Origin: Saprospiraceae bacterium
Lineage (GTDB): Bacteria > Bacteroidota > Bacteroidia > Chitinophagales > Saprospiraceae
Assembly (NCBI GenBank): GCA_022841345.1
Contig: JALHRR010000023.1
Location: forward strand, 1-64,000
Length of the DNA: 64,000 nt
Reading direction: 5' to 3'
The number at the start of each line of letters is the position of its first letter. Position 1 is the stretch's first letter. Shown in pieces: positions 1 through 64,000 of the stretch. The position numbers and the translations under genes are program-made. The notes beneath the pieces were generated by a model. It was given only the letters and a program-made list of their open reading frames with translations, did no database searches and was not told the DNA's origin.

Positions 1-140
1 CGGTATATAATGAAAAATGGTTGGTAAGTCCCGGCCGTCATCAACTAACTTTACCGGGAATGCCTGCGCCGGGGATGTATTGGTTAAAGCTGAGGAAGGA
101 AGATAGTAGTTACGTCTTTTTGAAAATATTAGTGTACTGA
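1..140 (+). CDS. C-terminal fragment of a type IX secreted protein (partial)
   Basis: The frame beginning at base 3 is open from the left edge to a TGA at 138-140 and encodes 45 residues. The end reads like a type A sorting domain of the type IX secretion system: a short hydrophobic strand, then PGMYWLKLRKED and a basic-hydrophobic tail. In such domains a G-x-Y-x-L-(K/R)-(L/I) strand near the C terminus directs export across the outer membrane and surface anchoring. The catalytic or adhesive part lies outside the window, so the function of the whole protein cannot be told. Confidence 0.6.
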   Translation, partial: VYNEKWLVSPGRHQLTLPGMPAPGMYWLKLRKEDSSYVFLKILVY

Positions 141-337
141 TCTAATCCCAAATAATGCAGTAATTAACTTTAAATATAGAGCAGACTATTAACAATATGA
201 AGAGCTAAGAAGATGTTATGGAAAATGAGTATATGAAGAATAATATCTCTACTATTTTAATACGCAATCTCCATTTTAATTAAGTGATCAGAATAAATTG
301 AACTTAAAATTCATACCCTTCCCCTAAAAACTTGTTA

Positions 338-1132
338 ATGAAACGAATGCTATTAGCTCTGACTGCTTCAACATGCTTTATTGCATGTGGTACTGATCCT
401 CAGGAAGTACCACTAGTGCCGGAGGATATCCCTGTCATTGAGATGGCAGCTTCTTCTTTTAAAACAGGCCCATGTAATGGGGAAAGTCATCCTTGTTTTG
501 AGATTACATTCAATCTGCCTGAATTAAAAGGAGGAACACCTGAAAACATTATTCAATTCAATTCTACTGTGGACTCACTGGCAGTCATCTCATTACGCGA
601 CTTTACGGTAGATGCGCCAGCTTCAGCGACAAAAGAAGAGTTGATTGATATGCTCTTTACTGAGTTCAATACATTTTCTGAAGGTGTAGATGATAGCAGT
701 GGATTTATGACCTGGGCTATCGAAATAAAGGCAGATATCGTGTACCAAAGCAATGACATGCTTAGTTTTTCTTTTGAAAATTATTCATTCACTGGTGGCG
801 CACACCCCAATACATTTATAATGTATTACAACTATAGTTTTCAAACCAACAAATTGTTGCGTCTTGAAGACATTGTCAGTGACACCATTGCATTGACCCG
901 GGTTGCAGAAAGTATATTTAGAACTCAATATCAGGTAGCAGAAGGTCAGGATCTTGCAGACAAGGGTTTTTGGTTTGATGATGGTTTCAGATTAAATCAA
1001 AACTTTGCCTGGACCGGCAATCATATCATATTTCGATACAACCCGTATGAAATTGGGCCATACGCAATGGGATCCCACGAAATCAGGATTCCCGTAGAAG
1101 CAGTGAAAAATATACTGATTACAAAACAATAG
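338..1132 (+). CDS. DUF3298/DUF4163-like (RsiV-type) lipoprotein
   Basis: The protein has 264 residues from the ATG at 338; a TTG six bases upstream would add only two residues. The N terminus has two lysine/arginine residues, a short hydrophobic stretch and a lipobox FIAC, so it should be lipidated and sit in the periplasm or outer membrane. The middle carries SFTGGAHPNT, a signature of the DUF4163/DUF3298 pair found in RsiV-like and PdaC-like proteins, which bind cell-wall or lysozyme-like ligands in known cases. No enzyme domain is fused. The gene stands alone and is convergent with bamA. The ligand is unknown. Confidence 0.7.
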   Translation: MKRMLLALTASTCFIACGTDPQEVPLVPEDIPVIEMAASSFKTGPCNGESHPCFEITFNLPELKGGTPENIIQFNSTVDSLAVISLRDFTVDAPASATKEELIDMLFTEFNTFSEGVDDSSGFMTWAIEIKADIVYQSNDMLSFSFENYSFTGGAHPNTFIMYYNYSFQTNKLLRLEDIVSDTIALTRVAESIFRTQYQVAEGQDLADKGFWFDDGFRLNQNFAWTGNHIIFRYNPYEIGPYAMGSHEIRIPVEAVKNILITKQ

Positions 1133-1159
1133 CAACTGATTTGCTTCCCTCAAATTACC

Positions 1160-3688
1160 TTATTCAGGCTCGAATCCAAGAATAATGTTGAATGCTCCGT
1201 AATTCTTCAAAGTATTGGGAGTTCCCTGAGGTAACAGCTTATCGAATCCGACACCATAGTCAAATCCCAGCGTACCAAACATCGGTAAGAATACTCTCAC
1301 ACCGACACCGGCAGATCGTTTAAGATCAAAAGGATTAAAGTTGCTCAATCCTTTAAAGGCATTGATCCCCTGTGCAAATGTCAGCACATAGATAGACGAA
1401 TTGGGATTCAAAGTGATGGGATATCTTAACTCAAGAGTATATTTATTAAATATGGTGGCTCCACCCTGATCATTTGCCGGAATGTCGGTTACTGCATAAC
1501 CTCTGGAAGAGATGATTTCAAATCCGGTGATAGACTGGAATTGATTGGTCAAACCATCACCACCTACCCGGTACCTTTCAAATGGTACAGTTCCCAAATT
1601 CGAGTTGTAGTTACCGAGTATACCCAACTTGGCAGTGGCCCGGAATACTAATTTATCTACAATAGTCTTATACCAATCCGCTTCAATTCTCCATTTGTGA
1701 TATTCCAGGAATTGATATCTGGCTGCAGGATCAATTTCGGAATAATCTTTTTCAGGACCAAATAATGAATATGGCAGAGTAAACTGACCAGAAATGGAAA
1801 ACTTGGAACCTTCTCTTGGAAAAATTGGATCTGCAATAGTAGTTCTGGCTAAAGTAACATTCAAATTGAAATTGTTGAATGATCCTACTCTGATTCGCTC
1901 GCCTCTATCCGTGAAGAACTCTTCAAAATTAGACACTCTAAGGTTTTGCAAATTTAAAACTGCATTGATGACAAAGTTGTCATCAGGCCAGTTCAATCTG
2001 GTTCCAAGTCCCAGATTTACACCACCCTGCGCAAAGAATCCATAAAATGGAGAGGTTGGATCAAAGCTTGAACTTACTTTATTATAGTAACCTGCTACCG
2101 TGAAAGAGGTAGGTTTCTTTCCACCCAACCATGGCTCAGTGAATGACATATTATACGCCTGGAAGAATCGGCCGTTTGACTGGATTCTCAATGATAATCT
2201 TTGACCATCTCCCTGAGGAAGAGGAGACCAGGCGGATTTATTGGTAATATTCTTTAAAGAAAAATTATTGAAGGTCACACCGAGTGTGCCGATTACACCG
2301 CTGAACTGGCTATAACCTGCGGATAGCTCCAGCTGATCAGATGGCTTTTCTTCCAAAGTGTATTCAATATCAACGGTACCGCGCTGGAAGTTTACAGGCG
2401 TATTTATACCCAGATTTTCCGGGTTGAAATAACCAAGTGCCACAATTTGTCTTTGAGAACGTATAATATCTGATCTGGAGAATTTTTGACCAGGAAGTGT
2501 CCGCAACTCTCTTCGGATAACGTGCTCATTCGTTCGGTCATTTCCTTTAATGATTACCTTATCAATGGTAGCCTGCGGTCCCTCGAAGATTCTCATCTCA
2601 ATATCAATACTATCGCCGATGACTGCAATTTCTGTGGGATCAACATTGAAAAACAAATATCCATCATCCATATAGAGAGAACTTACATCTCTGCCATCCG
2701 GACTATAGCTGAGTCGGGTATCTAAAAGCTCCTGATTGTATATATCGCCTTTTTCTATTCCAAGTACAGTGGAAAGTTGTCTGCTTTCATAAATAGAATT
2801 TCCTTTCCAGGTTATATTTCTAAAGTAGTAACGCTTTCCTTCATTGATATCCATTTCAATTACCACATGACCTCTTTTGTTTCTCCAGACAGAGTCTCTT
2901 ACAATGACTGCATCTCTGAATCCCTGAGTATTATAAAAGGCAACGATACTTTTTTTATCAGCTTCATAGTCACTTTTTACAAGTTTGGAGGATGCAAATA
3001 ATTTTGATTTCCGCTTGGTGTTCTCCATTTTCTTGCGGAGTTTCCTTGCCTTGATGTTGTCATTTCCTGTGAAAGTTATATTTTGGACTTTCACTTTTTT
3101 ATTTCTGTCAATTTCGAAAACCAACTGAACACTATTAGTTACTGCCGGATCAGGAGATTCGATAACCTTTGTCTCTACATCAAGGAATCCTTTGTCCCTG
3201 AAAAATTTATTGATTGCAGCAGTAGCGCTCTGTTTTGTATTTTCTGTAACAATTCCGCCTTTAACGATGATTTTATCCAGCAGCGTGTTAAGGTCTGTAT
3301 GATATGATTTTTTAATACCCTTGTATGCATATTTTGTGAGTCTTGGGAGCTCTTTTACTTCTATCTCCAAAAATATTACATCGCCTGCGAGTCTGGATTG
3401 CACAATCTGGATATCTGTGAACAGCTTTAGTTTCCAGAGTGCCTTTATAGCCTGAGAGATATCCGGCCCGGGAATTCGAATTTTTTCACCCACCTTGAGA
3501 CCTGAGATCAGAATGATTGCATTTTCGTCGCTGTATGAAGCCCCTACAACTCTGATTCCACCAATTTCAAAATCTTTGGGTTCCTCGTAGTTCATTACAA
3601 AAGGATCGTTTCCCACTTGTGCCTGAAGAAATAGAGGAGCAAAAAATAGAAATAAAACGGGAATGATGTAAAAAACTAACTTCTTCAT
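1160..3688 (-). CDS. bamA: BamA, outer-membrane protein assembly factor
   Basis: This Omp85-family protein of 842 residues inserts beta-barrel proteins into the outer membrane. From the ATG at 3688 it begins MKKLVFYI followed by a hydrophobic signal peptide ending LQAQ. The longer frame to 3742 would put 18 polar residues before the signal, so the inner start is chosen. About 400 residues of POTRA repeats follow (for example FTGNDNIKARKLRKKM and WKGNSIYESRQL), then a C-terminal 16-strand barrel containing the surface-antigen type motif SSRGYAVTDIP. It lies 85 bases downstream of uppS on the same strand, a common Bacteroidota order, and is probably co-transcribed with it. Length is normal for the family. 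Confidence 0.95.
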   Translation of the reverse strand: MKKLVFYIIPVLFLFFAPLFLQAQVGNDPFVMNYEEPKDFEIGGIRVVGASYSDENAIILISGLKVGEKIRIPGPDISQAIKALWKLKLFTDIQIVQSRLAGDVIFLEIEVKELPRLTKYAYKGIKKSYHTDLNTLLDKIIVKGGIVTENTKQSATAAINKFFRDKGFLDVETKVIESPDPAVTNSVQLVFEIDRNKKVKVQNITFTGNDNIKARKLRKKMENTKRKSKLFASSKLVKSDYEADKKSIVAFYNTQGFRDAVIVRDSVWRNKRGHVVIEMDINEGKRYYFRNITWKGNSIYESRQLSTVLGIEKGDIYNQELLDTRLSYSPDGRDVSSLYMDDGYLFFNVDPTEIAVIGDSIDIEMRIFEGPQATIDKVIIKGNDRTNEHVIRRELRTLPGQKFSRSDIIRSQRQIVALGYFNPENLGINTPVNFQRGTVDIEYTLEEKPSDQLELSAGYSQFSGVIGTLGVTFNNFSLKNITNKSAWSPLPQGDGQRLSLRIQSNGRFFQAYNMSFTEPWLGGKKPTSFTVAGYYNKVSSSFDPTSPFYGFFAQGGVNLGLGTRLNWPDDNFVINAVLNLQNLRVSNFEEFFTDRGERIRVGSFNNFNLNVTLARTTIADPIFPREGSKFSISGQFTLPYSLFGPEKDYSEIDPAARYQFLEYHKWRIEADWYKTIVDKLVFRATAKLGILGNYNSNLGTVPFERYRVGGDGLTNQFQSITGFEIISSRGYAVTDIPANDQGGATIFNKYTLELRYPITLNPNSSIYVLTFAQGINAFKGLSNFNPFDLKRSAGVGVRVFLPMFGTLGFDYGVGFDKLLPQGTPNTLKNYGAFNIILGFEPE

Positions 3689-3773
3689 ATGTGTTCTTGA
3701 AATATTGATATAGGGAACGAATTGAGCTGCTTGCTGTTGCATGGATAAAAATTATTAACAGTGATCTTAATTA

Positions 3774-4511
3774 TCATGAATTTAATTGCTCACTGATTTT
3801 ACCGAATCTTCTTTCCCTATTTTGAAAATCGACAATGGCTTCATAAATGTGTTCTTTAGTAAATTCAGGCCAAAACACCGGTAAAAATAACAATTCGGCA
3901 TAGGCTATTTCCCAAAGGAGGAAATTACTGACCCTTGATTCTCCGCTGGTTCTGATCAGCAGTTCAGGATCAGGAATTCCTGCAGTATTTAGATAAGATG
4001 CAAATTTGTGCTCATCTAGTTGCTCCGGATCCAATAATCCTTTTTTCGCATCTTCAGCTAAGCGTTTTGCGGCCTGAGCAATATCCCATCTTCCGCTGTA
4101 ATTTAAAGCAAGAACCAGATCCATGCGATCATTTTGATCAGTAAGTGCAATAGCTTCCTGAAGTGCTTTCTTGGTGGCATCGGGAAGTTTGCTCAGATCG
4201 CCAATTGCTTTTAATCTTACCTTATTCTTGTTGAGAGTAGGTATTTCCTGATGAATAGTTTCAATCAAAAGAGACATCAAAGCATCCACTTCAGTTATTG
4301 GACGATTCCAGTTTTCGGTAGAGAAGGCATACAAAGTAAGAAACTTAATTCCTAGTTCGGCGCATGCTTCAGTAGATTCACGGACGGCGTTGACACCATG
4401 CTGATGCCCGAAAATCCTGGGTTGATTTCGGGATTTAGCCCATCTTCCATTGCCGTCCATGATGATCGCAATGTGTTTGGGAAGTCTGCTGATATCTATA
4501 TTATCTTTCAA
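3774..4511 (-). CDS. uppS: Isoprenyl transferase (undecaprenyl diphosphate synthase)
   Basis: This 245-residue cis-prenyltransferase condenses isopentenyl units onto farnesyl diphosphate to make the C55 lipid carrier for peptidoglycan and O-antigen precursors. The signature HIAIIMDGNGRWAK is present, with the catalytic aspartate at residue 19. FLTLYAFSTENWNRP, the conserved SGRWDIAQA region and LLIRTSGESRVSNFLLWEIAYAEL, which closes the isopentenyl diphosphate site, are also present. It is cytoplasmic and probably membrane-associated. A TACCTTTG -7 box lies 36 bases upstream, and bamA follows in the same direction. Confidence 0.97.
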   Translation of the reverse strand: MKDNIDISRLPKHIAIIMDGNGRWAKSRNQPRIFGHQHGVNAVRESTEACAELGIKFLTLYAFSTENWNRPITEVDALMSLLIETIHQEIPTLNKNKVRLKAIGDLSKLPDATKKALQEAIALTDQNDRMDLVLALNYSGRWDIAQAAKRLAEDAKKGLLDPEQLDEHKFASYLNTAGIPDPELLIRTSGESRVSNFLLWEIAYAELLFLPVFWPEFTKEHIYEAIVDFQNRERRFGKISEQLNS

Positions 4512-4546
4512 TACTCAAGTTTACTTGCCGGTTTTTTACCAGGGGG

Positions 4547-4554
4547 CAAAGGTA
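4547..4554 (-). promoter_or_regulatory. Candidate -7 box for uppS-bamA
   Basis: Minus-strand TACCTTTG fits the Bacteroidota TAnnTTTG -7 box and sits 36 bases before the uppS ATG. No clear TTG -33 box is seen at the usual spacing, so the call rests on one element and its position. Confidence 0.45.
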
Positions 4555-4608
4555 CATTCTTTAGATGCTATTTGAATAACATAATTTGATTCAATAAAAA
4601 TTCAGGTT

Positions 4609-7600
4609 TTAACCCAGTTTTTTTACCTGAATACTTGTGGACATTGTCTCATCAATTTCGATCATTTCATCCAGCGTCTGTTCACTCATGATCAGATCTT
4701 CAGCCAGTGTTTCCTGCTGGATATAAGTTCCAAAATGCAAGATTGCATTTTCCAGCCAATCCTTGTCCTCGATGCGAATGCTGATTTTGTCAGTCACATT
4801 TAATCCATGAGATTTGCGGAGATTTTGAATTCTGTTGATCAATTCTCTGGCCACACCTTCAGCTATGAGCATTTCATCCAGGTTAACATCCAAAGCCACC
4901 GTTAAATCTCCGTCATTAGCAACAAACCATCCCGGAATATCCTCCGAGTAAATAACTATATCTTCTGTTGTCAATCTGAATTTTTCGTCCGCAAACAAGA
5001 AATCAATATGGCCATCCTGCTCCAGTTGTTTGATATCATTCTGGTTCATATCAGCGATTACTTGCTGTGCCTCCTTCATGTGTTTGCCCAATCTTTTACC
5101 CAATGTCTGGAAATTGGGTTTAGCCTTTTTCTTGATCACCCCTCCATCATCAGTGATGTATTCCAATTTTTTCACATTGACTTCAGCCAATATCAAATCC
5201 TTGACTCCATCGATCTGATCCATAAACCGCTCATCTAATACCGGCAACATGATTTTATTAAGTGGCTGTCTCACTCGTAGCTTTTCTCTTTTTCTGATAG
5301 AGAGAATCAGAGACGAAATTCGCTGAGCATAGGACATTCGCTGCTCCAAAGCTGTATCAATGGCAAACCCCTCCGCTTTGGGGAAATCAGCTAAATGTAC
5401 CGAAATGATATGCTCTTTGTTGGTGACCTGATTCAGATTCTGATACATCCAGTCAGCAAAGAAAGGTGCTACAGGTGCAATTAACTTGGACAATGTTTCC
5501 AAACAAGTATACAGCGTCTGGTATGCAGCAATTTTGTCTTCTGAGTAATCACCCTTCCAGAATCGGCGGCGGCAAAGGCGGACATACCAGTTGCTCAAAT
5601 GCTCATCAATGAAAACTTCGATCTTTCTGAAAGCATTGGTCGGTTCATAATCAGATAATGATTGTTCCACTTCCAGAATTAGTGTATTCAGGAGTGAAAT
5701 AATCCACCTGTCAATTTCCGGACGCTCATTCAGGGGAACGGAAGCCTCCAGATATTTAAAATCATCTACATTGGCATATAGTGAGAAGAAAGAATAAGTA
5801 TTATATAAGGTACCAAATAATTTCCTTCTTACTTCGTCAATCCCATTAATGTCAAACTTGAGATTATCCCAGGGCTGTGCATTTGTTATCATGTACCAGC
5901 GCGTAGCATCAGCTCCATATTTGGAGATCGTACTGAAAGGATCGACTACATTTCCTTTTGTTTTGGACATTTTCTGACCGTCTTTATCCAGAACCAATCC
6001 ATTGGAAACAACATTTTTGAATGCTACTGAATCAAAACACATCGTCGCAATAGCATGCAGGGTATAAAACCAACCCCTGGTCTGATCCACTCCCTCTGCG
6101 ATGAAATCTGCAGGGTAATTTCTCATGAATTGCTCCTGATTTTCAAACGGATAATGCCATTGTGCATATGGCATAGATCCACTGTCAAACCACACATCAA
6201 TCAAGTCCAGTTCTCTCTTCATGGGTTTGCCTTCGGAGCTTGCAAGGACCACTTCATCAATAAAGGGTCTGTGCAAATCACTCATCAAAGCTTGAAGGAT
6301 TTGCTTGCATAAGGCTTTGATAGAGGCAGTTTCAGTTGGAATACTTGCTACAACAAGTCCCTGCTCCTCCATCAATTCTTTATAATGTTTGGAGACACGC
6401 TTGCACCAGTCAGCATTGTAAAGATCCAGCTGATCCACAGCCAGTAAAGCAGCGGCCCTCAGGGATTCCATACTTCCAATACAAATTTCTTCTGTGGTAT
6501 CTTCAGTTCTCCAGATAGGCAGCGGAATACCCCAATAGCGGGATCTGGATAAGTTCCAGTCCTGTAAATTGTCTAACCATACCCCAAACCGCCCTGATCC
6601 GGTGCTCGCCGGCTTCCAATTGATAGTTTTATTCAACTCAGCCATACGCTCCTTTGCTTTGGAAGCTGCTACAAACCATGAGTCCAGCGGATAGTACAGG
6701 ACAGGCTTGTCAGTTCTCCAGCAATGTGGATAATTGTGGACATATTTTTGCACACTGAATGCGAGCCCTTCAGTTTTTAGTTTGACAGCGATATCTACAT
6801 CCACATCTTTGAAGGCATCACCTTCACTTTTATAATCTTTGACATAGCGTCCCCCGAAATCGGGCATATCATCCAGGAATTTACCCTGTTTGTCCACTAG
6901 TGTCAGTGCTCCTATTCCATTTTGTCTGGCTACTTTCATGTCATCTGCACCAAATGAAGGGGCAATGTGTACAATACCGGTTCCATCTTCTGTGGATACA
7001 AAATCACCCATCAGCACTTTGAAAGCATCACCTTCCTCAGGAACAGCATACTTCAGTAACTGATCATATCGTAAACCTTCCAATTTACTTCCTTTAAATT
7101 CCTGCAGAATTCTGTAAGGAACTATTTTGTCAGATTTGGTAAAAATCATTTCAGCCTCTGCGCCTTCCGGTTTGAACCATTGCCCAATGAGTGCTTTGGC
7201 AAGGACTACAGAAACTGCTGCTCCTGTGTAAGGGTTAAAAGTGCTCAGTTTGACATAGTCAATGTCTTTTCCCATAGCCAAAGCAGTGTTGGATGGCAGG
7301 GTCCATGGAGTTGTCGTCCATGCCATAATACGAACGTCTTCATCTTCAGAATCCCAAAGAAAAGCGTATTGTTCTTCTTTTAAGACTTTGAACATTGCGA
7401 CCACGGTAGTGTCTTTTACCTCCTTATAACAACCCGGCAGATTGAGCTCATGAGAGCTGAGTCCTGTTCCGGCTGCGGGGGAATATGGCTGAATTGTATA
7501 GCCCTTGTACATATATTCCTTATCGTACAATCGCTTCAGCAAAAACCAAACAGACTCAATATATTCATTTTCAAATGTGATATATGGGTTATCAAGATCT

Positions 7601-8025
7601 ACCCAATATCCCATTTGGCGCGTGATGTCATCCCATTTATCTTTGAATCGCATGACTGTCTCGCGACATTTGCGATTGTATTCCTCCACACTAATTTTTT
7701 TGCCTATGTCTTCTTTGGTGATTCCCAATTCCTTCTCCACATTCAGCTCAATAGGCAGACCATGTGTATCCCATCCGCCTTTGCGCTCTACTCGCTTACC
7801 TTTCATTGTCTGGAATCTGCAGAACAGGTCTTTTACAGTCCTTGCCATTACGTGGTGGATCCCGGGCATACCATTGGCAGATGGCGGACCTTCATAAAAA
7901 ACATAGGAATTATTGATATCCCGTTCATCAATACTCCGCTGAAATACATCATTCTTTTCCCAAAATTCAAGAACTTCCCTGTCTATTGACGGGAGGTCCA
8001 GTTGTTTATATTCCTTGTATTTCAT
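4609..8025 (-). CDS. ileS: Isoleucyl-tRNA synthetase, type 2
   Basis: This class I synthetase of 1138 residues charges tRNA-Ile with isoleucine and edits mischarged valine. The HIGH-equivalent is GMPGIHHVMAR, and the KMSKS loop reads KMSKTKGNVVDP. The editing domain carries TTPWTLPSNTA. The C-terminal part has the DUF5915-like region of type 2 (eukaryote-like) enzymes and lacks the cysteine pairs of the zinc-binding tail in type 1 bacterial enzymes. The start at 8025 gives MKYKEYKQLDLPS, a normal N terminus; the longest frame (8196) adds 57 residues unlike any synthetase. It is transcribed away from the ABC cassette on the plus strand. Confidence 0.95.
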   Translation of the reverse strand: MKYKEYKQLDLPSIDREVLEFWEKNDVFQRSIDERDINNSYVFYEGPPSANGMPGIHHVMARTVKDLFCRFQTMKGKRVERKGGWDTHGLPIELNVEKELGITKEDIGKKISVEEYNRKCRETVMRFKDKWDDITRQMGYWVDLDNPYITFENEYIESVWFLLKRLYDKEYMYKGYTIQPYSPAAGTGLSSHELNLPGCYKEVKDTTVVAMFKVLKEEQYAFLWDSEDEDVRIMAWTTTPWTLPSNTALAMGKDIDYVKLSTFNPYTGAAVSVVLAKALIGQWFKPEGAEAEMIFTKSDKIVPYRILQEFKGSKLEGLRYDQLLKYAVPEEGDAFKVLMGDFVSTEDGTGIVHIAPSFGADDMKVARQNGIGALTLVDKQGKFLDDMPDFGGRYVKDYKSEGDAFKDVDVDIAVKLKTEGLAFSVQKYVHNYPHCWRTDKPVLYYPLDSWFVAASKAKERMAELNKTINWKPASTGSGRFGVWLDNLQDWNLSRSRYWGIPLPIWRTEDTTEEICIGSMESLRAAALLAVDQLDLYNADWCKRVSKHYKELMEEQGLVVASIPTETASIKALCKQILQALMSDLHRPFIDEVVLASSEGKPMKRELDLIDVWFDSGSMPYAQWHYPFENQEQFMRNYPADFIAEGVDQTRGWFYTLHAIATMCFDSVAFKNVVSNGLVLDKDGQKMSKTKGNVVDPFSTISKYGADATRWYMITNAQPWDNLKFDINGIDEVRRKLFGTLYNTYSFFSLYANVDDFKYLEASVPLNERPEIDRWIISLLNTLILEVEQSLSDYEPTNAFRKIEVFIDEHLSNWYVRLCRRRFWKGDYSEDKIAAYQTLYTCLETLSKLIAPVAPFFADWMYQNLNQVTNKEHIISVHLADFPKAEGFAIDTALEQRMSYAQRISSLILSIRKREKLRVRQPLNKIMLPVLDERFMDQIDGVKDLILAEVNVKKLEYITDDGGVIKKKAKPNFQTLGKRLGKHMKEAQQVIADMNQNDIKQLEQDGHIDFLFADEKFRLTTEDIVIYSEDIPGWFVANDGDLTVALDVNLDEMLIAEGVARELINRIQNLRKSHGLNVTDKISIRIEDKDWLENAILHFGTYIQQETLAEDLIMSEQTLDEMIEIDETMSTSIQVKKLG

Positions 8026-8146
8026 TAAAATCGGATTTTCTTTATTTGGTCGCGCCTTCCTGTTCAGTAAGGTACTTATAATTGAAGTGGACAGAAAACG
8101 CGGCATTTTTAATACTAGTTTGTGAATCCCATTGCTGGAAAGGGTG

Positions 8147-8154
8147 CAAAAATA
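8147..8154 (-). promoter_or_regulatory. Candidate -7 box for ileS
   Basis: Minus-strand TATTTTTG matches TAnnTTTG and lies about 120 bases before the chosen ileS start. The nearest TTG is farther away than the usual spacing, so the promoter call is tentative. Confidence 0.35.
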
Positions 8155-8248
8155 TAAATAAAATAGAAGATACACTTCAAAATGAGTGAATTGCAATAAG
8201 GAGAACTAATCCTATGAAATGAACAAATCAGCTTGACATTGATTTTTA

Positions 8249-8256
8249 TATCTTTG
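8249..8256 (+). promoter_or_regulatory. Candidate -7 box for the ABC cassette
   Basis: TATCTTTG fits the Bacteroidota -7 consensus, with TTG at 8234-8236 upstream at a short spacing of 12-13 bases. Transcription would begin near 8263, which argues against the upstream in-frame start at 8233 and favours the ATGs at 8269-8278. Confidence 0.45.
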
Positions 8257-8268
8257 AAGCCAATTCAG

Positions 8269-8904
8269 ATGACCATGATGTTACAAGCTCAGGGACTTTC
8301 ATATTCATATGATTCCCAAAATTCAATTTCTCTACCAGATTTCCATTGCCGGAAAGGAGACAGGCTTTTGATCCTGGGTAATTCAGGTAGTGGTAAAACC
8401 ACTTTATTGAATCTTATAGGTGGATTGTTGAGAATTCAAAACGGAAGCATTACAATTAACGGGCAGGATTTAAAGTCTCTCAACAATAATCAGCTGGATG
8501 CCTATCGCGGTAAAAACATTGGACTTATTTTTCAGAAATCTCATTTTGTTCAATCCCTCAATGTACTTGAAAATCTCCTGCTGGCGCAGCAACTGGCAGG
8601 TATTCCGGTTGACAAATCAAGAGCTATGCACTTATTGAAAAGTCTTAACATTGAAGAAAAATATCTTAAAAAGCCATCTGCCCTTAGTATTGGGGAGCAA
8701 CAAAGGGCTTCCATTGCCAGAGCTCTGATCAACAAACCGGCGCTTGTCCTTGCAGATGAACCTACTTCAGCCCTGGATGATCACAATTGTTTAGAGGTCA
8801 TAAAATTGCTGGAAAAAGCTGTAGCTGAAGAATCCTCCACTCTGCTAATCGTGACACATGATCAGCGCCTCAAAGATCATTTTCCAAATCAAATAGCACT
8901 GTAA
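8269..8904 (+). CDS. ABC transporter ATP-binding protein, LolD/MacB type
   Basis: This cytoplasmic ATPase of about 210 residues drives the permease encoded three bases downstream. It carries Walker A GNSGSGKTT, a Q-loop after IGLIFQKSHFV, the signature LSIGEQQRASIARAL, Walker B LVLADEPTSALD and the switch histidine in VTHD. Its size and sequence style match the LolD/MacB mechanotransmission group rather than importer ATPases that work with soluble binding proteins. ATGs at 8275 and 8278 are equally possible starts. It forms a cassette with the FtsX-like permease and two small secreted proteins. The substrate cannot be read from this subunit. Confidence 0.9.
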   Translation: MTMMLQAQGLSYSYDSQNSISLPDFHCRKGDRLLILGNSGSGKTTLLNLIGGLLRIQNGSITINGQDLKSLNNNQLDAYRGKNIGLIFQKSHFVQSLNVLENLLLAQQLAGIPVDKSRAMHLLKSLNIEEKYLKKPSALSIGEQQRASIARALINKPALVLADEPTSALDDHNCLEVIKLLEKAVAEESSTLLIVTHDQRLKDHFPNQIAL

Positions 8905-8907
8905 GCC

Positions 8908-10242
8908 ATGTTGAAAATATTTAAACTCGCTTTAAAAAATATCTTTAACAAGCCCTTGTCACTCGCATTAAGCCTGGTGTTATTTGCTTTGGGATCAGGT
9001 CTTATTACGGCTTTGTTATTGTTGAACAGACAATTGGAAGATCAATTCGTCAGAAACCTTGCTGATGTAGAACTTGTCATTGGAGCCAAGGGAAGTCCTC
9101 TGCAACTGATATTGTGCAATATGTACCACATTGACAATCCGACAGGGAATATTAATCTTGCTGAAACAAAGCCTTTCCTGAATCCAAAGCACCCTCTGAT
9201 CGCTAAGGCTATTCCACTATCCCTTGGAGATAACTTCAAAAGTTACAGAATCGTAGGCACCACACCCGGCTTTCTTACCATGTACAATGCCGGTTTTGAA
9301 CAGGGAAGAGTCTGGGAAAATGATTACGAAGTTGTAATAGGGAAATCAGTCTCTGATCAGACAGGATTGAAACTTGGGGATGAGTTTGACAGTTCTCATG
9401 GATTTATGGAAGATGATGACCTGATCCACGAACAGCATATCAAATTTAAAGTCGTGGGAATATTAAACCCAGCCGGATCTGTCATTGATCAATTGATTTT
9501 ATGCAATAATAAAACTGTGTGGCTGGTCCACGAGCATGAAGAAGTTGAAGAAACTGAATCTGATAGTACGGAAATAGACAATCATCTCAAACATAGTGAT
9601 GAGCCAATAAATCCTGCTCCGGTTATTTATACGACTGAAGAGTTGCTTGAATTGCATGCAAATGCTGTGCAGGAATTGGTTTCGAATGAAGAGAAAGACA
9701 TTACTTCGATTTTGATTCAGTTTAGGGGAAGAAATTATCAGACACTAAACATGCAGAGGAGTATCAATGAGAATACAAATCTTCAGGCGGCTACTCCGGC
9801 TATAGAGATCAACAGACTATTTGTATTAATGGGTGTTGGAATCGAGGCATTGCGTGCTTTAGCAATACTTATTATGATTGTTTCAGGATTGAGTATTTTC
9901 ATCTCGATGCTGAATTCATTAAAAGAAAGAAAGTATGAGCTGGCACTCATGAGAGCTATGGGAGCTTCCCGCTGGCAATTATTAACCCTGATTGTTGCAG
10001 AAGGAGCATTTATCGCGATTGTTGGATATTTCATTGGTGCCTTGATGGGACATGCTGCCGTGGCTCTGATTTCAGGATATATGCAGGATTCTTATCGTTA
10101 TGCGCTGGATGGATGGGTGTTTTTACCTGAGGAAGGTATCCTTTTGGTTGCTTGTATCGTTTTAGGTAAGTTGGCAGCTCTGTTACCTGCTATTCAGGCT
10201 TACAGAACAGATATTGCAAATACATTGACACAGAGGGGTTAA
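8908..10242 (+). CDS. ABC transporter permease, FtsX/MacB type with a His/acid-rich periplasmic loop
   Basis: The protein has 444 residues. It has one N-terminal membrane helix, a large periplasmic MacB-type domain of about 230 residues (IVGTTPGFLTMYNAGFEQGR, VVIGKSVSDQTGLKLGDEF), then three C-terminal helices with the FtsX-like hallmark ELALMRAMGASRWQL. Residues 208-229 of the periplasmic domain are unusual: HEHEEVEE at the start and HLKH at the end enclose further acidic residues. Such His/acid loops often hold metal ions. The ATPase gene precedes it and two CxxC proteins follow 28 bases downstream. Export of a lipid or lipoprotein is the alternative role. Confidence 0.85.
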   Translation: MLKIFKLALKNIFNKPLSLALSLVLFALGSGLITALLLLNRQLEDQFVRNLADVELVIGAKGSPLQLILCNMYHIDNPTGNINLAETKPFLNPKHPLIAKAIPLSLGDNFKSYRIVGTTPGFLTMYNAGFEQGRVWENDYEVVIGKSVSDQTGLKLGDEFDSSHGFMEDDDLIHEQHIKFKVVGILNPAGSVIDQLILCNNKTVWLVHEHEEVEETESDSTEIDNHLKHSDEPINPAPVIYTTEELLELHANAVQELVSNEEKDITSILIQFRGRNYQTLNMQRSINENTNLQAATPAIEINRLFVLMGVGIEALRALAILIMIVSGLSIFISMLNSLKERKYELALMRAMGASRWQLLTLIVAEGAFIAIVGYFIGALMGHAAVALISGYMQDSYRYALDGWVFLPEEGILLVACIVLGKLAALLPAIQAYRTDIANTLTQRG

Positions 10243-10270
10243 ATTTTCTTACAGATTTGAAAAAAATTGA

Positions 10271-10723
10271 ATGATACGATCTTTGAAAATATCCTTGTTT
10301 CTTCTGACATTATTTTTTGGCAGCACACTGCTGAATGCTCAGGAAAATGCATGGAGAATATTGACCAAAGTACAGATTAAGAAACAATACGATGAAGAGT
10401 TTGGAATTGAAACGATTATTCCGACTTTTTCCAATGAAATAAAGGCAATGGAAGGAAAAGAAATCACCATTGGCGGCTATATATTTCCCACTGCTGATAA
10501 AAGAGATCAAAGCCATTTGATGTTTTCCATGTATCCGATTAGTAATTGCTTTTTCTGCGGAAAAGCCGGACCGGAGACCGCCATGCAGGTATTCATGGCA
10601 GATAATAAAAAGGTCAGGTACACTGAAGAAAAAGTATATGTAAAGGGTAAGCTCCAACTGGCAGAACATGATCCAAGCGGCTTGATTTATACACTTATTA
10701 ATGCTCAATTAATCGATCAATGA
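10271..10723 (+). CDS. Small secreted protein with CFFCGxAGPE motif (DUF3299-like), copy 1
   Basis: The product has 150 residues, with a signal peptide ending at LLNAQ. The mature part reads as one compact beta-rich domain: a KEITIGGYIFP strand, then MYPISNCFFCGKAGPET with a Cys93-x2-Cys96 pair, then VYVKGKLQL near the end. The pattern resembles DUF3299-type proteins, which I recall beside LolDE-like ABC genes in a zinc-regulated locus of Vibrio; this resemblance is inferred by eye. The stop overlaps the start of the next gene (ATGA), so the two are translationally coupled. A periplasmic metal-binding role is likely but unproven. Confidence 0.65.
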   Translation: MIRSLKISLFLLTLFFGSTLLNAQENAWRILTKVQIKKQYDEEFGIETIIPTFSNEIKAMEGKEITIGGYIFPTADKRDQSHLMFSMYPISNCFFCGKAGPETAMQVFMADNKKVRYTEEKVYVKGKLQLAEHDPSGLIYTLINAQLIDQ

Positions 10724-11172
10724 AATTTAAATATATCCCATCATTTTCTTTGTTGATAATGCTATTTTATCTGAGTACCGGCTCAGTTTCAGCACAGGAG
10801 GGTTCCTGGAAGACCTTATCCAAAATCACATTTGTAAAAAAATATGATGAATTGCTGGGGTTCAAAGTTGATATGCCGGTGTTTGGAGAGGAAGTAAGAA
10901 AGCTTGATGGCAAGGAGATCACCATCAAAGGGTATGTCATCCCGGTGGAAGGATACAAGAGTCACAAGGAGTTTGTATTCTCTGCATATCCATACAGCAT
11001 GTGTTTCTTTTGCGGGGGAGCAGGGCCTGAGACAGTTATGGAAGTATTCTCAAAAGAGCCTATCAAGTATTCCGCTGATCCGATAATTATCAAAGGAAGG
11101 TTGAAGCTTAATTCGGATGATATCAATCGCCTTATGTATGCTTTACATGATGCTGTTTTAGTTAAAAAATAA
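10720..11172 (+). CDS. Small secreted protein with CFFCGxAGPE motif (DUF3299-like), copy 2
   Basis: This is a tandem paralogue of the preceding gene and has the same length, 150 residues. It shares the signal peptide layout (SVSAQEGSWKTLSKI), the KEITIKGYVIP strand, and SMCFFCGGAGPETVMEV with the pair Cys95-x2-Cys98. Outside these motifs the copies have diverged clearly, so the duplication is not recent. It overlaps the previous gene by four bases and is the last gene of the ABC cassette. Whether the two copies form a heterodimer or bind different ligands cannot be told. Confidence 0.65.
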   Translation: MKFKYIPSFSLLIMLFYLSTGSVSAQEGSWKTLSKITFVKKYDELLGFKVDMPVFGEEVRKLDGKEITIKGYVIPVEGYKSHKEFVFSAYPYSMCFFCGGAGPETVMEVFSKEPIKYSADPIIIKGRLKLNSDDINRLMYALHDAVLVKK

Positions 11173-11177
11173 TTCTT

Positions 11178-11235
11178 ATTCCTTAATCTTCGCCCGTATT
11201 ACGGGTATTACCCCGATCCTCTTTCTTTAAGGAAT
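11178..11235. repeat. Nested inverted repeat between genes
   Basis: ATTCCTTAA (11178-11186) is perfectly inverted at 11227-11235 (TTAAGGAAT), and an inner dyad CCCGTATTACGGG lies at 11193-11205. There is no T-run, so it is not a plain terminator. It could be an operator or a structured RNA ahead of the hydroxylase-family gene. Confidence 0.35.
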
Positions 11236-11305
11236 GTAGTGCCCATTACTAATTGATACTTTCACCCAAAACAAGTACATTTATAGCACTAATCACAGTG
11301 TAATT

Positions 11306-12580
11306 ATGGAAGCATTTGCTACGGCATTGACCTATGCTATTCCCGGATTCATTATTTTAATCCTGATAGAAGAAATCGCGGGCAGATTATCAGGGATTAA
11401 GGTAAATAGAGAAATGGATACCATATCCAGCATCAGCTCCGGCATGACAAATGTGATGAAGAGCGTGCTGGGTCTGACTATCATTATCATCAGCTACCGA
11501 TGGATGGTTGAACATCTGGCTATATTCGAAATCAAATCAACATTACTGGTATATATCCTCGCCTTTATCGGAATTGATTTTGCCGGTTATTGGTCTCACA
11601 GATTTGATCATGTGATCAATGTGTTTTGGAACCGGCATATTATTCACCATAGCAGCGAAGAATTCAATTTGAGCTGTGCATTAAGACAACCCATCTCTAC
11701 TATTATAGGAGTATATTTTTTCCTTTATATTCCTATGGCTTTTCTTGGAATTCCTGCGGAGGTAGTCGCCTTGCTGGCTCCGATACATTTGTTTGCCCAA
11801 TTTTGGTACCACACCAGACTGATCAACAAAATGGGATGGCTGGAATATATCGTTGTGACTCCATCTCATCACAGGGTACATCATGCGATCAATCCAGAAT
11901 ATATGGACAAAAATTTTGGGCAGATTTTTATCATTTGGGATAGATTATTTGGTACTTATCAGGAAGAAATCGCTGAAAAACCTCCTGTTTACGGTATCAA
12001 AAGACCTGCTGGTACATGGAATCCGATTACTATTAATTTCATGCACATGTGGCTGCTCATTAAAGATGCCTGGCGGACGGGAAGTTGGTGGGATAAGATT
12101 CGTATCTGGTGGATGCCTACCGGATGGAGACCGGCTGACGTTGCAGACAAATTTCCAGTTTATGCTATTGAAGATGTATATCAGCAGAATAAATATGATT
12201 CAAATCCCGGTACAACATTGAAAATGTGGGCCTGGGTTCAGCTGATTTTGCATTTGGCGTTAGTGTATTATATGTTGCTAAATATTGCGAATTTTCAGTT
12301 TATGGAGATATTGTTTTATTTCTCATTCATTGCGATCTCAATAGCGGCATTTACATCGCTTATGGACAAAAGTTGGCTGGCACTCCCTGTTGAAGTCATA
12401 AAGGTTGTAGTGGGATTTTATTTACTGTTTCAAATGGATGGATGGTTTGGGCTGGAGGATATTTTACCTTATGCTGCTATGTTCATGAGTATTTATTTAA
12501 TGCTCTCATTGATTGCAACGTATATGATTTTGAAAAAAGAGCAAACGACTCAAAGCAAGAATCAGCTTGTGCAGGGATAA
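11306..12580 (+). CDS. Sterol desaturase / fatty acid hydroxylase family membrane protein
   Basis: The protein has 424 residues and several membrane helices. The di-iron histidine boxes are in order: WSHRFDH, then NRHIIHHSSE, then SHHRVHH, followed by the family's conserved NFGQIFIIWDRLFGTYQ. This superfamily uses a non-haem di-iron centre to hydroxylate or desaturate lipids. After the catalytic domain (about residues 1-290) comes a hydrophobic C-terminal part with further helices, as in many bacterial members. The substrate is unknown; a sterol is unlikely and a fatty acid or carotenoid-like lipid is more plausible. No operon partner is evident. Confidence 0.85.
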   Translation: MEAFATALTYAIPGFIILILIEEIAGRLSGIKVNREMDTISSISSGMTNVMKSVLGLTIIIISYRWMVEHLAIFEIKSTLLVYILAFIGIDFAGYWSHRFDHVINVFWNRHIIHHSSEEFNLSCALRQPISTIIGVYFFLYIPMAFLGIPAEVVALLAPIHLFAQFWYHTRLINKMGWLEYIVVTPSHHRVHHAINPEYMDKNFGQIFIIWDRLFGTYQEEIAEKPPVYGIKRPAGTWNPITINFMHMWLLIKDAWRTGSWWDKIRIWWMPTGWRPADVADKFPVYAIEDVYQQNKYDSNPGTTLKMWAWVQLILHLALVYYMLLNIANFQFMEILFYFSFIAISIAAFTSLMDKSWLALPVEVIKVVVGFYLLFQMDGWFGLEDILPYAAMFMSIYLMLSLIATYMILKKEQTTQSKNQLVQG

Positions 12581-12653
12581 TTATTTCTATTATTTTGTTT
12601 ACAGACAAAATGACCCTGAATGTAAGTCTGTCGCCATGAAATAAACCATTTCG

Positions 12654-12661
12654 TATCTTTG
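12654..12661 (+). promoter_or_regulatory. Candidate -7 box for the glycosyltransferase gene
   Basis: TATCTTTG matches TAnnTTTG. Transcription from it would start near 12668, after the longest frame's start at 12661 but well before the ATG at 12757, so it supports the later start. Confidence 0.4.
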
Positions 12662-12756
12662 TGCGGTTATCATATTGTCTGAGAGTTTTAAATGGAAAGT
12701 TCTCAATTATTAACAACTTTCTTCCTGCTCATTTTAATTTAAAAATCCGAAAGTTC

Positions 12757-13677
12757 ATGTTTAAACCGCTTATTTCTATTATTGTGTGTACATACAATAG
12801 AGATCGGTTTTTGCCGGAATGTCTGCTTTCAATATCTACTCAAACTGCTGATAGAACAATTTATGAGTTGATTATTATTGACAATAACTCAAATGATAAT
12901 ACTGCCACCATTTCAAAAGATTTTATTTCCCATAATCCTGAGCTAAATGCCAGATATATTTTAGAGTCTGAACAAGGCTTGTCAAATGCCAGAAACAGAG
13001 GTATTAAAGAGGCAAGCGGTGAATATTTAGTATTTGTCGACGATGATGCAATACTTGATTCCGAATACATTGAAAAAATAAGACAATTCATTTTATTAAG
13101 ACCTGATGTCACAGGTTTGGGTGGAAAAATAATTGCAAAATATGTAGATGGAGAAGAGCCTGATTGGATGAATCCCTTCAGCCGGGGTCTGTTTCTCAGC
13201 GAGGTGGATTATGGAAATGAAATTATGGAGCTGGATGGCTACCGGAAATACCCTTTTGGTTGCAATATGATTATTCACCGGAGATTTTTCGAAACAGGCT
13301 GGAAGTTTGACAGCACTCTGGGAGTCATCGGAAAAGATGGGGGAAGATGTGAAGAAAAGGTATTATTTCGGGACATAGCCCGGAAAAATCACCTAATTTA
13401 CTATTTACCGGATGCATTTGTACATCACCAAATTGATGTCCAGCGGATGACAAAACCTTATATCAGAAAACTTTCTTATGGACTTGGGTCCAGCCTCAGA
13501 GTATTGTCTGCACAAGAAGGCTTTGGTGCTTTTGTAAAAAGAGGAATTGAAATAATCATTAAATTCTTTGGAGCAATTTTCTTTTCTCTTGTGTACCTGG
13601 TTAAAGGTAAACCTTCAGTCAGTAAGCATTTGATCGCCTATAGATGGATGGTTTTAAAAGGTTATTTCAAGGGATAA
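12757..13677 (+). CDS. Family 2 glycosyltransferase
   Basis: The enzyme has 306 residues from the ATG at 12757 (MFKPLISIIVCTYNRDRF). It has a GT-A fold with the nucleotide-sugar strand SIIVCTYNRDR, the acceptor-side GLSNARNRGIKEASGEYLVF and the metal-binding DXD-type VDDDA. A C-terminal hydrophobic segment (IIIKFFGAIFFSLVYLV) suggests attachment to the inner membrane. The role is transfer of a sugar from an activated donor, probably to a surface glycan or lipid. No other glycan gene is next to it, so donor and acceptor are unknown. It is convergent with the lipoprotein array, with eight bases between stops. Confidence 0.9.
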   Translation: MFKPLISIIVCTYNRDRFLPECLLSISTQTADRTIYELIIIDNNSNDNTATISKDFISHNPELNARYILESEQGLSNARNRGIKEASGEYLVFVDDDAILDSEYIEKIRQFILLRPDVTGLGGKIIAKYVDGEEPDWMNPFSRGLFLSEVDYGNEIMELDGYRKYPFGCNMIIHRRFFETGWKFDSTLGVIGKDGGRCEEKVLFRDIARKNHLIYYLPDAFVHHQIDVQRMTKPYIRKLSYGLGSSLRVLSAQEGFGAFVKRGIEIIIKFFGAIFFSLVYLVKGKPSVSKHLIAYRWMVLKGYFKG

Positions 13678-13685
13678 TGCCGCAG

Positions 13686-14102
13686 TTATTTTCTTTTTAC
13701 CATTTCAAATGTTCCTGAATTTGACCCGGACAGGTTTTGCCATTTTCCTTCTACGAGTTTTCCGGACGGATCAAAAGTTGCTGTACCTATGAGTGGATTA
13801 GGATTCTCTCCACCAACTATATTTGAAACTCTGTACTGAAATATATTATTTTTAAGTTCCCATGTACCGAGGTTTATTCTTAACTCATTGAACCATTGAC
13901 CTTCATTGGTTACTGTTCCATCTTTTTTAATTAATAAATTCACATATTGAGGATCAACCTCCGCTCTTCCATCAATAGTTATTTCGCCTTCCCAAAATCC
14001 AATTATATCAACCTCTGTACTGCTTTTTACTACTTTCTGACATGAATTCATTAAGACTGCATTACAAACAACAAAAAGTGCAATTAAGAATCGGATTTTC
14101 AT
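13686..14102 (-). CDS. Tandem lipoprotein paralogue, copy 4
   Basis: The product has 138 residues and a lipobox at LMNSC. It is one of four neighbouring paralogues with a shared core: GFWEGE near the N terminus, DPQY(V/L)NLL-KKDGT, GTWEL, then SN-VGGENPNPLIGTATFDP and a C-terminal FEMVKRK. The strand pattern resembles small lipocalin-like domains, but I do not recognise a named family. The ATG at 14102 is preferred to 14150 because it aligns with the paralogues and starts the signal peptide. It is closest to copy 3 (shared SGSNSGTFEMVKR). The function is unknown; the exported location is well supported. Confidence 0.75.
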   Translation of the reverse strand: MKIRFLIALFVVCNAVLMNSCQKVVKSSTEVDIIGFWEGEITIDGRAEVDPQYVNLLIKKDGTVTNEGQWFNELRINLGTWELKNNIFQYRVSNIVGGENPNPLIGTATFDPSGKLVEGKWQNLSGSNSGTFEMVKRK

Positions 14103-14166
14103 AGAGTCAAGATAATGCTTAAACGATAAAAGAGCTAAAGTCATTTTCAAATTTCAGCGAAAGCCA

Positions 14167-14583
14167 TCATTCCCTTTTAACCATTTCGAAAGTTCCGGAA
14201 TTCGACCCTGAAAGATTTTGCCAAACACCTTCGAGGAGTTTCCCACCCGGATCAAAAGTAGCAGTTCCTATAAGAGGGTTTGGATTTTCTCCTCCTACAA
14301 CATTAGATACCTGATATCTGAATGCATTCCCTTTTAACTCCCATGTACCTATATTAATTCTTAATCCATCGAACCATTGACTTTCGTTGGTAACAGTACC
14401 ATCTTTTTTAACCAGCAGATTTAAGTACTGTGGGTCGATATCCGGTCTGCCATCAATAATAAATTCACCTTCCCAGAACCCAATAATTTTTACCTTATCT
14501 CTCACCTGCACTTTTTCTTCACATGAGTTTAAGAAGAGCAAATTACTTACGACAAGAAGAAATAATATGTATCTCATATTCAT
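14167..14583 (-). CDS. Tandem lipoprotein paralogue, copy 3
   Basis: The product has 138 residues and a lipobox at FLNSC. It shares the four-copy core (GFWEGEFIIDGRPD, DPQYLNLLVKKDGTVTNE, GTWELKG, VVGGENPNP) and is the nearest relative of copy 4. The spacing to copy 4 is 64 bases, and no terminator or promoter box was seen between them, so the four genes are probably one transcript read from 15491 towards 13686. No catalytic motif is present. A binding or cell-surface role is possible but cannot be read from the sequence. Confidence 0.75.
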   Translation of the reverse strand: MNMRYILFLLVVSNLLFLNSCEEKVQVRDKVKIIGFWEGEFIIDGRPDIDPQYLNLLVKKDGTVTNESQWFDGLRINIGTWELKGNAFRYQVSNVVGGENPNPLIGTATFDPGGKLLEGVWQNLSGSNSGTFEMVKRE

Positions 14584-14639
14584 GCATTCACGATGTTATT
14601 TAAAAGGAACTCATTTAAATTTAATTACAGCAGAGATAT

Positions 14640-15053
14640 TCACTTTCTTTTTACCATTTCAAATTCAGCCGACCCTGTTCCGGATAAATTTTTAATAATT
14701 CCGTTTTTTAAGTGACCCTCTGCATCAAATTCTGCGGTTCCTGTTTGTGGATTTGGAACTTCGCCTCCATACACGTTTGAAATTTGAAACATTAGTTTAT
14801 TACCTTCTAAATTCCAGGTTCCTGTATTGATTCTTATGTTTGACAAGTAACTACTTTCATTTGTCAGTGTCCCGTTTTCCTTGATCAGTAAATTAATATA
14901 CTGGGGATCCAAATCAGGGCGACCAATGGTGATGTAAGTTCCTTCCCAGAATCCAATAATATTTGTGTCTTCCGGCTTTTGAACCTCTTCTTTACAAGAA
15001 GACAATAAAACTAAATGGATTATAACGAATAGAAATAATAAGCTTTTCATCAC
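14640..15053 (-). CDS. Tandem lipoprotein paralogue, copy 2
   Basis: The product has 137 residues and a lipobox at LLSSC. It belongs to the second sub-pair of the array: here the GG motif reads VYGGEVPNPQTGTAEFD and the end reads LSGTGSAEFEMVKRK, features shared with copy 1 but not with copies 3 and 4. This pattern suggests an ancestral duplication giving two types, each of which duplicated again. It lies 24 bases downstream of copy 1. Confidence 0.75.
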   Translation of the reverse strand: MMKSLLFLFVIIHLVLLSSCKEEVQKPEDTNIIGFWEGTYITIGRPDLDPQYINLLIKENGTLTNESSYLSNIRINTGTWNLEGNKLMFQISNVYGGEVPNPQTGTAEFDAEGHLKNGIIKNLSGTGSAEFEMVKRK

Positions 15054-15077
15054 TGCAGATTTGAAATGTTTGACTCA

Positions 15078-15491
15078 TCACTTCCTTTTAACCATCTCAA
15101 ATTTCACTGAACCTGTACCGGAAAGATTTACAATTCTTCCTTCCAACCTGCCCTGAGGATCAAATGTGGCTGTTCCCACCTGAGGATTGGGTACCTCGCC
15201 CCCATAAACATTGGAAACTTGAAACTTTAAAATATCACCATCTAATTCCCATGTTCCAATATTGATTCTGATACCGGAAAGATAGCTTCCCTCAGCAGTA
15301 AGACTACCATCACTTTTAATTAATAAATTCAGGTATTGCGGCTCCAGGTCCGGGCGACCATCTGTAGTATAAGTTCCTTCCCAGAAACCAACAATATCCA
15401 CAATTTCTTTTTCTGTTTGATTCGTTTCATTTTCACAAGCACTCAGCAAGTACATGCTGCTCAGAATAGACAATAAGAGTATCTGTCTCAT
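15078..15491 (-). CDS. Tandem lipoprotein paralogue, copy 1
   Basis: This is the first gene of the four-copy array, with 137 residues and a lipobox at LLSAC. It has the shared core GFWEGTYTTDGRPDLEPQY and VYGGEVPNPQVGTATFDP, ending LSGTGSVKFEMVKRK. A TACATTTG -7 box lies about 45 bases upstream and may drive the whole array. The family is not one I can name; a small beta-rich exported domain is the most that can be said. Confidence 0.75.
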   Translation of the reverse strand: MRQILLLSILSSMYLLSACENETNQTEKEIVDIVGFWEGTYTTDGRPDLEPQYLNLLIKSDGSLTAEGSYLSGIRINIGTWELDGDILKFQVSNVYGGEVPNPQVGTATFDPQGRLEGRIVNLSGTGSVKFEMVKRK

Positions 15492-15535
15492 GTGTTATGA
15501 ATTGTAAGAATTATGTTCATTGGAGTAACGAACTA

Positions 15536-15543
15536 CAAATGTA
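15536..15543 (-). promoter_or_regulatory. Candidate -7 box for the lipoprotein array
   Basis: Minus-strand TACATTTG fits TAnnTTTG and lies 45 bases before the first lipoprotein start. No TTG box at standard spacing was found. Confidence 0.4.
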
Positions 15544-15885
15544 GTACCATAATCCAGGAAATCATATATAATTAAATTGTATTTTATGTTTTTTCCACCT
15601 TTGCTCCAAATGATAGGCTTTATACAATTCATATTAAAGACTTACTATTTTTTATGACTTTACAGCTTTGAGAAATGCAAACGCTGGACAGACATCTGGA
15701 CATAACAAAAAAATAAGATCTAAATTACAGATTAACAAATAATTGTGAATATTATAGATCATTTATCAAACGCAAATTCCAGCCACCTTTTTTTTGCGAT
15801 CAGGTTTTATAGACTGTTCTTTGAAAACGATTGGTGAAATACCCGGTCCGGTTAAGGTTAATTTTCATAGTTCAGATCATATCAG
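15544..15885. other. Gene-free stretch upstream of leuA
   Basis: This AT-rich region lies between divergent transcripts. I found no tRNA, no terminator hairpin, no leucine-rich leader peptide and no full TAnnTTTG box on the plus strand. It must hold the leuA promoter, but I cannot place it. Confidence 0.5.
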
Positions 15886-17058
15886 ATGGGAAATAAAGTT
15901 CATATATTCGATACCACTCTCAGAGATGGAGAGCAAGTCCCCGGTTGTAAGCTTAATACATCTGAAAAGGTAAACCTGGCCCTTCGCCTGGAAGCGCTTG
16001 GTGTAGATATCATTGAAGCAGGATTTCCTGTTTCCAGCCCCGGGGATTTTCAATCAGTAACTGCCATTTCCAAAGTAATTAAAGATGCTGTTGTTTGTGG
16101 GTTGAGCAGAGCTGTAGAGCGCGATATAGAAGTAGCTGCTGAAGCGTTGAAATATGCCCATCGCCCCAGAATACATACCGGTCTCGGTACTTCGGACAGC
16201 CACATTAAATATAAGTTCAATAGCGATCGTGCTACTATTCTTCAATGGGCAGCACAATGTGTCCAAACGGCAAGAAAATATACTGATGATATTGAGTTCT
16301 ATGCTGAGGATGCCGGGCGGACTGACAATGAATTTCTGGCAAGGGTAATAGAAACTGTTATTAAAGCAGGTGCGACGGTTGTTAATATTCCGGATACTAC
16401 AGGATATTGTCTTCCGCATCAGTACGGAGAAAAAATAGCTTATCTGGTCAACAATGTGCCGAATATTGATAAAGCTATTATTTCATGTCATTGTCACAAT
16501 GACCTGGGAATGGCAACTGCAAATTCTATCGCAGGTGTAATCAGCGGCGCCAGACAAATTGAATGTACCATCAATGGACTGGGTGAACGTGCGGGCAATA
16601 CCTCACTGGAAGAAGTGGTAATGGTAATTAGGCAGCATCCTGATTTGGGATTCAAGACCAGAATAGATACTACACAATTATATTCACTCAGCCAGGATGT
16701 TTCAGATATCATGCGCATGCCGGTTCAGGCTAATAAAGCCATTGTCGGGGCTAATGCATTTGCCCATTCTTCCGGAATTCATCAGGATGGCTTCCTGAAA
16801 AATGCTTCAACTTATGAAATCATCAGACCGGATGAAGTAGGAGCACCCGGATCTAAAATAGTGCTGACTGCCCGTAGCGGTCGATCAGCGCTGGCCTTTC
16901 GTTTACAACAGCTGGGATATCAATATGATCGGAATGATATAGATTTCATTTATGAACAGTTTTTGAAGGTAGCCGACTCTGTAAAAGAAGTCGGGGAAGC
17001 TGAACTACGCCAATTGGCCGGATTTCATGCAAACGCATTTAAAACCCAGGCCATATAA
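15886..17058 (+). CDS. leuA: 2-isopropylmalate synthase, short form
   Basis: This enzyme makes 2-isopropylmalate from acetyl-CoA and 2-oxoisovalerate, the first committed step to leucine. [16 protein letters not shown] at the N terminus and [14 protein letters not shown] provide the metal site of the HMGL-like TIM barrel. [13 protein letters not shown] lies in the linker region. The protein has only 390 residues, against about 520 in enterobacterial LeuA, and ends after the linker, so the C-terminal leucine-binding regulatory domain is absent. Homocitrate synthase is a possible alternative for a protein this short, but the leuCDB genes directly downstream settle the role. The gap to leuC is 15 bases. 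Confidence 0.92.
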
Positions 17059-17073
17059 TCTGAATAGCACTTT

Positions 17074-18492
17074 ATGAAAAAGACATTGTTCGATAAAATA
17101 TGGGAAAAACATATAGTACGTGAGGTGCAGGATGATCTTTATGTTCTCTATATTGACAAGCATTTAATTCATGAAGTCACCAGTCCTCAGGCATTTGCGT
17201 CTCTGGAAAAAAGAGGTTTAAAAGTTTTGCGCCCTCAACAAATATTAGCCACTGCTGATCATAATGTCCCCACTACAGATCAGGATCTACCAATTAAAGA
17301 TGATTTATCAGCAAAGCAAGTCGCCCTGCTAACTGAGAACTGCAAAAAACATGGAATAGAATTGTTTGGACTTGGGCATCCTTACCAGGGAATTGTCCAT
17401 GTAATAGGGCCTGAACTGGGTATTACCCAGCCGGGAATGACCATTGTATGCGGGGATAGCCATACCAGTACTCATGGGGCTTTTGGAACTGTTGCATTCG
17501 GGATTGGGACTTCTGAAGTGGAAATGGTACTGGCTACGCAATGCCTTCTACAGACCAAACCAAGGCAAATGCGCATTGAGGTAAATGGAACACTCTCATC
17601 AGGTGTCACCGCCAAGGATGTGATTCTGTATATCATTTCTCAGCTCGGCACCGGGGGAGCTACCGGACATTTTGTGGAATATTCAGGCAATACAATTCGT
17701 ACATTGAGTATGGAAGGACGCATGACAGTCTGTAATATGAGCATCGAGATGGGTGCCAGAGGTGGATTAATAGCCCCTGATGAAATTACTTTCAATTATC
17801 TGGAAGGTAAGCCCTTTGCACCAAAAGGACATGAATGGGAAAAAGCAAAAAATAAATGGTCCTTTTTAACCACAGACGATGGAGCCCATTTTGACAAAAT
17901 ATATCATTTCCAAGCAGAAAACATTCCGCCGATGGTTACTTATGGGACACATCCGGGAATGGGGATACCGGTTGATGTGGCAGTTCCATTTTTGAATTCA
18001 ACAGGACAGGAGGCTTCTGGTGAAGGACTCGAAAAAGCATTGAACTATATGGGTCTGCAATCAGGCCAGTTCATGTCAGGTATTCCTGTTCAGCATGTAT
18101 TCATAGGCAGTTGTACCAATGCGAGGGTAGAGGATTTCAGATTAGCTGCATCAGTTGTAAAAGGCAAGAAAAAGCATGATAGAATCCGAGCTTTGATAGT
18201 GCCGGGCTCTCAACAGGTAGCAAAGCAATTGTCAGAAGAAGGCCTGGATAAAATATTCGAAGAAGCAGGATTTGTAATCCGGCAACCCGGATGCAGCGCT
18301 TGCCTGGCTATGAATGGAGATACAATTCCTTCAGGAGAATATTGTGTATCTACTTCCAACCGCAATTTTGAAGGTCGTCAGGGAAATGGGGCACGCACCA
18401 TCCTTGCAAGTCCTCTGACAGCTGCATTAGCATGCATCACAGGAGAAATATCCGATATCAGATCTTATCCATTTACTCATATCAACAATTAA
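17074..18492 (+). CDS. leuC: 3-isopropylmalate dehydratase large subunit
   Basis: The protein has 472 residues and is of the aconitase family; with LeuD it isomerises 2- to 3-isopropylmalate. The iron-sulfur and substrate motifs are complete: VCGDSHTSTHGAFG, then FIGSCTNARVEDFR and GCSACLAMN, which supply the three cluster-binding cysteines. The C-terminal SNRNFEGRQGNGARTILASP is also typical. It lies seven bases from leuD and is certainly in one operon with it. Length is normal. Confidence 0.97.
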   Translation: MKKTLFDKIWEKHIVREVQDDLYVLYIDKHLIHEVTSPQAFASLEKRGLKVLRPQQILATADHNVPTTDQDLPIKDDLSAKQVALLTENCKKHGIELFGLGHPYQGIVHVIGPELGITQPGMTIVCGDSHTSTHGAFGTVAFGIGTSEVEMVLATQCLLQTKPRQMRIEVNGTLSSGVTAKDVILYIISQLGTGGATGHFVEYSGNTIRTLSMEGRMTVCNMSIEMGARGGLIAPDEITFNYLEGKPFAPKGHEWEKAKNKWSFLTTDDGAHFDKIYHFQAENIPPMVTYGTHPGMGIPVDVAVPFLNSTGQEASGEGLEKALNYMGLQSGQFMSGIPVQHVFIGSCTNARVEDFRLAASVVKGKKKHDRIRALIVPGSQQVAKQLSEEGLDKIFEEAGFVIRQPGCSACLAMNGDTIPSGEYCVSTSNRNFEGRQGNGARTILASPLTAALACITGEISDIRSYPFTHINN

Positions 18493-18498
18493 AATCCC

Positions 18499-19086
18499 AT
18501 GAATCCTATCAACATTATTCAATCTACTTTTGTACCCCTGCCAATTGAAAATGTAGACACAGATCAAATCATTCCTGCAAGGTTTTTAAAATCCTCAGAG
18601 AAAGAAGGTTTTGGGACTCATCTTTTCAACGACTGGAGATATTTGCCTGATGGAACGCCCAATCCGGATTTTGTACTCAACAAATCAAAATATTCAGGTG
18701 AAATTCTGGTTGCCGGCAAAAACTTTGGTTGCGGTTCCAGTCGTGAACATGCTGCATGGGCATTGGCCGGACAAGGGTTCCGCGCTGTGGTATCCAGCTA
18801 TTTTGCTGATATTTTTCAAAATAATGCACTGAATAATGGATTGTTACCTGTACAGGTTACGCAACCATTTTTGCAGGAAATCTTTGCACAAAAGTCTGAA
18901 AGTACACTGACTATCAATTTATATGACTGCTGGATTCAAATAGATAAAACAGGATCCAGATGTCAATTCCCTATTTCATCATATAAGCAGGAATGTCTCC
19001 TCAATGGATTCAGCGACATTGACTATCTCATCAGCATGGAATCCGAGATTGAAGCTTATGAAAAAAATACAAGAGCTACCGCATGA
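18499..19086 (+). CDS. leuD: 3-isopropylmalate dehydratase small subunit
   Basis: The 195-residue swivel-domain partner of LeuC. The N-terminal ENVDTDQIIPARFL and the substrate loop GKNFGCGSSREHAAWAL are diagnostic. Its TGA overlaps the leuB ATG by four bases, so translation of the two is coupled. Confidence 0.97.
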   Translation: MNPINIIQSTFVPLPIENVDTDQIIPARFLKSSEKEGFGTHLFNDWRYLPDGTPNPDFVLNKSKYSGEILVAGKNFGCGSSREHAAWALAGQGFRAVVSSYFADIFQNNALNNGLLPVQVTQPFLQEIFAQKSESTLTINLYDCWIQIDKTGSRCQFPISSYKQECLLNGFSDIDYLISMESEIEAYEKNTRATA

Positions 19087-20213
19087 ACGCTGATCGATCC
19101 ATAAAACATATTGCTGTCCTGCCCGGTGACGGGATTGGCCCAGAAGTCACAAGACAAGCAATTAAAGTATTGGAAGCTGTGACCCAAAACAGCAAATTCC
19201 AATTCAAACTCTCCTACGCCAGCATTGGAGCAGAAGCCATTAATCTTACAGGACAGGCACTTCCGGATGAGACATTGGCACTCTGCAAACAAGCAGATGC
19301 AGTTCTCCTGGGTGCTATTGGTGATCCTTACTTCGATCACAGACCTGAATTGAAGGTACGTCCTGAACAAGGACTATTGCAGCTCAGAAAATCACTTGGC
19401 TTATTCAGCAATATCCGTCCTGTGAGCTATTACGAGGCTAGTTCTCATTTGTCTCCGGTAAGAAAAGAGAGAATTAAGGATTTTGATCTGCTCATTTTAA
19501 GAGAACTCACCGGTGGTATTTATTTTGGAGAGAAAAAAGAAGATAATGAAGCTTTATACGCATCAGATCTGTGCGAATATCACAGAGATGAAATAGAACG
19601 AATAGCCAAAATGGCATTTGATTATGCAGGTAAAAGAAGAGGAAAACTGACACTCGTAGATAAAGCGAATGTCCTGGCCACTTCAAGGTTATGGAGAAAA
19701 GTAGTTCAGGAAATGAGCAGTTCCTATCCCGAAATTGAAGTAGATTATATGTTTGTAGACAATGCTGCAATGCAATTGATACTTTATCCGACACAATTTG
19801 ATGTTATATTAACTGAAAATATGTTTGGTGATATCCTCAGCGATGAAGCCAGCGTATTGAGTGGCTCTCTGGGCTTGTTACCTTCTGCTTCGATAGGAGA
19901 GAAATATGCTTTGTTCGAACCAGTTCATGGCGCTTACCCGCAAGCCAGAGATAAGGATATTGCCAATCCCGTTGCCTCTATTCTCTCAATAGCTATGATG
20001 CTGGACCATTTTGGACTTGATTCTGAAGCTGAGCAAATCAGACTTGCAGTCAAATGGAGCATGGACAATAGTTTTGTGACAATAGATCTTGACCCGGTTA
20101 ATTTCCAAAACACCAGTGTTGTAGGTGATTTGATCGCTGCGCACTTGCAGGATCATCCATCGCCAACAATGGATCAACAGGTAGTTCATCTGGGAAAATC
20201 AAGTATAATTTAA
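19083..20213 (+). CDS. leuB: 3-isopropylmalate dehydrogenase
   Basis: This 376-residue NAD-dependent beta-decarboxylating dehydrogenase oxidises 3-isopropylmalate to the ketoacid precursor of leucine. It carries VLPGDGIGPEV at the N terminus, LLILRELTGGIYFGE around the substrate site, VDNAAMQLI, and ENMFGDILSDEAS with the metal aspartates, followed by FEPVHGAYPQARDKDIANP in the NAD site. Its tail ends just before the leader region that precedes ilvE, so leuACDB and the ilv genes can be read as one long transcript with an internal control point. Confidence 0.97.
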   Translation: MNADRSIKHIAVLPGDGIGPEVTRQAIKVLEAVTQNSKFQFKLSYASIGAEAINLTGQALPDETLALCKQADAVLLGAIGDPYFDHRPELKVRPEQGLLQLRKSLGLFSNIRPVSYYEASSHLSPVRKERIKDFDLLILRELTGGIYFGEKKEDNEALYASDLCEYHRDEIERIAKMAFDYAGKRRGKLTLVDKANVLATSRLWRKVVQEMSSSYPEIEVDYMFVDNAAMQLILYPTQFDVILTENMFGDILSDEASVLSGSLGLLPSASIGEKYALFEPVHGAYPQARDKDIANPVASILSIAMMLDHFGLDSEAEQIRLAVKWSMDNSFVTIDLDPVNFQNTSVVGDLIAAHLQDHPSPTMDQQVVHLGKSSII

Positions 20214-20257
20214 AAATAAATATATATGCATTATAAACTAGCGATGAGTAATTCATT

Positions 20258-20265
20258 TATGTTTG
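20258..20265 (+). promoter_or_regulatory. Candidate -7 box ahead of the ilv leader
   Basis: TATGTTTG fits TAnnTTTG. A start near 20272 would place the whole leader peptide and attenuator in the transcript. No TTG box is seen at the usual spacing, so read-through from leuB remains possible. Confidence 0.3.
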
Positions 20266-20304
20266 ACCCTAACAACTCACTCTATGCAAGGAACGAATAA
20301 ATAC

Positions 20305-20406
20305 ATGGCATCATTAATGGCTAACTCCAATACTGGATTTCCCATGGTGATTATTATGGTGATTATTAGCATTATTATTATTCCTGCAACGAAGGGAGGT
20401 GTATGA
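20305..20406 (+). CDS. ilv leader peptide (attenuation sensor)
   Basis: This is a 33-codon reading frame with no longer protein to overlap. Codons 15-26 (20347-20382) read VIIMVIISIIII: eight isoleucines and two valines in twelve residues. It ends seven codons later with TGA at 20404-20406, thirty bases before the terminator hairpin. An in-frame ATG at 20284 would add seven residues. By analogy with ilv leaders of enterobacteria, the ribosome pauses here when charged tRNA-Ile or tRNA-Val is scarce. The peptide itself probably has no function. The next gene, ilvE, begins the isoleucine/valine genes, which fits. Confidence 0.85.
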   Translation: MASLMANSNTGFPMVIIMVIISIIIIPATKGGV

Positions 20407-20451
20407 TTTTTATGAAGTAAAACGAAAAGCAACATAAAAAAACCGCCTCCC
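20394..20451 (+). promoter_or_regulatory. Antiterminator pairing of the ilv attenuator
   Basis: GGGAGGTG (20394-20401), inside the last codons of the leader, can pair with CGCCTCCC (20444-20451), eight pairs with one G-U. The second segment contains most of the left arm of the terminator, so the two structures exclude each other. A ribosome paused in the Ile/Val run leaves GGGAGGTG free; one that reaches the stop codon covers it. Confidence 0.75.
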
Positions 20452-20472
20452 GAAAAGAGGCGGTTTTTTTTT
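20436..20472 (+). terminator. Intrinsic terminator (ilv attenuator)
   Basis: The stem CCGCCTC/GAGGCGG (20443-20449 with 20457-20463), extended by seven A-T pairs, has a seven-base loop and a long T-run. It lies 30 bases before the ilvE ATG and after the Ile/Val-rich leader, which makes it a regulated rather than a plain terminator. Confidence 0.93.
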
Positions 20473-20502
20473 GCCCTTAAACAAAAAAAACCGCTGAAGC
20501 TT

Positions 20503-21399
20503 ATGTATTACTCAGATGAAACCGTAGTCTACCGTGATGGCCAGTTTATCTCTGCCCGCGATGCCAATACCAGCTTATATGATCAGTCTTTACATTATGG
20601 TTATGCCGTATTTGAAGGAATTCGTTCCTACTCGACCTCAGTAGGTACCCGGGTTTTCAAGGCTGAAGATCATTATGAGCGCCTGATTCGCTCCTGCAAA
20701 CTACTGCACATTCCATTCAATTATGAAGTGAATGAACTGACCGATATCACCTATGATCTGCTGCAAAGAAATGGACTGGAAGACGCCTATATCCGTCCCA
20801 TGGTTTATTGTCCACCCAATATGACATTGATCAAAGCACAATCATCCCACCTGTTTATTGCAGTCTGGAAATGGGGTACCTACCTGGGTGACAACTTGCT
20901 GAGATTATGTACTTCAAGCTATAGACGGCCCAATCCGGATGCATTTAAAATTGAAGCCAAGGCATCCGGGCACTATGTAAATTCTATACTGGCCACTTCA
21001 GAAGCAAAGGAAAAAGGATTTGATGAAGCATTATTACTCGATGTGAATGGGAATGTGGCGGAAGGTCCCGGAGCTAATCTGTTTTTTGAAAAAGATGGAA
21101 AAATAGTTACTGCCCCCCTCGGTCATATCCTTCCTGGCATTACAAGAGCTACTACTATAAGCCTTTGCCAGCGATATTCTATTCCGATAGAAGAAAGATA
21201 TTTCACTGTGGAAGAGTTGAAATCGGCAGATAGCGCATTCTTCTGTGGAACTGCTGCTGAAATCATAGGTATTCAGTCTCTGGACCAAACCATTTTTCCA
21301 AAAGAATGGGTCAATACCAAAGGTGCATTTCTGCAAAAGGTTTACAAACAACTTGTATTGGCTGAACCCCTTCCTGCTCAACCAGGAACTCATTTATAA
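20503..21399 (+). CDS. ilvE: Branched-chain amino acid aminotransferase
   Basis: This 298-residue fold-type IV PLP enzyme performs the last transamination to isoleucine, leucine and valine. [13 protein letters not shown] precedes the active site; the PLP lysine is K153 in [24 protein letters not shown] and [15 protein letters not shown] bind the cofactor phosphate. FFCGTAAEI near the C terminus is also conserved. It is the first gene after the attenuator, so its expression should fall when isoleucine and valine are plentiful. The gap to ilvD is 11 bases. Confidence 0.96.
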
Positions 21400-21410
21400 T
21401 TGAATTAAAA

Positions 21411-23090
21411 ATGGAAATCAATAAATACAGTAAAACACTTACACAAGACCCAACTCAACCGGCTGCTCAGGCAATGTTGTATGGTATTGGACTCAGCAAA
21501 TCAGATATGAACAAGGCTCAGGTAGGAATAGTGAGTATGGGTTATGAGGGTAATACCTGCAATATGCACCTTAATGATCTTGCTAAAACCGTCAAGGAAG
21601 GTGTTACAAATTCCGGTTTAATTGGGCTCATTTTTCACACCATCGGGGTCAGCGATGGCATGAGCAATGGTACAGATGGTATGAGATATTCTTTGGTGAG
21701 CAGAGATTTGATTGCAGATTCTATAGAAACTGTTTGTGGTGCTCAGTATTATGACGGCTTGATTGCAGTGCCGGGATGCGACAAGAATATGCCCGGGTCT
21801 CTTATTGCAATGGGCAGATTGAATCGTCCTGCAATCATGGTGTATGGAGGAACGATTGCTGCCGGCCATTATAAGGGCAAATCTCTCAATATAGTTTCTG
21901 CATTTGAAGCGCTGGGAGAACGCATGACCGGACAGCTCAGTGATGAAGATTTCGAAGGAATAGTTCAACATGCTTGTCCGGGTGCAGGTGCCTGCGGAGG
22001 TATGTACACAGCCAATACTATGGCTGCTGCCATTGAAGCTTTGGGAATGAGTTTGCCTTATTCTTCCTCTAATCCTGCCTTAAGTCCTGAGAAATCAGTG
22101 GAATGCGCAGTAGCAGGAAAGGCTATTCGCATTTTGCTGGAAAAAGACATTAAACCAGCTGACATCATGACAAATGCTGCTTTCAAAAATGCACTCGTGG
22201 TAGTTACAGTACTGGGAGGATCCACAAATGCAGTGCTGCATCTGATTGCCATGGCTAAAAGTGTTGGATTATCTCTTACTCTGGATGATGTGCAGGATGT
22301 GAGTGACAAAACACCATTTCTGGCGAATCTGAAACCATCCGGTCAATACCTTATGGAAGACCTGCACTTCATCGGAGGAGTCCCGGCGGTAATGAAGTAT
22401 TTGCTGGAGCTGGGAATGATTGATGGCAGCTGTCTGACTGTAACTGGTAAAACAATAGCAGAAAATCTGGCCAATGTGGCAATTCCGGATTTTGAAAATC
22501 AGGATATTTTTTATCCTATACATCAGGCAATCAAGCCTACAGGCCACTTGCAAATGCTATATGGCAATCTCGCAGAAGGTGGTAGTGTTGCTAAAATTAC
22601 CGGCAAGGAAGGAGAATTATTCTGCGGCCCGGCCCGGGTGTTCGATGGAGAAAAATCACTGATAGAAGGCATTCAAAATGGTAGGGTACAGAGAGGAGAT
22701 GTAGTCGTCATCAGATATGTAGGTCCCAAAGGTGCCCCCGGCATGCCTGAAATGCTAAAACCCACTTCCGCGCTCATTGGAGCAGGATTAGGAAAAAGTG
22801 TTGCGCTGATCACAGATGGAAGATTTAGTGGTGGTACCCACGGATTTGTGGTGGGTCATATTACCCCTGAAGCAAGTGAAGGAGGGAATATTGCATTGGT
22901 GCAGGATGATGATATCATTACTATCAATGTACTTACAAAGATCATTCAACTGGAACTTACAAAGGAGGAACTGGAAATACGTCGCGGGAATTGGAGCGCT
23001 CCACCACCGGCTGCCAGTAAAGGAGTATTGTACAAATACATACAGTCGGTAAAATCGGCATCAGAGGGCTGTGTCACTGATGAATATTAA
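21411..23090 (+). CDS. ilvD: Dihydroxy-acid dehydratase
   Basis: The 559-residue iron-sulfur enzyme dehydrates the dihydroxy acids to 2-oxoisovalerate and 2-oxo-3-methylvalerate. Cluster ligands are in GCDKNMPG and in [16 protein letters not shown]. The C-terminal domain has [21 protein letters not shown], which holds the metal and catalytic serine region. It lies in the ilv operon after ilvE; the gap to ilvB is about 48 bases. Length is standard. Confidence 0.97.
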
Positions 23091-23138
23091 AAAAGGAGTA
23101 GAAAGGTTTATTTGACGTTTTTAAAAAAAAGAAAAATT

Positions 23139-24887
23139 ATGCATGCTGCATCCAAACAAGCCTTACCGGAACAGGCAAATGAAGAGGCAAAAGCCCAGGA
23201 AATATTGTCCGGATCAGAAATAGTGTTAAGAAGTCTTTTGGCTGAAGATTCTGAAATTGTATTTGGATATCCGGGAGGTGCTATTATGCCCATATATGAT
23301 GCATTATACGACTATCAGGACAGGATTCGGCATATTCTCGTGCGACATGAGCAGGGTGCCATCCATGCTGCTCAGGGTTTTGCCAGAGCATCCGGAAAGG
23401 TAGGTGTAGTATTTGCCACAAGTGGCCCCGGTGCTACTAATCTGGTGACTGGCCTCGCTGATGCATTAATTGACAGCACTCCGCTCGTATGCATCACAGG
23501 GCAAGTGTATGCGCACCTTCTCGGTACGGATGCATTTCAGGAAACGGATGTGATCAATATCACGGCACCTGTAACCAAATGGAACTTTCAGGTGACCCGG
23601 GCAGAGGAGCTGGCACCAACCCTTGCCAAAGCATTTTACATTGCAGCCAGTGGAAGACCCGGACCTGTTCTCGTGGATGTCACTAAGAATGCACAATTAG
23701 AAAAAATTTCATTTGAAGGTTATACTCCCTGTAAGCATATTCGCAGCTATCAACCCATTCCCAAACTTAACCACACACTGATCGCTGAAGCAGCAGCCTT
23801 GATACAATCTGCCGAAAAACCGCTGGTAGTTTTTGGTCAGGGAGTGATATTGGGCAAAGCAGAGAAAGAATTCAAAGCATTTATCGAACATGCTCAATTA
23901 CCTGCCGCCTGGACGATTCTTGGGCTGAGTGCACTTCCGACTGATCATCCACTTAATATGGGTATGCTGGGAATGCATGGCAACTATGGCCCCAATGTGC
24001 TGACTAATGAGTGTGATGTGCTGATCGCTATCGGAATGAGATTTGACGATCGTGTGACCGGGAAACTGGATGCATATGCAAAACAAGCAAAAGTGATTCA
24101 CATAGATATAGATGCTTCTGAAATTGATAAAAATGTAAAAGCTCACATTGGCATCTGCGGAGATTGTAGAGAAGTACTGCCTGAACTGACCAAAAAGCTC
24201 ACAACTCAAAACAGACATTCATGGATTGAGCGATTTGAATATTTCAGAACAGAAGAAAGAAAAGTAGTCATTGAACCGGAATATCACCCTGAAGAAGGAA
24301 TGCTGACAATGGCTGAGGTCATTAATGCAGTCAATATGCAGGTGAATGGGGAAGGAATTGTAGTTACTGATGTAGGTCAGCATCAAATGGTCACCTGTCG
24401 TTATGCAGCATTTAATAAAAGCAGAAGCAATATTACATCCGGTGGATTGGGAACGATGGGATTTGCACTTCCAGCGGCTATCGGAGCTCAGACGGGTGCA
24501 CCCGAAAGACCTGTGATCGCTGTGATTGGAGATGGTGGTTTTCAAATGACCATTCAGGAACTTGGTACTATCATGCAGTATAAAATTCCTGTAAAAATAT
24601 TGATTCTCAATAATCAATTCCTTGGCATGGTGCGCCAATGGCAGGAGCTCTTTCACGACAGAAGATATTCATTTGTAGAGATGGATAATCCGGATTTTGT
24701 AGCCATCGCAGCTGGATATCGTATCCCCGGAAAAACAATCAAAGACAGAGAAAACCTTCAGGAGGCTATCAGAGAAATGATGCAAACCCCGGGACCCTAT
24801 TTACTGGAAGCCATTGTCAGGAAAGAAGGAAATGTATTTCCGATGATTCCACAGGGATGTAGTGTCAGTGAGGTGAGACTATGTTAG
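23139..24887 (+). CDS. ilvB: Acetolactate synthase large subunit
   Basis: The enzyme has about 582 residues from the ATG at 23139; a TTG at 23112 would add a lysine-rich stretch and is less likely. This ThDP/FAD enzyme condenses pyruvate with pyruvate or 2-oxobutyrate. The catalytic glutamate lies in VRHEQGAIHAAQGFARASG. IGMRFDDRVTGK belongs to the FAD domain, and the ThDP motif runs from GDGGFQMTIQEL to ILNNQ. The small subunit normally follows directly, but here 412 bases of repeat-like DNA separate ilvB from ilvN. Confidence 0.96.
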   Translation: MHAASKQALPEQANEEAKAQEILSGSEIVLRSLLAEDSEIVFGYPGGAIMPIYDALYDYQDRIRHILVRHEQGAIHAAQGFARASGKVGVVFATSGPGATNLVTGLADALIDSTPLVCITGQVYAHLLGTDAFQETDVINITAPVTKWNFQVTRAEELAPTLAKAFYIAASGRPGPVLVDVTKNAQLEKISFEGYTPCKHIRSYQPIPKLNHTLIAEAAALIQSAEKPLVVFGQGVILGKAEKEFKAFIEHAQLPAAWTILGLSALPTDHPLNMGMLGMHGNYGPNVLTNECDVLIAIGMRFDDRVTGKLDAYAKQAKVIHIDIDASEIDKNVKAHIGICGDCREVLPELTKKLTTQNRHSWIERFEYFRTEERKVVIEPEYHPEEGMLTMAEVINAVNMQVNGEGIVVTDVGQHQMVTCRYAAFNKSRSNITSGGLGTMGFALPAAIGAQTGAPERPVIAVIGDGGFQMTIQELGTIMQYKIPVKILILNNQFLGMVRQWQELFHDRRYSFVEMDNPDFVAIAAGYRIPGKTIKDRENLQEAIREMMQTPGPYLLEAIVRKEGNVFPMIPQGCSVSEVRLC

Positions 24888-25299
24888 AAGAGCGGAGAAC
24901 GGAGAGTGAGAGCGAAGAGATAACAGCCATTTATGAGTTATGAGTGCAACAGCCAGTTAATAATTGACAACTGACAATTGATAATTTATAATGAACAGCT
25001 GGGGGATAAGTGGCGAGGTATGTGTGAAACAACCAAAGAAAATAGCCTGACTTATGGTTGCAATATAGGGACGCAATACAATGCGTCTCCTCTCTGCACA
25101 AAAAGCCTGCGTGATTTGAAATGCGTCAGGGATAGCAGCGGTGATAGTCCGACCAAAGGGAGGGCTATCAGTACGCAGACCGGAAGAACGCAGTGGCGCC
25201 GGGCAAGTACCAAAGCCGCGCATAGCCCGGCCGTCCCCAATGATTTGGGGACGGAGACGCCCAAAAACAAAAAAATGTCTTTAAACCAATGTTAAAATT
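24888..25299. repeat. Mosaic of short repeat-like modules between ilvB and ilvN
   Basis: The 412 bases contain no credible gene. From left to right: a purine-rich piece; AACAGCC words at 24922, 24948 and (as AACAGCT) 24994; an AT-rich piece with TTGACA-like tandem words near 24961; a near-palindrome at 25068-25090 (GGGACGCA with TGCGTCTCC); an imperfect stem GATAGTCC/GGGCTATC between about 25141 and 25170; and a perfect ten-base stem CCGTCCCCAA/TTGGGGACGG at 25231-25254. The style matches the small dispersed palindromic elements common in Bacteroidota and cyanobacteria. Two short reading frames here are rejected. Confidence 0.6.
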
Positions 25300-25851
25300 A
25301 TGTCCAAACAAGCATTTACGATAACGGCCTACGCGGAGGATAATGTGGGTCTTCTCAACAGGATCTCTATCATATTCTCCAGACGGAAAATCAATATTGA
25401 CAGTCTGAATTCATCTCCAAGTGAGGTGGAGGGGATACATCGGTTTACCATTTTGATTCATGAAACTATTGATATGATCAAAAAAGTGGTGAGGCAAATC
25501 GAAAAACAGGTCGAGGTGCTGAAAGCATTTTACAGTACAGACGATGAGATCATCTGGCAGGAAATGGCGCTGTATAAAATTCCTACTGATGAAATTGCTG
25601 AAAAAGTAAAGGTCGAAAGATTGCTGCGCGAATTCGGTGCCAGAGCCGTAGTTATACGCAAAGATTATACAGTATTTGAAGTGACAGGACAACGGGAGGA
25701 GACTGACAAAGTCCTGAAGGTACTGGAACCATACGGGCTGATAGAGTTTGTCAGGAGTGGCCGGATCGCAATCATCAAAGCCAGCAAAGGAATTCACGAT
25801 AGTCTGATCGAGCTGGAGCAAAGGGATCCATTGGAACACATACACATTTAA
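25300..25851 (+). CDS. ilvN: Acetolactate synthase regulatory (small) subunit
   Basis: The 183-residue partner of IlvB confers valine feedback and full activity. The N-terminal ACT domain starts FTITAYAEDNVGLLNRISIIFSRR and includes NIDSLNSSPSEVEGIHRFTI, where the valine-binding residues lie. The C-terminal small-subunit domain includes RAVVIRKDYTVFEVTGQREETDKVL. The size is typical of bacterial IlvH/IlvN. It lies 24 bases before ilvC. Confidence 0.95.
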   Translation: MSKQAFTITAYAEDNVGLLNRISIIFSRRKINIDSLNSSPSEVEGIHRFTILIHETIDMIKKVVRQIEKQVEVLKAFYSTDDEIIWQEMALYKIPTDEIAEKVKVERLLREFGARAVVIRKDYTVFEVTGQREETDKVLKVLEPYGLIEFVRSGRIAIIKASKGIHDSLIELEQRDPLEHIHI

Positions 25852-25874
25852 AAAATTATATAAAATCTGAAAAA

Positions 25875-26915
25875 ATGGCAACAATTAATTTTGGCGGGGT
25901 GATCGAAGAAGTGGTTACCCGGGAGGAATTTTCACTGGAAAAGGCGAGACATGTGCTTGCAAATGAGATAGTAGCAGTGCTGGGTTATGGCGTTCAGGGG
26001 CCGGCACAGGCACTTAACATGAGAGAAAATGGTATCAATGTAATCGTGGGGCAGCGGGTGGATTCTCCGAGCTGGTCAAAAGCATTGGAGGATGGCTGGG
26101 TTCCGGGTGAAAGTTTGTTTGATATAGAAGAAGCAGTTCAAAAGGGGACAATTTTACAGTTTTTACTGTCTGATGCAGGGCAAATCCAGCTTTGGCCAGT
26201 CGTGAAATCTCATCTGAGCCCTGGTAAAATGCTTTGCTTCTCTCATGGATTCGGAATTACCTACAGTGATCAGACCGGGATTATTCCTCCGGAGAATGTG
26301 GATGTTGTACTTGTAGCTCCAAAAGGCTCAGGAACATCTGTGAGAAGATTGTTTTTGCAGGGGAAAGGGATCAACAGCAGCTATGCAATTCATCAGGACG
26401 TCAGCGGAAATGCGCGTGAGAAAGTCCTGGCATTAGGAATTGCTGTCGGCTCAGGGTACTTGTTTGAGACTGACTTTCGTAAGGAAGTGTACTCAGATCT
26501 TACCGGTGAACGTGGAACCCTGATGGGAGCCATTGCCGGAATTTTCGAAGCGCAGTATGAAGTCTTACGCAAACAGGGACATAGTCCGTCTGAAGCATTT
26601 AATGAAACTGTAGAGGAGTTGACTCAATCATTGATGCCGCTTGTAGCAGAAAATGGCATGGACTGGATGTATGGCAATTGTTCGACGACGGCCCAAAGAG
26701 GGGCATTGGACTGGAAAGGCAAATTTAAAGCGGCAACATTGCCAGTTTTTGAATCCTTGTACAGTGAAGTTGCTAGCGGAAGAGAAACAACGCGAGTCAT
26801 CGAAACTTGCAGCAAACCTGATTACAGGGAAAAACTCAATGAAGAATTGACTGAACTGCGGAGTTCTGAGCTTTGGCTGGCAGGTGCAGCGGTGAGGAAG
26901 TTGAGGCCGGGATGA
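25875..26915 (+). CDS. ilvC: Ketol-acid reductoisomerase, class I
   Basis: This 346-residue enzyme carries out the alkyl migration and NAD(P)H reduction of acetolactate and acetohydroxybutyrate. The nucleotide-binding loop reads LGYGVQGPAQALN (residues 36-48), where many homologues have GYGSQG. FSHGFGITY, VAPKGSGTSVRR and the metal-site region DLTGERGTLMGAIAGIFEAQ follow. Cofactor preference cannot be decided by eye. A hairpin that may terminate transcription follows six bases after the stop. Confidence 0.95.
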   Translation: MATINFGGVIEEVVTREEFSLEKARHVLANEIVAVLGYGVQGPAQALNMRENGINVIVGQRVDSPSWSKALEDGWVPGESLFDIEEAVQKGTILQFLLSDAGQIQLWPVVKSHLSPGKMLCFSHGFGITYSDQTGIIPPENVDVVLVAPKGSGTSVRRLFLQGKGINSSYAIHQDVSGNAREKVLALGIAVGSGYLFETDFRKEVYSDLTGERGTLMGAIAGIFEAQYEVLRKQGHSPSEAFNETVEELTQSLMPLVAENGMDWMYGNCSTTAQRGALDWKGKFKAATLPVFESLYSEVASGRETTRVIETCSKPDYREKLNEELTELRSSELWLAGAAVRKLRPG

Positions 26916-26920
26916 ACGAA

Positions 26921-26949
26921 CAAAAAAGGTACTAAATGTACCATTTTTG
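26921..26949 (+). terminator. Probable terminator after ilvC
   Basis: The stem CAAAAAAGGTAC / GTACCATTTTTG has one mismatch and a five-base loop, and its right arm ends in a T-run. It sits directly after ilvC, so ilvA may have its own promoter. Confidence 0.55.
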
Positions 26950-27517
26950 TGAAGTGAACCGAGTAGTGAAGCGAGCCCCGTCGAGCAAAACTACCCGGCT
27001 ACTCCAAATTCGTATGAAACAGAATGAACAGCCCTGAGAAGAAGCTGTTGGGCCTTTGGCCTTTAGCTTTTGGAAAACAGCCGGGTAGATGCTGCAAGCA
27101 ACAAGCCACAAGCTTCAAGGTAGCAGCCGGGTGTGAGTTTCGCGTGTGTGAACCTTATCCCCGCCTTTTCTTTGGAGGAGAAAGGGGAATACTCCTTAAG
27201 GAAGTTGCGCAACTACCTCTCTTTCCAAGAGAGGGGTCGGGGCTGAGTTTAGCCTCGGAATGTAACTTGAGCCTCGCGTCAAGATGCGAGTAAACAGCCG
27301 GGAAGAAGCTGGCTCTTGTTTTGTGCGTGAGCCCATCACCTCCGTATAAATTGGCTGCGTAGCAGCAATTTATTACGGAGACATCACTTTTTCAGGGCTA
27401 GTACCCTGAAAAAACATCACCTTTCGAGGCGAAGCCGAAGAAAGGCATCACCCCTTCGACGAACAGACCCTCGAATTAAGTTTCTATTTTTTAGTACATG
27501 ACAAAATCCCGATAGAC
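26950..27517. repeat. Mosaic of repeat-like modules between ilvC and ilvA
   Basis: This stretch of nearly 570 bases has no credible gene. AACAGCC words recur at 27027, 27076 and 27293, the last two extended to AACAGCCGGG, with GCAGCCGGG at 27123. Between them lie a CAAGC-rich piece (27090-27120), a CCTCTC/GAGAGG hairpin near 27220 and a CTTTTCT/GGAGAAAGG-type piece near 27165. The last third is a hairpin array punctuated by CATCAC, annotated separately. The 89-residue reading frame at 27024-27293 has no protein-like pattern and crosses these modules. Confidence 0.55.
27334..27451. repeat. Three hairpins separated by four CATCAC words
   Basis: CATCAC occurs at 27334, 27382, 27415 and 27446. 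Each interval holds one hairpin: CTCCGTATAAATTG / CAATTTATTACGGAG; TTTTTCAGGG / CCCTGAAAAA with a six-base loop; and CCTTTC / GAAAGG around GAGGC-GAA-GCC. The stems are unrelated in sequence, but the layout repeats exactly: word, stem-loop, word. Confidence 0.6.
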
Positions 27518-28795
27518 ATGGAAGCTGTAAAAAAGACACAAAAACAAAGAGAGGCAAGTTTCAGATATCCGGACATACAAGCTGCGGCAGAAATGCTCCG
27601 GGGTATTGTCCGTAATACACCATTGGAATTCAATCAGGTATTGTCGGATAGATTTGATGCAGAAATATATCTGAAGAGAGAGGATTTACAGGTCGTGAGA
27701 TCATACAAAATTCGTGGTGCTTATAATATGATGTCCGGCTTGACTTCAGAAGTATTGTCCAGAGGAGTTGTTTGTGCCAGTGCGGGTAATCATGCTCAGG
27801 GTTTTGCATTTGCCTGTAAATTGCTGGGGGTCAGGGGCCATATTTTCATGCCCGTCATTACTCCGCGGCAGAAATTGAATCAGGTAGAATATTTTGGTGG
27901 AAATTGGGTCGAAATCCATTTAGTTGGTGACAATTTTGATCAATGTCAGCAGGAGGCTTACGCATTTTGCAGGGAGGCAAATTCCACATTCATCCCACCC
28001 TTTGATCATCCGGACATTGTGTCGGGACAAGGAACTGTTGGGATGGAGATCATGGAAGATCTTCCTGATGCTGAAATAATTATAGTTCCAGTCGGTGGTG
28101 GCGGACTTGCTGCAGGAATCGGTTATTGGATCAACACAAGTTGTCCCGGAGTGCAAATGATAGGTGTGGAGCCTCTGGGAGCTGCCTCCATGACAGCTGC
28201 GCTGGCAATTGGGGCTCCAGTTATTCTTTCTGATGTCGAGACTTTCATTGATGGTGCAGCTGTAAAATGTGTGGGCAAGTTCACCTTTGAGCTGTGTAGA
28301 AAGTATTTGGAAGAGATGCAGGTAGTATCCGAAGGGAAGGTTTGTTCGACTATCATTCAGCTGTATAATGAGCAGGCCATTGTAGCAGAACCTGCCGGAG
28401 CGCTCAGTATTGCTGTGCTGGATCAATTGAGAGAAAAAATCCGGGGTAAAAAAATTGTGTGTGTCATCAGCGGTGGCAACAATGACCTCAACAGACTGGC
28501 GGATATTCAGGAAAGATCCCTGCAGTATGAAGGTTTAAAACATTATTTTCTGGTCAAATTCGCACAAAGACCCGGAGCATTGAAGGAATTCGTCAATCAT
28601 GTCCTTGGGCCGGGAGACGATATTGCCAGATTCGAATATATTCGCAAAAACAACAAGGAGATCGGTCCGGCTTTGATCGGGATTGAGTTGAAATCACGTG
28701 AAGATTATGCAGTTTTAATTTCGAATATGCAGCAATATGGATTTGATTTCACAGAGCTGAATAAGGATGATAAGCTGTTTGGGTATTTGGTATGA
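27518..28795 (+). CDS. ilvA: Threonine dehydratase (biosynthetic)
   Basis: This 425-residue PLP enzyme deaminates threonine to 2-oxobutyrate, the entry step to isoleucine. The PLP lysine is K64 in VRSYKIRGAYNMM. SAGNHAQGFAFACK and PVGGGGLAAGI bind the substrate and the cofactor phosphate. The C-terminal region from about residue 335 (HYFLVKFAQRPGALKEFVNHV) is a single ACT-like regulatory domain, where long biosynthetic enzymes have two, so isoleucine control may be simpler. It is the last gene of the cluster, separated from ilvC by the repeat mosaic. Confidence 0.95.
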   Translation: MEAVKKTQKQREASFRYPDIQAAAEMLRGIVRNTPLEFNQVLSDRFDAEIYLKREDLQVVRSYKIRGAYNMMSGLTSEVLSRGVVCASAGNHAQGFAFACKLLGVRGHIFMPVITPRQKLNQVEYFGGNWVEIHLVGDNFDQCQQEAYAFCREANSTFIPPFDHPDIVSGQGTVGMEIMEDLPDAEIIIVPVGGGGLAAGIGYWINTSCPGVQMIGVEPLGAASMTAALAIGAPVILSDVETFIDGAAVKCVGKFTFELCRKYLEEMQVVSEGKVCSTIIQLYNEQAIVAEPAGALSIAVLDQLREKIRGKKIVCVISGGNNDLNRLADIQERSLQYEGLKHYFLVKFAQRPGALKEFVNHVLGPGDDIARFEYIRKNNKEIGPALIGIELKSREDYAVLISNMQQYGFDFTELNKDDKLFGYLV

Positions 28796-28990
28796 GTTAC
28801 ATGAAGAAAGAATTTTTTGTAAGTTGCTCATATATTTTTTGTCACTGAGTCAGGGTATTTTTCTGCGAATTCTGGCACAGAGTAAGGGCAATTGACATAA
28901 AATAGATAGAAAATGTAATTGAACCGGATTCAATTAAAGAATTCAAAGTAAGAAATCAGATGCTTGCAGGAATTCATTCCCAAAGTCAAA

Positions 28991-29710
28991 TTAAGCTTTA
29001 GGATCTGTCGAATCTTCTCTTGTTTCATTTATCCTGTCCACATCTGAAGTCTCTTCTTCAATATTTTCCGGGATAGGAGAAGCAGTTTCCGCAGATTCTT
29101 TTCTAAAGAAACTTCTTTGAAAAAGTAACAATGAAAAGACACCAATGGAGATGGATGCGTCTGCGAGATTAAATACGGGTTTGAAAAATTGAAATCTTTC
29201 ACCTCCCCAAATAGGTAGCCAGGAAGGAAGTATAGTGTCAATGACAGGAAAATAAAACATATCCACAACCTTGCCAAAGAGAAAGCCGGAATATCCTCCT
29301 CCATCAGGAAATGCCTCTGCGACTCCTCCATGATAATTGGACGCTGAAAAGATCAAACCATAAAAACAGGAATCGATAATATTACCCATTGCCCCTGCCA
29401 TGATCAGGGCAAAACTTACCAGGACGCCTGTTTTTGCCTGTTCTTTGATCAATCTGCTGATGAAATAAATAAGAAATCCTACCGCTACCAGCCTGAAAAT
29501 ACTCAGCGCGAGCTTTCCTGAATCACCCCCCAGGCTCAGGCCAAAAGCCATTCCATTATTTTCTACAAAGTGAATATAAGCCCAATCTAAGCCCAGAATA
29601 GGGAAGTCTTCACCGTAAGTCATATGAGTTTTTACCCATATTTTCAACCATTGGTCCAGAATCAGAACAATCAAAATAATGCCGGTAACCAAAGTAACTT
29701 TCTTGCTCAA
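28991..29710 (-). CDS. lspA: Lipoprotein signal peptidase II
   Basis: This inner-membrane aspartyl protease cuts prolipoproteins before the lipidated cysteine. Catalytic aspartates are D113 in AGAMGNIIDS and D184 in FNLADASIS. The protein has 239 residues, longer than the usual 160-170. An extra segment between about residues 120 and 175 (rich in Gly, Tyr, Phe and Trp) separates the two active-site motifs, and a charged tail follows the last helix. The start appears to be TTG at 29710, since no ATG lies near the first helix. A terminator lies between it and the TraR-like gene, and a TATTTTTG box suggests its own promoter. Confidence 0.93.
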   Translation of the reverse strand: MSKKVTLVTGIILIVLILDQWLKIWVKTHMTYGEDFPILGLDWAYIHFVENNGMAFGLSLGGDSGKLALSIFRLVAVGFLIYFISRLIKEQAKTGVLVSFALIMAGAMGNIIDSCFYGLIFSASNYHGGVAEAFPDGGGYSGFLFGKVVDMFYFPVIDTILPSWLPIWGGERFQFFKPVFNLADASISIGVFSLLLFQRSFFRKESAETASPIPENIEEETSDVDRINETREDSTDPKA

Positions 29711-29741
29711 AATAGATTTGTATTATTCACTTTGTTCAACG

Positions 29742-29749
29742 CAAAAATA
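29742..29749 (-). promoter_or_regulatory. Candidate -7 box for lspA
   Basis: Minus-strand TATTTTTG lies 31 bases before the TTG start and just after the upstream terminator. A TTG lies 12 bases further upstream, shorter than the usual spacing. Confidence 0.4.
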
Positions 29750-29764
29750 CCTGAAGTATTACAA

Positions 29765-29797
29765 TAAAAAAGTGTGCCTTATAATAAAGCACACTTT
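29765..29797 (-). terminator. Intrinsic terminator after the TraR-like gene
   Basis: On the minus strand AAAGTGTGC and GCACACTTT form a nine-base stem with an 11-base loop, directly followed by further T residues. It lies 24 bases after the TraR-like stop and separates that gene from lspA. Confidence 0.75.
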
Positions 29798-29820
29798 AGG
29801 ATTTATGGTTTAGACAATGC

Positions 29821-30198
29821 TTAGTCTACCTGACTTTGCTTTGCTTCTATGCTCAGTGTAGCGTGTGGTACAGCCTTTAAACGTTCTTTTGAGATCAGCT
29901 TTCCGGTCACCCGGCAGATACCGTATACCTTGTTTTTAATTCGAATCAGGGCATTTTCCAGATGTTGGATATGTTTCTTCTGACGATTGGCCATAGTAGT
30001 CAATCTTTCATTTTCAGAAGTACTGATTCCATCATCCAATCCTTTGATTTTACTGTCCGGATTTTCTGATAGTTCCTGCAACTGTGTCAGATAAAACACA
30101 TGTTGCTCTTTTGCTGATTCCAGCTTCTCTAAAATCAAAGCTTCGAATTCTGCCAACTCTTCATCACTATATCTTGATCTCTGCAACTCTTCATTCAT
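29821..30198 (-). CDS. TraR/DksA family regulator with degenerate zinc finger
   Basis: The protein has 125 residues: an N-terminal helical hairpin (about 10-90) and a C-terminal finger region YGICRVTGKLI...VPHATLS. In DksA the finger has four cysteines; here only Cys95 remains, with Thr98 and the Pro-His-Ala-Thr stretch (111-114) in the other ligand places. Known members bind the RNA polymerase secondary channel. The acidic tip is not obvious, although the loop LDDGISTSENE (about 54-64) could serve. The gene precedes lspA, as is common in Bacteroidota, but a terminator separates them. Confidence 0.85.
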   Translation of the reverse strand: MNEELQRSRYSDEELAEFEALILEKLESAKEQHVFYLTQLQELSENPDSKIKGLDDGISTSENERLTTMANRQKKHIQHLENALIRIKNKVYGICRVTGKLISKERLKAVPHATLSIEAKQSQVD

Positions 30199-30253
30199 TT
30201 CATCTCCATTTAATATTGTACAATAATGTAGACCACTGATTAAAAAAACGCTG

Positions 30254-30261
30254 CAAATTTA
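30254..30261 (-). promoter_or_regulatory. Candidate -7 box for the TraR-like gene
   Basis: Minus-strand TAAATTTG matches TAnnTTTG and lies 56 bases before the ATG. No -33 box was recognised. Confidence 0.35.
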
Positions 30262-30428
30262 AATAAAACGATGATACTTAAGCGCTTTTTAGTGGAATGT
30301 TTAATCAAAAGTTAATATAACCATGTTAATAAACGAAGTTTTTACTAAAATTTCACCCCGGTTCTGTAATTTTACAGATTGAAATTTTAAAATCAACAAA
30401 CAATATTTGGATGGCATTTGCCACAATG

Positions 30429-30444
30429 TGGCACGAAATTTGGA
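30429..30444 (+). promoter_or_regulatory. Possible sigma-54-like promoter for the glucosaminidase gene
   Basis: TGGCACGAAATTTGGA matches the -24/-12 pattern TGGCACG-N4-TTGCW except that the -12 GC is GG. It would start transcription about 30 bases before the ATG. The left part overlaps a perfect dyad TGCCACAATGTGGCA (30419-30433). The mismatch falls on a key base, so this is weak. Confidence 0.25.
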
Positions 30445-30482
30445 TTCCATCCTTTATCGATCTAACATACTATTGACGACCC

Positions 30483-31043
30483 ATGAACAATCGACGTATA
30501 CTATTTGTACTGGCACTACTGTGCAGCCTGTCTTTCCTGTCAATGAACAGAAGCCCCAAAGCTACTTTTATTGAAAATTATGCGCCCCTTGCCATTTTAG
30601 AAATGGAGGAATATGGCATACCTGCAAGTATAAAGCTTGCTCAGGCTGCCATTGAAACCAATTGGGGAACCAGCCCACTCGCTAAAAAAGCCAATAATTA
30701 TTTTGGAATAAAATGCAAAGAAAACTGGCCCGGTGATACCTTTCAACACATTGATGATGATAAAGACAGAAAGGGGAATTTAGTGCATTCCTGTTTTAGG
30801 GCTTATCCGGATATTCCTACTTCATTTAAAGATCATTCTTATTTTCTTGCCAACAGAATTTATTATAAAAACCTGTTTAAATTGGCAAAGGATGATTACA
30901 TCGGCTGGGCAAAAGGACTCAAGAAAGCCGGATATGCAACAGACCCTGACTATCATGTAAAACTAATAAATCTGATAGAGCAATTTGACCTCTATAAGTA
31001 TGATCAGCATGTGTTGATGTTGTCAAACCCTAAACAAAATTAA
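30483..31043 (+). CDS. Secreted glucosaminidase (GH73-like peptidoglycan hydrolase)
   Basis: The protein has 186 residues with an N-terminal signal or anchor helix (ILFVLALLCSLSFLS). The catalytic region reads SIKLAQAAIETNWGTSPLAKKANNYFGIKC, with Glu58 as the expected acid. FRAYPDIPTSFKDHSYFL and GLKKAGYATDPDYHVKLI are typical of the FlgJ-type N-acetylglucosaminidase domain. It should cut the glycan strands of peptidoglycan in the periplasm. Many Bacteroidota relatives carry C-terminal LysM domains; this one ends right after the catalytic domain. Its stop overlaps that of pdxA on the other strand by a few bases. Confidence 0.9.
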   Translation: MNNRRILFVLALLCSLSFLSMNRSPKATFIENYAPLAILEMEEYGIPASIKLAQAAIETNWGTSPLAKKANNYFGIKCKENWPGDTFQHIDDDKDRKGNLVHSCFRAYPDIPTSFKDHSYFLANRIYYKNLFKLAKDDYIGWAKGLKKAGYATDPDYHVKLINLIEQFDLYKYDQHVLMLSNPKQN

Positions 31044-32116
31044 TCAATTGGTAAGGAAGTCTCGTCAGCCTTTTCTGATTCAAGCTCTACACGCTGAACA
31101 GCATTAGAAGTCATTTCATAGAATTCCTTCCTGTTGCGTACCATATCTACAGCCAGAAATAGTGCCTTTCTGAAGGATTCTGGGTCAGCCATATTTTTTC
31201 CTGCAATATCATAAGCAGTGCCATGATCAGGTGAAGTTCTGATAACCGGTAAACCTGCAGTAAAATTAACTCCTGACGAGAAGTTCAGCGCTTTGAAAGG
31301 AGCCAATCCCTGGTCATGGTACATTGCCAGAATTCCATCATATTTATTGAATTTACTGCTGCCGAAGAAACCGTCTGCAGGAAAAGGACCATTGACTAAT
31401 AATCCGGATTTCTTAGCTTCAGTAATGGCCGGTTTGACTATTTCATCATCTTCCGAGCCTATCAATCCTTCATCACCGGCATGTGGATTCAATCCCAGGA
31501 CCGCAATAGTAGGTCGCTCGATACCAAAATCAACTATAAGGGTTTTGTGAAGTAAATTGATCTTGTGAAGAATCAGTTCTTTAGTAATAGATGCTGCCAC
31601 CGCACTGATAGGGATATGTTCTGTTACCAATCCAACTTTCAAAGTATCGCCTACCATCAACATCAGTGGTGAAGTTGTCCCAAATTGATCAGCTAAATAT
31701 TCTGTGTGTCCTATATGACCAAATCCAGCCAAATGCATTGCATTTTTATTAATTGGTCCGGTCACTATAGCATCAATAAAACCTTGCTTCAAGTCTTCTA
31801 CTGCTTTTTCTATGGATAGTAAAGCGTATTTACCTCCGGTGGCATTGGCTTTGCCCAGCGAGATAGATACATTCTCCTGCCAGCAATTTACTATGTTTAA
31901 TTTATCCGCCGCTAATCTGTCTGCTGCCCGCAAGTTCTGGTATTGAAAATCTTCCAGTTGCACGATATTTCGGTGGTAAGAAACTACCTTGGATGAACCA
32001 TACACTACTGGTGTACAAATGTCCAGAATTCTCCGGTCTGCCAGGGTTTTTAAAATCACCTCCAATCCGATTCCGTTGATATCACCTACAGTTATACCTA
32101 TTCTAAAATTCTCCAT
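31040..32116 (-). CDS. pdxA: 4-hydroxythreonine-4-phosphate dehydrogenase
   Basis: This 358-residue NAD-dependent enzyme of vitamin B6 synthesis oxidises and decarboxylates 4-phosphohydroxy-threonine. Recognisable parts are GITVGDINGIGLEVILKTL at the N terminus, VTGPINKNAMHLAGFGHIGHTEYLA with a metal-binding histidine, LGLNPHAGDEGLIG and YHDQGLAPFKAL with the other metal-binding histidines, and IRTSPDHGTAYDIAG. It is convergent with the glucosaminidase gene. No other pyridoxal gene lies nearby. Confidence 0.95.
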   Translation of the reverse strand: MENFRIGITVGDINGIGLEVILKTLADRRILDICTPVVYGSSKVVSYHRNIVQLEDFQYQNLRAADRLAADKLNIVNCWQENVSISLGKANATGGKYALLSIEKAVEDLKQGFIDAIVTGPINKNAMHLAGFGHIGHTEYLADQFGTTSPLMLMVGDTLKVGLVTEHIPISAVAASITKELILHKINLLHKTLIVDFGIERPTIAVLGLNPHAGDEGLIGSEDDEIVKPAITEAKKSGLLVNGPFPADGFFGSSKFNKYDGILAMYHDQGLAPFKALNFSSGVNFTAGLPVIRTSPDHGTAYDIAGKNMADPESFRKALFLAVDMVRNRKEFYEMTSNAVQRVELESEKADETSLPID

Positions 32117-32236
32117 AATGTTCTTCTTGAATTACAAGCGTGCAAGTTACTTTAAATTTTAGAATACAGGAAAAGACCTCAATGATAAGAGATCAGGTAG
32201 ATTTGGGTGAGAATTAAATGTAACATTGCATTAAGC

Positions 32237-32650
32237 TTATAGATACTTCTTCAAAAAATCTACACAACCAAGCACTTCAATCTCTGAAAAATAAAAATCA
32301 TTTCTATCTTCTGTTATGATAACAGCACAGTCTGATTGCACAGCTGAATAATATTCCATTCCATCTTCAAAATCATGAACAGCAGGATTTTGAATAGCCT
32401 GCTGAACGACCTTTACATCGGTGGCAGCGATTTTGATTTTAGAAATTAAAAGATTCAGCTTTTTCTTTGCCAGAACTGTTCCACTTTTTTTCTCCGCAAA
32501 ATAAAAAGCAATAGCCAGACAAACCGGACTTGTGAACACTTCAAACCGAGGTTGATCACACAGGCTCAGTACACGGGAAGAATAGCTAAAAAGAGGAAAC
32601 TCCTTATTCAGCACGGAAACAAGAACATTTGCATCGAGGAATACTTTCAT
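32237..32650 (-). CDS. PIN-domain ribonuclease, VapC-like toxin
   Basis: The protein has 137 residues with the PIN layout: VFLDANVLVSVL with the first acidic residue at Asp5, HDFEDGMEYYSA with central acidic residues, and VIITEDRNDFYFS with the last aspartates. These would bind the metal ions that cut RNA. Its start overlaps the stop of the upstream antitoxin gene by four bases, a coupling typical of toxin-antitoxin operons. Activity and target are not known from sequence. Confidence 0.85.
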   Translation of the reverse strand: MKVFLDANVLVSVLNKEFPLFSYSSRVLSLCDQPRFEVFTSPVCLAIAFYFAEKKSGTVLAKKKLNLLISKIKIAATDVKVVQQAIQNPAVHDFEDGMEYYSAVQSDCAVIITEDRNDFYFSEIEVLGCVDFLKKYL

Positions 32651-32904
32651 TTGCGGGAATCATAGAAGTCCTGTTTCAGGGATTTGCGGGATCTGGGCTT
32701 TGTGATGTACGCTGCCTGACCATCTGCAATTTCATTCACCCAGTCAGAAACCGGCAACTCATCAAGGGTCTTATAATTACCGGATGTGATCTGCCTGAAT
32801 AAATACTCTGTAAGCCTGGACAGACTGATATTCTGAGATGCAGCATAGGCTTTTGCTTTGTCAATGACATTTTTGTCAAAAGCCAGTGTAATCCGGGAAT
32901 CCAT
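32647..32904 (-). CDS. Antitoxin of the PIN-domain pair (DUF6364-like)
   Basis: The protein has 85 residues from the ATG at 32904; a TTG at 32925 would add seven. It has a short N-terminal strand DSRITLAFDKNVIDKAKAYA followed by a helix, the pattern of ribbon-helix-helix-like antitoxins in the DUF6364 group, and a basic tail (KPRSRKSLKQDF) that could wrap around the toxin. It is the first gene of the pair and may repress its own promoter. Confidence 0.75.
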   Translation of the reverse strand: MDSRITLAFDKNVIDKAKAYAASQNISLSRLTEYLFRQITSGNYKTLDELPVSDWVNEIADGQAAYITKPRSRKSLKQDFYDSRK

Positions 32905-33001
32905 AATTGTAATTTTATACGTCAAGAAATAAATTCTTATGCGTAAACTACTTTACCGGACCCTTAGTTCCCATCATTCCAATTATTAATAATATTTCCA
33001 C

Positions 33002-34198
33002 TCAACGTTCAAGAAAACTAACCGTTCCGCCTACCCAATCATGTTCTTCATTGTATCGCACTCCAATCATGACGCCTTTAGAAAGCCGGGTAAGGTTGGC
33101 AGCTAAAACCGGGTTTTCATCTCCCGGAGGCCAGATGTACATCAAACGAATTTCGCATTTTACCATTCCATTTGGAGCCTGGATAACCGGCTCGTATACC
33201 ACTTTTCGTTGCATGATATAATCCTTACGTTCATTGTGCGGGATAGCTTCTATATCTGAAGGAACGACATTGAAAATAACCCCTTGTCCTGAAAATGAAA
33301 ACAAAGGCTTCAATACCCATTGGTCCAGATCTGCCGGAATAGTATCAAAATCACTCAAAAATTTAGTTTGTGGAACAAAGGGACTATCAAGGAAAGGCAT
33401 GGTATACTTGGACAATCGGAAGAACCAGTTAGGGTGTTCGGCCCACTCTACATCCCATGGCTGAGTAAGATCTACGCCGGGTGTAAAATCCTCCTGCTTC
33501 TCCAGGTCATCAAAAATTACCCGATTGTAAAATCGTCTGATTCTTGTTTTCACCCCATCTCTGTCATAAAAAATCTGATTTCCTTCAGCCCATATTTTTG
33601 ACAGGCAGACTGGTCTCACGCCCAGCCATTTCTCGATAATATAAAAGTCAATGTTTGTTTTTTGAATCTCGGGCCGGATCTCCAGCAGAACCACTTCTTC
33701 ATGAGGATGACCGGCTAAAATAGCTCTGCTCAGCAGGTCAAGATAAGCCTCATGATCTTCACATTCAATCAAAAATTCAAAGCCCTGTGGAATTTCGAAG
33801 TTTTTTCTAAACATATCAGCTACCAATGCCTGCCAGCCAAATAAAGAAGGGAAGCCCTGGAATTCTATAAGCTGAGGTATCAATTCTCCTTGTTCATCTC
33901 TGCATATAGCAAAATCGACGCATAAAAAAAGGGGATGTTCATCTTCATTCGGAACGCGCAGATGATCAGGAATGGCTCCTTCAGTAATGGCTTTGATATC
34001 AGGCCTTTTGACCACATCAATTATGGACTTACCAGCTTCGATCAATCTTTGTTTAAGATCTGCCGGCACAAATACAGGGGTTTCGGCCACGCGAAACAAA
34101 ATCTCTTTATTGACTTCATCTTCGATTCCTTTTAAGAATTGTTCATACTTTTCTTGAGTAAATCCGGCATTATAGCGTTCACGAATCTCTTTTATCAC
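33002..34198 (-). CDS. ATP-grasp-like protein, circularly permuted type (unknown substrate)
   Basis: The protein has about 398 residues from a GTG at 34198, or 401 from a TTG at 34207. The C-terminal QWVLKPLFSFSGQGVIFNV resembles the nucleotide-binding loop of glutathionylspermidine-synthase-like ATP-grasp ligases. EIRLMYIW and ANLTRLSKGVMIGV could hold metal- or substrate-binding residues. The N-terminal half has FPSLFGWQALVADMF and no recognised domain. I cannot name the substrate. It is divergent from a GNAT gene and near bshB1, but shared function is only a guess. Confidence 0.5.
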   Translation of the reverse strand: MIKEIRERYNAGFTQEKYEQFLKGIEDEVNKEILFRVAETPVFVPADLKQRLIEAGKSIIDVVKRPDIKAITEGAIPDHLRVPNEDEHPLFLCVDFAICRDEQGELIPQLIEFQGFPSLFGWQALVADMFRKNFEIPQGFEFLIECEDHEAYLDLLSRAILAGHPHEEVVLLEIRPEIQKTNIDFYIIEKWLGVRPVCLSKIWAEGNQIFYDRDGVKTRIRRFYNRVIFDDLEKQEDFTPGVDLTQPWDVEWAEHPNWFFRLSKYTMPFLDSPFVPQTKFLSDFDTIPADLDQWVLKPLFSFSGQGVIFNVVPSDIEAIPHNERKDYIMQRKVVYEPVIQAPNGMVKCEIRLMYIWPPGDENPVLAANLTRLSKGVMIGVRYNEEHDWVGGTVSFLER

Positions 34199-34358
34199 AG
34201 GGCACAATTTTTATTTAGTTACAGGAAGCTTGAGAGCTCAATGATAATTAATATAAGGCAAGGAAAAACAATTTTAAATGGAAAAATTTGAAATGCCTGA
34301 TCGTGGATTTCCATTTTAAAACAATTTATCTTCACCATTCAAACTATAATCAGAAACC

Positions 34359-34901
34359 ATGGACTCATCCATCCTTACTTCCAGACTCCTTTTAAGAAAA
34401 ATTGTGCCGGCAGATATAGACAAAGTATTTGAGGGTTTATCTCATCCTTTGGTTATCAAGCATTACGGTGTCAATTATAAAACCCTGGAAGAAACCAAAA
34501 TACAAATGGAATGGTATGCCGAAAATGAAATAAAGGAAACAGGAAAAATTTGGGCAATTTGTGCAGAGGATACTGAAGAATTTATGGGGGTTGGAGCCCT
34601 TTACTATTGGTCAAAAGAACATGAAAAGGCTGAAGCTGGATTTTGGCTGCTTCCTGACTATTGGGGGAAAGGGTATATGACCGAAGCGATGAATGCAATA
34701 GTAGAATACGGGTTCTACAAAATGGGACTACACAGGATCGAAGGCTTTGTTGAATCGGATAATCTTTTATGTAAACGCGCTATGTATAAGCTCGATTTCA
34801 CACATGAAGGAACGATGATTGAGTGCGAAATTAAAAATGGAAATAGAATTAGTCTGGACATCTTTGCGAAAATAAAACCTTCTAATCAAAACAATGTTTG
34901 A
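34359..34901 (+). CDS. GNAT family N-acetyltransferase, RimJ/RimL type
   Basis: The protein has 180 residues. It begins LTSRLLLRKIVPADIDKVFEGL, as RimJ-like acetyltransferases do. FWLLPDYWGKGYMTEAMNAIVEYGF is the acetyl-CoA loop, and LHRIEGFVESDNLLCKRAMYKLDFTHEGTM is the conserved C-terminal half. It is likely cytoplasmic and acetylates an amine, on a protein N terminus or a small molecule. It lies 60 bases upstream of bshB1 on the same strand, so the two may share a transcript. Confidence 0.88.
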   Translation: MDSSILTSRLLLRKIVPADIDKVFEGLSHPLVIKHYGVNYKTLEETKIQMEWYAENEIKETGKIWAICAEDTEEFMGVGALYYWSKEHEKAEAGFWLLPDYWGKGYMTEAMNAIVEYGFYKMGLHRIEGFVESDNLLCKRAMYKLDFTHEGTMIECEIKNGNRISLDIFAKIKPSNQNNV

Positions 34902-34961
34902 CCACGAATCAGCAATGGTCTTCATTTTTTTGAAATTCATTGTTGACCAAAAATTCACATT

Positions 34962-35690
34962 ATGACCAGCATTAAAGCGGATATTCTAGCCATTGGCGTT
35001 CATCCTGATGATGTGGAGCTAAGCGCATGTGGTTTGATGCTTCAGCAAATAGAAAAAGGAAGAATAGCCGGTATTCTGGATCTTACAAGAGGAGAATTGG
35101 GTACCAGGGGATCCGCTGAGATTCGCGCTGCAGAAGCCAAAATGGCTGCTGAAATGATGGGGGTAGCATTTCGCGGGAATGCGGAGCTTGCGGATGGTTT
35201 TTTTGAGAATAATCCGGTCTCTGTTAAGGCAATAATCCCTTTTATCAGAGCTTATCGTCCCGAGGTAGTATTGATTAATGCACCACAGGACCGGCATCCT
35301 GATCATGGCAGGGCGGCCAGGCTGAGTGCTGATGCCTGTTTTTATTCCGGACTCTCTAAAATAGAGACAAAATGGCATGGCCAGATTCAAAATGCCTGGA
35401 GACCAAAGGCTATCTATCATTATATACAGGATGAGCAACTTACTCCTGATTTTGTAGTAGATATTACTCCATTCATTGAGAAAAAAATGGAAATTCTTCG
35501 GGCATTCAGGTCACAATTCTATGACCCAAACAGCAATGAGCCAGTCACTCCGATTGCACAGAAAGATTTTATGGACTTTATGTATGCAAAAAATAAGATT
35601 TTCGCAAGAAGCATTCCGGGAGCAGAATATGCTGAAGGATTTATTTGTCATCGTATTCCCGGAGTGAAAGATATTTTTGATTTAATTTGA
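34962..35690 (+). CDS. bshB1: Bacillithiol biosynthesis deacetylase BshB1
   Basis: This 242-residue zinc-dependent LmbE/PIG-L family enzyme removes acetyl from GlcNAc-malate to give the amine that is later joined to cysteine. The metal site shows in GVHPDDVEL (residues 12-20) and in PQDRHPDHGRAARL. LDLTRGELGTRGSAEIRAAEA is the typical BshB1 loop. It implies that the organism uses bacillithiol as a low-molecular-weight thiol; bshA and bshC are not in the window. Confidence 0.92.
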   Translation: MTSIKADILAIGVHPDDVELSACGLMLQQIEKGRIAGILDLTRGELGTRGSAEIRAAEAKMAAEMMGVAFRGNAELADGFFENNPVSVKAIIPFIRAYRPEVVLINAPQDRHPDHGRAARLSADACFYSGLSKIETKWHGQIQNAWRPKAIYHYIQDEQLTPDFVVDITPFIEKKMEILRAFRSQFYDPNSNEPVTPIAQKDFMDFMYAKNKIFARSIPGAEYAEGFICHRIPGVKDIFDLI

Positions 35691-36015
35691 AGAAAATTGA
35701 GCGCAATTTTTCCATTCAATTACGTACTTATTAGCATAATTAATTTGTTTATATTGCTCGCTATCAAGGAGAATTTAAAGTAATTATTATACTGCAATTC
35801 CAAAATTAATTTTGCTTTAATTTTCTTTATTCTTGATCTACAGTCAATTAAACAATATTATTTTTGTCAAATTTTGAACTTGTTTGCATTTAATCTGCTT
35901 TAACATAATGTACATTAATTCAAATAAGATTACTTTTGCACCTAGTTTCAAAATATGTATTTTTGGGACCTATTTAGTCGAATAGTAATTTACAACCAAT
36001 AACAAAAAAAAATAC
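35691..36015. other. AT-rich gene-free stretch upstream of the desaturase
   Basis: These 325 bases hold no open gene, tRNA or terminator that I can see. The only recognisable site is a TACTTTTG -7 box near the right end. The upstream TTTG at 35883 is too far away to be its partner. Confidence 0.5.
35931..35938 (+). promoter_or_regulatory. Candidate -7 box for the fatty acid desaturase
   Basis: TACTTTTG fits TAnnTTTG and lies 77 bases before the ATG. No partner -33 box was found. Confidence 0.35.
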
Positions 36016-37125
36016 ATGTCTTTAAAAACTGTTCGCTTTACACAGCGAGACAAAGCAGAGGATTTCCTTCCTACGGTGCGTAAAAGAGTAAATGAATATT
36101 TTGAATCCAACAATATTTCTCGTTACGCCAATGCATCCATGGTTTTCAAAACCATTTTCATGATCTCGCTTTACCTGATTCCTTATTTCCTCTTAATTAC
36201 TGGAGTCATTACTAATTATTGGGTCGTTTATGCCATGTGGATTTTAATGGGTCTGGGAATGTCCGGAATAGGGCTTTCTGTGATGCACGATGCCAATCAT
36301 GGTGCCTATTCCAATAAACCAATCGTAAACAAAATTATGGGGAGTCTCATGTATTTGATCGGAGGAAACCCCGTCAACTGGAGGATTCAACATAATGTAC
36401 TACATCATTCATTTACTAATATTGAAGGAATGGATGAGGATATCAATACAGGAGTGGTGCTTAGGTTTTCACCGCACCAAAAAGTATATTGGGCCCACCG
36501 TTTCCAGCACATATATGCATGGCCGCTGTATGGTTTGATGACGATTCTCTGGTCAACAACAAAAGATTTCAAACAACTATTCCGCTACAGAAGACTAGAT
36601 CTGCACAAGACACAGAATAGAACCTTTAACAGCCTTTTAATTGAAATTGCAGCATCCAAAATACTCTACTATGCAGTATTCTTTGTGATTCCAATGATTT
36701 TTATTCCGGCGCCGTGGTATTTAATTTTAGCCGGTTTCATCTCTATGCACCTGGTAACAGGACTTGTTTTGGCTTGTGTTTTCCAGCCTGCTCACGTCAT
36801 GCCTACAATGGACTTTCCGCTTCCGGATGAAAAGGGAAATATTGATAATAACTGGGCTATTCATGAGCTGATGACTACTACTAATTTTGCACCTACCAAC
36901 AGGCTATTATCCTGGTATGTAGGCGGGCTAAATTATCAGATAGAGCATCATTTGTTCCCAAATGTATGCCATATTCACTATCGTAAAATCTCATCAATTG
37001 TTAAGAGCACTGCCGAAGAATTTTCATTGCCTTACTATTCTGAGCCTACATTCAGAGGTGCGATTTATAAACATGCGATGATGTTAAAACACCTTGGAAG
37101 ACAGGAACAACCAGCTTTTGCGTAG
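36016..37125 (+). CDS. Membrane fatty acid desaturase (front-end type, no cytochrome b5)
   Basis: This 369-residue di-iron membrane enzyme puts a double bond into a fatty acyl chain. The histidine boxes are HDANH (residues 91-95), HNVLHH (126-131) and QIEHH, the last with glutamine in the first place as in delta-5/delta-6 front-end desaturases. Four hydrophobic helix regions are visible. No cytochrome b5 domain is attached, so an external electron donor is needed. Regiospecificity cannot be read from the sequence. A strong terminator follows. Confidence 0.9.
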   Translation: MSLKTVRFTQRDKAEDFLPTVRKRVNEYFESNNISRYANASMVFKTIFMISLYLIPYFLLITGVITNYWVVYAMWILMGLGMSGIGLSVMHDANHGAYSNKPIVNKIMGSLMYLIGGNPVNWRIQHNVLHHSFTNIEGMDEDINTGVVLRFSPHQKVYWAHRFQHIYAWPLYGLMTILWSTTKDFKQLFRYRRLDLHKTQNRTFNSLLIEIAASKILYYAVFFVIPMIFIPAPWYLILAGFISMHLVTGLVLACVFQPAHVMPTMDFPLPDEKGNIDNNWAIHELMTTTNFAPTNRLLSWYVGGLNYQIEHHLFPNVCHIHYRKISSIVKSTAEEFSLPYYSEPTFRGAIYKHAMMLKHLGRQEQPAFA

Positions 37126-37171
37126 TTTTTAAAGAAAAAAAATAGCAATATTTCGTTTTAGAAATACTTAG

Positions 37172-37203
37172 AATGCCCGCTGATTTCAGCGGGCATTTTT
37201 TTT
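37172..37203 (+). terminator. Intrinsic terminator after the desaturase
   Basis: AATGCCCGCTGA and TCAGCGGGCATT form a twelve-base perfect stem with a two-base apex, followed by a run of T. It isolates the desaturase from the helicase gene. Confidence 0.93.
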
Positions 37204-37310
37204 GTAAGAACATAAAGGCCGGAAATTTTCTTAGATCAGACTTGGTAAAAAGCTGGTTTTAATTTAAGTTTACGATGTAGCCTTAAAATAAAAATTAAAA
37301 TCAGATCACC

Positions 37311-40300
37311 GTGAGCCAGGCCATAGATCCGGAGTTTGGAAAACTTCTAGTCCATCAATGGTTCCAGACCTTTGAAGAGCCTGACCTAACCCTTAAAGAG
37401 ACAATAGCCAGATCTTATGAGCTTCTCAATAAAGTAATTATAGAGATCACAGAACGCAGTGGGCTGCAGTTTCATACGATGTTCACAAGAATGGCTTTCA
37501 TTGGCACTTCATATAAGTTGCCACCAGCAGTATTGTTCAATCTGCATGTAATCCGTAAAGAATTCTCTAATTGGTTAAATGCTAATGAAGAACAACAGCA
37601 ACACAGCCTTTCACTTTTAAAAAGAACCGGAGCTGACCTGATCTCTTCTGTATTCGGATGTAAATTAAGTACTGCGGATATCGAAAGATTGCCATCCAGA
37701 GAAATCTACCTAAAACCCGAATGGTCAGACACAGAACATATTGCTCATGCCAGAGTCGAACTGACGAAAATTGACACCGAAGCAAAGTTATTATTTGCTC
37801 TGCCCCGCGATGGAAATGAAGAAGTTCGAATCCGATATAATGTAACCGGTAAAAACGACCAGTTTAATAGCGGAATCGAGATATTGCAGAAGCATTTTCA
37901 CTTGCCACAAAGTCTTAGTCTGATAGATATAGAAGTGCGGGATGATGGAACATGGATACCATCGGCGATCATTATCCTTCCGGATTATTTGCTGGACGTT
38001 ACCGCCGTTGCGGATACTTTGAAGGAAGATGGATGTCATACTGAAGGTTATTTGCTCAGAAAATATCTGCCATTGAGCAATTCAATTCCCATTCTTCTGG
38101 GAAACATTGTCAATTTCTTTTTGGATGAATTGGTATCAGACCCTGAGAAAACCTTCCCGGATTTGAAATCCAGACTTTTCAAACTTGCTCCTTTAACCTT
38201 TGCAACTATCAGTGACAGTGACTTACGGACATTTTTCCAAAGTTTGCAAGTCCACTTTCTCACATTGAAAAAACTCGCAACCGGAGGATTTCAAAGTCAG
38301 GGAATTATTCCGGAAAAATCTATTCTGGAACCCACTTTTTTTTCTGAAAAATATGGATTGCAGGGCCGTCTCGATATGTTTTACAGAGGGGAACAACAGA
38401 AAGGAGCTATCATAGAATTAAAAAGTGGTAAGATTTTTAAGCCCAACAAATACGGTCTGAATCAAAGCCATTATCTGCAAACGCTTTTATATGATTTGCT
38501 TATACAATCAGTATTTGAAAACAGGATAAAGCCCACTTCTTATATTCTTTATTCCGGTGACCCTGATAATCCGCTAAGATTCGCTCCGGTTGTAAAGGCG
38601 CAACAATATGAAGCATTATCAGCAAGAAATGAATTGATAGGGATAGAAAAGCAAATTGCAAATCTTACGGATGAAACAGATCCCGCAATATGCGTTTTTC
38701 AAAAATTAAAAGTCCTTGATTTAAAAGGCTTGTATGGATATGTTCTGGGTGATGTGCAATTGTTTGAAAAAACATATCACTCCCTTTCTGAGATGGAGCA
38801 AAGATATTTCAATGCCTTTGCCGGAATGATTTCAAGAGAGCATATTTTGGCAAAAGTGGGCATTTCAGGAAGAGAGGGTGCTGAAGGGCAAGCAGCCTTG
38901 TGGCAAAAATCTGCTCATGAAAAAGAACAGTCCTTTGAACTCATGCGACATCTGAGAATCAGCATCAATCAGGCAGATGCTGAAGATCCAATTGTAGTTT
39001 TATCACACACAGAGTTGACAAATCCTTTAGCCAATTTTAGATTGGGTGATATTGTGGTGATGTATCCTCAGCCTGAAGAAGAAGATACCGGAACTTTTGA
39101 TCAATTGATAAAATCTACCATTGTAGCGATGGATCATACATCCGTCACTTTACGATTGCGGGCAAGACAAACCAACCTCCAGCATTTCGAGCGGCATGAT
39201 AAATGGCATATTGAGCAGGATTTATTAGACAGTTCATTCATGGGACTGAGCAGATCTTTATTTGAATTTGCGAAAGCTTCCAAAGGAAAAAGGGATAAAA
39301 TTCTAACACTAGTTCCCCCTGTTCAATCGCAGGAAATGAGAATAGAATTTCCGGATGATCTGACAAATGAGCAAAAAGAAATTTGTAACAAAATCATCGC
39401 TGCACCTGATTACTTCCTGCTGTGGGGTCCACCCGGTACCGGCAAGACAAGTAAAATGCTGCATCATATTGTCAGGTATCTGCTTGAAAATACAAATGAG
39501 AAATTACTTCTCATGGCTTATACCAACCGGGCTGTGGATGAGATGTGTGAAGCGATTGAGTCCATTCACAAAGATGTTCGTTCACAATACCTGAGAATTG
39601 GCTCCAGATACGGAGTAAGAGCTGATTATCAACCTCGCCTTCTTGATACACTGGCTGCCGCTTGTAAGACACGCCAGGAGCTCCTTGATATGCTTTCTGC
39701 CCAAAGGATTGTTCTGGGTACAGTAGCTTCGCTACAGGGCAAGCCAGAGCTGTTTAACCTGATCCACTTTGACAGACTGCTGGTAGATGAAGCTTCACAG
39801 ATCATTGAACCATCACTCGCAGGTTTCATGACCCGGTTTGAAAAAGTGCTTTTGATAGGAGATCACCTGCAACTTCCTGCCGTGGTGACTCAGGATAAAT
39901 TGAATACATGCGTAAAAAATGAAGCGTTGCTGAATATCGGGCTGAAGGATCTCAGGGACTCTCTTTTTGAGCGGCTTTATCTGCGTTGCCAGTCACTTGG
40001 ATGGCATTGGGCTTATGCAAGATTGAGTCATCAGGGAAGGATGCATGAGGATATCATGGCATTTCCCAATAAGATTTTCTACAATGGAGGCCTGAAAATA
40101 CTGCCTTTAGACGCGTCTGATCATTTTCAGCAGAAATCAATTGTAAGTAATGGAAATTCAAATTTTCAGGAAAACAGACTTTGGGATTCCATCAGCAAAA
40201 AGAGAGTCAATTTCCTGAGTACTCCGATTGATAAAACGCATCTCCAGGGAAAAATTAACCACCATGAAGCCGCTTTAGTCGCAGAACTCATCCCATTATT

Positions 40301-40649
40301 CCGAAAACTATATGAGGATAAACCCATCAGTATCGGCGTGATTACTCCTTACAGATCACAAATTGCTACCATTCTGCACACCCTTCAAAGCAAGAAAATA
40401 GATCTGAATTCTGTTCAGATAGATACAGTGGAAAGATTTCAGGGTGCAGCCAAAGATATTGTTATACTCTCTCTTTGTCTAAATGGCAAGCATCAGCTAG
40501 CCAATTTGGTTTCCTTGTCGGCAGAAGGGGTTGATCGAAAATTCAATGTGGCACTGACCCGGGCCCGTCAACATTTGGTAGTGTTGGGCAATCCTGATAT
40601 ACTGAAACTGGATGAACGGTACAAGGCATTTATGGATATGTACGCTTAA
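37311..40649 (+). CDS. Dna2-like nuclease-helicase fusion (superfamily 1)
   Basis: The protein has 1112 residues starting with GTG. The middle part has a PD-(D/E)xK nuclease core: GRLDMFY with Asp355, then IIELKSG with Glu369 and Lys371, and QSHYLQTLLYDLL as the helix after it. The C-terminal part is an Upf1/Dna2-type helicase: Walker A GPPGTGKT (706-713), the box VDEASQ (Asp826, Glu827), LIGDHLQLPAVV, DTVERFQGAAKDIVILS and VALTRARQHLVVLG. The first 300 residues match nothing I know. No iron-sulfur cysteine set flanks the nuclease. Possible roles are flap or end processing in DNA repair, or defence; no defence genes adjoin. Confidence 0.85.
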   Translation: MSQAIDPEFGKLLVHQWFQTFEEPDLTLKETIARSYELLNKVIIEITERSGLQFHTMFTRMAFIGTSYKLPPAVLFNLHVIRKEFSNWLNANEEQQQHSLSLLKRTGADLISSVFGCKLSTADIERLPSREIYLKPEWSDTEHIAHARVELTKIDTEAKLLFALPRDGNEEVRIRYNVTGKNDQFNSGIEILQKHFHLPQSLSLIDIEVRDDGTWIPSAIIILPDYLLDVTAVADTLKEDGCHTEGYLLRKYLPLSNSIPILLGNIVNFFLDELVSDPEKTFPDLKSRLFKLAPLTFATISDSDLRTFFQSLQVHFLTLKKLATGGFQSQGIIPEKSILEPTFFSEKYGLQGRLDMFYRGEQQKGAIIELKSGKIFKPNKYGLNQSHYLQTLLYDLLIQSVFENRIKPTSYILYSGDPDNPLRFAPVVKAQQYEALSARNELIGIEKQIANLTDETDPAICVFQKLKVLDLKGLYGYVLGDVQLFEKTYHSLSEMEQRYFNAFAGMISREHILAKVGISGREGAEGQAALWQKSAHEKEQSFELMRHLRISINQADAEDPIVVLSHTELTNPLANFRLGDIVVMYPQPEEEDTGTFDQLIKSTIVAMDHTSVTLRLRARQTNLQHFERHDKWHIEQDLLDSSFMGLSRSLFEFAKASKGKRDKILTLVPPVQSQEMRIEFPDDLTNEQKEICNKIIAAPDYFLLWGPPGTGKTSKMLHHIVRYLLENTNEKLLLMAYTNRAVDEMCEAIESIHKDVRSQYLRIGSRYGVRADYQPRLLDTLAAACKTRQELLDMLSAQRIVLGTVASLQGKPELFNLIHFDRLLVDEASQIIEPSLAGFMTRFEKVLLIGDHLQLPAVVTQDKLNTCVKNEALLNIGLKDLRDSLFERLYLRCQSLGWHWAYARLSHQGRMHEDIMAFPNKIFYNGGLKILPLDASDHFQQKSIVSNGNSNFQENRLWDSISKKRVNFLSTPIDKTHLQGKINHHEAALVAELIPLFRKLYEDKPISIGVITPYRSQIATILHTLQSKKIDLNSVQIDTVERFQGAAKDIVILSLCLNGKHQLANLVSLSAEGVDRKFNVALTRARQHLVVLGNPDILKLDERYKAFMDMYA

Positions 40650-40708
40650 TTAAAACCAGTAAAATAAGAGCAATAAGGTCCGGAAGGCTTGCAGTATTTA
40701 TCATAAAA

Positions 40709-41236
40709 TTACTGCTCTTCTTCAGGTACTTCCTGTTCTTCAATCTCTATTATTGGAGATTCCGGCCCACCATCATTCAGCTGATCTGCTTTATCGCCAA
40801 GGATATCCCTGTCACTCGATTCAGTCATCAAATTCATTCCCACATAATAAATCAGAAACCATTCATCCCCCATTTTTGCAAACCTGCGTTCCATTCCGAA
40901 TCTGGTCTTCCTGTACCTGATAATCTCCACAATGGTGAATTCATCCAGAATGGTTATTTGCTGGATAAATTCATTGTCATCATCTATCATAGGCCGGTGA
41001 AGTTCCCAAAATTCTGGATACCATTTGAAGCTATCATCTATAGGACTTTCTTCATTTAAACCACCTGGCATACCTGATAATGGAAAAATAATATGTTCCA
41101 TCTGGTAAGCAGAATCATTGTGAAAACGCTCATAAAATTCTTCAAAATCAGAAGGTAACCGAGGTTCCTTATTTCCACAGGCAGATAACACAATGGCAGC
41201 AATGGCACTCAATGTGAATACTTTAAAGATTCTCAT
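40709..41236 (-). CDS. Lipoprotein with DUF4348-like domain
   Basis: The protein has 175 residues from the ATG at 41236, giving MRIFKVFTLSAIAAIVLSAC with the lipobox LSAC; the longer frame would hide this signal. FEEFYERFHNDSAYQMEHIIFPLSG and FGMERRFAKMGDEWFLIYY are reminiscent of a Bacteroidota lipoprotein domain (DUF4348), from memory only. The tail is acidic and low in complexity (EIEEQEVPEEEQ). It starts one base after the stop of the phosphopantetheinyl transferase gene, so the two are co-transcribed, though no functional link is evident. Confidence 0.7.
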   Translation of the reverse strand: MRIFKVFTLSAIAAIVLSACGNKEPRLPSDFEEFYERFHNDSAYQMEHIIFPLSGMPGGLNEESPIDDSFKWYPEFWELHRPMIDDDNEFIQQITILDEFTIVEIIRYRKTRFGMERRFAKMGDEWFLIYYVGMNLMTESSDRDILGDKADQLNDGGPESPIIEIEEQEVPEEEQ

Positions 41237-41237
41237 T

Positions 41238-41888
41238 CTACGAAGTTTCTTTTTTCCTGACATAAACAAAATAAATATCCCTGAATAATTCATAATGAAC
41301 ATCATATGTCTGCTGAAAATTATCTAATCTTATTTGTGCAGTAGTATAACCACCTGAGGCCTTTATTTCAAATGTATCCACAAAAAGGTGCATTTTAAAG
41401 TCAATTTTTCTTCTCCCATATGCTTTATACAGTCCCTCCTTTATACCCCAAAGAATATGTAAAGCTGCTATTTCGTCTTCTGCATTCTCTACTATTGAGA
41501 TTTCACTGTTTCCTACAAATTTCTTTTTGAGTCTTAAAATCGAGGACCATCTTTCCTGAATATCTACTCCTACCTCGTAAGGAGCAGCAATCACAGCTGC
41601 AAATCCTTTGGTATGGCTCATGGAAATAAAAAACGAAGAATCTTTCAAAAATGGTTTACCATGCTCATCTTTTAATATGGGCCCCCGAATATCCCGTTCG
41701 CTCAGTGTATGAACCAACTGTCGCACCGCCAGCCATTCAATCCGTTTTCTGCCCTTTATCTGGTTCAAATGTTCTTGTTCTTCCGGCCAAAAATTCAGTT
41801 GCTCCAGAAAGTACTGTTCAGTCTCTGTGATCTCCCAGATTCCAATGATGCAATGATCTTCTAAATTTTTTCTATAAACTAACGGCAT
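41238..41888 (-). CDS. 4'-phosphopantetheinyl transferase (Sfp/HetI-like)
   Basis: The 216-residue enzyme moves the phosphopantetheine arm of coenzyme A to a carrier protein. The magnesium-binding motif reads VGVDIQ and is followed by LHILWGIKEGLYKAYGRRKIDF, the WxxKE(A/G)xxK signature. ISMSHTKGFAAV holds the conserved histidine region. The size suits the Sfp class rather than the short AcpS class. The carrier protein served is not encoded nearby. It is divergent from the WD40 gene, with 38 bases between starts. Confidence 0.9.
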   Translation of the reverse strand: MPLVYRKNLEDHCIIGIWEITETEQYFLEQLNFWPEEQEHLNQIKGRKRIEWLAVRQLVHTLSERDIRGPILKDEHGKPFLKDSSFFISMSHTKGFAAVIAAPYEVGVDIQERWSSILRLKKKFVGNSEISIVENAEDEIAALHILWGIKEGLYKAYGRRKIDFKMHLFVDTFEIKASGGYTTAQIRLDNFQQTYDVHYELFRDIYFVYVRKKETS

Positions 41889-41926
41889 CTATCACTAATA
41901 AAGCTGATTTTGTAGCAAAATCCTAT

Positions 41927-42823
41927 ATGGAGGTTTCTCTTATACATACATTAAGCGGACATGAGGCCGCAATTTACAAATTAATTCCGGGTCACCGCCC
42001 GGGAACGTTTTACTCCTGTGGGGGTGAAGGTTATGTAGTGGAATGGGAACCTCATACTTCTGCTGAAGGGCAATTAGTTGCAAGGGATACAGATAGTTTA
42101 TATTGTATGAATGTGATCGAAAATGATCATCTTCTTATGGGTACCAAAAATGGGATGCTTATCAGTTGTCATTTGAGTAAACCAAAGGATTTGAGAAAGC
42201 TGGATATCCATTCAAAGGGCATTTATTCTATCGCTGCTAATGATGATTTTGTTTTCACTGCGGGTGGAGATGGATGGCTGCGGGTTCTGGGGAGTAAATC
42301 TTTGAATCTGATCTTCAGCACACAATTATCCGGCAAAGCGCTCAGATCTGTCATATTAATTCCGGAATCAAACCAACTACTTGTAGCCGGTTCTGAACAC
42401 AAGATATTCCTCCTGGATGTTATCACTTTTGATTTAAAAAGTATCGACAATTCCTTACATGACAATTCTGTATTTTGCATGATTCAGGGTTCAGCTGATC
42501 AATTTTTTTCTGCCGGGAGAGATGCCAGATTGAATCTCAATTTATTGGGAGAAAGAATTGAAAATTTAGTTTCGATACCGGCACATATGAACACAATCAA
42601 TGATTTAGCTCTGCATCCGGACAGATCTCTTTTGGCTTCAGCGAGCAGGGACAGATCTGTTAAAATATGGAAGCCGGAAAACTTAGAATTGCTGAAAGTT
42701 CTCGATGTCTTCAAATTCAGATCTCATACTCATTCTGTAAATGCTGTTCTCTGGCTGGATACTGAAACGCTGATAAGTGCCGGTGATGACAGAATGATAA
42801 AGGTTTGGAAAATTGAAGTTTGA
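41927..42823 (+). CDS. WD40-repeat beta-propeller protein
   Basis: The protein has 298 residues made almost wholly of WD40 blades, about seven, enough for one closed propeller. The best blades are LIHTLSGHEAAIYKL, LASASRDRSVKIWKPE and LISAGDDRMIKVWKIE. No signal peptide or other domain is present, so a cytoplasmic scaffold for protein binding is likely. The partner is unknown. The gene stands between a divergent phosphopantetheinyl transferase gene and dcd. Confidence 0.88.
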   Translation: MEVSLIHTLSGHEAAIYKLIPGHRPGTFYSCGGEGYVVEWEPHTSAEGQLVARDTDSLYCMNVIENDHLLMGTKNGMLISCHLSKPKDLRKLDIHSKGIYSIAANDDFVFTAGGDGWLRVLGSKSLNLIFSTQLSGKALRSVILIPESNQLLVAGSEHKIFLLDVITFDLKSIDNSLHDNSVFCMIQGSADQFFSAGRDARLNLNLLGERIENLVSIPAHMNTINDLALHPDRSLLASASRDRSVKIWKPENLELLKVLDVFKFRSHTHSVNAVLWLDTETLISAGDDRMIKVWKIEV

Positions 42824-42875
42824 CATGATTTGGATGAGTATGCAGACAGCAGGGTATCCTGCTCAATTAATCGTT

Positions 42876-42883
42876 TATATTTG
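42876..42883 (+). promoter_or_regulatory. Candidate -7 box for dcd
   Basis: TATATTTG fits TAnnTTTG and lies 36 bases before the dcd ATG. No clear -33 box was seen. Confidence 0.4.
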
Positions 42884-42919
42884 CACTGCATTTTAATGAC
42901 TTAAGAACAAACACAGGCC

Positions 42920-43456
42920 ATGATATTATCTGATAAAAAAATACTGGAGGCAATTGCTACCGGTGAAATTTTGATTGAACCATTTGATCCGGCTTGTCTG
43001 GGTACAAATTCATATGACGTTCATTTGGGTAAATATCTTGCTGTATATAAAGACAGGGTTCTGGATGCAAAAAAGCACAATACCATAGAGCATTTCGAGA
43101 TCGGGCCGGAAGGAATTGAACTTCAGCCCGGGACATTATATCTGGGAGTCACGGAAGAGTATACAGAAACGCACAATGCAGTGCCCTTTCTGGAAGGCAA
43201 GTCCAGTGTAGGAAGACTTGGCATTGACATTCATGCTACTGCCGGTAAAGGCGATGTAGGCTTTTGTAATGCCTGGACTCTTGAAATATCCTGTGTGCAG
43301 CCCGTCAGATTATATGCAGGAATGCCGATCGGACAGCTTATTTATTTCAAGGTAGATGGCGAAATTGAGAATTATTATAATCGCAAGCTGGGGGCCAAGT
43401 ATAATCAGCGTTCCATCAAGCCTGTGGAATCCATGATGTGGAAAAATCAGTTTTAG
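42920..43456 (+). CDS. dcd: dCTP deaminase
   Basis: The 178-residue trimeric enzyme converts dCTP to dUTP for thymidylate synthesis. The family motifs are complete: LSDKKILEAIATGEI at the N terminus, GTNSYDVHLG, EGKSSVGRLGIDIHATAG with the phosphate-binding Ser and Arg, and GDVGFCNAWTLEISC with the catalytic glutamate. The C-terminal KYNQRSIKP closes the site. It could be monofunctional or bifunctional with dUTPase; the sequence was not decisive by eye. Confidence 0.95.
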   Translation: MILSDKKILEAIATGEILIEPFDPACLGTNSYDVHLGKYLAVYKDRVLDAKKHNTIEHFEIGPEGIELQPGTLYLGVTEEYTETHNAVPFLEGKSSVGRLGIDIHATAGKGDVGFCNAWTLEISCVQPVRLYAGMPIGQLIYFKVDGEIENYYNRKLGAKYNQRSIKPVESMMWKNQF

Positions 43457-43472
43457 TCTCCCGGATCTTTCT

Positions 43473-43604
43473 TTATCCTACCCTGAGAAATTCTTTCAAT
43501 TTTGCATGTAGTTCATTCAGAATCATATGATTCTGTGTCAGTGAAGGGTCATACTTTGATCTTTTGAGCAAAAAAGAACTGTAATCATAGTGTTGATCTT
43601 TTTC
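43473..43604 (-). pseudogene. Possible remnant reading frame
   Basis: A 43-codon minus-strand frame has coding-like composition (it includes LLKRSKYDPSLTQ and LNELHAKLKEFLRVG) but no ATG near its left limit. It may be the end of a lost gene or chance. It contains a perfect 18-base palindrome and overlaps a plus-strand promoter candidate. Confidence 0.15.
43518..43535. repeat. Perfect 18-base palindrome
   Basis: CAGAATCATATGATTCTG is its own reverse complement. It lies 75 bases upstream of the promoter of the next gene and could be an operator for a dimeric regulator. There is no T-run, so it is not a terminator. Confidence 0.4.
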
Positions 43605-43619
43605 TTAGACATACCTTTG
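43593..43619 (+). promoter_or_regulatory. Promoter of the outer-membrane protein gene
   Basis: TTG (43593-43595), 16 bases, then TACCTTTG (43612-43619) matches the Bacteroidota -33/-7 pattern, with the ATG 32 bases downstream. Confidence 0.55.
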
Positions 43620-43650
43620 TGTTTTTAGAGCGCACATAAATTGTTATATC

Positions 43651-45045
43651 ATGAGACATTTAGCCCTTTGGGTTATATGTGTCTGGATTTTGCACCCTGT
43701 TAATGGACAAACCTTAACATCTGCCCTGGCTGACGATCAGCTACCGGCATTTAAAATGCAGCACTTTCCAGCATCCTTTCATCCTGTATGGATGAAATCA
43801 GACATCCTAATCACAGGAGGTTCGGCAAATTTCTATAGCAATATTTTTTACTTAAAGAATACCAACCTTTTTGAACTGAGGTCTAAAGTTGATATGCTCC
43901 GGACCATGCAGGCTGATGAGGCTGCTGGTTCCAAAATGGACGCTATAGGTTTGGACTTTCATACGGGACGCTCAAGATATCAGGCTGCCGGGCAAGCCAC
44001 TTTATTTGGGCCGGCATTCTGGTATAAAATCAACTCAGAGTGGAGTGTTGGAATCTATTCCAGACTTAGTGTACTGGGTTCTGCCGGAAATATTCCTGAT
44101 GAAATCAATTATCCTTCTTACGATTCTAAAAGAACCAATCAACCATTTAATATCAGATCATTTTCTGGAAATGCAATGAGCATGGGCTCAATTGGAGCGC
44201 ATGCGTCCCGAAATATTTCTTTTTCAGACTGGGATGTGAATGTAGGTATGAACGTACAATGGAATTTCGGACTGGATATGCTTGGAGTGCGAATGAATCA
44301 GGATATAGATGCCTGGACCAAGCTCGAAAATAATAGTGTACGTATTTCAAATGCATCCATTCACTGGCATTATACTTATACAAATGAAACGCTCAGTAAG
44401 TATAAGCTGAAAGTAAACGGACAAGGGGCATCTCTTGATTTTGGAATAGCCATAAGGCCCAAAAAATCATCTTTAAAATGGGAGGCAATGCTTGCTTTAA
44501 ATCAACTTGGATTTATTGAATATTACAAATCTACAGAAAGTCATGATATTGCGTTTGATAGAGCGATAGAGTTAAATTCTGCTGATTTTAGTTCATTTAA
44601 TGATCTGCGCAGTTATTCAGCAAAACTGGAGGAACAAGCCCTGGGCAGGGAGGCCGGAATGAGCACTGTAAATAAGGTTTTGGTCCCAACAAAGGGATCG
44701 CTTTCCGGTTCTTTTCTAATACACATGGATCCAAATTTGCAGATTCAGTCGCTCATTTCTTTTCCATTTTCACTCGCTGATCCAAGATTAATCGTTGGTG
44801 TCCAGTATAATTTTCGCTACTGGAAAGTTTTTCCTTACGCGACACTAACCAATTGGCAAACTTACTCACCCGGGTTATCAATCAGAGCCGGATATTTCAC
44901 GCTCGGCTCTAATAACGTGAGTGCATTTTTCAACTCAGACCGACTGGATCATGCGGACTTGCACCTTTTATTCAGTTATAATTGGAACGACAAATCTTTA
45001 AAAAAGAAAAGGAATAGAGGAACCGATAAATGCTATTCATTTTGA
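43651..45045 (+). CDS. Secreted or outer-membrane protein, DUF5723-like
   Basis: The protein has 464 residues with a signal peptide ending at HPVNGQ. The rest consists of alternating strands with many aromatic residues (FGPAFWYKINSEWSVGIYSRLS, SLISFPFSLADPRLIVGVQYNF), as in an outer-membrane beta-barrel. The layout recalls DUF5723 proteins of Bacteroidota, but this is by impression and the family name is not certain. The C terminus ends in a basic stretch rather than the usual aromatic residue. It is convergent with the giant SprB-like gene. Confidence 0.6.
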   Translation: MRHLALWVICVWILHPVNGQTLTSALADDQLPAFKMQHFPASFHPVWMKSDILITGGSANFYSNIFYLKNTNLFELRSKVDMLRTMQADEAAGSKMDAIGLDFHTGRSRYQAAGQATLFGPAFWYKINSEWSVGIYSRLSVLGSAGNIPDEINYPSYDSKRTNQPFNIRSFSGNAMSMGSIGAHASRNISFSDWDVNVGMNVQWNFGLDMLGVRMNQDIDAWTKLENNSVRISNASIHWHYTYTNETLSKYKLKVNGQGASLDFGIAIRPKKSSLKWEAMLALNQLGFIEYYKSTESHDIAFDRAIELNSADFSSFNDLRSYSAKLEEQALGREAGMSTVNKVLVPTKGSLSGSFLIHMDPNLQIQSLISFPFSLADPRLIVGVQYNFRYWKVFPYATLTNWQTYSPGLSIRAGYFTLGSNNVSAFFNSDRLDHADLHLLFSYNWNDKSLKKKRNRGTDKCYSF

Positions 45046-45102
45046 ACAATTGTCCATTCTGGAAATGCTGTCGTCCATCAAAGCAGTTTAAGAACCTCTG
45101 AA

Positions 45103-48100
45103 TTATCTTTGGATCAGTGTTACATCACCCTTATACAGTAAGGTGGTGCCATCCAGAAAAGAGATTTCAATTGCATATATATAGACTCCTGTGTCCATCA
45201 TTCTGCCATTGAATCTGCCATCCCAACCCACAGAGCCAAAAGAGCCCGGTTCGATATCTTTATTTTCATACATCATATCTCCCCATCTGTTGAAGATCCT
45301 CATGCTATTAATGGACACAACTCCCTTACCTGTGTAAACACTGAATACATCATTCACTCCGTCTAAATTTGGTGAAAATGCATCAGGGATAAATACATAT
45401 CTGCGTTTAGAAACTTTGATAGTAATATTATCTGATCCCATACAACCATTCTGATCGATCACTGTCAGGGTATATGTGGTACTTCCCTGAGGGAAAGCAG
45501 TGGGTTCGGGGCAATCATCACAAGTAAGAGTGCTTCCATTATTCCACATATATTCATCTACTCCTACAATAGATTGTATGATAGGAACAAGGGTGATGGA
45601 ATCTCCGAGGTCAATAGTTATTTCATCTTCCAGATCCACGATGACCGGAGGTGGTTGGTTCACAATGATGGTCTCATCATATGTACAACCTTTACTATCA
45701 AATACCCTAATCAGATGTTCTCCTGCAAGAATGGGTGTATTTATTCCTAAGGGAGACAGTGGACCATTGTCAACATTGAATGAGTATGGAGGTCCTGATC
45801 CCCCGGATGCTGTAGTTACTGTAATGGAAGTTGTTTGACCAAAACAAATAGGTTCAATGGGCACAGGAATGGTTGCTATGATAGGTACCGGCTCGGTTAC
45901 TGTATAAGAGGCTGAGGCGCTACAGCCTTTAATATCAAAAACTGTTACTACGTATGTTCCTGCGGCTAATCCTGATGCAACATTGGTTGATGAAATATCG
46001 GGTGTCCATTTATAAACCATGTCGCCAATATTTCCACCAACCGGTACTACTGTTATCTGACCATCTACAGTTCCGGAGCATCCCAAATTACTTGTAGCCA
46101 GAGAATCAATATTTAACTCCAGAAGTGCAGGCTCATTGATGATCAGTATGGTATCAAAAACGCAACCTCTTGTGTCTTCCACATTTAACAAATAACTGCC
46201 TGCAGATAAGTTATTCAGTGTTTGTCCGTTTGTCATAAGTCCTGGCCATACATAATTGTACGGACCAGATCCTCCTTCTACTTCTACATTAATAGACCCG
46301 TCTGCAAGTCCAAAACACGATACATCATTTATTATGGAAGCTCCCGGTCTCAATCTCATCATATCCGGAACTGGTATTGTGGCACTGTTGGTTTCAATAC
46401 ATCCATTTTCATCTGTGACCGTAACTGTTACCTGACCGGCACATAAGTTTATTGCTGTACTGGCCATAACGCCCAGATCGGTCTGTCCTGTGCTCCACAC
46501 TACATCAAAAGATCCTCCAAATACTGCACCGTCAGAAAGCGTCAAAGTAATGGATCCGTCACAATCAGTATTATCACAGGAAACAGCTTCAGGAATTCCA
46601 AAGCTAAAGGTTATAAATGGTGGATTGATGAGTTCAATTGTAAATGTCTGTGGCCCGCATGTACTGGCATCTGTCACTGTAAGATTATAAGATCCTGCTC
46701 TCTGGTTAGTAAGAGTGGGTGTGGCAGCAGTAGTATGTCCCCACTGGTAGGTGTATGGCCCCTGGCCCCCACTTACCTGTATGTCGATGGTGCCGTCATT
46801 TCCACCCGGGCAATTAGGAGAAACATTCAAAATATCAACTATTAGAGGGAGCGGCTCATCCACGAATACGGAATCCACTTTGGCACATCCGCTGGCATCA
46901 GTGACTGTTACAAAATGATAACCTGCATTGAGACCTGTCACAGTATTCGTGACTGCGGAGGTGCTCCATAAAATGGTTGCCGCAGGATCATTGACTATGA
47001 CCGTTGCTGTCCCATCTGTTCCACCCTGACAAGTAACCGGAGTAGTAGTAAAACTAATCTCTGCTCCTTTGGTGGGAATTTCATAACTGGCGGTAATGGT
47101 ACATCCATTCCCATCAGTCAGTACTAAATCATACATGCCTGCGGGCAGATTTTGAAGTTGGTTTCCGGAATAAGCTCCGTTGTTCCAGTTGAAATCATAA
47201 GGCAAGGTTCCACCTCCGGCAATGATTGTAATAGCTCCGTCGTTTCCGGGGCCATTACACGAAACACTATCCAGCCCAAAAACAAACAATGTGAGTGCAA
47301 GAGGATTGGGTAATTCAAAAATCGAATCAATTTCACACCCATCGCCATCTCTTACCAGAACACTATATACTCCGGTCGGTAAATCGTTGATACAACTACT
47401 GGGAGAGGTATTGACTACAGTTCCTCCGGACCAGATAAAAGTATATGGAAGATTAGGAGGAGAACCGCCGGCTTCTGTAATATTTATACAAATACTTCCA
47501 TCAGAATCGCCTCTGCAAGAAGGTGTATCAAAACTAATTGTATTAAGAGAAAGGACTTTTGCCGGAACCAGTGTAATGGAATCCTGATGGCTGCAAAGAT
47601 TAGTGTCAGTAATGGTGACCCTGACTTTTCCTTCAGACAAATTCGTTTTTGTGTTCAAGGTCCCTCCGCCACTCCACAAATAATTGTAAGGGCCTGCTCC
47701 ACCGGTTGGCACGACTGTGGCGGTTCCATCATTCTTTCCTGAACAGGAAGGAGGCGTGGATGTTATATTACTCGTAATACCGATCACGCCTAAAGTAGTC
47801 GAAGCTTCTGCGGAACACCCATTATTGTCGATAACTGTCACTCCGTAGAATCCGGCAGGTAGGGTAGTAATTTCATTGACTCCAAACTGTCCGGTGGACC
47901 ATTTATAAATATATGGCATGGTTCCTCCACCTACAGATGCCAGAACACGTCCGTTCCTGTCTCCCACACATCTTGGGTTAGTAGGAGTAACATTTACAAA
48001 TATAGGAGCGGCCAAAGCCACTGTAATGTTAAGAATAGAAATATTACCATCAGCATCTGTAACTTCTACAGCGTAGGTGTCAGGCACTAAATTTGAAAGT

Positions 48101-49584
48101 GTAATTAAATCATTTGCTGTATTAAATATACCACTTGCGATTACACCACCGCTATTATTCAATTCATACATATATGGCCCTCTTCCTCCTGCTGCTGAAA
48201 AAGTGATTGTTCCTGTATTTGATGCAGTACTGCAGCTGCGACCATAAACCGTTAGGACTGTGGGATTGATGATATTAACTTTTCCATTAATGGTTGTAAA
48301 ATTTGCTATTCCATTTGGTGTGTCTACTTCTACAAATCCCGGTCTGTCGGTAAATAACAAATCGGTCATGTTTCCTGGAAAGCCAATAGCAGTAAAACAA
48401 AGTTCAAATAAAACAGTATTGTCCGGCAAATTAGCGGGATCAAGATTGTTGTCAAACCAAATGAAAAATAGCTCGCCATTCGGTCCATTCCCTAATTGGA
48501 AATTAGCCAGGGTCATACCCGGAAGAGGAGCCGGATTGGGAATATTCGGAGCATTAAATTTAATGATAGTTGGATCCCAGTTGATTGAAAACTGAACAGA
48601 TAATGCATCCACAAGATTGCTCACCGTAACCGGAATACAAAAGAGTTGTCCCGGAGTAACATCAACAGTTGTCATTTGAAACTCCACCTGATTTCGTGGC
48701 ATAGAAAATGAGAATTCACCCGGACAAGATTTACCATCCCTTACACGAACTCTGTAATTACCTGCCTGAGGGACTGTAAACTGCACTGTGGCGCCATGGG
48801 TAATGCTGGCAGGGTTTGTGATGGTGCCTTTAATTGCAGGGTTACTGATTAGCTCTATTTCTATAGACGTATAAAACCTCCCGGGGCCTGTTGGATCAAA
48901 CTGAGGCAAGCCACCATTCACTATAAAGCTCCCGTTTAGTGCATTGGGCGCTGGAACTGACAAGGATGAAATTCTGATTTCATTCAGGTATACCACGCTG
49001 AAAGCAGTGGCCACATTAGCATTGGTACACAAGCCTGAAGGTGTTCCTTCATATGCCTTATTTGCGAAGTCATCCACTGTTATCAAAGAAAACCATAACT
49101 GTAAAGGATTTCCCCCATTGAAGGTGTTTTGGAGAAAACCTGCATTAATGAAAGTCTGTGTGCCATTTGCATTCCCTCCGTTATCAAGGTAAAGTCCAAG
49201 CGCTGGTGCAGGAGGGCCTTGAAAAATACATGGATCCGTTAAAATATCATCCAGTGTGGGTCCGGAAATAGTAGGTCTGCAGCTGTAAAAGGCATAGCCA
49301 ATTCCGGGGGCGGTGCCAGATATGGGATCACCTGTAAGATCAGCATCATTATTACCTGTAAATGTAATTCTATCATTGTAACACATGTAAATGGTTTCAC
49401 CCATTCTGTCATTGCTGTTGCCGGTAAAGTTTGATCTGGTGACTGTGCCTGCATATTGATCACTACAAGCTCTGCTGCCATTGGCACTTGCGGAGGCACC
49501 TTTTTGAATTGAAGTTGGCTTTTGTGCACTCAAAGTGAAAGCTGAAACGAAAAAAAATAAAAACAGACTATAATTTCGAATCAT
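45103..49584 (-). CDS. Giant type IX secreted protein with cohesin-like domain and SprB repeats
   Basis: The protein has 1493 residues from the ATG at 49584, with signal peptide SLFLFFFVSAFTLSAQ. After an N-terminal region of about 300 residues comes a cohesin-like domain (about 310-455, SVQFSINWDPTIIKFNAP and LPDNTVLFELCF). About eleven SprB-type repeats of 75-85 residues follow, each with a Cys near the start, a GG-xxPYxYxW core and a VTDxxGC end. An Ig-like segment and a gliding-motility C-terminal domain end the protein (VFIPDAFSPNLDGVNDVF, MRIFNRWGDMMYE, GVYIYAIEI), the type B sorting signal. It is probably a surface adhesin. No gliding genes adjoin. Confidence 0.9.
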   Translation of the reverse strand: MIRNYSLFLFFFVSAFTLSAQKPTSIQKGASASANGSRACSDQYAGTVTRSNFTGNSNDRMGETIYMCYNDRITFTGNNDADLTGDPISGTAPGIGYAFYSCRPTISGPTLDDILTDPCIFQGPPAPALGLYLDNGGNANGTQTFINAGFLQNTFNGGNPLQLWFSLITVDDFANKAYEGTPSGLCTNANVATAFSVVYLNEIRISSLSVPAPNALNGSFIVNGGLPQFDPTGPGRFYTSIEIELISNPAIKGTITNPASITHGATVQFTVPQAGNYRVRVRDGKSCPGEFSFSMPRNQVEFQMTTVDVTPGQLFCIPVTVSNLVDALSVQFSINWDPTIIKFNAPNIPNPAPLPGMTLANFQLGNGPNGELFFIWFDNNLDPANLPDNTVLFELCFTAIGFPGNMTDLLFTDRPGFVEVDTPNGIANFTTINGKVNIINPTVLTVYGRSCSTASNTGTITFSAAGGRGPYMYELNNSGGVIASGIFNTANDLITLSNLVPDTYAVEVTDADGNISILNITVALAAPIFVNVTPTNPRCVGDRNGRVLASVGGGTMPYIYKWSTGQFGVNEITTLPAGFYGVTVIDNNGCSAEASTTLGVIGITSNITSTPPSCSGKNDGTATVVPTGGAGPYNYLWSGGGTLNTKTNLSEGKVRVTITDTNLCSHQDSITLVPAKVLSLNTISFDTPSCRGDSDGSICINITEAGGSPPNLPYTFIWSGGTVVNTSPSSCINDLPTGVYSVLVRDGDGCEIDSIFELPNPLALTLFVFGLDSVSCNGPGNDGAITIIAGGGTLPYDFNWNNGAYSGNQLQNLPAGMYDLVLTDGNGCTITASYEIPTKGAEISFTTTPVTCQGGTDGTATVIVNDPAATILWSTSAVTNTVTGLNAGYHFVTVTDASGCAKVDSVFVDEPLPLIVDILNVSPNCPGGNDGTIDIQVSGGQGPYTYQWGHTTAATPTLTNQRAGSYNLTVTDASTCGPQTFTIELINPPFITFSFGIPEAVSCDNTDCDGSITLTLSDGAVFGGSFDVVWSTGQTDLGVMASTAINLCAGQVTVTVTDENGCIETNSATIPVPDMMRLRPGASIINDVSCFGLADGSINVEVEGGSGPYNYVWPGLMTNGQTLNNLSAGSYLLNVEDTRGCVFDTILIINEPALLELNIDSLATSNLGCSGTVDGQITVVPVGGNIGDMVYKWTPDISSTNVASGLAAGTYVVTVFDIKGCSASASYTVTEPVPIIATIPVPIEPICFGQTTSITVTTASGGSGPPYSFNVDNGPLSPLGINTPILAGEHLIRVFDSKGCTYDETIIVNQPPPVIVDLEDEITIDLGDSITLVPIIQSIVGVDEYMWNNGSTLTCDDCPEPTAFPQGSTTYTLTVIDQNGCMGSDNITIKVSKRRYVFIPDAFSPNLDGVNDVFSVYTGKGVVSINSMRIFNRWGDMMYENKDIEPGSFGSVGWDGRFNGRMMDTGVYIYAIEISFLDGTTLLYKGDVTLIQR

Positions 49585-49630
49585 GGGAAGTATTTCAATA
49601 AACATGGGGGTTAGTATTCAGTTCAGAGCG

Positions 49631-49660
49631 CAAAGATAGATCAATATTGTTTTATTACAA
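49631..49660 (-). promoter_or_regulatory. Promoter of the SprB-like gene
   Basis: On the minus strand TTG, 19 bases, then TATCTTTG matches the Bacteroidota -33/-7 pattern, ending 46 bases before the chosen ATG. Confidence 0.55.
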
Positions 49661-49880
49661 TTATTTTTAACATATTACCTTGTTCACCTACTGTCTATTC
49701 TAATCTTACTCTCTGCATTTTTAACGTCAAACAAAGATTTCAACATTGACATATAGATACGTTTTAATTGCCTTTTGTGGTATCAGGAAGAGAAAGGAAT
49801 AATTAATAAAAACCTGATATATTTTGCCGGAATGCTTTCACGTGAATTAACTACACAAAAACGGTTGAGGTTGGGAGCTA

Positions 49881-51137
49881 TTATATATTATGACGCTTTT
49901 TTATCACCAAGTCTCCTTTTATAATAACAGATTGAACTAAATCACTTCCAAAGGCATATGGAATATAAGCGAGAGAAGATAAGGCAGGTGTTATAAAAAC
50001 GCTTCCCCATTTACCGATTTGTATGCTCCCGTATTGAGATTCGAGTTCCATGGCGTAAGCTCCATTAATGGTTGCAGCATTCATGGCTTCTTCCGGTAAC
50101 ATTTTCATTTTTATACAGGCAAGTGACACTACAAATGGCATATTGCCCGAGGGTGTGGATCCCGGATTATAATCACTGGCAAGTGCTACAGGAAGCCCTT
50201 CATCGATCATTTGACGCGCCGGCGCAAACTCCATACCAAGGAAAAATGCTGTCCCCGGCAATAGGGTAGGCATGGTCTTTGTCCCCTTCAATGCATCTAT
50301 TGCATCCTGATCCATTGCTTCCAGATGGTCGACACTGAGCGCATCACATGCTACTCCTGCCTGAACACCACCAGTAATACCCAGTTCATTCGCATGAATT
50401 TTTGCTTTCAAACCATATTTTGAAGCGGCATTCAAAATGAGAATGGTCTCTTCCGGCGTGAAAAACCCGCGATCACAAAACACATCACAATAATCTGCTA
50501 AATTCTGTGAAGCTACTTCAGGCAGCATTTCTTCAATAATGATTCTGATATATTCTTCCCTGTGATGTCGGTAAGGCAAAGGAATGGCATGGGCCCCCAG
50601 AAAAGTGGATTGAATATCTATTAATGCAGATTCTTTTAGTCGCTTGATTACTCTCAGCATTTTCAGCTCAGATTCAAGGCTTAATCCATAACCACTTTTG
50701 ATCTCAACTGCAACAGTCCCGTAACTAATTATTTCCTGAAGTCTTTTATAAGCATTTTCATATAATTCATCTTCAGTGGCAGATGCCAGTTTGACTGCTG
50801 AGTTCAAAATGCCACCCCCATTAGCTGCTATTTCTTCATAAGTCAGCCCATTTATCCTGTCGACAAATTCCTGTTCTCTGCTCGCTGCAAATACTATATG
50901 GGTATGTGAATCGCACCAGCCGGGGAAAACCCAGCCACCTTCAGCATCCAGGACAGGACCGGGCTCGGGAAGTAATTCCGCCATTGTCCCAAATCCTACT
51001 ATTTTTCCGGATCTGATGCGCAACCAGGCGTGATCTATGCATGGCCATTCCATCATTTGCTTTCCGGATAAAAATCCGTGGTGATGGTCTCTTACCTGAT
51101 GCAGTCTTCCTATATTGGTAATCAGCAGATCTTTCAA
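49881..51137 (-). CDS. hutI: Imidazolonepropionase
   Basis: The 418-residue amidohydrolase opens imidazolone-propionate in histidine breakdown. The metal motif is DSHTHIVFAASREQEF. EIKSGYGLSLESELKMLRVI, FLGAHAIP, KIHANELG and SVDHLEAMD are the other conserved blocks, and ALASDYNPGSTPSGNMPFV holds the last metal ligand. The start seems to be TTG at 51137, 16 bases after the stop of the thioredoxin-SPOR gene, so both are in one transcript. Other hut genes are not in the window. Confidence 0.94.
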   Translation of the reverse strand: MKDLLITNIGRLHQVRDHHHGFLSGKQMMEWPCIDHAWLRIRSGKIVGFGTMAELLPEPGPVLDAEGGWVFPGWCDSHTHIVFAASREQEFVDRINGLTYEEIAANGGGILNSAVKLASATEDELYENAYKRLQEIISYGTVAVEIKSGYGLSLESELKMLRVIKRLKESALIDIQSTFLGAHAIPLPYRHHREEYIRIIIEEMLPEVASQNLADYCDVFCDRGFFTPEETILILNAASKYGLKAKIHANELGITGGVQAGVACDALSVDHLEAMDQDAIDALKGTKTMPTLLPGTAFFLGMEFAPARQMIDEGLPVALASDYNPGSTPSGNMPFVVSLACIKMKMLPEEAMNAATINGAYAMELESQYGSIQIGKWGSVFITPALSSLAYIPYAFGSDLVQSVIIKGDLVIKKRHNI

Positions 51138-51153
51138 ATCAAGGGAGGATATA

Positions 51154-52158
51154 TTATTGATTGATTTCCTTTACAAATCCTTCATAGCCCTGCTCCTTTA
51201 ACAAATTGACCAAAGGTTTTGCAGCATCATACGCTTTGTATCTGCCGATCATTACTTTGTAGATGGTCTCGGAACCGCTTTTCTCGATTTTTATATGTAC
51301 TCCGTCTCCGAAGATCTCTTTAAACTCATTGCGTCTCTGATCTGCATTTTCAAACCTGTTGAAAGTCCCTACCTGTACGCTATAATATCTGCCATCATCT
51401 GCAGTAGCAACATTATTATTTGCAGTCGTATTAGGTTTAGAGGGAGGTGTGCTGCTTACAGGTTTTTCAACAACAGGATCAGGTTTTTTGGTTTCGGCTT
51501 CTTTGGTAGAAGGGTTGCTTACTACTTCTGAAGTTTTTTCTGCTGGTTTGTCAGTTTTGTTATTGACTACGCGCTTGTCAACCGGTTTATCTGCAGGTTT
51601 ATCTGCCGGTTTATCTTTTGCTTTTTCAGGTTTACTTGCAACTTCATCATTAGCCTGAGTGACAGGGACTGATTTTGGAATCTCGTCCTGCTTTGGTGAT
51701 GAAGGTATGCCGGAAAGTTTGATCGCTTTATTTGCGAGATCAAAACGATGCCCCTGAATGAGCTCTAAAAATCTTTTAGGTGAAAGAGATTCTTCGTATT
51801 TACCTAAAATTCCTCCGCCCTGATCAAATACAATAACAGTTGGCAAAAATTCAACATTGAACTGAGTCCTTTGTGCATGGCCATCGAAATCATCAATATT
51901 TACCTTGACGGATAAGTAATTATTTTTTAAAAACTCTACTACCTCTTTATCTTTAAATGTGTTGTCATCCATCCATTTACAGGGAAGGCACCAGTCTGTA
52001 TAAAAGAAAGCCATATAAAGTTTACCTTCTTTAATGGCTCTTGTTTTGGCGGTAGTCATACCACCTTTAATAAAGTCTACCTGGGCCTGACTTTGGGCGG
52101 CACCTGTCATGACAATAAACAAGCTTAATGCCAAAATGTACTTAGAAAAACACTTCAT
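51154..52158 (-). CDS. Thioredoxin-fold protein fused to a SPOR domain
   Basis: The protein has 334 residues from the ATG at 52158 (MKCFSKYILALSLFIVM), with a signal peptide. The thioredoxin-like domain carries AFFYTDWCLPCKWMDD with Cys57 and Cys60. A low-complexity linker of Lys-Pro-Ala-Asp units (about 190-250) follows. Residues 258-334 are a SPOR domain (YYSVQVGTFNRFENADQR, YKVMIGRYKAYDAAKPLV), which binds denuded peptidoglycan at division sites in known cases. The fusion suggests a thiol-disulfide enzyme held at the cell wall. The -7 box at 52198-52205 makes the longer start at 52221 impossible. Confidence 0.88.
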   Translation of the reverse strand: MKCFSKYILALSLFIVMTGAAQSQAQVDFIKGGMTTAKTRAIKEGKLYMAFFYTDWCLPCKWMDDNTFKDKEVVEFLKNNYLSVKVNIDDFDGHAQRTQFNVEFLPTVIVFDQGGGILGKYEESLSPKRFLELIQGHRFDLANKAIKLSGIPSSPKQDEIPKSVPVTQANDEVASKPEKAKDKPADKPADKPVDKRVVNNKTDKPAEKTSEVVSNPSTKEAETKKPDPVVEKPVSSTPPSKPNTTANNNVATADDGRYYSVQVGTFNRFENADQRRNEFKEIFGDGVHIKIEKSGSETIYKVMIGRYKAYDAAKPLVNLLKEQGYEGFVKEINQ

Positions 52159-52197
52159 AGTAATAATTTTGATTGAGGACAATAGCCCAACAAATGG

Positions 52198-52225
52198 CAA
52201 AGTTAAACAAAGAAGATACATTCAA
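52198..52225 (-). promoter_or_regulatory. Promoter of the thioredoxin-SPOR / hutI operon
   Basis: On the minus strand TTG, 17 bases, then TAACTTTG matches the Bacteroidota -33/-7 pattern, 39 bases before the chosen ATG. Confidence 0.55.
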
Positions 52226-52404
52226 TAAATTATTAATTCGATTTATTTCAATATCTATATCTTTTCAGGTCAAACGCTTAGCTAAAAGTACTATCGAAAA
52301 AACGAGTTCAACTTCTTTGTCGGGATGTAAACCGATATATTAGACGAATATTTTTTGGTTTGTAGTACGGGTATCAGCAAAGGAAACCAGATGATACTAA
52401 ATTT

Positions 52405-52432
52405 TTTGAATTGACATGGATTCGTACCTTTG
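52405..52432 (+). promoter_or_regulatory. Promoter of fabH
   Basis: TTTG (52405-52408), 16 bases, then TACCTTTG (52425-52432) matches the Bacteroidota pattern, with the fabH ATG 22 bases downstream. Confidence 0.6.
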
Positions 52433-52454
52433 CCGCCTAATTTGATTCATTTGT

Positions 52455-53447
52455 ATGAAAAGAAGAGCTGCAATTACCGGTATTCAGGGCTATGTTCCGG
52501 AAGATATCCTGAGTAATAAGGATTTGGAGAGAATGGTCGACACTAATGATGAGTGGATTACCTCGAGAACCGGCATTAAAGAGCGAAGAATACTGAAGAC
52601 TCCCGGTATGACGGCTTCTGATATGGGTAAAATTATGGTAGAAGGTCTGCTGGAAAAAACAGGAACCCATCCGGATGAGGTCGAATTATTAATCTGTGCG
52701 ACTATTACAGGAGATCTTATTTTCCCGGATACTGCCAATACTATTTGTGATAAAGCAGGAATCCGAAATGCATTTGGATTTGATATTAATGCGGCTTGTT
52801 CTGGTTTTTTATTCGCGCTGAATGTAGGCTCAAAATTTATTGAGACAGGGTATAAGAAAGTGATCGTAGTGGGAATGGACAAAATGTCTTCTATTATTGA
52901 TTATACAGACCGAACCACTTGTGTAATTTTTGGCGATGGGGGAGGAGCAGTAATGCTGGAACCAAATGAAGAAGGCAATGGAATTATAGATGCAGTCTTA
53001 CATGGAGATGGCAGTGGAAGACAATATTTGCACATGAAAGCAGGAGGATCTGCATTGCCGGCTAGCCAGGAGACTATTGACAAGAGACTGCATTATGTGT
53101 ACCAGGAGGGCAAAACTGTATTTAAACAGGCAGTTAAAGGAATGGTCTCAGCGGTTCAGGATGTCCTGAACAGAAATGGTATAACTGCGGCTGACTTACA
53201 ATGGGTAGTTCCTCACCAAGCCAACATGAGGATCATTACAACAGTATCCGATGACCTTGGAGTGTCACTGGACAGGGTGATGATCAACATCCAAAAATAT
53301 GGAAACACAACCTCAGGGACACTTCCTTTGTGCATTTGGGAATGGGAAAATAAACTTAAAAAAGGGGACTATTTGGTGCTTACTGCCTTTGGCGGAGGAT
53401 TTACCTGGGGAGCCACATTACTTAAATGGGCTTATGACCCCAACTAG
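52455..53447 (+). CDS. fabH: 3-oxoacyl-ACP synthase III
   Basis: The 330-residue thiolase-fold enzyme starts fatty acid synthesis by condensing an acyl-CoA with malonyl-ACP. Catalytic residues show in INAACSGFLFAL (Cys115), VPHQANMRI (His) and IQKYGNTTSG (Asn). WITSRTGIKERRI is the usual N-terminal block. It begins the fabH-efp-accB-accC series, although efp has its own promoter box 22 bases upstream of its ATG. The plsX and rpmF genes that often precede fabH are absent. Confidence 0.96.
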   Translation: MKRRAAITGIQGYVPEDILSNKDLERMVDTNDEWITSRTGIKERRILKTPGMTASDMGKIMVEGLLEKTGTHPDEVELLICATITGDLIFPDTANTICDKAGIRNAFGFDINAACSGFLFALNVGSKFIETGYKKVIVVGMDKMSSIIDYTDRTTCVIFGDGGGAVMLEPNEEGNGIIDAVLHGDGSGRQYLHMKAGGSALPASQETIDKRLHYVYQEGKTVFKQAVKGMVSAVQDVLNRNGITAADLQWVVPHQANMRIITTVSDDLGVSLDRVMINIQKYGNTTSGTLPLCIWEWENKLKKGDYLVLTAFGGGFTWGATLLKWAYDPN

Positions 53448-53464
53448 TTCAAAGGATAAATCTT

Positions 53465-53472
53465 ATATTTGC
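53465..53472 (+). promoter_or_regulatory. Candidate -7 box for efp
   Basis: TATATTTG fits TAnnTTTG and lies 21 bases before the efp ATG. A TTG at the right distance is lacking. Confidence 0.45.
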
Positions 53473-53493
53473 GCCTCATAATTAAAAATCTTT

Positions 53494-54057
53494 ATGGCTT
53501 CAACATCAGATATTCGCAATGGTCTCTGTATTACATTCAATAATGATATCTACAGAGTAGTTGAGTTTCTGCACGTAAAACCCGGAAAGGGAGCGGCATT
53601 CGTACGCACGAAACTTAAAAGTCTCACCACTGGAAGAGTGGTAGAGAATACATTTCCTTCAGGTCACAAAATTGATGATGTTCGCGTTGAAAGGCGCACT
53701 TATCAATATCTTTATGAGGAAGAAAATGGATTTAACTTCATGAATAATGAGAATTATGATCAGGTGACTATCAATAAAAACATGATTGACAATGCTCGTT
53801 TTCTGAAAGAAGGAATGGAGGTAGAAATTCTTTTTCATGCGGAAAAAGAAATACCTTTAACCATCGATCTGCCTTCTCATGTAATAGTTGAAGTTACGTA
53901 CACAGAGCCCGGACTTCGTGGCGATACAGCTACTAATGCATCAAAGCCGGCAACAATCGAAACAGGTGCCGAAATTCGCGTGCCTTTATTTATTAATCAG
54001 GGAGATATCATCAAAGTAGACACGACCACAGGAGATTATATTGAACGTGCAAAATAA
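53494..54057 (+). CDS. efp: Translation elongation factor P
   Basis: The 187-residue three-domain factor helps ribosomes stalled at polyproline stretches. The domain I loop reads HVKPGKGAAFVRTKLKSL, with Lys32 in the place of the lysine modified in E. coli. The C-terminal KPATIETGAEIRVPLFINQGDIIKVDTTTGDYIERAK is the full domain III signature. It lies seven bases before accB. Whether and how the lysine is modified here is not shown by the sequence. Confidence 0.97.
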   Translation: MASTSDIRNGLCITFNNDIYRVVEFLHVKPGKGAAFVRTKLKSLTTGRVVENTFPSGHKIDDVRVERRTYQYLYEEENGFNFMNNENYDQVTINKNMIDNARFLKEGMEVEILFHAEKEIPLTIDLPSHVIVEVTYTEPGLRGDTATNASKPATIETGAEIRVPLFINQGDIIKVDTTTGDYIERAK

Positions 54058-54063
54058 TAGCTT

Positions 54064-54573
54064 ATGAATTTCAAAGAAATACAAGAACTGATCAGAATGA
54101 TAGATCGCTCCAAGTTGGCGGAGTTCAAAATGAAAGAAGGCGAATTTGAAATCACGATTCGCTCTCAGAAATACTACGAGAACAAAGGTGCACCACAGTA
54201 TGCTCCTGCATATAGCCCTCCTCCTGCCAGTCCGCCTATTGTGCAAAATCAGCAGGCTGATCCGGTTCCTGCATCCAGCAAACCGGCCGCATCTGCAGAT
54301 ACTCCGGCACCTCCGGCAGTTTCTTCAGGCTTACTTGAAATCAAGTCTCCTATGGTAGGAACCTTTTATCGGTCACCATCGCCGGACAAACCGCCTTACC
54401 TTCAGGTAGGTGACATTGTCAAGCCGGGATCCTTGGTTTGTATCATTGAAGCCATGAAGTTATTCAATGAAATTGAATCAGACATCAAAGGTAAAGTGGT
54501 AAAAATAGTAGCCGATGATGCATCACCTGTAGAATATGATCAAGTGCTATTCCTGGTAGATCCCAATGTCTGA
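54064..54573 (+). CDS. accB: Biotin carboxyl carrier protein of acetyl-CoA carboxylase
   Basis: The 169-residue carrier holds the biotin that shuttles CO2 from AccC to the carboxyltransferase. The biotinylated lysine is Lys132 in CIIEAMKLFNEIESD. A Pro/Ala-rich flexible linker (about 45-90) joins the N-terminal helical part to the biotinyl domain. It lies 40 bases before accC. Length is normal. Confidence 0.96.
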   Translation: MNFKEIQELIRMIDRSKLAEFKMKEGEFEITIRSQKYYENKGAPQYAPAYSPPPASPPIVQNQQADPVPASSKPAASADTPAPPAVSSGLLEIKSPMVGTFYRSPSPDKPPYLQVGDIVKPGSLVCIIEAMKLFNEIESDIKGKVVKIVADDASPVEYDQVLFLVDPNV

Positions 54574-54612
54574 TTACATCCGGAAAGTTCGGTCGAAGTA
54601 AACTAATAATAT

Positions 54613-55953
54613 ATGTTTAAGAAAATACTCATAGCCAACAGAGGCGAGATTGCCCTGCGTATCATCAGGACCTGCAAAGAAATGGGGATTCCCACAGTTG
54701 CGGTGTATTCTACAGCTGATAAAGAAAGCTTACACGTAAGATTTGCAGATGAGGCAGTTTGCATCGGACCTCCTTCTTCAACACAGTCATATCTTAGTAT
54801 TCCAAAAATAATGGCGGCAGTGGAAATTACCAATGCTGATGCTGTTCATCCGGGATATGGATTTCTGGCTGAAAATGCTGATTTCGCTGAAGTGTGTCAG
54901 GAATATGGAATCAAATTCATTGGCCCCACTCCTGAAATGATCCGTAAAATGGGAGACAAGATAACTGCCAAGGAAACCATGATCAAAGCCGGTGTTCCTG
55001 TAGTACCTGGGTCTGAAGGTTTGTTGAAGGATATAAAATCAGGTAAAAAAATTGCTAAGGACATTGGATATCCCGTAATTCTTAAAGCTACGGCCGGTGG
55101 AGGAGGCAAAGGAATGCGTATAGTTTGGAATGATGATGAATTTGAAGAACAATGGAATACAGCCCGAAGGGAAGCAAAAGCCTCCTTTGGGAATGATGGG
55201 ATTTATGTAGAAAAATTTATTGAAGAACCACGTCACATTGAAATCCAAATTATCGGCGATCAGCATGGAAATGTAGCCCACCTTTCAGAAAGAGACTGCT
55301 CCATTCAACGTCGTCACCAAAAACTCGTAGAAGAATCACCCTCACCATTCATGACGGACGAGCTTCGTGAGAAAATGGGTGAAGCCGCTATTCTTGCGGG
55401 TAAATCAATCCGATATGAGGGAGTAGGTACAGTCGAATTTCTGGTAGATAAACACCGGGATTTTTACTTCATGGAGATGAACACAAGAATCCAAGTGGAA
55501 CATCCAGTTACAGAAGAAGTTATCGACCATGATCTAATTAAAGAACAGATAAAAGTAGCTGGAGGATTACCGATATCCGGAAAAAATTACTTTCCTCAGC
55601 TGCACGCTATGGAGTGCAGGATTAATGCTGAAGATCCTAATAATGATTTTCGCCCATCACCTGGTAAAATCACCTCTTTCCACAGTTCAAAAGGACATGG
55701 AGTTAGAGTAGATACACATGTATATGCAGGTTATACTGTGCCTCCCTATTATGATTCACTGATTGCCAAGCTAATTTGCAAAGCACAAACCAGAGAAGAG
55801 TGCATCACCAAAATGCAAAGAGCGCTGGATGAATTTATCGTGGAAGGTATAAAGACTACTGTACCCTTTCATCAAAAACTCATGCGAAATGAAGATTTCA
55901 GAAAAGGTAATTTCCATACCGGTTTCCTGAATACCTTTGACTATAAAGATTGA
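54613..55953 (+). CDS. accC: Biotin carboxylase subunit of acetyl-CoA carboxylase
   Basis: This 446-residue ATP-grasp enzyme carboxylates biotin on AccB. It carries [25 protein letters not shown] at the start, the glycine-rich ATP lid [56 protein letters not shown] with the catalytic region, and RINAEDP. The length matches the free bacterial subunit. A strong terminator follows eleven bases after the stop. Confidence 0.97.
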
Positions 55954-55963
55954 GATATAAATT

Positions 55964-55998
55964 AAAGTTGAGCCGGAATTTCCCGGCTCAACTTTTTT
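55964..55998 (+). terminator. Intrinsic terminator after accC
   Basis: AAAGTTGAGCCGG and CCGGCTCAACTTT form a thirteen-base stem with a six-base loop and a T-run. It ends the fabH-efp-accBC transcript. Confidence 0.93.
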
Positions 55999-56102
55999 AC
56001 AGCAATATCATTTAATCTCCTGATACTAAGAGTTGATTTTACAGTGTCATTGGTGAACAAACCTTCTAGAAGCAAGTATTTTAATACCTTTAGGCTCCGT
56101 AA

Positions 56103-56132
56103 TTGAAATAACCCGATTGAGACATAGCTTTG
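56103..56132 (+). promoter_or_regulatory. Promoter of the MsbA-like exporter
   Basis: TTG (56103-56105), 19 bases, then TAGCTTTG (56125-56132) matches the Bacteroidota -33/-7 pattern, with the ATG 31 bases downstream. Confidence 0.55.
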
Positions 56133-56163
56133 GCCCTTCGGCTATTATTTTCTGAAAATTTGC

Positions 56164-57981
56164 ATGAAAGACTTATTCAAAATACTTCGGTTACTCCGTC
56201 CATATAAGAGGAATGTATTTTTAAATGCCCTCTGTAATCTAATGGTGGCGTGTTTTACGATTATAAGTATTCCGGCATTAATTCCATTTCTCAGACTACT
56301 TTTTGGTCTGGAAAGTACTGATCAGACGGCTCCAACAGGTCCGCTCACTTCTGATAATGCACTGGATTACATGAAATATCAGCTGGTAGTCTGGATGGAT
56401 ATGTATGGCAGAGAGACCGTAGTTGCATGGATGTGCGTATTTCTGGTTTCAGTATTCTTCTTCAAGAATTTATTCAGGTACCTTTCTCTGGTAGTTCTCG
56501 CACCTGTCAGAAATGGAATTGTAAGAGATGTACGCCAATCATTATACAGAAAAATCCTGGATCTTCCGGTTGGATTTTTCTCTGAAGAAAAGAAAGGAAA
56601 CCTTCTGTCCCGATTTTCAGCTGATGCTACGGAAATGGAATGGAGTATACTGAATGTACTGGAATCTATCTTTCGTTCTCCATTTATTATTCTGGGAAGT
56701 ATCCTTTATATGCTATATGTAAGCCCGCAGCTTACAGTATATGTGGTCCTGATGGCTGTGATTATTGCATTTTTAATAGGAACAGTTTCCAGAACCCTGA
56801 AGAAGAATTCATCAGCAGCGCAGGGTCAATTAGGAGAAACCTTATCCATCGTGGAAGAAAGTATTTCCGGGCAGAAGGTGATTAAAGCATTTCATGCAGA
56901 ATCTTATTTATTCCAGAAATTTCAGCATTCTAATAATACATTTAAGAAAATGCTTGACAGAATCCTCTGGAAAAGAGATGCTGCCTCACCCATGTCTGAG
57001 TTCTTTGGAATAGTAGCCTTGGCAATTTTACTTTGGTTGGGTAGCAGGGAAGTATTCAATAGCGGTGTAGATCCTGCATTCTTTCTGACTTTTCTATTTG
57101 CTTTTTTCAATGTGATTGATCCTGCCAAACAATTGTCCAACGGAATTTTTAATATCAAGAAAGGAATCGCAGCTTATGACAGAATTGAAGAAATCCTTCA
57201 AATCGATACGCAACAGCAGCAAACCGGAACGCTTCATCCAGCTCAGCCCTTCGAGGAATCCATTCAATTTAATGATGTATCGTTCACTTATCCGGCTTCA
57301 GACAGATCTGTCATTAATCATCTCAATCTGACTATCAAAAAAGGAGAAAAAATTGCTGTTGTGGGACCTTCCGGAGCAGGAAAAAGCACCCTTCTGGATT
57401 TGTTACCCAGATTTTATGATGTCAATTCAGGTTCCATCCGGATTGATGGCCAGGATATTCGTGATCTGGATATGGCATATTTAAGGGGACTTTTTGGTAT
57501 AGTGACCCAAGACCCAATATTATTCAATGACAGCATTTATAATAATATAGTATTCGGTCAAAAGAATATCAGTACGGCTCAGGTAGAAGAAGCTGCCCGT
57601 ATGGCTTACGCACATGATTTCATCATGGAGGCAGAAAATGGCTACCAGACAATAATCGGAGACAGGGGAGTGAAATTGAGTGGTGGACAGAAGCAGCGGA
57701 TTACTATAGCCAGAGCTATACTTAAGAACCCGCCGGTATTTTTATTGGATGAAGCTACCTCTTCACTGGACACTGCCAGCGAAAGGATTGTGCAGGCTGC
57801 CATTGATAAAGCGATGGAAAACAGGACAGCCATTATCATAGCACACAGACTCTCGACTATTCAGCATGCAGATAGAATTTTGGTCATGCACCAGGGAAAT
57901 ATCGTTGAGCAAGGCACACATCATGAATTGATGCAAAGCAATACAGAGTACAGCAAACTGGTACAGTTACAGCATTTTTAG
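56164..57981 (+). CDS. ABC exporter, MsbA-like half transporter
   Basis: The 605-residue protein has an N-terminal membrane domain of six helices (about 15-330) and a C-terminal ATPase. Walker A is GPSGAGKST (residues 401-409), the signature LSGGQKQR starts at 505, Walker B is VFLLDEATSSLD, and IIAHRLSTIQHADRILVMHQGNIVEQGTH follows. It should work as a homodimer in the inner membrane, flipping a lipid such as lipid A core or a related glycolipid; a drug or peptide exporter is the alternative. It follows the acetyl-CoA carboxylase genes but has its own promoter. Confidence 0.92.
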   Translation: MKDLFKILRLLRPYKRNVFLNALCNLMVACFTIISIPALIPFLRLLFGLESTDQTAPTGPLTSDNALDYMKYQLVVWMDMYGRETVVAWMCVFLVSVFFFKNLFRYLSLVVLAPVRNGIVRDVRQSLYRKILDLPVGFFSEEKKGNLLSRFSADATEMEWSILNVLESIFRSPFIILGSILYMLYVSPQLTVYVVLMAVIIAFLIGTVSRTLKKNSSAAQGQLGETLSIVEESISGQKVIKAFHAESYLFQKFQHSNNTFKKMLDRILWKRDAASPMSEFFGIVALAILLWLGSREVFNSGVDPAFFLTFLFAFFNVIDPAKQLSNGIFNIKKGIAAYDRIEEILQIDTQQQQTGTLHPAQPFEESIQFNDVSFTYPASDRSVINHLNLTIKKGEKIAVVGPSGAGKSTLLDLLPRFYDVNSGSIRIDGQDIRDLDMAYLRGLFGIVTQDPILFNDSIYNNIVFGQKNISTAQVEEAARMAYAHDFIMEAENGYQTIIGDRGVKLSGGQKQRITIARAILKNPPVFLLDEATSSLDTASERIVQAAIDKAMENRTAIIIAHRLSTIQHADRILVMHQGNIVEQGTHHELMQSNTEYSKLVQLQHF

Positions 57982-58001
57982 AATTGAGCCTTCAGAGATA
58001 C

Positions 58002-61000
58002 TTATCGCGCAATGACAATTCCTTTTGTAACAGAAAAATCTTTACCCACTATTCTCAGAAAGTAAGATCCGGTGATTATTTGATGTACGTCAACGGTGAT
58101 TTGATTAGCGGCGAAACCAAGTTTTTCTAATTTTATGATTTGTCCCAAATGATTCAGGATCTGAATTTCTGTAAATCCTGAACTTCCTTCTAATAATACA
58201 TTCAATGAAGTGCCTGCAGGATTCGGGAACACTTTGAGATCATCACTCAGATCTGCTTGTTTTGTGGAGGAAGTAAATTCTGAATCAGTATTGATTCGGA
58301 AGGTATTTACATCAATCCAACCACCATTTCCATTCAGCACAACGAAGTCAAACGAATCTTCTTCCTCCAAATCAGAGAGGTGTTCATACAGAATTGAATT
58401 ATTGTTGATTTCCATCTGAGTAAATTGGTCACCTATTTGCAATATTTCCCCGTTGCGAAGCAGCTTACCTTTTTCAGGTGAAGAAACCAGCACATATTTT
58501 AGTGATGATTCATTTACTGATTGATCAAAAACCAGAAGGAAGTCACTGTTTACAAATCGCTGTCTGCCAGGTTTGAGAACCATCAAATCATTGCGGATTA
58601 AATCCGGTTGACTGCTATTGACTGGACCACAAAGTCCTAAACCCCATCCTAATAATCGACCGCCACTCGTGCCACGTGTATCCTTCACAGTTAAAGTCCA
58701 GCTTCCCGCAGATCTCTTTTCTTTGAAAGCAGAGAATGGCTGAGCTGGTAAAGATTGTTTCATTTGATTGGGTGGACATAAGAATTCAGTCAGACTCTCG
58801 TCAGAAAACCCAAAGTTAAATGCTCCTGCTGCTGCACCACACTTTCGCTGCACAAGTATGATCTCAGTCCCATCCGGTCCGGATAGGTAGAATTCCAATT
58901 CGTTGAACCATGAGTGATTGCCTCTTACTCCTGTAATAAAAACATCTGTCAGCTCAATATCATTTGTTATTTCAATACTACTCGTAATGGTGGGAGTTCC
59001 TGATGCAGAAATAGCAATATCCACCGGTTTGTCGAATGTCTCACAATTTACCAGGGCAGTATAGAATGTATTGACCTTGCTCCATTCGGTATTACTACAC
59101 TCATTAATTGCTCTGACCCTCCAGAAATAAAGGGTATTTTGCAAAAGCAAATCGTTCAAAAGAGTCGAGGTATCATCAATATTTAGTGAAAATTCCGGGT
59201 CTGCAAAATTGGGATTGGTCGTAACTTCCAATTCATAAAAAGATGCACCATTTACATTTTCCCATTCAAAAACCGGTACTACAGTTATTCCATTGCTCCC
59301 TGATACAGGAGAAACAAGTGTCATTTCTGAGCTGAGCGCCAATCTGGTAAATAATTGTACGGGGAAAATGATAGTATCAGCATCTTGTCCGGTTGCCATG
59401 ATCTGAAAAGAAATCGGTTCTGCAACTTCTCCTATATTGATTTCAAGTGCAGTATTAGCGCCCGGACTCAGAGGATTATCAAGAAAAGTAAAAGAAATAT
59501 CATTTTGCACTGAGGCATTGATTACTTCCAAATGAATGGGATGCGCATATCCAAGCAATGCCCTTGTTTCAACAGGTAAACTCAAATTATTTGGGACGCA
59601 AATGAGCTCTGATGGAGATCCTGCAATAAAACTAAAAGTAGGGGCTACAGGATCGACAACCCTGAAATTTCCTGGATTCACATCGAAAAAAACATTTCCA
59701 ACTGCTTTAATTTTAATCCTTCCCTGATTAGTTGCTCCTTCTGGAATGAGAACAAAGGCTGAGCCTGAATTGGGCACATTGGATACAAGTGTATCTGTGA
59801 AATCATTGCCTCCATTTCTGGAGAAGATTATGTCTACAAATTGACAATTAACGGGTGCTTTGTCGGTATTGGCCACATCCCATTTTATTTGAACAATTGA
59901 ACCAACAACCACAGTATCTGCAGGCATAGGTGTGAGTACGTCAAAGGGACCGGCTTCAGAAGTGCTGCTCAGGCTTAATGAAACCCAGTGTACACCGCCT
60001 CCATCTTCGGCAAAATCTCTGGCAATAAATTTAAAATTAAGTGGTCTGCTTGTGGTCGGAAGCACTTCACGCGTAGTACGTGTTCCATTAAGCACATTTG
60101 TTAATGCCGGAAAAATCCTAACCGGATTGGTACCGGGTTTTATTGACCTGAATAAAGGAGAATTTCCGATTGGATTACCCAATGCACTGATTGGGCCGGT
60201 ATCATATTGTTCCCAATTATATTGAATTGTTTGAAGGGTATCATCTGTTGCGCTTCCTTCCAGCTCAAATGGTGTGGAAATTGGGATGACTTTATTATTT
60301 GGACTTATAATCTTAACAATAGGGTCAAAATTGTCTGTGGGTATAATTGTAGCACAGTTATTCCCATTGCCATTTCTTGAGAAAGCAAATATCTCTTCCA
60401 GTGATCCCACATGAAAATAATCATCGGATCTAAACTGCACATTATTTGAGGCGCAAATTCCGGCATATGCCATAATGGTGCTTCCACTACCTGGTTCAAA
60501 TGATGTAGAAGCGTTTTCATTTCCGCTGCAATTATTAAATGTATGATTCCCTGCGAATTGATGCCCGATTTCATGACATACATAGTCTATATAGAAAGGA
60601 TCTCCTGTAGGACTTCCCAGCCCGGTTACTCCCCTTGCTTTGCCATTTCCACAGACACTTCCCAGTTGAGCTATCCCACCTCCTCCGGTAGAGAAAACAT
60701 GGCCAATATCGTAATTAGCTGATCCTATTGTCTGGCTGATAGTTGTTTGATTCTGCCCCAACATCGTAGAACCGTTATTATTGGCATACGGATCTGTCTC
60801 CCCGTCCAGATAAATTAACTGATCATTTCCATCAATGATGATTAATCTGATAGCCAGATCATTCTCATACACAGTATTCACTCTATTAATAGCAATGACC
60901 ATCTGAGCCATAACGCTTGTTACATTTCCACCATGAAACTGTGCATATTCACCGGTACATGCCAGAGCCAGACGATATGTGCGCAGATTAACTGCCGCGC

Positions 61001-61595
61001 TTCTTTTCTGCCCCATGAAGTAAGTTTTGATTTCGGGGTCTGAATAGGTTTCACTATTAGCAGGAAGTTCATCCTGATTATTTTCTACTTCACAGGAGAA
61101 GGAAAGAGCCTCACTCCGTGTATAATCGCTTTTAAAATAGACTTGATGGTCAGTATCATTCAGATTGCTCAACGGGTCTATAAAATAAGTTCCTTCAGCT
61201 GACAGCAGCATGGCATGCAAACCAAATTGTGTAATGCTCCCCCTTCCCGAAAATGTTAGACTTTTCAATGTGAATGTTACAATATCAGAATATTTGGCAG
61301 CAAGTCCCGACTCCATGATGGGAGACATTTTAAGACTAAAAGGAATCAAATCTCCTTGTGGATCGGGAAGAAAAACCTCAAGTGCCTCATTGTGCCTTAA
61401 ACTCTTTTGTTCGATTAATAATGAGCGAAGAGCCGTAGTATTTAATTCAAATACCGCATATTTTGAGGGCTGAATTCTCCTTTCTTTTACTTCGGATTCT
61501 TTAATGGAAGCAGTTTTCCAAAAGTTGATTTGTGCCTGGAGGGAAAATATACACAAATTCATGAATAGCAGGCTCATTATTGTCTTTAGATGCAT
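58002..61595 (-). CDS. Type IX secreted reprolysin-like metalloprotease
   Basis: The protein has 1197 residues. Signal peptide MSLLFMNLCIFSLQAQ precedes a prodomain (to about 200). The catalytic domain (about 205-425) has the zinc motif HEIGHQFAGNH, with His341, Glu342, His345 and His351, and the Met-turn region IMAYAGIC. Beta-sandwich or Ig-like parts and a fibronectin-like segment with FEWENVNGASFYELEVTTNPNF follow. A P-type proprotein convertase domain comes next (SWFNELEFYLSGPDGTEI, GSWTLTVKDTRGTSGGRLLGWGL). The end is a type A sorting domain (VFPNPAGTSLNVLL to GIVIAR). It is secreted or surface-bound and probably degrades extracellular protein. Confidence 0.92.
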   Translation of the reverse strand: MHLKTIMSLLFMNLCIFSLQAQINFWKTASIKESEVKERRIQPSKYAVFELNTTALRSLLIEQKSLRHNEALEVFLPDPQGDLIPFSLKMSPIMESGLAAKYSDIVTFTLKSLTFSGRGSITQFGLHAMLLSAEGTYFIDPLSNLNDTDHQVYFKSDYTRSEALSFSCEVENNQDELPANSETYSDPEIKTYFMGQKRSAAVNLRTYRLALACTGEYAQFHGGNVTSVMAQMVIAINRVNTVYENDLAIRLIIIDGNDQLIYLDGETDPYANNNGSTMLGQNQTTISQTIGSANYDIGHVFSTGGGGIAQLGSVCGNGKARGVTGLGSPTGDPFYIDYVCHEIGHQFAGNHTFNNCSGNENASTSFEPGSGSTIMAYAGICASNNVQFRSDDYFHVGSLEEIFAFSRNGNGNNCATIIPTDNFDPIVKIISPNNKVIPISTPFELEGSATDDTLQTIQYNWEQYDTGPISALGNPIGNSPLFRSIKPGTNPVRIFPALTNVLNGTRTTREVLPTTSRPLNFKFIARDFAEDGGGVHWVSLSLSSTSEAGPFDVLTPMPADTVVVGSIVQIKWDVANTDKAPVNCQFVDIIFSRNGGNDFTDTLVSNVPNSGSAFVLIPEGATNQGRIKIKAVGNVFFDVNPGNFRVVDPVAPTFSFIAGSPSELICVPNNLSLPVETRALLGYAHPIHLEVINASVQNDISFTFLDNPLSPGANTALEINIGEVAEPISFQIMATGQDADTIIFPVQLFTRLALSSEMTLVSPVSGSNGITVVPVFEWENVNGASFYELEVTTNPNFADPEFSLNIDDTSTLLNDLLLQNTLYFWRVRAINECSNTEWSKVNTFYTALVNCETFDKPVDIAISASGTPTITSSIEITNDIELTDVFITGVRGNHSWFNELEFYLSGPDGTEIILVQRKCGAAAGAFNFGFSDESLTEFLCPPNQMKQSLPAQPFSAFKEKRSAGSWTLTVKDTRGTSGGRLLGWGLGLCGPVNSSQPDLIRNDLMVLKPGRQRFVNSDFLLVFDQSVNESSLKYVLVSSPEKGKLLRNGEILQIGDQFTQMEINNNSILYEHLSDLEEEDSFDFVVLNGNGGWIDVNTFRINTDSEFTSSTKQADLSDDLKVFPNPAGTSLNVLLEGSSGFTEIQILNHLGQIIKLEKLGFAANQITVDVHQIITGSYFLRIVGKDFSVTKGIVIAR

Positions 61596-61658
61596 ATCCG
61601 GGAGTTGGCTTGGTTTGTAATTATATATTTTGACTCAACAAAAACTGGTTCAGAATTT

Positions 61659-64000
61659 CTACTGTCTGATTATTTTGATTGTTTTTGTTTCGTTAGAATT
61701 TGATCCATAAAGTACTTGCATGAAATAAGAACCTGAAGCTAAATCAGGCATATTCACTCTGTAGTATGCCTGACCGGAAGGCATTTTGCCCTGAAATACC
61801 TGCTTACCGGACACGTCAAATACTGAAAAATCGAGGTCAACTTTCAGCACGTCTGAAAATGTAAGGTCGATAAAATCTGAGAATGGATTGGGTATGAAAT
61901 CATAAAGTTCAGTTCCGACCAGATTTTTTCTGATGGCAATGGGATTTGTGTAAAAGCTACCTTCATAATTTCCATTAGGGCTATAATTTTCAACATAAAG
62001 TCTGTAGAAATATAAATCTCTGTTTCTCTCTGTAGGGGTGGTATACTGATAATTATTGGACTGGATATCGAATATATTACCATTTACATAAGCGACATTT
62101 TCATAGTCTCTGCCATTAACCGAAACTTCTACTCTGAATCCCTGACAATAGTATTCGGGTAGCGTTGTCCATTTTATATTAATTTTTCTATCCTGAGTAA
62201 AATTTCCACTGAAGGAAGTCACTTTGGTAAGCAACTCAACGTCCAGCTTGGAAATCTCAAAATCATCTATTGCAAGGCCGGGGAAGAAACCAATCTCCTG
62301 GCTTCTGAATACAAATCTGAAGGCGACATTTGCAAGCCCGCTGAATTCAGAAACATTGAACCGAAATTTTTTGAAAGTAGACTGTCTGCCGGAAAAATAG
62401 GAATCTCCCAGAGGATATGCAGAAATATCGAGGGAAGTGTTTGTATAATTGTACCAATCCGTTCTTTCATAACCAAGCTTCTGCCAGCTGCGTCCATTGT
62501 CGAGTGTATACTCTACATGAAACCCATCCAAACCTGTACCTATTTCAAATTTGGCGAAGAAACTCAACTCGTACATCCCATTTTCTGTGAAATCAAACAT
62601 GGGTGTGTAAAGAACTGCATGCGTTTGAGGAGCATAAAAACGTTCTGCTGGATCAAGTGTAAAAGCAAAGTTTCCGCTGTGTGTTCCACTTTTTCCGCTC
62701 ATACTTGAACTACCCAATTGCCATGGAGAACCAGCAACTTCATGAACTGCAAAATGGCCGTTTGCATTTTCGAAATCACCTCCATAGTTCGGTGTTCCTT
62801 TGGTATATGGTAATGTTAATGTAGGTAAAATATGGATATCGCCCTGGTAGGCAAATCCATCTGCTATTTCAAGTCTCACGGGGTAAGTCCCGGCAGCAGG
62901 AAAATTAACTTCAATAACTTCTTGCTGGATTTGAATAATATCAGGGATTTCCCACTTACTATATTGGCCATTGAGACTTTTATCTTCAAATTGAGTGGCC
63001 GCATTAATGTAATGTACCACAGGGTATTTAGCTCTGGGGTCGGGAGGTCTGTTGGCCAGGCAATCAATTGCTTTGAAAGTATTTATTCTACCTGCTCCTA
63101 ATTGACCTATATAGTCAGGATTCTTTGCATCGAGTCCATCAGCAGTGGACAACAAACAATGCAATACATCGTCGCGGGTTACATTGCGATGATATCCATA
63201 TAAATAGGCTGCTAAACCTGCCACATTAGGACAGGCCATAGAAGTTCCGCTTTGGCTTCCATATTCATTTGCAGAGCCGGCAAGGGTGCTCATGATTCCG
63301 GCACCTGGTGCAGAAATATCTATCCAAGGACCATAATTGCTAAAACCCGACTTTGTATCGTCAGGATTAGTAGAGGCAACTGAAATTACATTTCTGGCTG
63401 CTGCCGGAAAAAACTCAAAATCTGTATCATCATTTCCTGCTGCTGCTATACAGATTGTTCCTCTTTCTGAAGCAAAAGTAAATAGTCCGTCTCCGGTACT
63501 ACTTCCTCCGCCGGATCCAAAAGACATGGAAATAATATCGGCATTGTTGGCAATTGCATAGACTATACCTGCATAAGTATTGTTTAAACCAGGGCCTGTA
63601 CTGCCATTCAATTTGGTTTTTACACCCATTATTTTACAATCAAATCCCAGAGAAGCAACACCTAAACCATTGTCTGTTGTGGCCCCTGCAATACCCGCGC
63701 AGTGAGTGCCATGAGAAAATGGATTTCCACCGAGCGGGCTTGGATCAGGTCTGTTATTGGCAACATCATATCCATGCACATCATCTATATAGCCATTTTT
63801 ATCATCGTCTATTCCATTATTGGGGATTTCACCCGGATTGACCCACATACTTCCTACAAGGTCTTCATGATTTACCAGAACTGCATCATCCACTATGGCC
63901 AGTACTATTTGCCTGTTGGCATTTCTGTGAATATCCCATGCCTGAAAGGCCTGTGTAACTGTTAGCGTATATTGTTGATTGATCCTAAGATCATCTGGTC
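61659..64000 (-). CDS. Type IX secreted subtilisin-like serine protease (5' end outside the window)
   Basis: The frame is open to the right edge, so the start is missing; GTG at 63893 is an internal valine of the active site, not a start. The catalytic triad is complete: Asp in LAIVDDAVLVNHEDL, His in HGTHCAGIAG, Ser in GTSMACPNVAGLAAYL. After the protease come a PKD-like segment, a large carbohydrate-binding-like sandwich (FDFTENGMYELSFFAKFEIG) and a C-terminal type A sorting domain (IPNPFSDFIDLTF, GSYFMQVLYG). It is co-directional with the metalloprotease 63 bases downstream, and the two may be co-expressed. Confidence 0.92.
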   Translation of the reverse strand, partial: PDDLRINQQYTLTVTQAFQAWDIHRNANRQIVLAIVDDAVLVNHEDLVGSMWVNPGEIPNNGIDDDKNGYIDDVHGYDVANNRPDPSPLGGNPFSHGTHCAGIAGATTDNGLGVASLGFDCKIMGVKTKLNGSTGPGLNNTYAGIVYAIANNADIISMSFGSGGGSSTGDGLFTFASERGTICIAAAGNDDTDFEFFPAAARNVISVASTNPDDTKSGFSNYGPWIDISAPGAGIMSTLAGSANEYGSQSGTSMACPNVAGLAAYLYGYHRNVTRDDVLHCLLSTADGLDAKNPDYIGQLGAGRINTFKAIDCLANRPPDPRAKYPVVHYINAATQFEDKSLNGQYSKWEIPDIIQIQQEVIEVNFPAAGTYPVRLEIADGFAYQGDIHILPTLTLPYTKGTPNYGGDFENANGHFAVHEVAGSPWQLGSSSMSGKSGTHSGNFAFTLDPAERFYAPQTHAVLYTPMFDFTENGMYELSFFAKFEIGTGLDGFHVEYTLDNGRSWQKLGYERTDWYNYTNTSLDISAYPLGDSYFSGRQSTFKKFRFNVSEFSGLANVAFRFVFRSQEIGFFPGLAIDDFEISKLDVELLTKVTSFSGNFTQDRKINIKWTTLPEYYCQGFRVEVSVNGRDYENVAYVNGNIFDIQSNNYQYTTPTERNRDLYFYRLYVENYSPNGNYEGSFYTNPIAIRKNLVGTELYDFIPNPFSDFIDLTFSDVLKVDLDFSVFDVSGKQVFQGKMPSGQAYYRVNMPDLASGSYFMQVLYGSNSNETKTIKIIRQ

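Follow-up and report, generated by a model that had tools for sequence, protein, structure and literature searches.

What is the function of the 289 bases that, on direct reading of the sequence, separate the end of leuB (20213) from the ATG of ilvE (20503) in the window, the whole 64,000-nucleotide stretch of Bacteroidota DNA analyzed here? NCBIfam confirms the names of the surrounding genes (leuA, leuC, leuD, leuB, ilvE, ilvD, ilvB, ilvN, ilvC, and ilvA). The contents of the gap, and their conservation in relatives, make it very probable that it houses a ribosome-mediated transcription attenuator sensing charged tRNA-Ile and tRNA-Val.

Anatomy of the leuB-ilvE gap

A first-pass annotation of this DNA had described a 33-codon frame with eight Ile and two Val codons, and this is exact when the sequence is read directly (Table 1). 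Its anatomy holds throughout; its coordinates do not, as they begin at ATG 20284, seven codons before ATG 20305 in the same frame, and it is the latter that starts the 33-codon form. The upstream ATG is preceded by pyrimidine-rich CTCACTCT, and this context, together with the promoter spacing, makes 20284 a start no less likely than 20305. In the 33-codon numbering, Ile occupies codons 16, 17, 20, 21, and 23 to 26, and Val occupies codons 15 and 19. Leu codons are absent among these control codons, and the use of Ile and Val without Leu matches the downstream genes. Short reading frames rich in codons for the end products of the pathway are found in relatives as well, where Ile and Val are accompanied by some Leu.

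Table 1. Coordinates of the attenuator components and related features (window positions unless a locus is given)
Feature	Location	Strand	Description
Candidate internal promoter	20258..20265	+	TATGTTTG; matches the flavobacterial sigma-A -7 box TAnnTTTG
Leader ORF, upstream in-frame ATG	20284..20406	+	40 codons, MQGTNKYMASLM...KGGV; CU-rich context and promoter spacing
Leader ORF, second ATG	20305..20406	+	33 codons, MASLMANSNTGFPMVIIMVIISIIIIPATKGGV; TGA at 20404-20406; f2-type leader length
Control codons	20347..20382	+	8 Ile and 2 Val within 12 codons
Strand 2	20394..20401	+	GGGAGGTG; antiterminator 5' strand, in the last leader codons
Intrinsic terminator	20436..20472	+	14-pair stem, 7-nt loop, U-run
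Strand 3	20444..20451	+	CGCCTCCC; antiterminator partner, overlaps the terminator left arm
ilvE	20503..21399	+	First gene after the attenuator; ilvD, ilvB, ilvN, ilvC, and ilvA follow
Tandem Ile/Val units	L010, L011, L014, L070-L073, L077, L082, L085, L093, L109		Before ilvE or ilvD; also L013 by eye
Trp leader	L202:747-903, contig C6		MSSLFQIANNWWHTVQSRSAYSFLT; upstream of trpE; WW, terminator, 10-pair antiterminator (p 0.004 versus shuffles)
Aromatic leader	L205, 163 to 20 bases before the prephenate dehydratase start, contig C1	-	MARQASFYWSFCSFFYFQKVDRKSFA; 7/10 aromatic, terminator
His leader	L200:1192-1356, contig C93		MICNNTHINHHHHLPPGVSMCS; upstream of hisG; HHHH, then terminator

The strong intrinsic terminator noted ahead of ilvE is also present, with 29 bases between the leader stop and its stem. 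It has the form AAAAAAACCGCCTC-CCGAAAA-GAGGCGGTTTTTTT (stem-loop, 20436 to 20470), lies between the leader and the first structural gene, and covaries in relatives as described below. Our terminator scan lists this hairpin on the minus strand only, perhaps because the plus-strand scan took the U-run as part of the stem. Strand 2 starts 12 nt 3' of the last Ile codon and forms eight pairs, one of them G.U, with strand 3 in the left arm of the terminator, as the first-pass annotation had proposed, and the two stems are mutually exclusive in the predicted folds. With both arms present, the forced antiterminator and the forced terminator have the same predicted energy (-23.4 kcal/mol), so the outcome would be set by which of them forms first, as an attenuator requires. 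The stretch from 20389 to 20454, which a stall at the control codons would free, is predicted to fold into the antiterminator (-18.8 kcal/mol, z -4.81). For the sequence that a ribosome at the stop codon would leave exposed downstream (20419 to 20476), the predicted fold is the terminator (-22.7, z -5.35). Leader, hairpin, and pairing were reproduced together in 0 of 1,000 dinucleotide shuffles of the leuB-ilvE gap, and the pairing score of the window was reached in 0.6% of shuffles of the 5' strand region. No 1:2 protector hairpin stands out from shuffles in the window (p 0.55), and locus-by-locus searches for one mostly gave results no better than shuffles. In the fold predicted without a ribosome, the ACAACUCACUC stretch upstream of ATG 20284 pairs imperfectly with the strand-2 region. 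Just upstream of the ilvE start there is also a partial copy of the terminator left arm (AAAAAAAACCGC, 20484 to 20495), which is able to pair with the right arm and might influence how ilvE is translated from read-through transcripts.

The flavobacterial sigma-A -7 box is given as TAnnTTTG (PMC9723704). The sole match in the gap, TATGTTTG, lies 26 nt before ATG 20284, and none follows the terminator. Of the 119 leaders, 33 have a TAnnTTTG in the 80 nt preceding them, compared with 6.4% of shuffled controls, and this enrichment, together with the position of TATGTTTG, makes an internal promoter likely; transcription from it would start near 20271. The first-pass annotation was right in placing the element between leuB and ilvE. 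Its further proposal that ilv is controlled separately from leu is plausible, given the TAnnTTTG between leuB and the leader, a region before leuA that has no hairpin, no TAnnTTTG, and no Leu-run leader, and an attenuator that likewise sits between leuB and ilvE in four relatives (L076, L080, L084, and L087). A leu read-through transcript would likewise cross the attenuator. Elsewhere in the cluster, the ilvB-ilvN gap (24888 to 25299) contains a perfect TTGACA-17-TATAAT and several short stretches that recur elsewhere in the genome (19 matches, including its own place), and beside leuA the minus strand at 13686 to 15491 carries four tandem similar ORFs of 137 to 154 aa that look lipoprotein-like by eye.

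We infer that the leader is translated, that its translation is coupled to transcription from the candidate promoter, and that the outcome responds to Ile and Val. RNA polymerase, probably starting near the position given above, would transcribe the leader with a ribosome behind it. If Ile or Val were short, the ribosome would stall in the run of control codons, leaving strand 2 free to pair with strand 3 before the right arm is synthesized; with the terminator blocked, ilvE-ilvD-ilvB-ilvN-ilvC, and perhaps ilvA, would be transcribed. If both amino acids were plentiful, the ribosome at the stop codon would cover strand 2, strand 3 would pair with the right arm, and transcription would end near 20472.

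Distribution and conservation among relatives

The 109 IlvE-relative loci comprise the window, 2 loci from its own family, 15 from named genomes, 28 from a draw across the phylum, and 63 from a neighboring family, f2, which is probably Chitinophagaceae, since L141 groups with Chitinophaga. In the window family, IlvE was matched at an E value of ≤1e-60 in 3 of 199 genomes, window included. The named genomes returned 62 loci, of which the 15 with at least 54% identity were counted; 47 remote loci (L020 to L066; ≤34% identity) were left uncounted, with L023 alone inspected among them. Matches were found in 29 of 395 genomes of the phylum draw (window included) and in 69 of 195 f2 genomes. L137 duplicates L006, with 300 identical upstream bases, and was dropped except where counts are given out of 109. 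For ilvD, we took the best 29 loci, excluding the window's own, among 133 family genomes with ilvD.

Our detector called an element where an Ile/Leu/Val-rich leader, a terminator, and an antiterminator occurred together with a pairing score of at least 16, the threshold also used for the background. It did so upstream of ilvE at 82 of the 109 loci and, for ilvD, at 13 of the 29 best family loci, against a background of none of the 178 stretches (703 bases each) in the rest of the window and 1 of 422 stretches in relatives. With the threshold lowered to 13, the count was 88 of 108 at ilvE and stayed at 13 of the 29 best loci at ilvD, and leader plus terminator, with pairing ignored, was present at 92 of 108 ilvE loci. 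Within f2, the element was found at 62 of 69 loci, the misses including one duplicate and one contig end (L150). Relatives lacking the Ile/Val run or the competing stems, which the first-pass annotation had named as evidence against its reading, do occur (at score 13, the element is missing 20 times among the 108 loci for ilvE and 16 times among the 29 best for ilvD), but they are not the rule at ilvE. Several loci missed by the detector resemble attenuators by eye (L013, L016, L083, and L086 at ilvE and L099 at ilvD), and six others (L017, L018, L067, L075, L088, and L094) have nothing attenuator-like upstream. The record containing L013 is labeled Candidatus Nitrotoga and has a Flavobacterium-like ilv locus; as it groups with L011, it is probably a mis-binned contig.

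The leaders nearest to that of the window in sequence come from f2 loci, namely, L080 (...VVVIIIPATFGGGV), L076, L079, and L084, and the ilvD-locus leaders of the window family include MSFNNSIIIIIISVIVTII (L106) and MKFNLHIVNIISIVIIHKE (L110). The four relatives with an attenuator behind leuB share with the window the gene order leuB-[attenuator]-ilvE-ilvD, and the window IlvE groups, with weak support (85/78), with two f2 genomes. With this grouping and the 3 matches among 199 family genomes in view, we considered that an attenuator-ilvE module may have been gained horizontally. At the nearest IlvD relative (L096/L133 of genome G146; 75%), leuB abuts ilvD, with neither ilvE nor an attenuator, in an otherwise similar cluster (leuACDB-ilvDBNCA).

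Compensating changes and conserved Ile/Val runs, which the first-pass annotation had suggested looking for in relatives, are both present in a 62-row alignment that omits L143, L157, L171, and L191 (long or overlapping ORFs) and L087. The terminator helix is paired in 93.5% of cells and changes on both sides at 7 of 10 pairs, with a covariation score of 0.291 versus 0.113 in shuffles (0 of 500). The antiterminator helix is paired in 87.6% of cells, compared with 46 to 66% when slid, and 3 of its 9 pairs have changes on both sides. Of 500 shuffles, 5 attain its covariation score and 132 attain as many doubly changed pairs. This weak covariation arises because the sequence is nearly fixed. Within the alignment, the evidence for the antiterminator is thus mostly conservation, and the evidence across divergent families is stronger. 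Ile or Val predominates at codons 18 to 25 (window numbering), with occasional Leu at 18 to 20, and entropies there are 0 to 0.28 at the second position and 0.40 to 1.84 at the third, a pattern of almost fixed second and variable third positions that indicates constraint on the amino acids and not on the RNA. Over 119 elements, which include doubtful ones (the second unit of L078, L089, and the Leu-rich L090 and L091), residues are 24.3% Ile, 13.1% Val, and 6.7% Leu, although the detector accepted Leu.

Stronger evidence for the antiterminator comes from pairing each terminator with its own or a foreign partner, with no pairing filter applied. For all 119 elements, the own partner scores 18.92 and foreign partners 14.57 (sd 0.26), and for the 52 elements that do not belong to the f2/Chitinophaga/window set, the values are 18.40 and 13.15 (sd 0.41); neither own value was reached in 5,000 permutations, counts that are not exact probabilities because related loci are not independent. 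Together with the sequence and the predicted folds, this suggests a terminator-excluding antiterminator that would be freed by a stall at the control codons. The geometry of ribosome-controlled attenuation, claimed at the outset from the window alone, has passed the sequence tests run here, with codons conserved and stems compensated.

The same data bear on the possibility that the hairpin is simply the terminator of the leuACDB transcript, that ilv has a separate promoter, and that both the ORF and the pairing of strand 2 arose by chance. The hairpin does lie behind leuB and is flanked by A- and T-runs, as bidirectional operon-end terminators are, but we consider this explanation highly improbable: the terminator precedes ilvE at L005, L006, L007, and L009, where the 2.1 to 3.5 kb read upstream contain no leu homologue; the leader codons are conserved; strand 2 fits its own terminator; and the one TAnnTTTG of the gap precedes the leader. 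There is similarly very little likelihood that some other factor, such as a protein, another RNA sensor, or occlusion of the ilvE start site, acts through the same terminator and antiterminator. In its favor, the right arm is able to pair with AAAAAAAACCGC, immediately ahead of the ilvE start, but such control would leave the codon-level conservation unexplained, and no Rfam family, the Thr, Leu, Phe, and Bacteroid-trp leader families included, reached its gathering cut-off among the matches listed for window positions 15400 to 27500 or in 27 relatives (15 + 12). T-boxes were likewise neither listed in that part of the window at an E value of ≤5 nor found at the gathering score in the 27 relatives.

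Start region, tandem units, and leaders elsewhere in the genome

The five bases before the leader AUG (-5 to -1) are 81% pyrimidine (246/305) in 61 f2/Chitinophaga-type leaders. The corresponding values are 46% (162/350) upstream of ilvE at 70 loci of this type and 36% (96/265) for 53 other leaders. In several cases (e.g., L005, L141, L154, L192, and L197), a CCTCC-like box stands directly before the leader ATG and is complementary to GGAGG in the antiterminator strand. The start region may therefore be able to pair with this GGAGG. Exchanging own for foreign strand 2 makes little difference to the pairing of the pyrimidine box, as strand 2 hardly varies; if the pairing is real, strand 1 would double as the start site and couple initiation to the switch.

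Two leader-terminator units in series were found by the detector at 13 loci, or 12 once the spurious second unit of L078 is dropped (Table 1). There is precedent for attenuators in series in the mgtCBR operon of Salmonella (PMC3641672). We offer, as a speculation that we regard as possible and rather doubtful, that leader attenuation in Bacteroidota is old and widespread and has an architecture of its own, in which the strand-1 pyrimidine box of Chitinophagaceae-type leaders doubles as the start site and, in other families, tandem attenuators act in a graded or AND-like manner.

Three further leaders were found in the same genome, so that in all four cases (ilv, trp, phe, and his) the enriched residue fits the pathway. 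At L202, where the best NCBIfam match of the gene is trpE_most, below its cut-off, the predicted fold of the Trp leader includes a hairpin resembling a 1:2 pause hairpin. The gene at L205 is identified as prephenate dehydratase by Pfam PDT, and the antiterminator there consists of six pairs, GACCGG:CCGGTC (p 0.022). For hisG, the antiterminator did not outperform shuffles in our test (p 0.53). Leaders of this kind were not found upstream of leuA, the aspartokinase-like/homoserine dehydrogenase gene, the second homoserine dehydrogenase gene (L204), or the chorismate-binding gene at L201, so the device does not extend to all pathways.

That the leader frame instead codes for a small, functional, hydrophobic membrane protein, with the Ile/Val bias reflecting a transmembrane segment and the terminator being incidental, would suit its length and hydrophobicity, which fit a single-pass peptide, but it is exceedingly improbable, since the low Leu content despite a Leu-accepting detector counts against a generic membrane peptide, Ile plus Val reach 37% with Phe outside the 12 commonest residues, the leaders differ between families outside the run, the last leader codons track the terminator sequence, and the leaders before trpE, the prephenate dehydratase gene, and hisG carry Trp, Phe/Tyr/Trp, and His.

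Relation to known systems

Two Rfam matches in the window, to Thr_leader (RF00506; 35.2 bits, gathering 55) and Leu_leader (RF00512; 23.9 bits, gathering 50), were rejected as subthreshold. Unrelated sRNA families match the same stretch, which suggests that these matches rest on the terminator hairpin.

Leader attenuators are carried by the enterobacterial ilvGMEDA (ilvL) and ilvBN operons. The proposed attenuator resembles them in having a cognate-codon leader peptide, a competing antiterminator and intrinsic terminator, and an ilv operon downstream. It differs in its phylum, in the lack of Leu control codons, in its location between leuB and ilvE, and in the position of strand 2 inside the last leader codons; unlike in the textbook attenuator, a strong 1:2 protector hairpin is not apparent in the window. 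A further difference is that initiation in Bacteroidota, the host phylum, is described as independent of Shine-Dalgarno sequences (PMC9723704). Outside the Proteobacteria, leader-peptide control of ilv is also described for the attenuators of actinobacteria (PMC1262725, PMC10272879, and PMC11857589), which belong to another phylum and to which we liken the window element by their description.

Within the phylum, the Bacteroid-trp RNA (RF01692), a Bacteroidetes RNA marked as likely cis-regulatory (PMC2864571), has a name that points to trp and gave no match at the gathering score in the 27 relatives. Leader-like sORFs are mentioned for Bacteroides thetaiotaomicron (PMC7366714). Closest in proposed mechanism and in phylum are the leaders of Flavobacterium psychrophilum, for which "strong clues" to leader-peptide attenuation before amino-acid operons are reported, with no leader sequences or covariation in the passages concerned, in a paper whose main text does not contain "ilv" (PMC9723704); leaders of this kind in Bacteroidota were thus already hinted at by this 2021 study. 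Searches of an open-licence library yielded no description of this ilv element in Bacteroidota. Lopatovskaya et al. (2010) may list Bacteroidetes cases. As judged from sequence, the ilv attenuator appears to be a further example of a known mechanism, unmatched by Rfam and well supported.

Such leaders suggest a mode of regulation for the ilv, trp, phe, and perhaps his genes of Bacteroidota, and the elements would give an RNA family unmatched by Rfam 15 in the loci tested. Since attenuation depends on a ribosome that closely follows RNA polymerase, they would also serve as ready-made reporters of transcription-translation coupling in the phylum. In 2010, the leader peptide systems cited outside Proteobacteria and Actinobacteria were the authors' own Firmicutes case and an atypical ermC leader (PMC2965389), and a 2013 survey proposed that amino-acid attenuators may stem from gamma-Proteobacteria, with very few transfers (PMC3766115). 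What appears to be the classical device is found here, with covariation, in several families of Bacteroidota.
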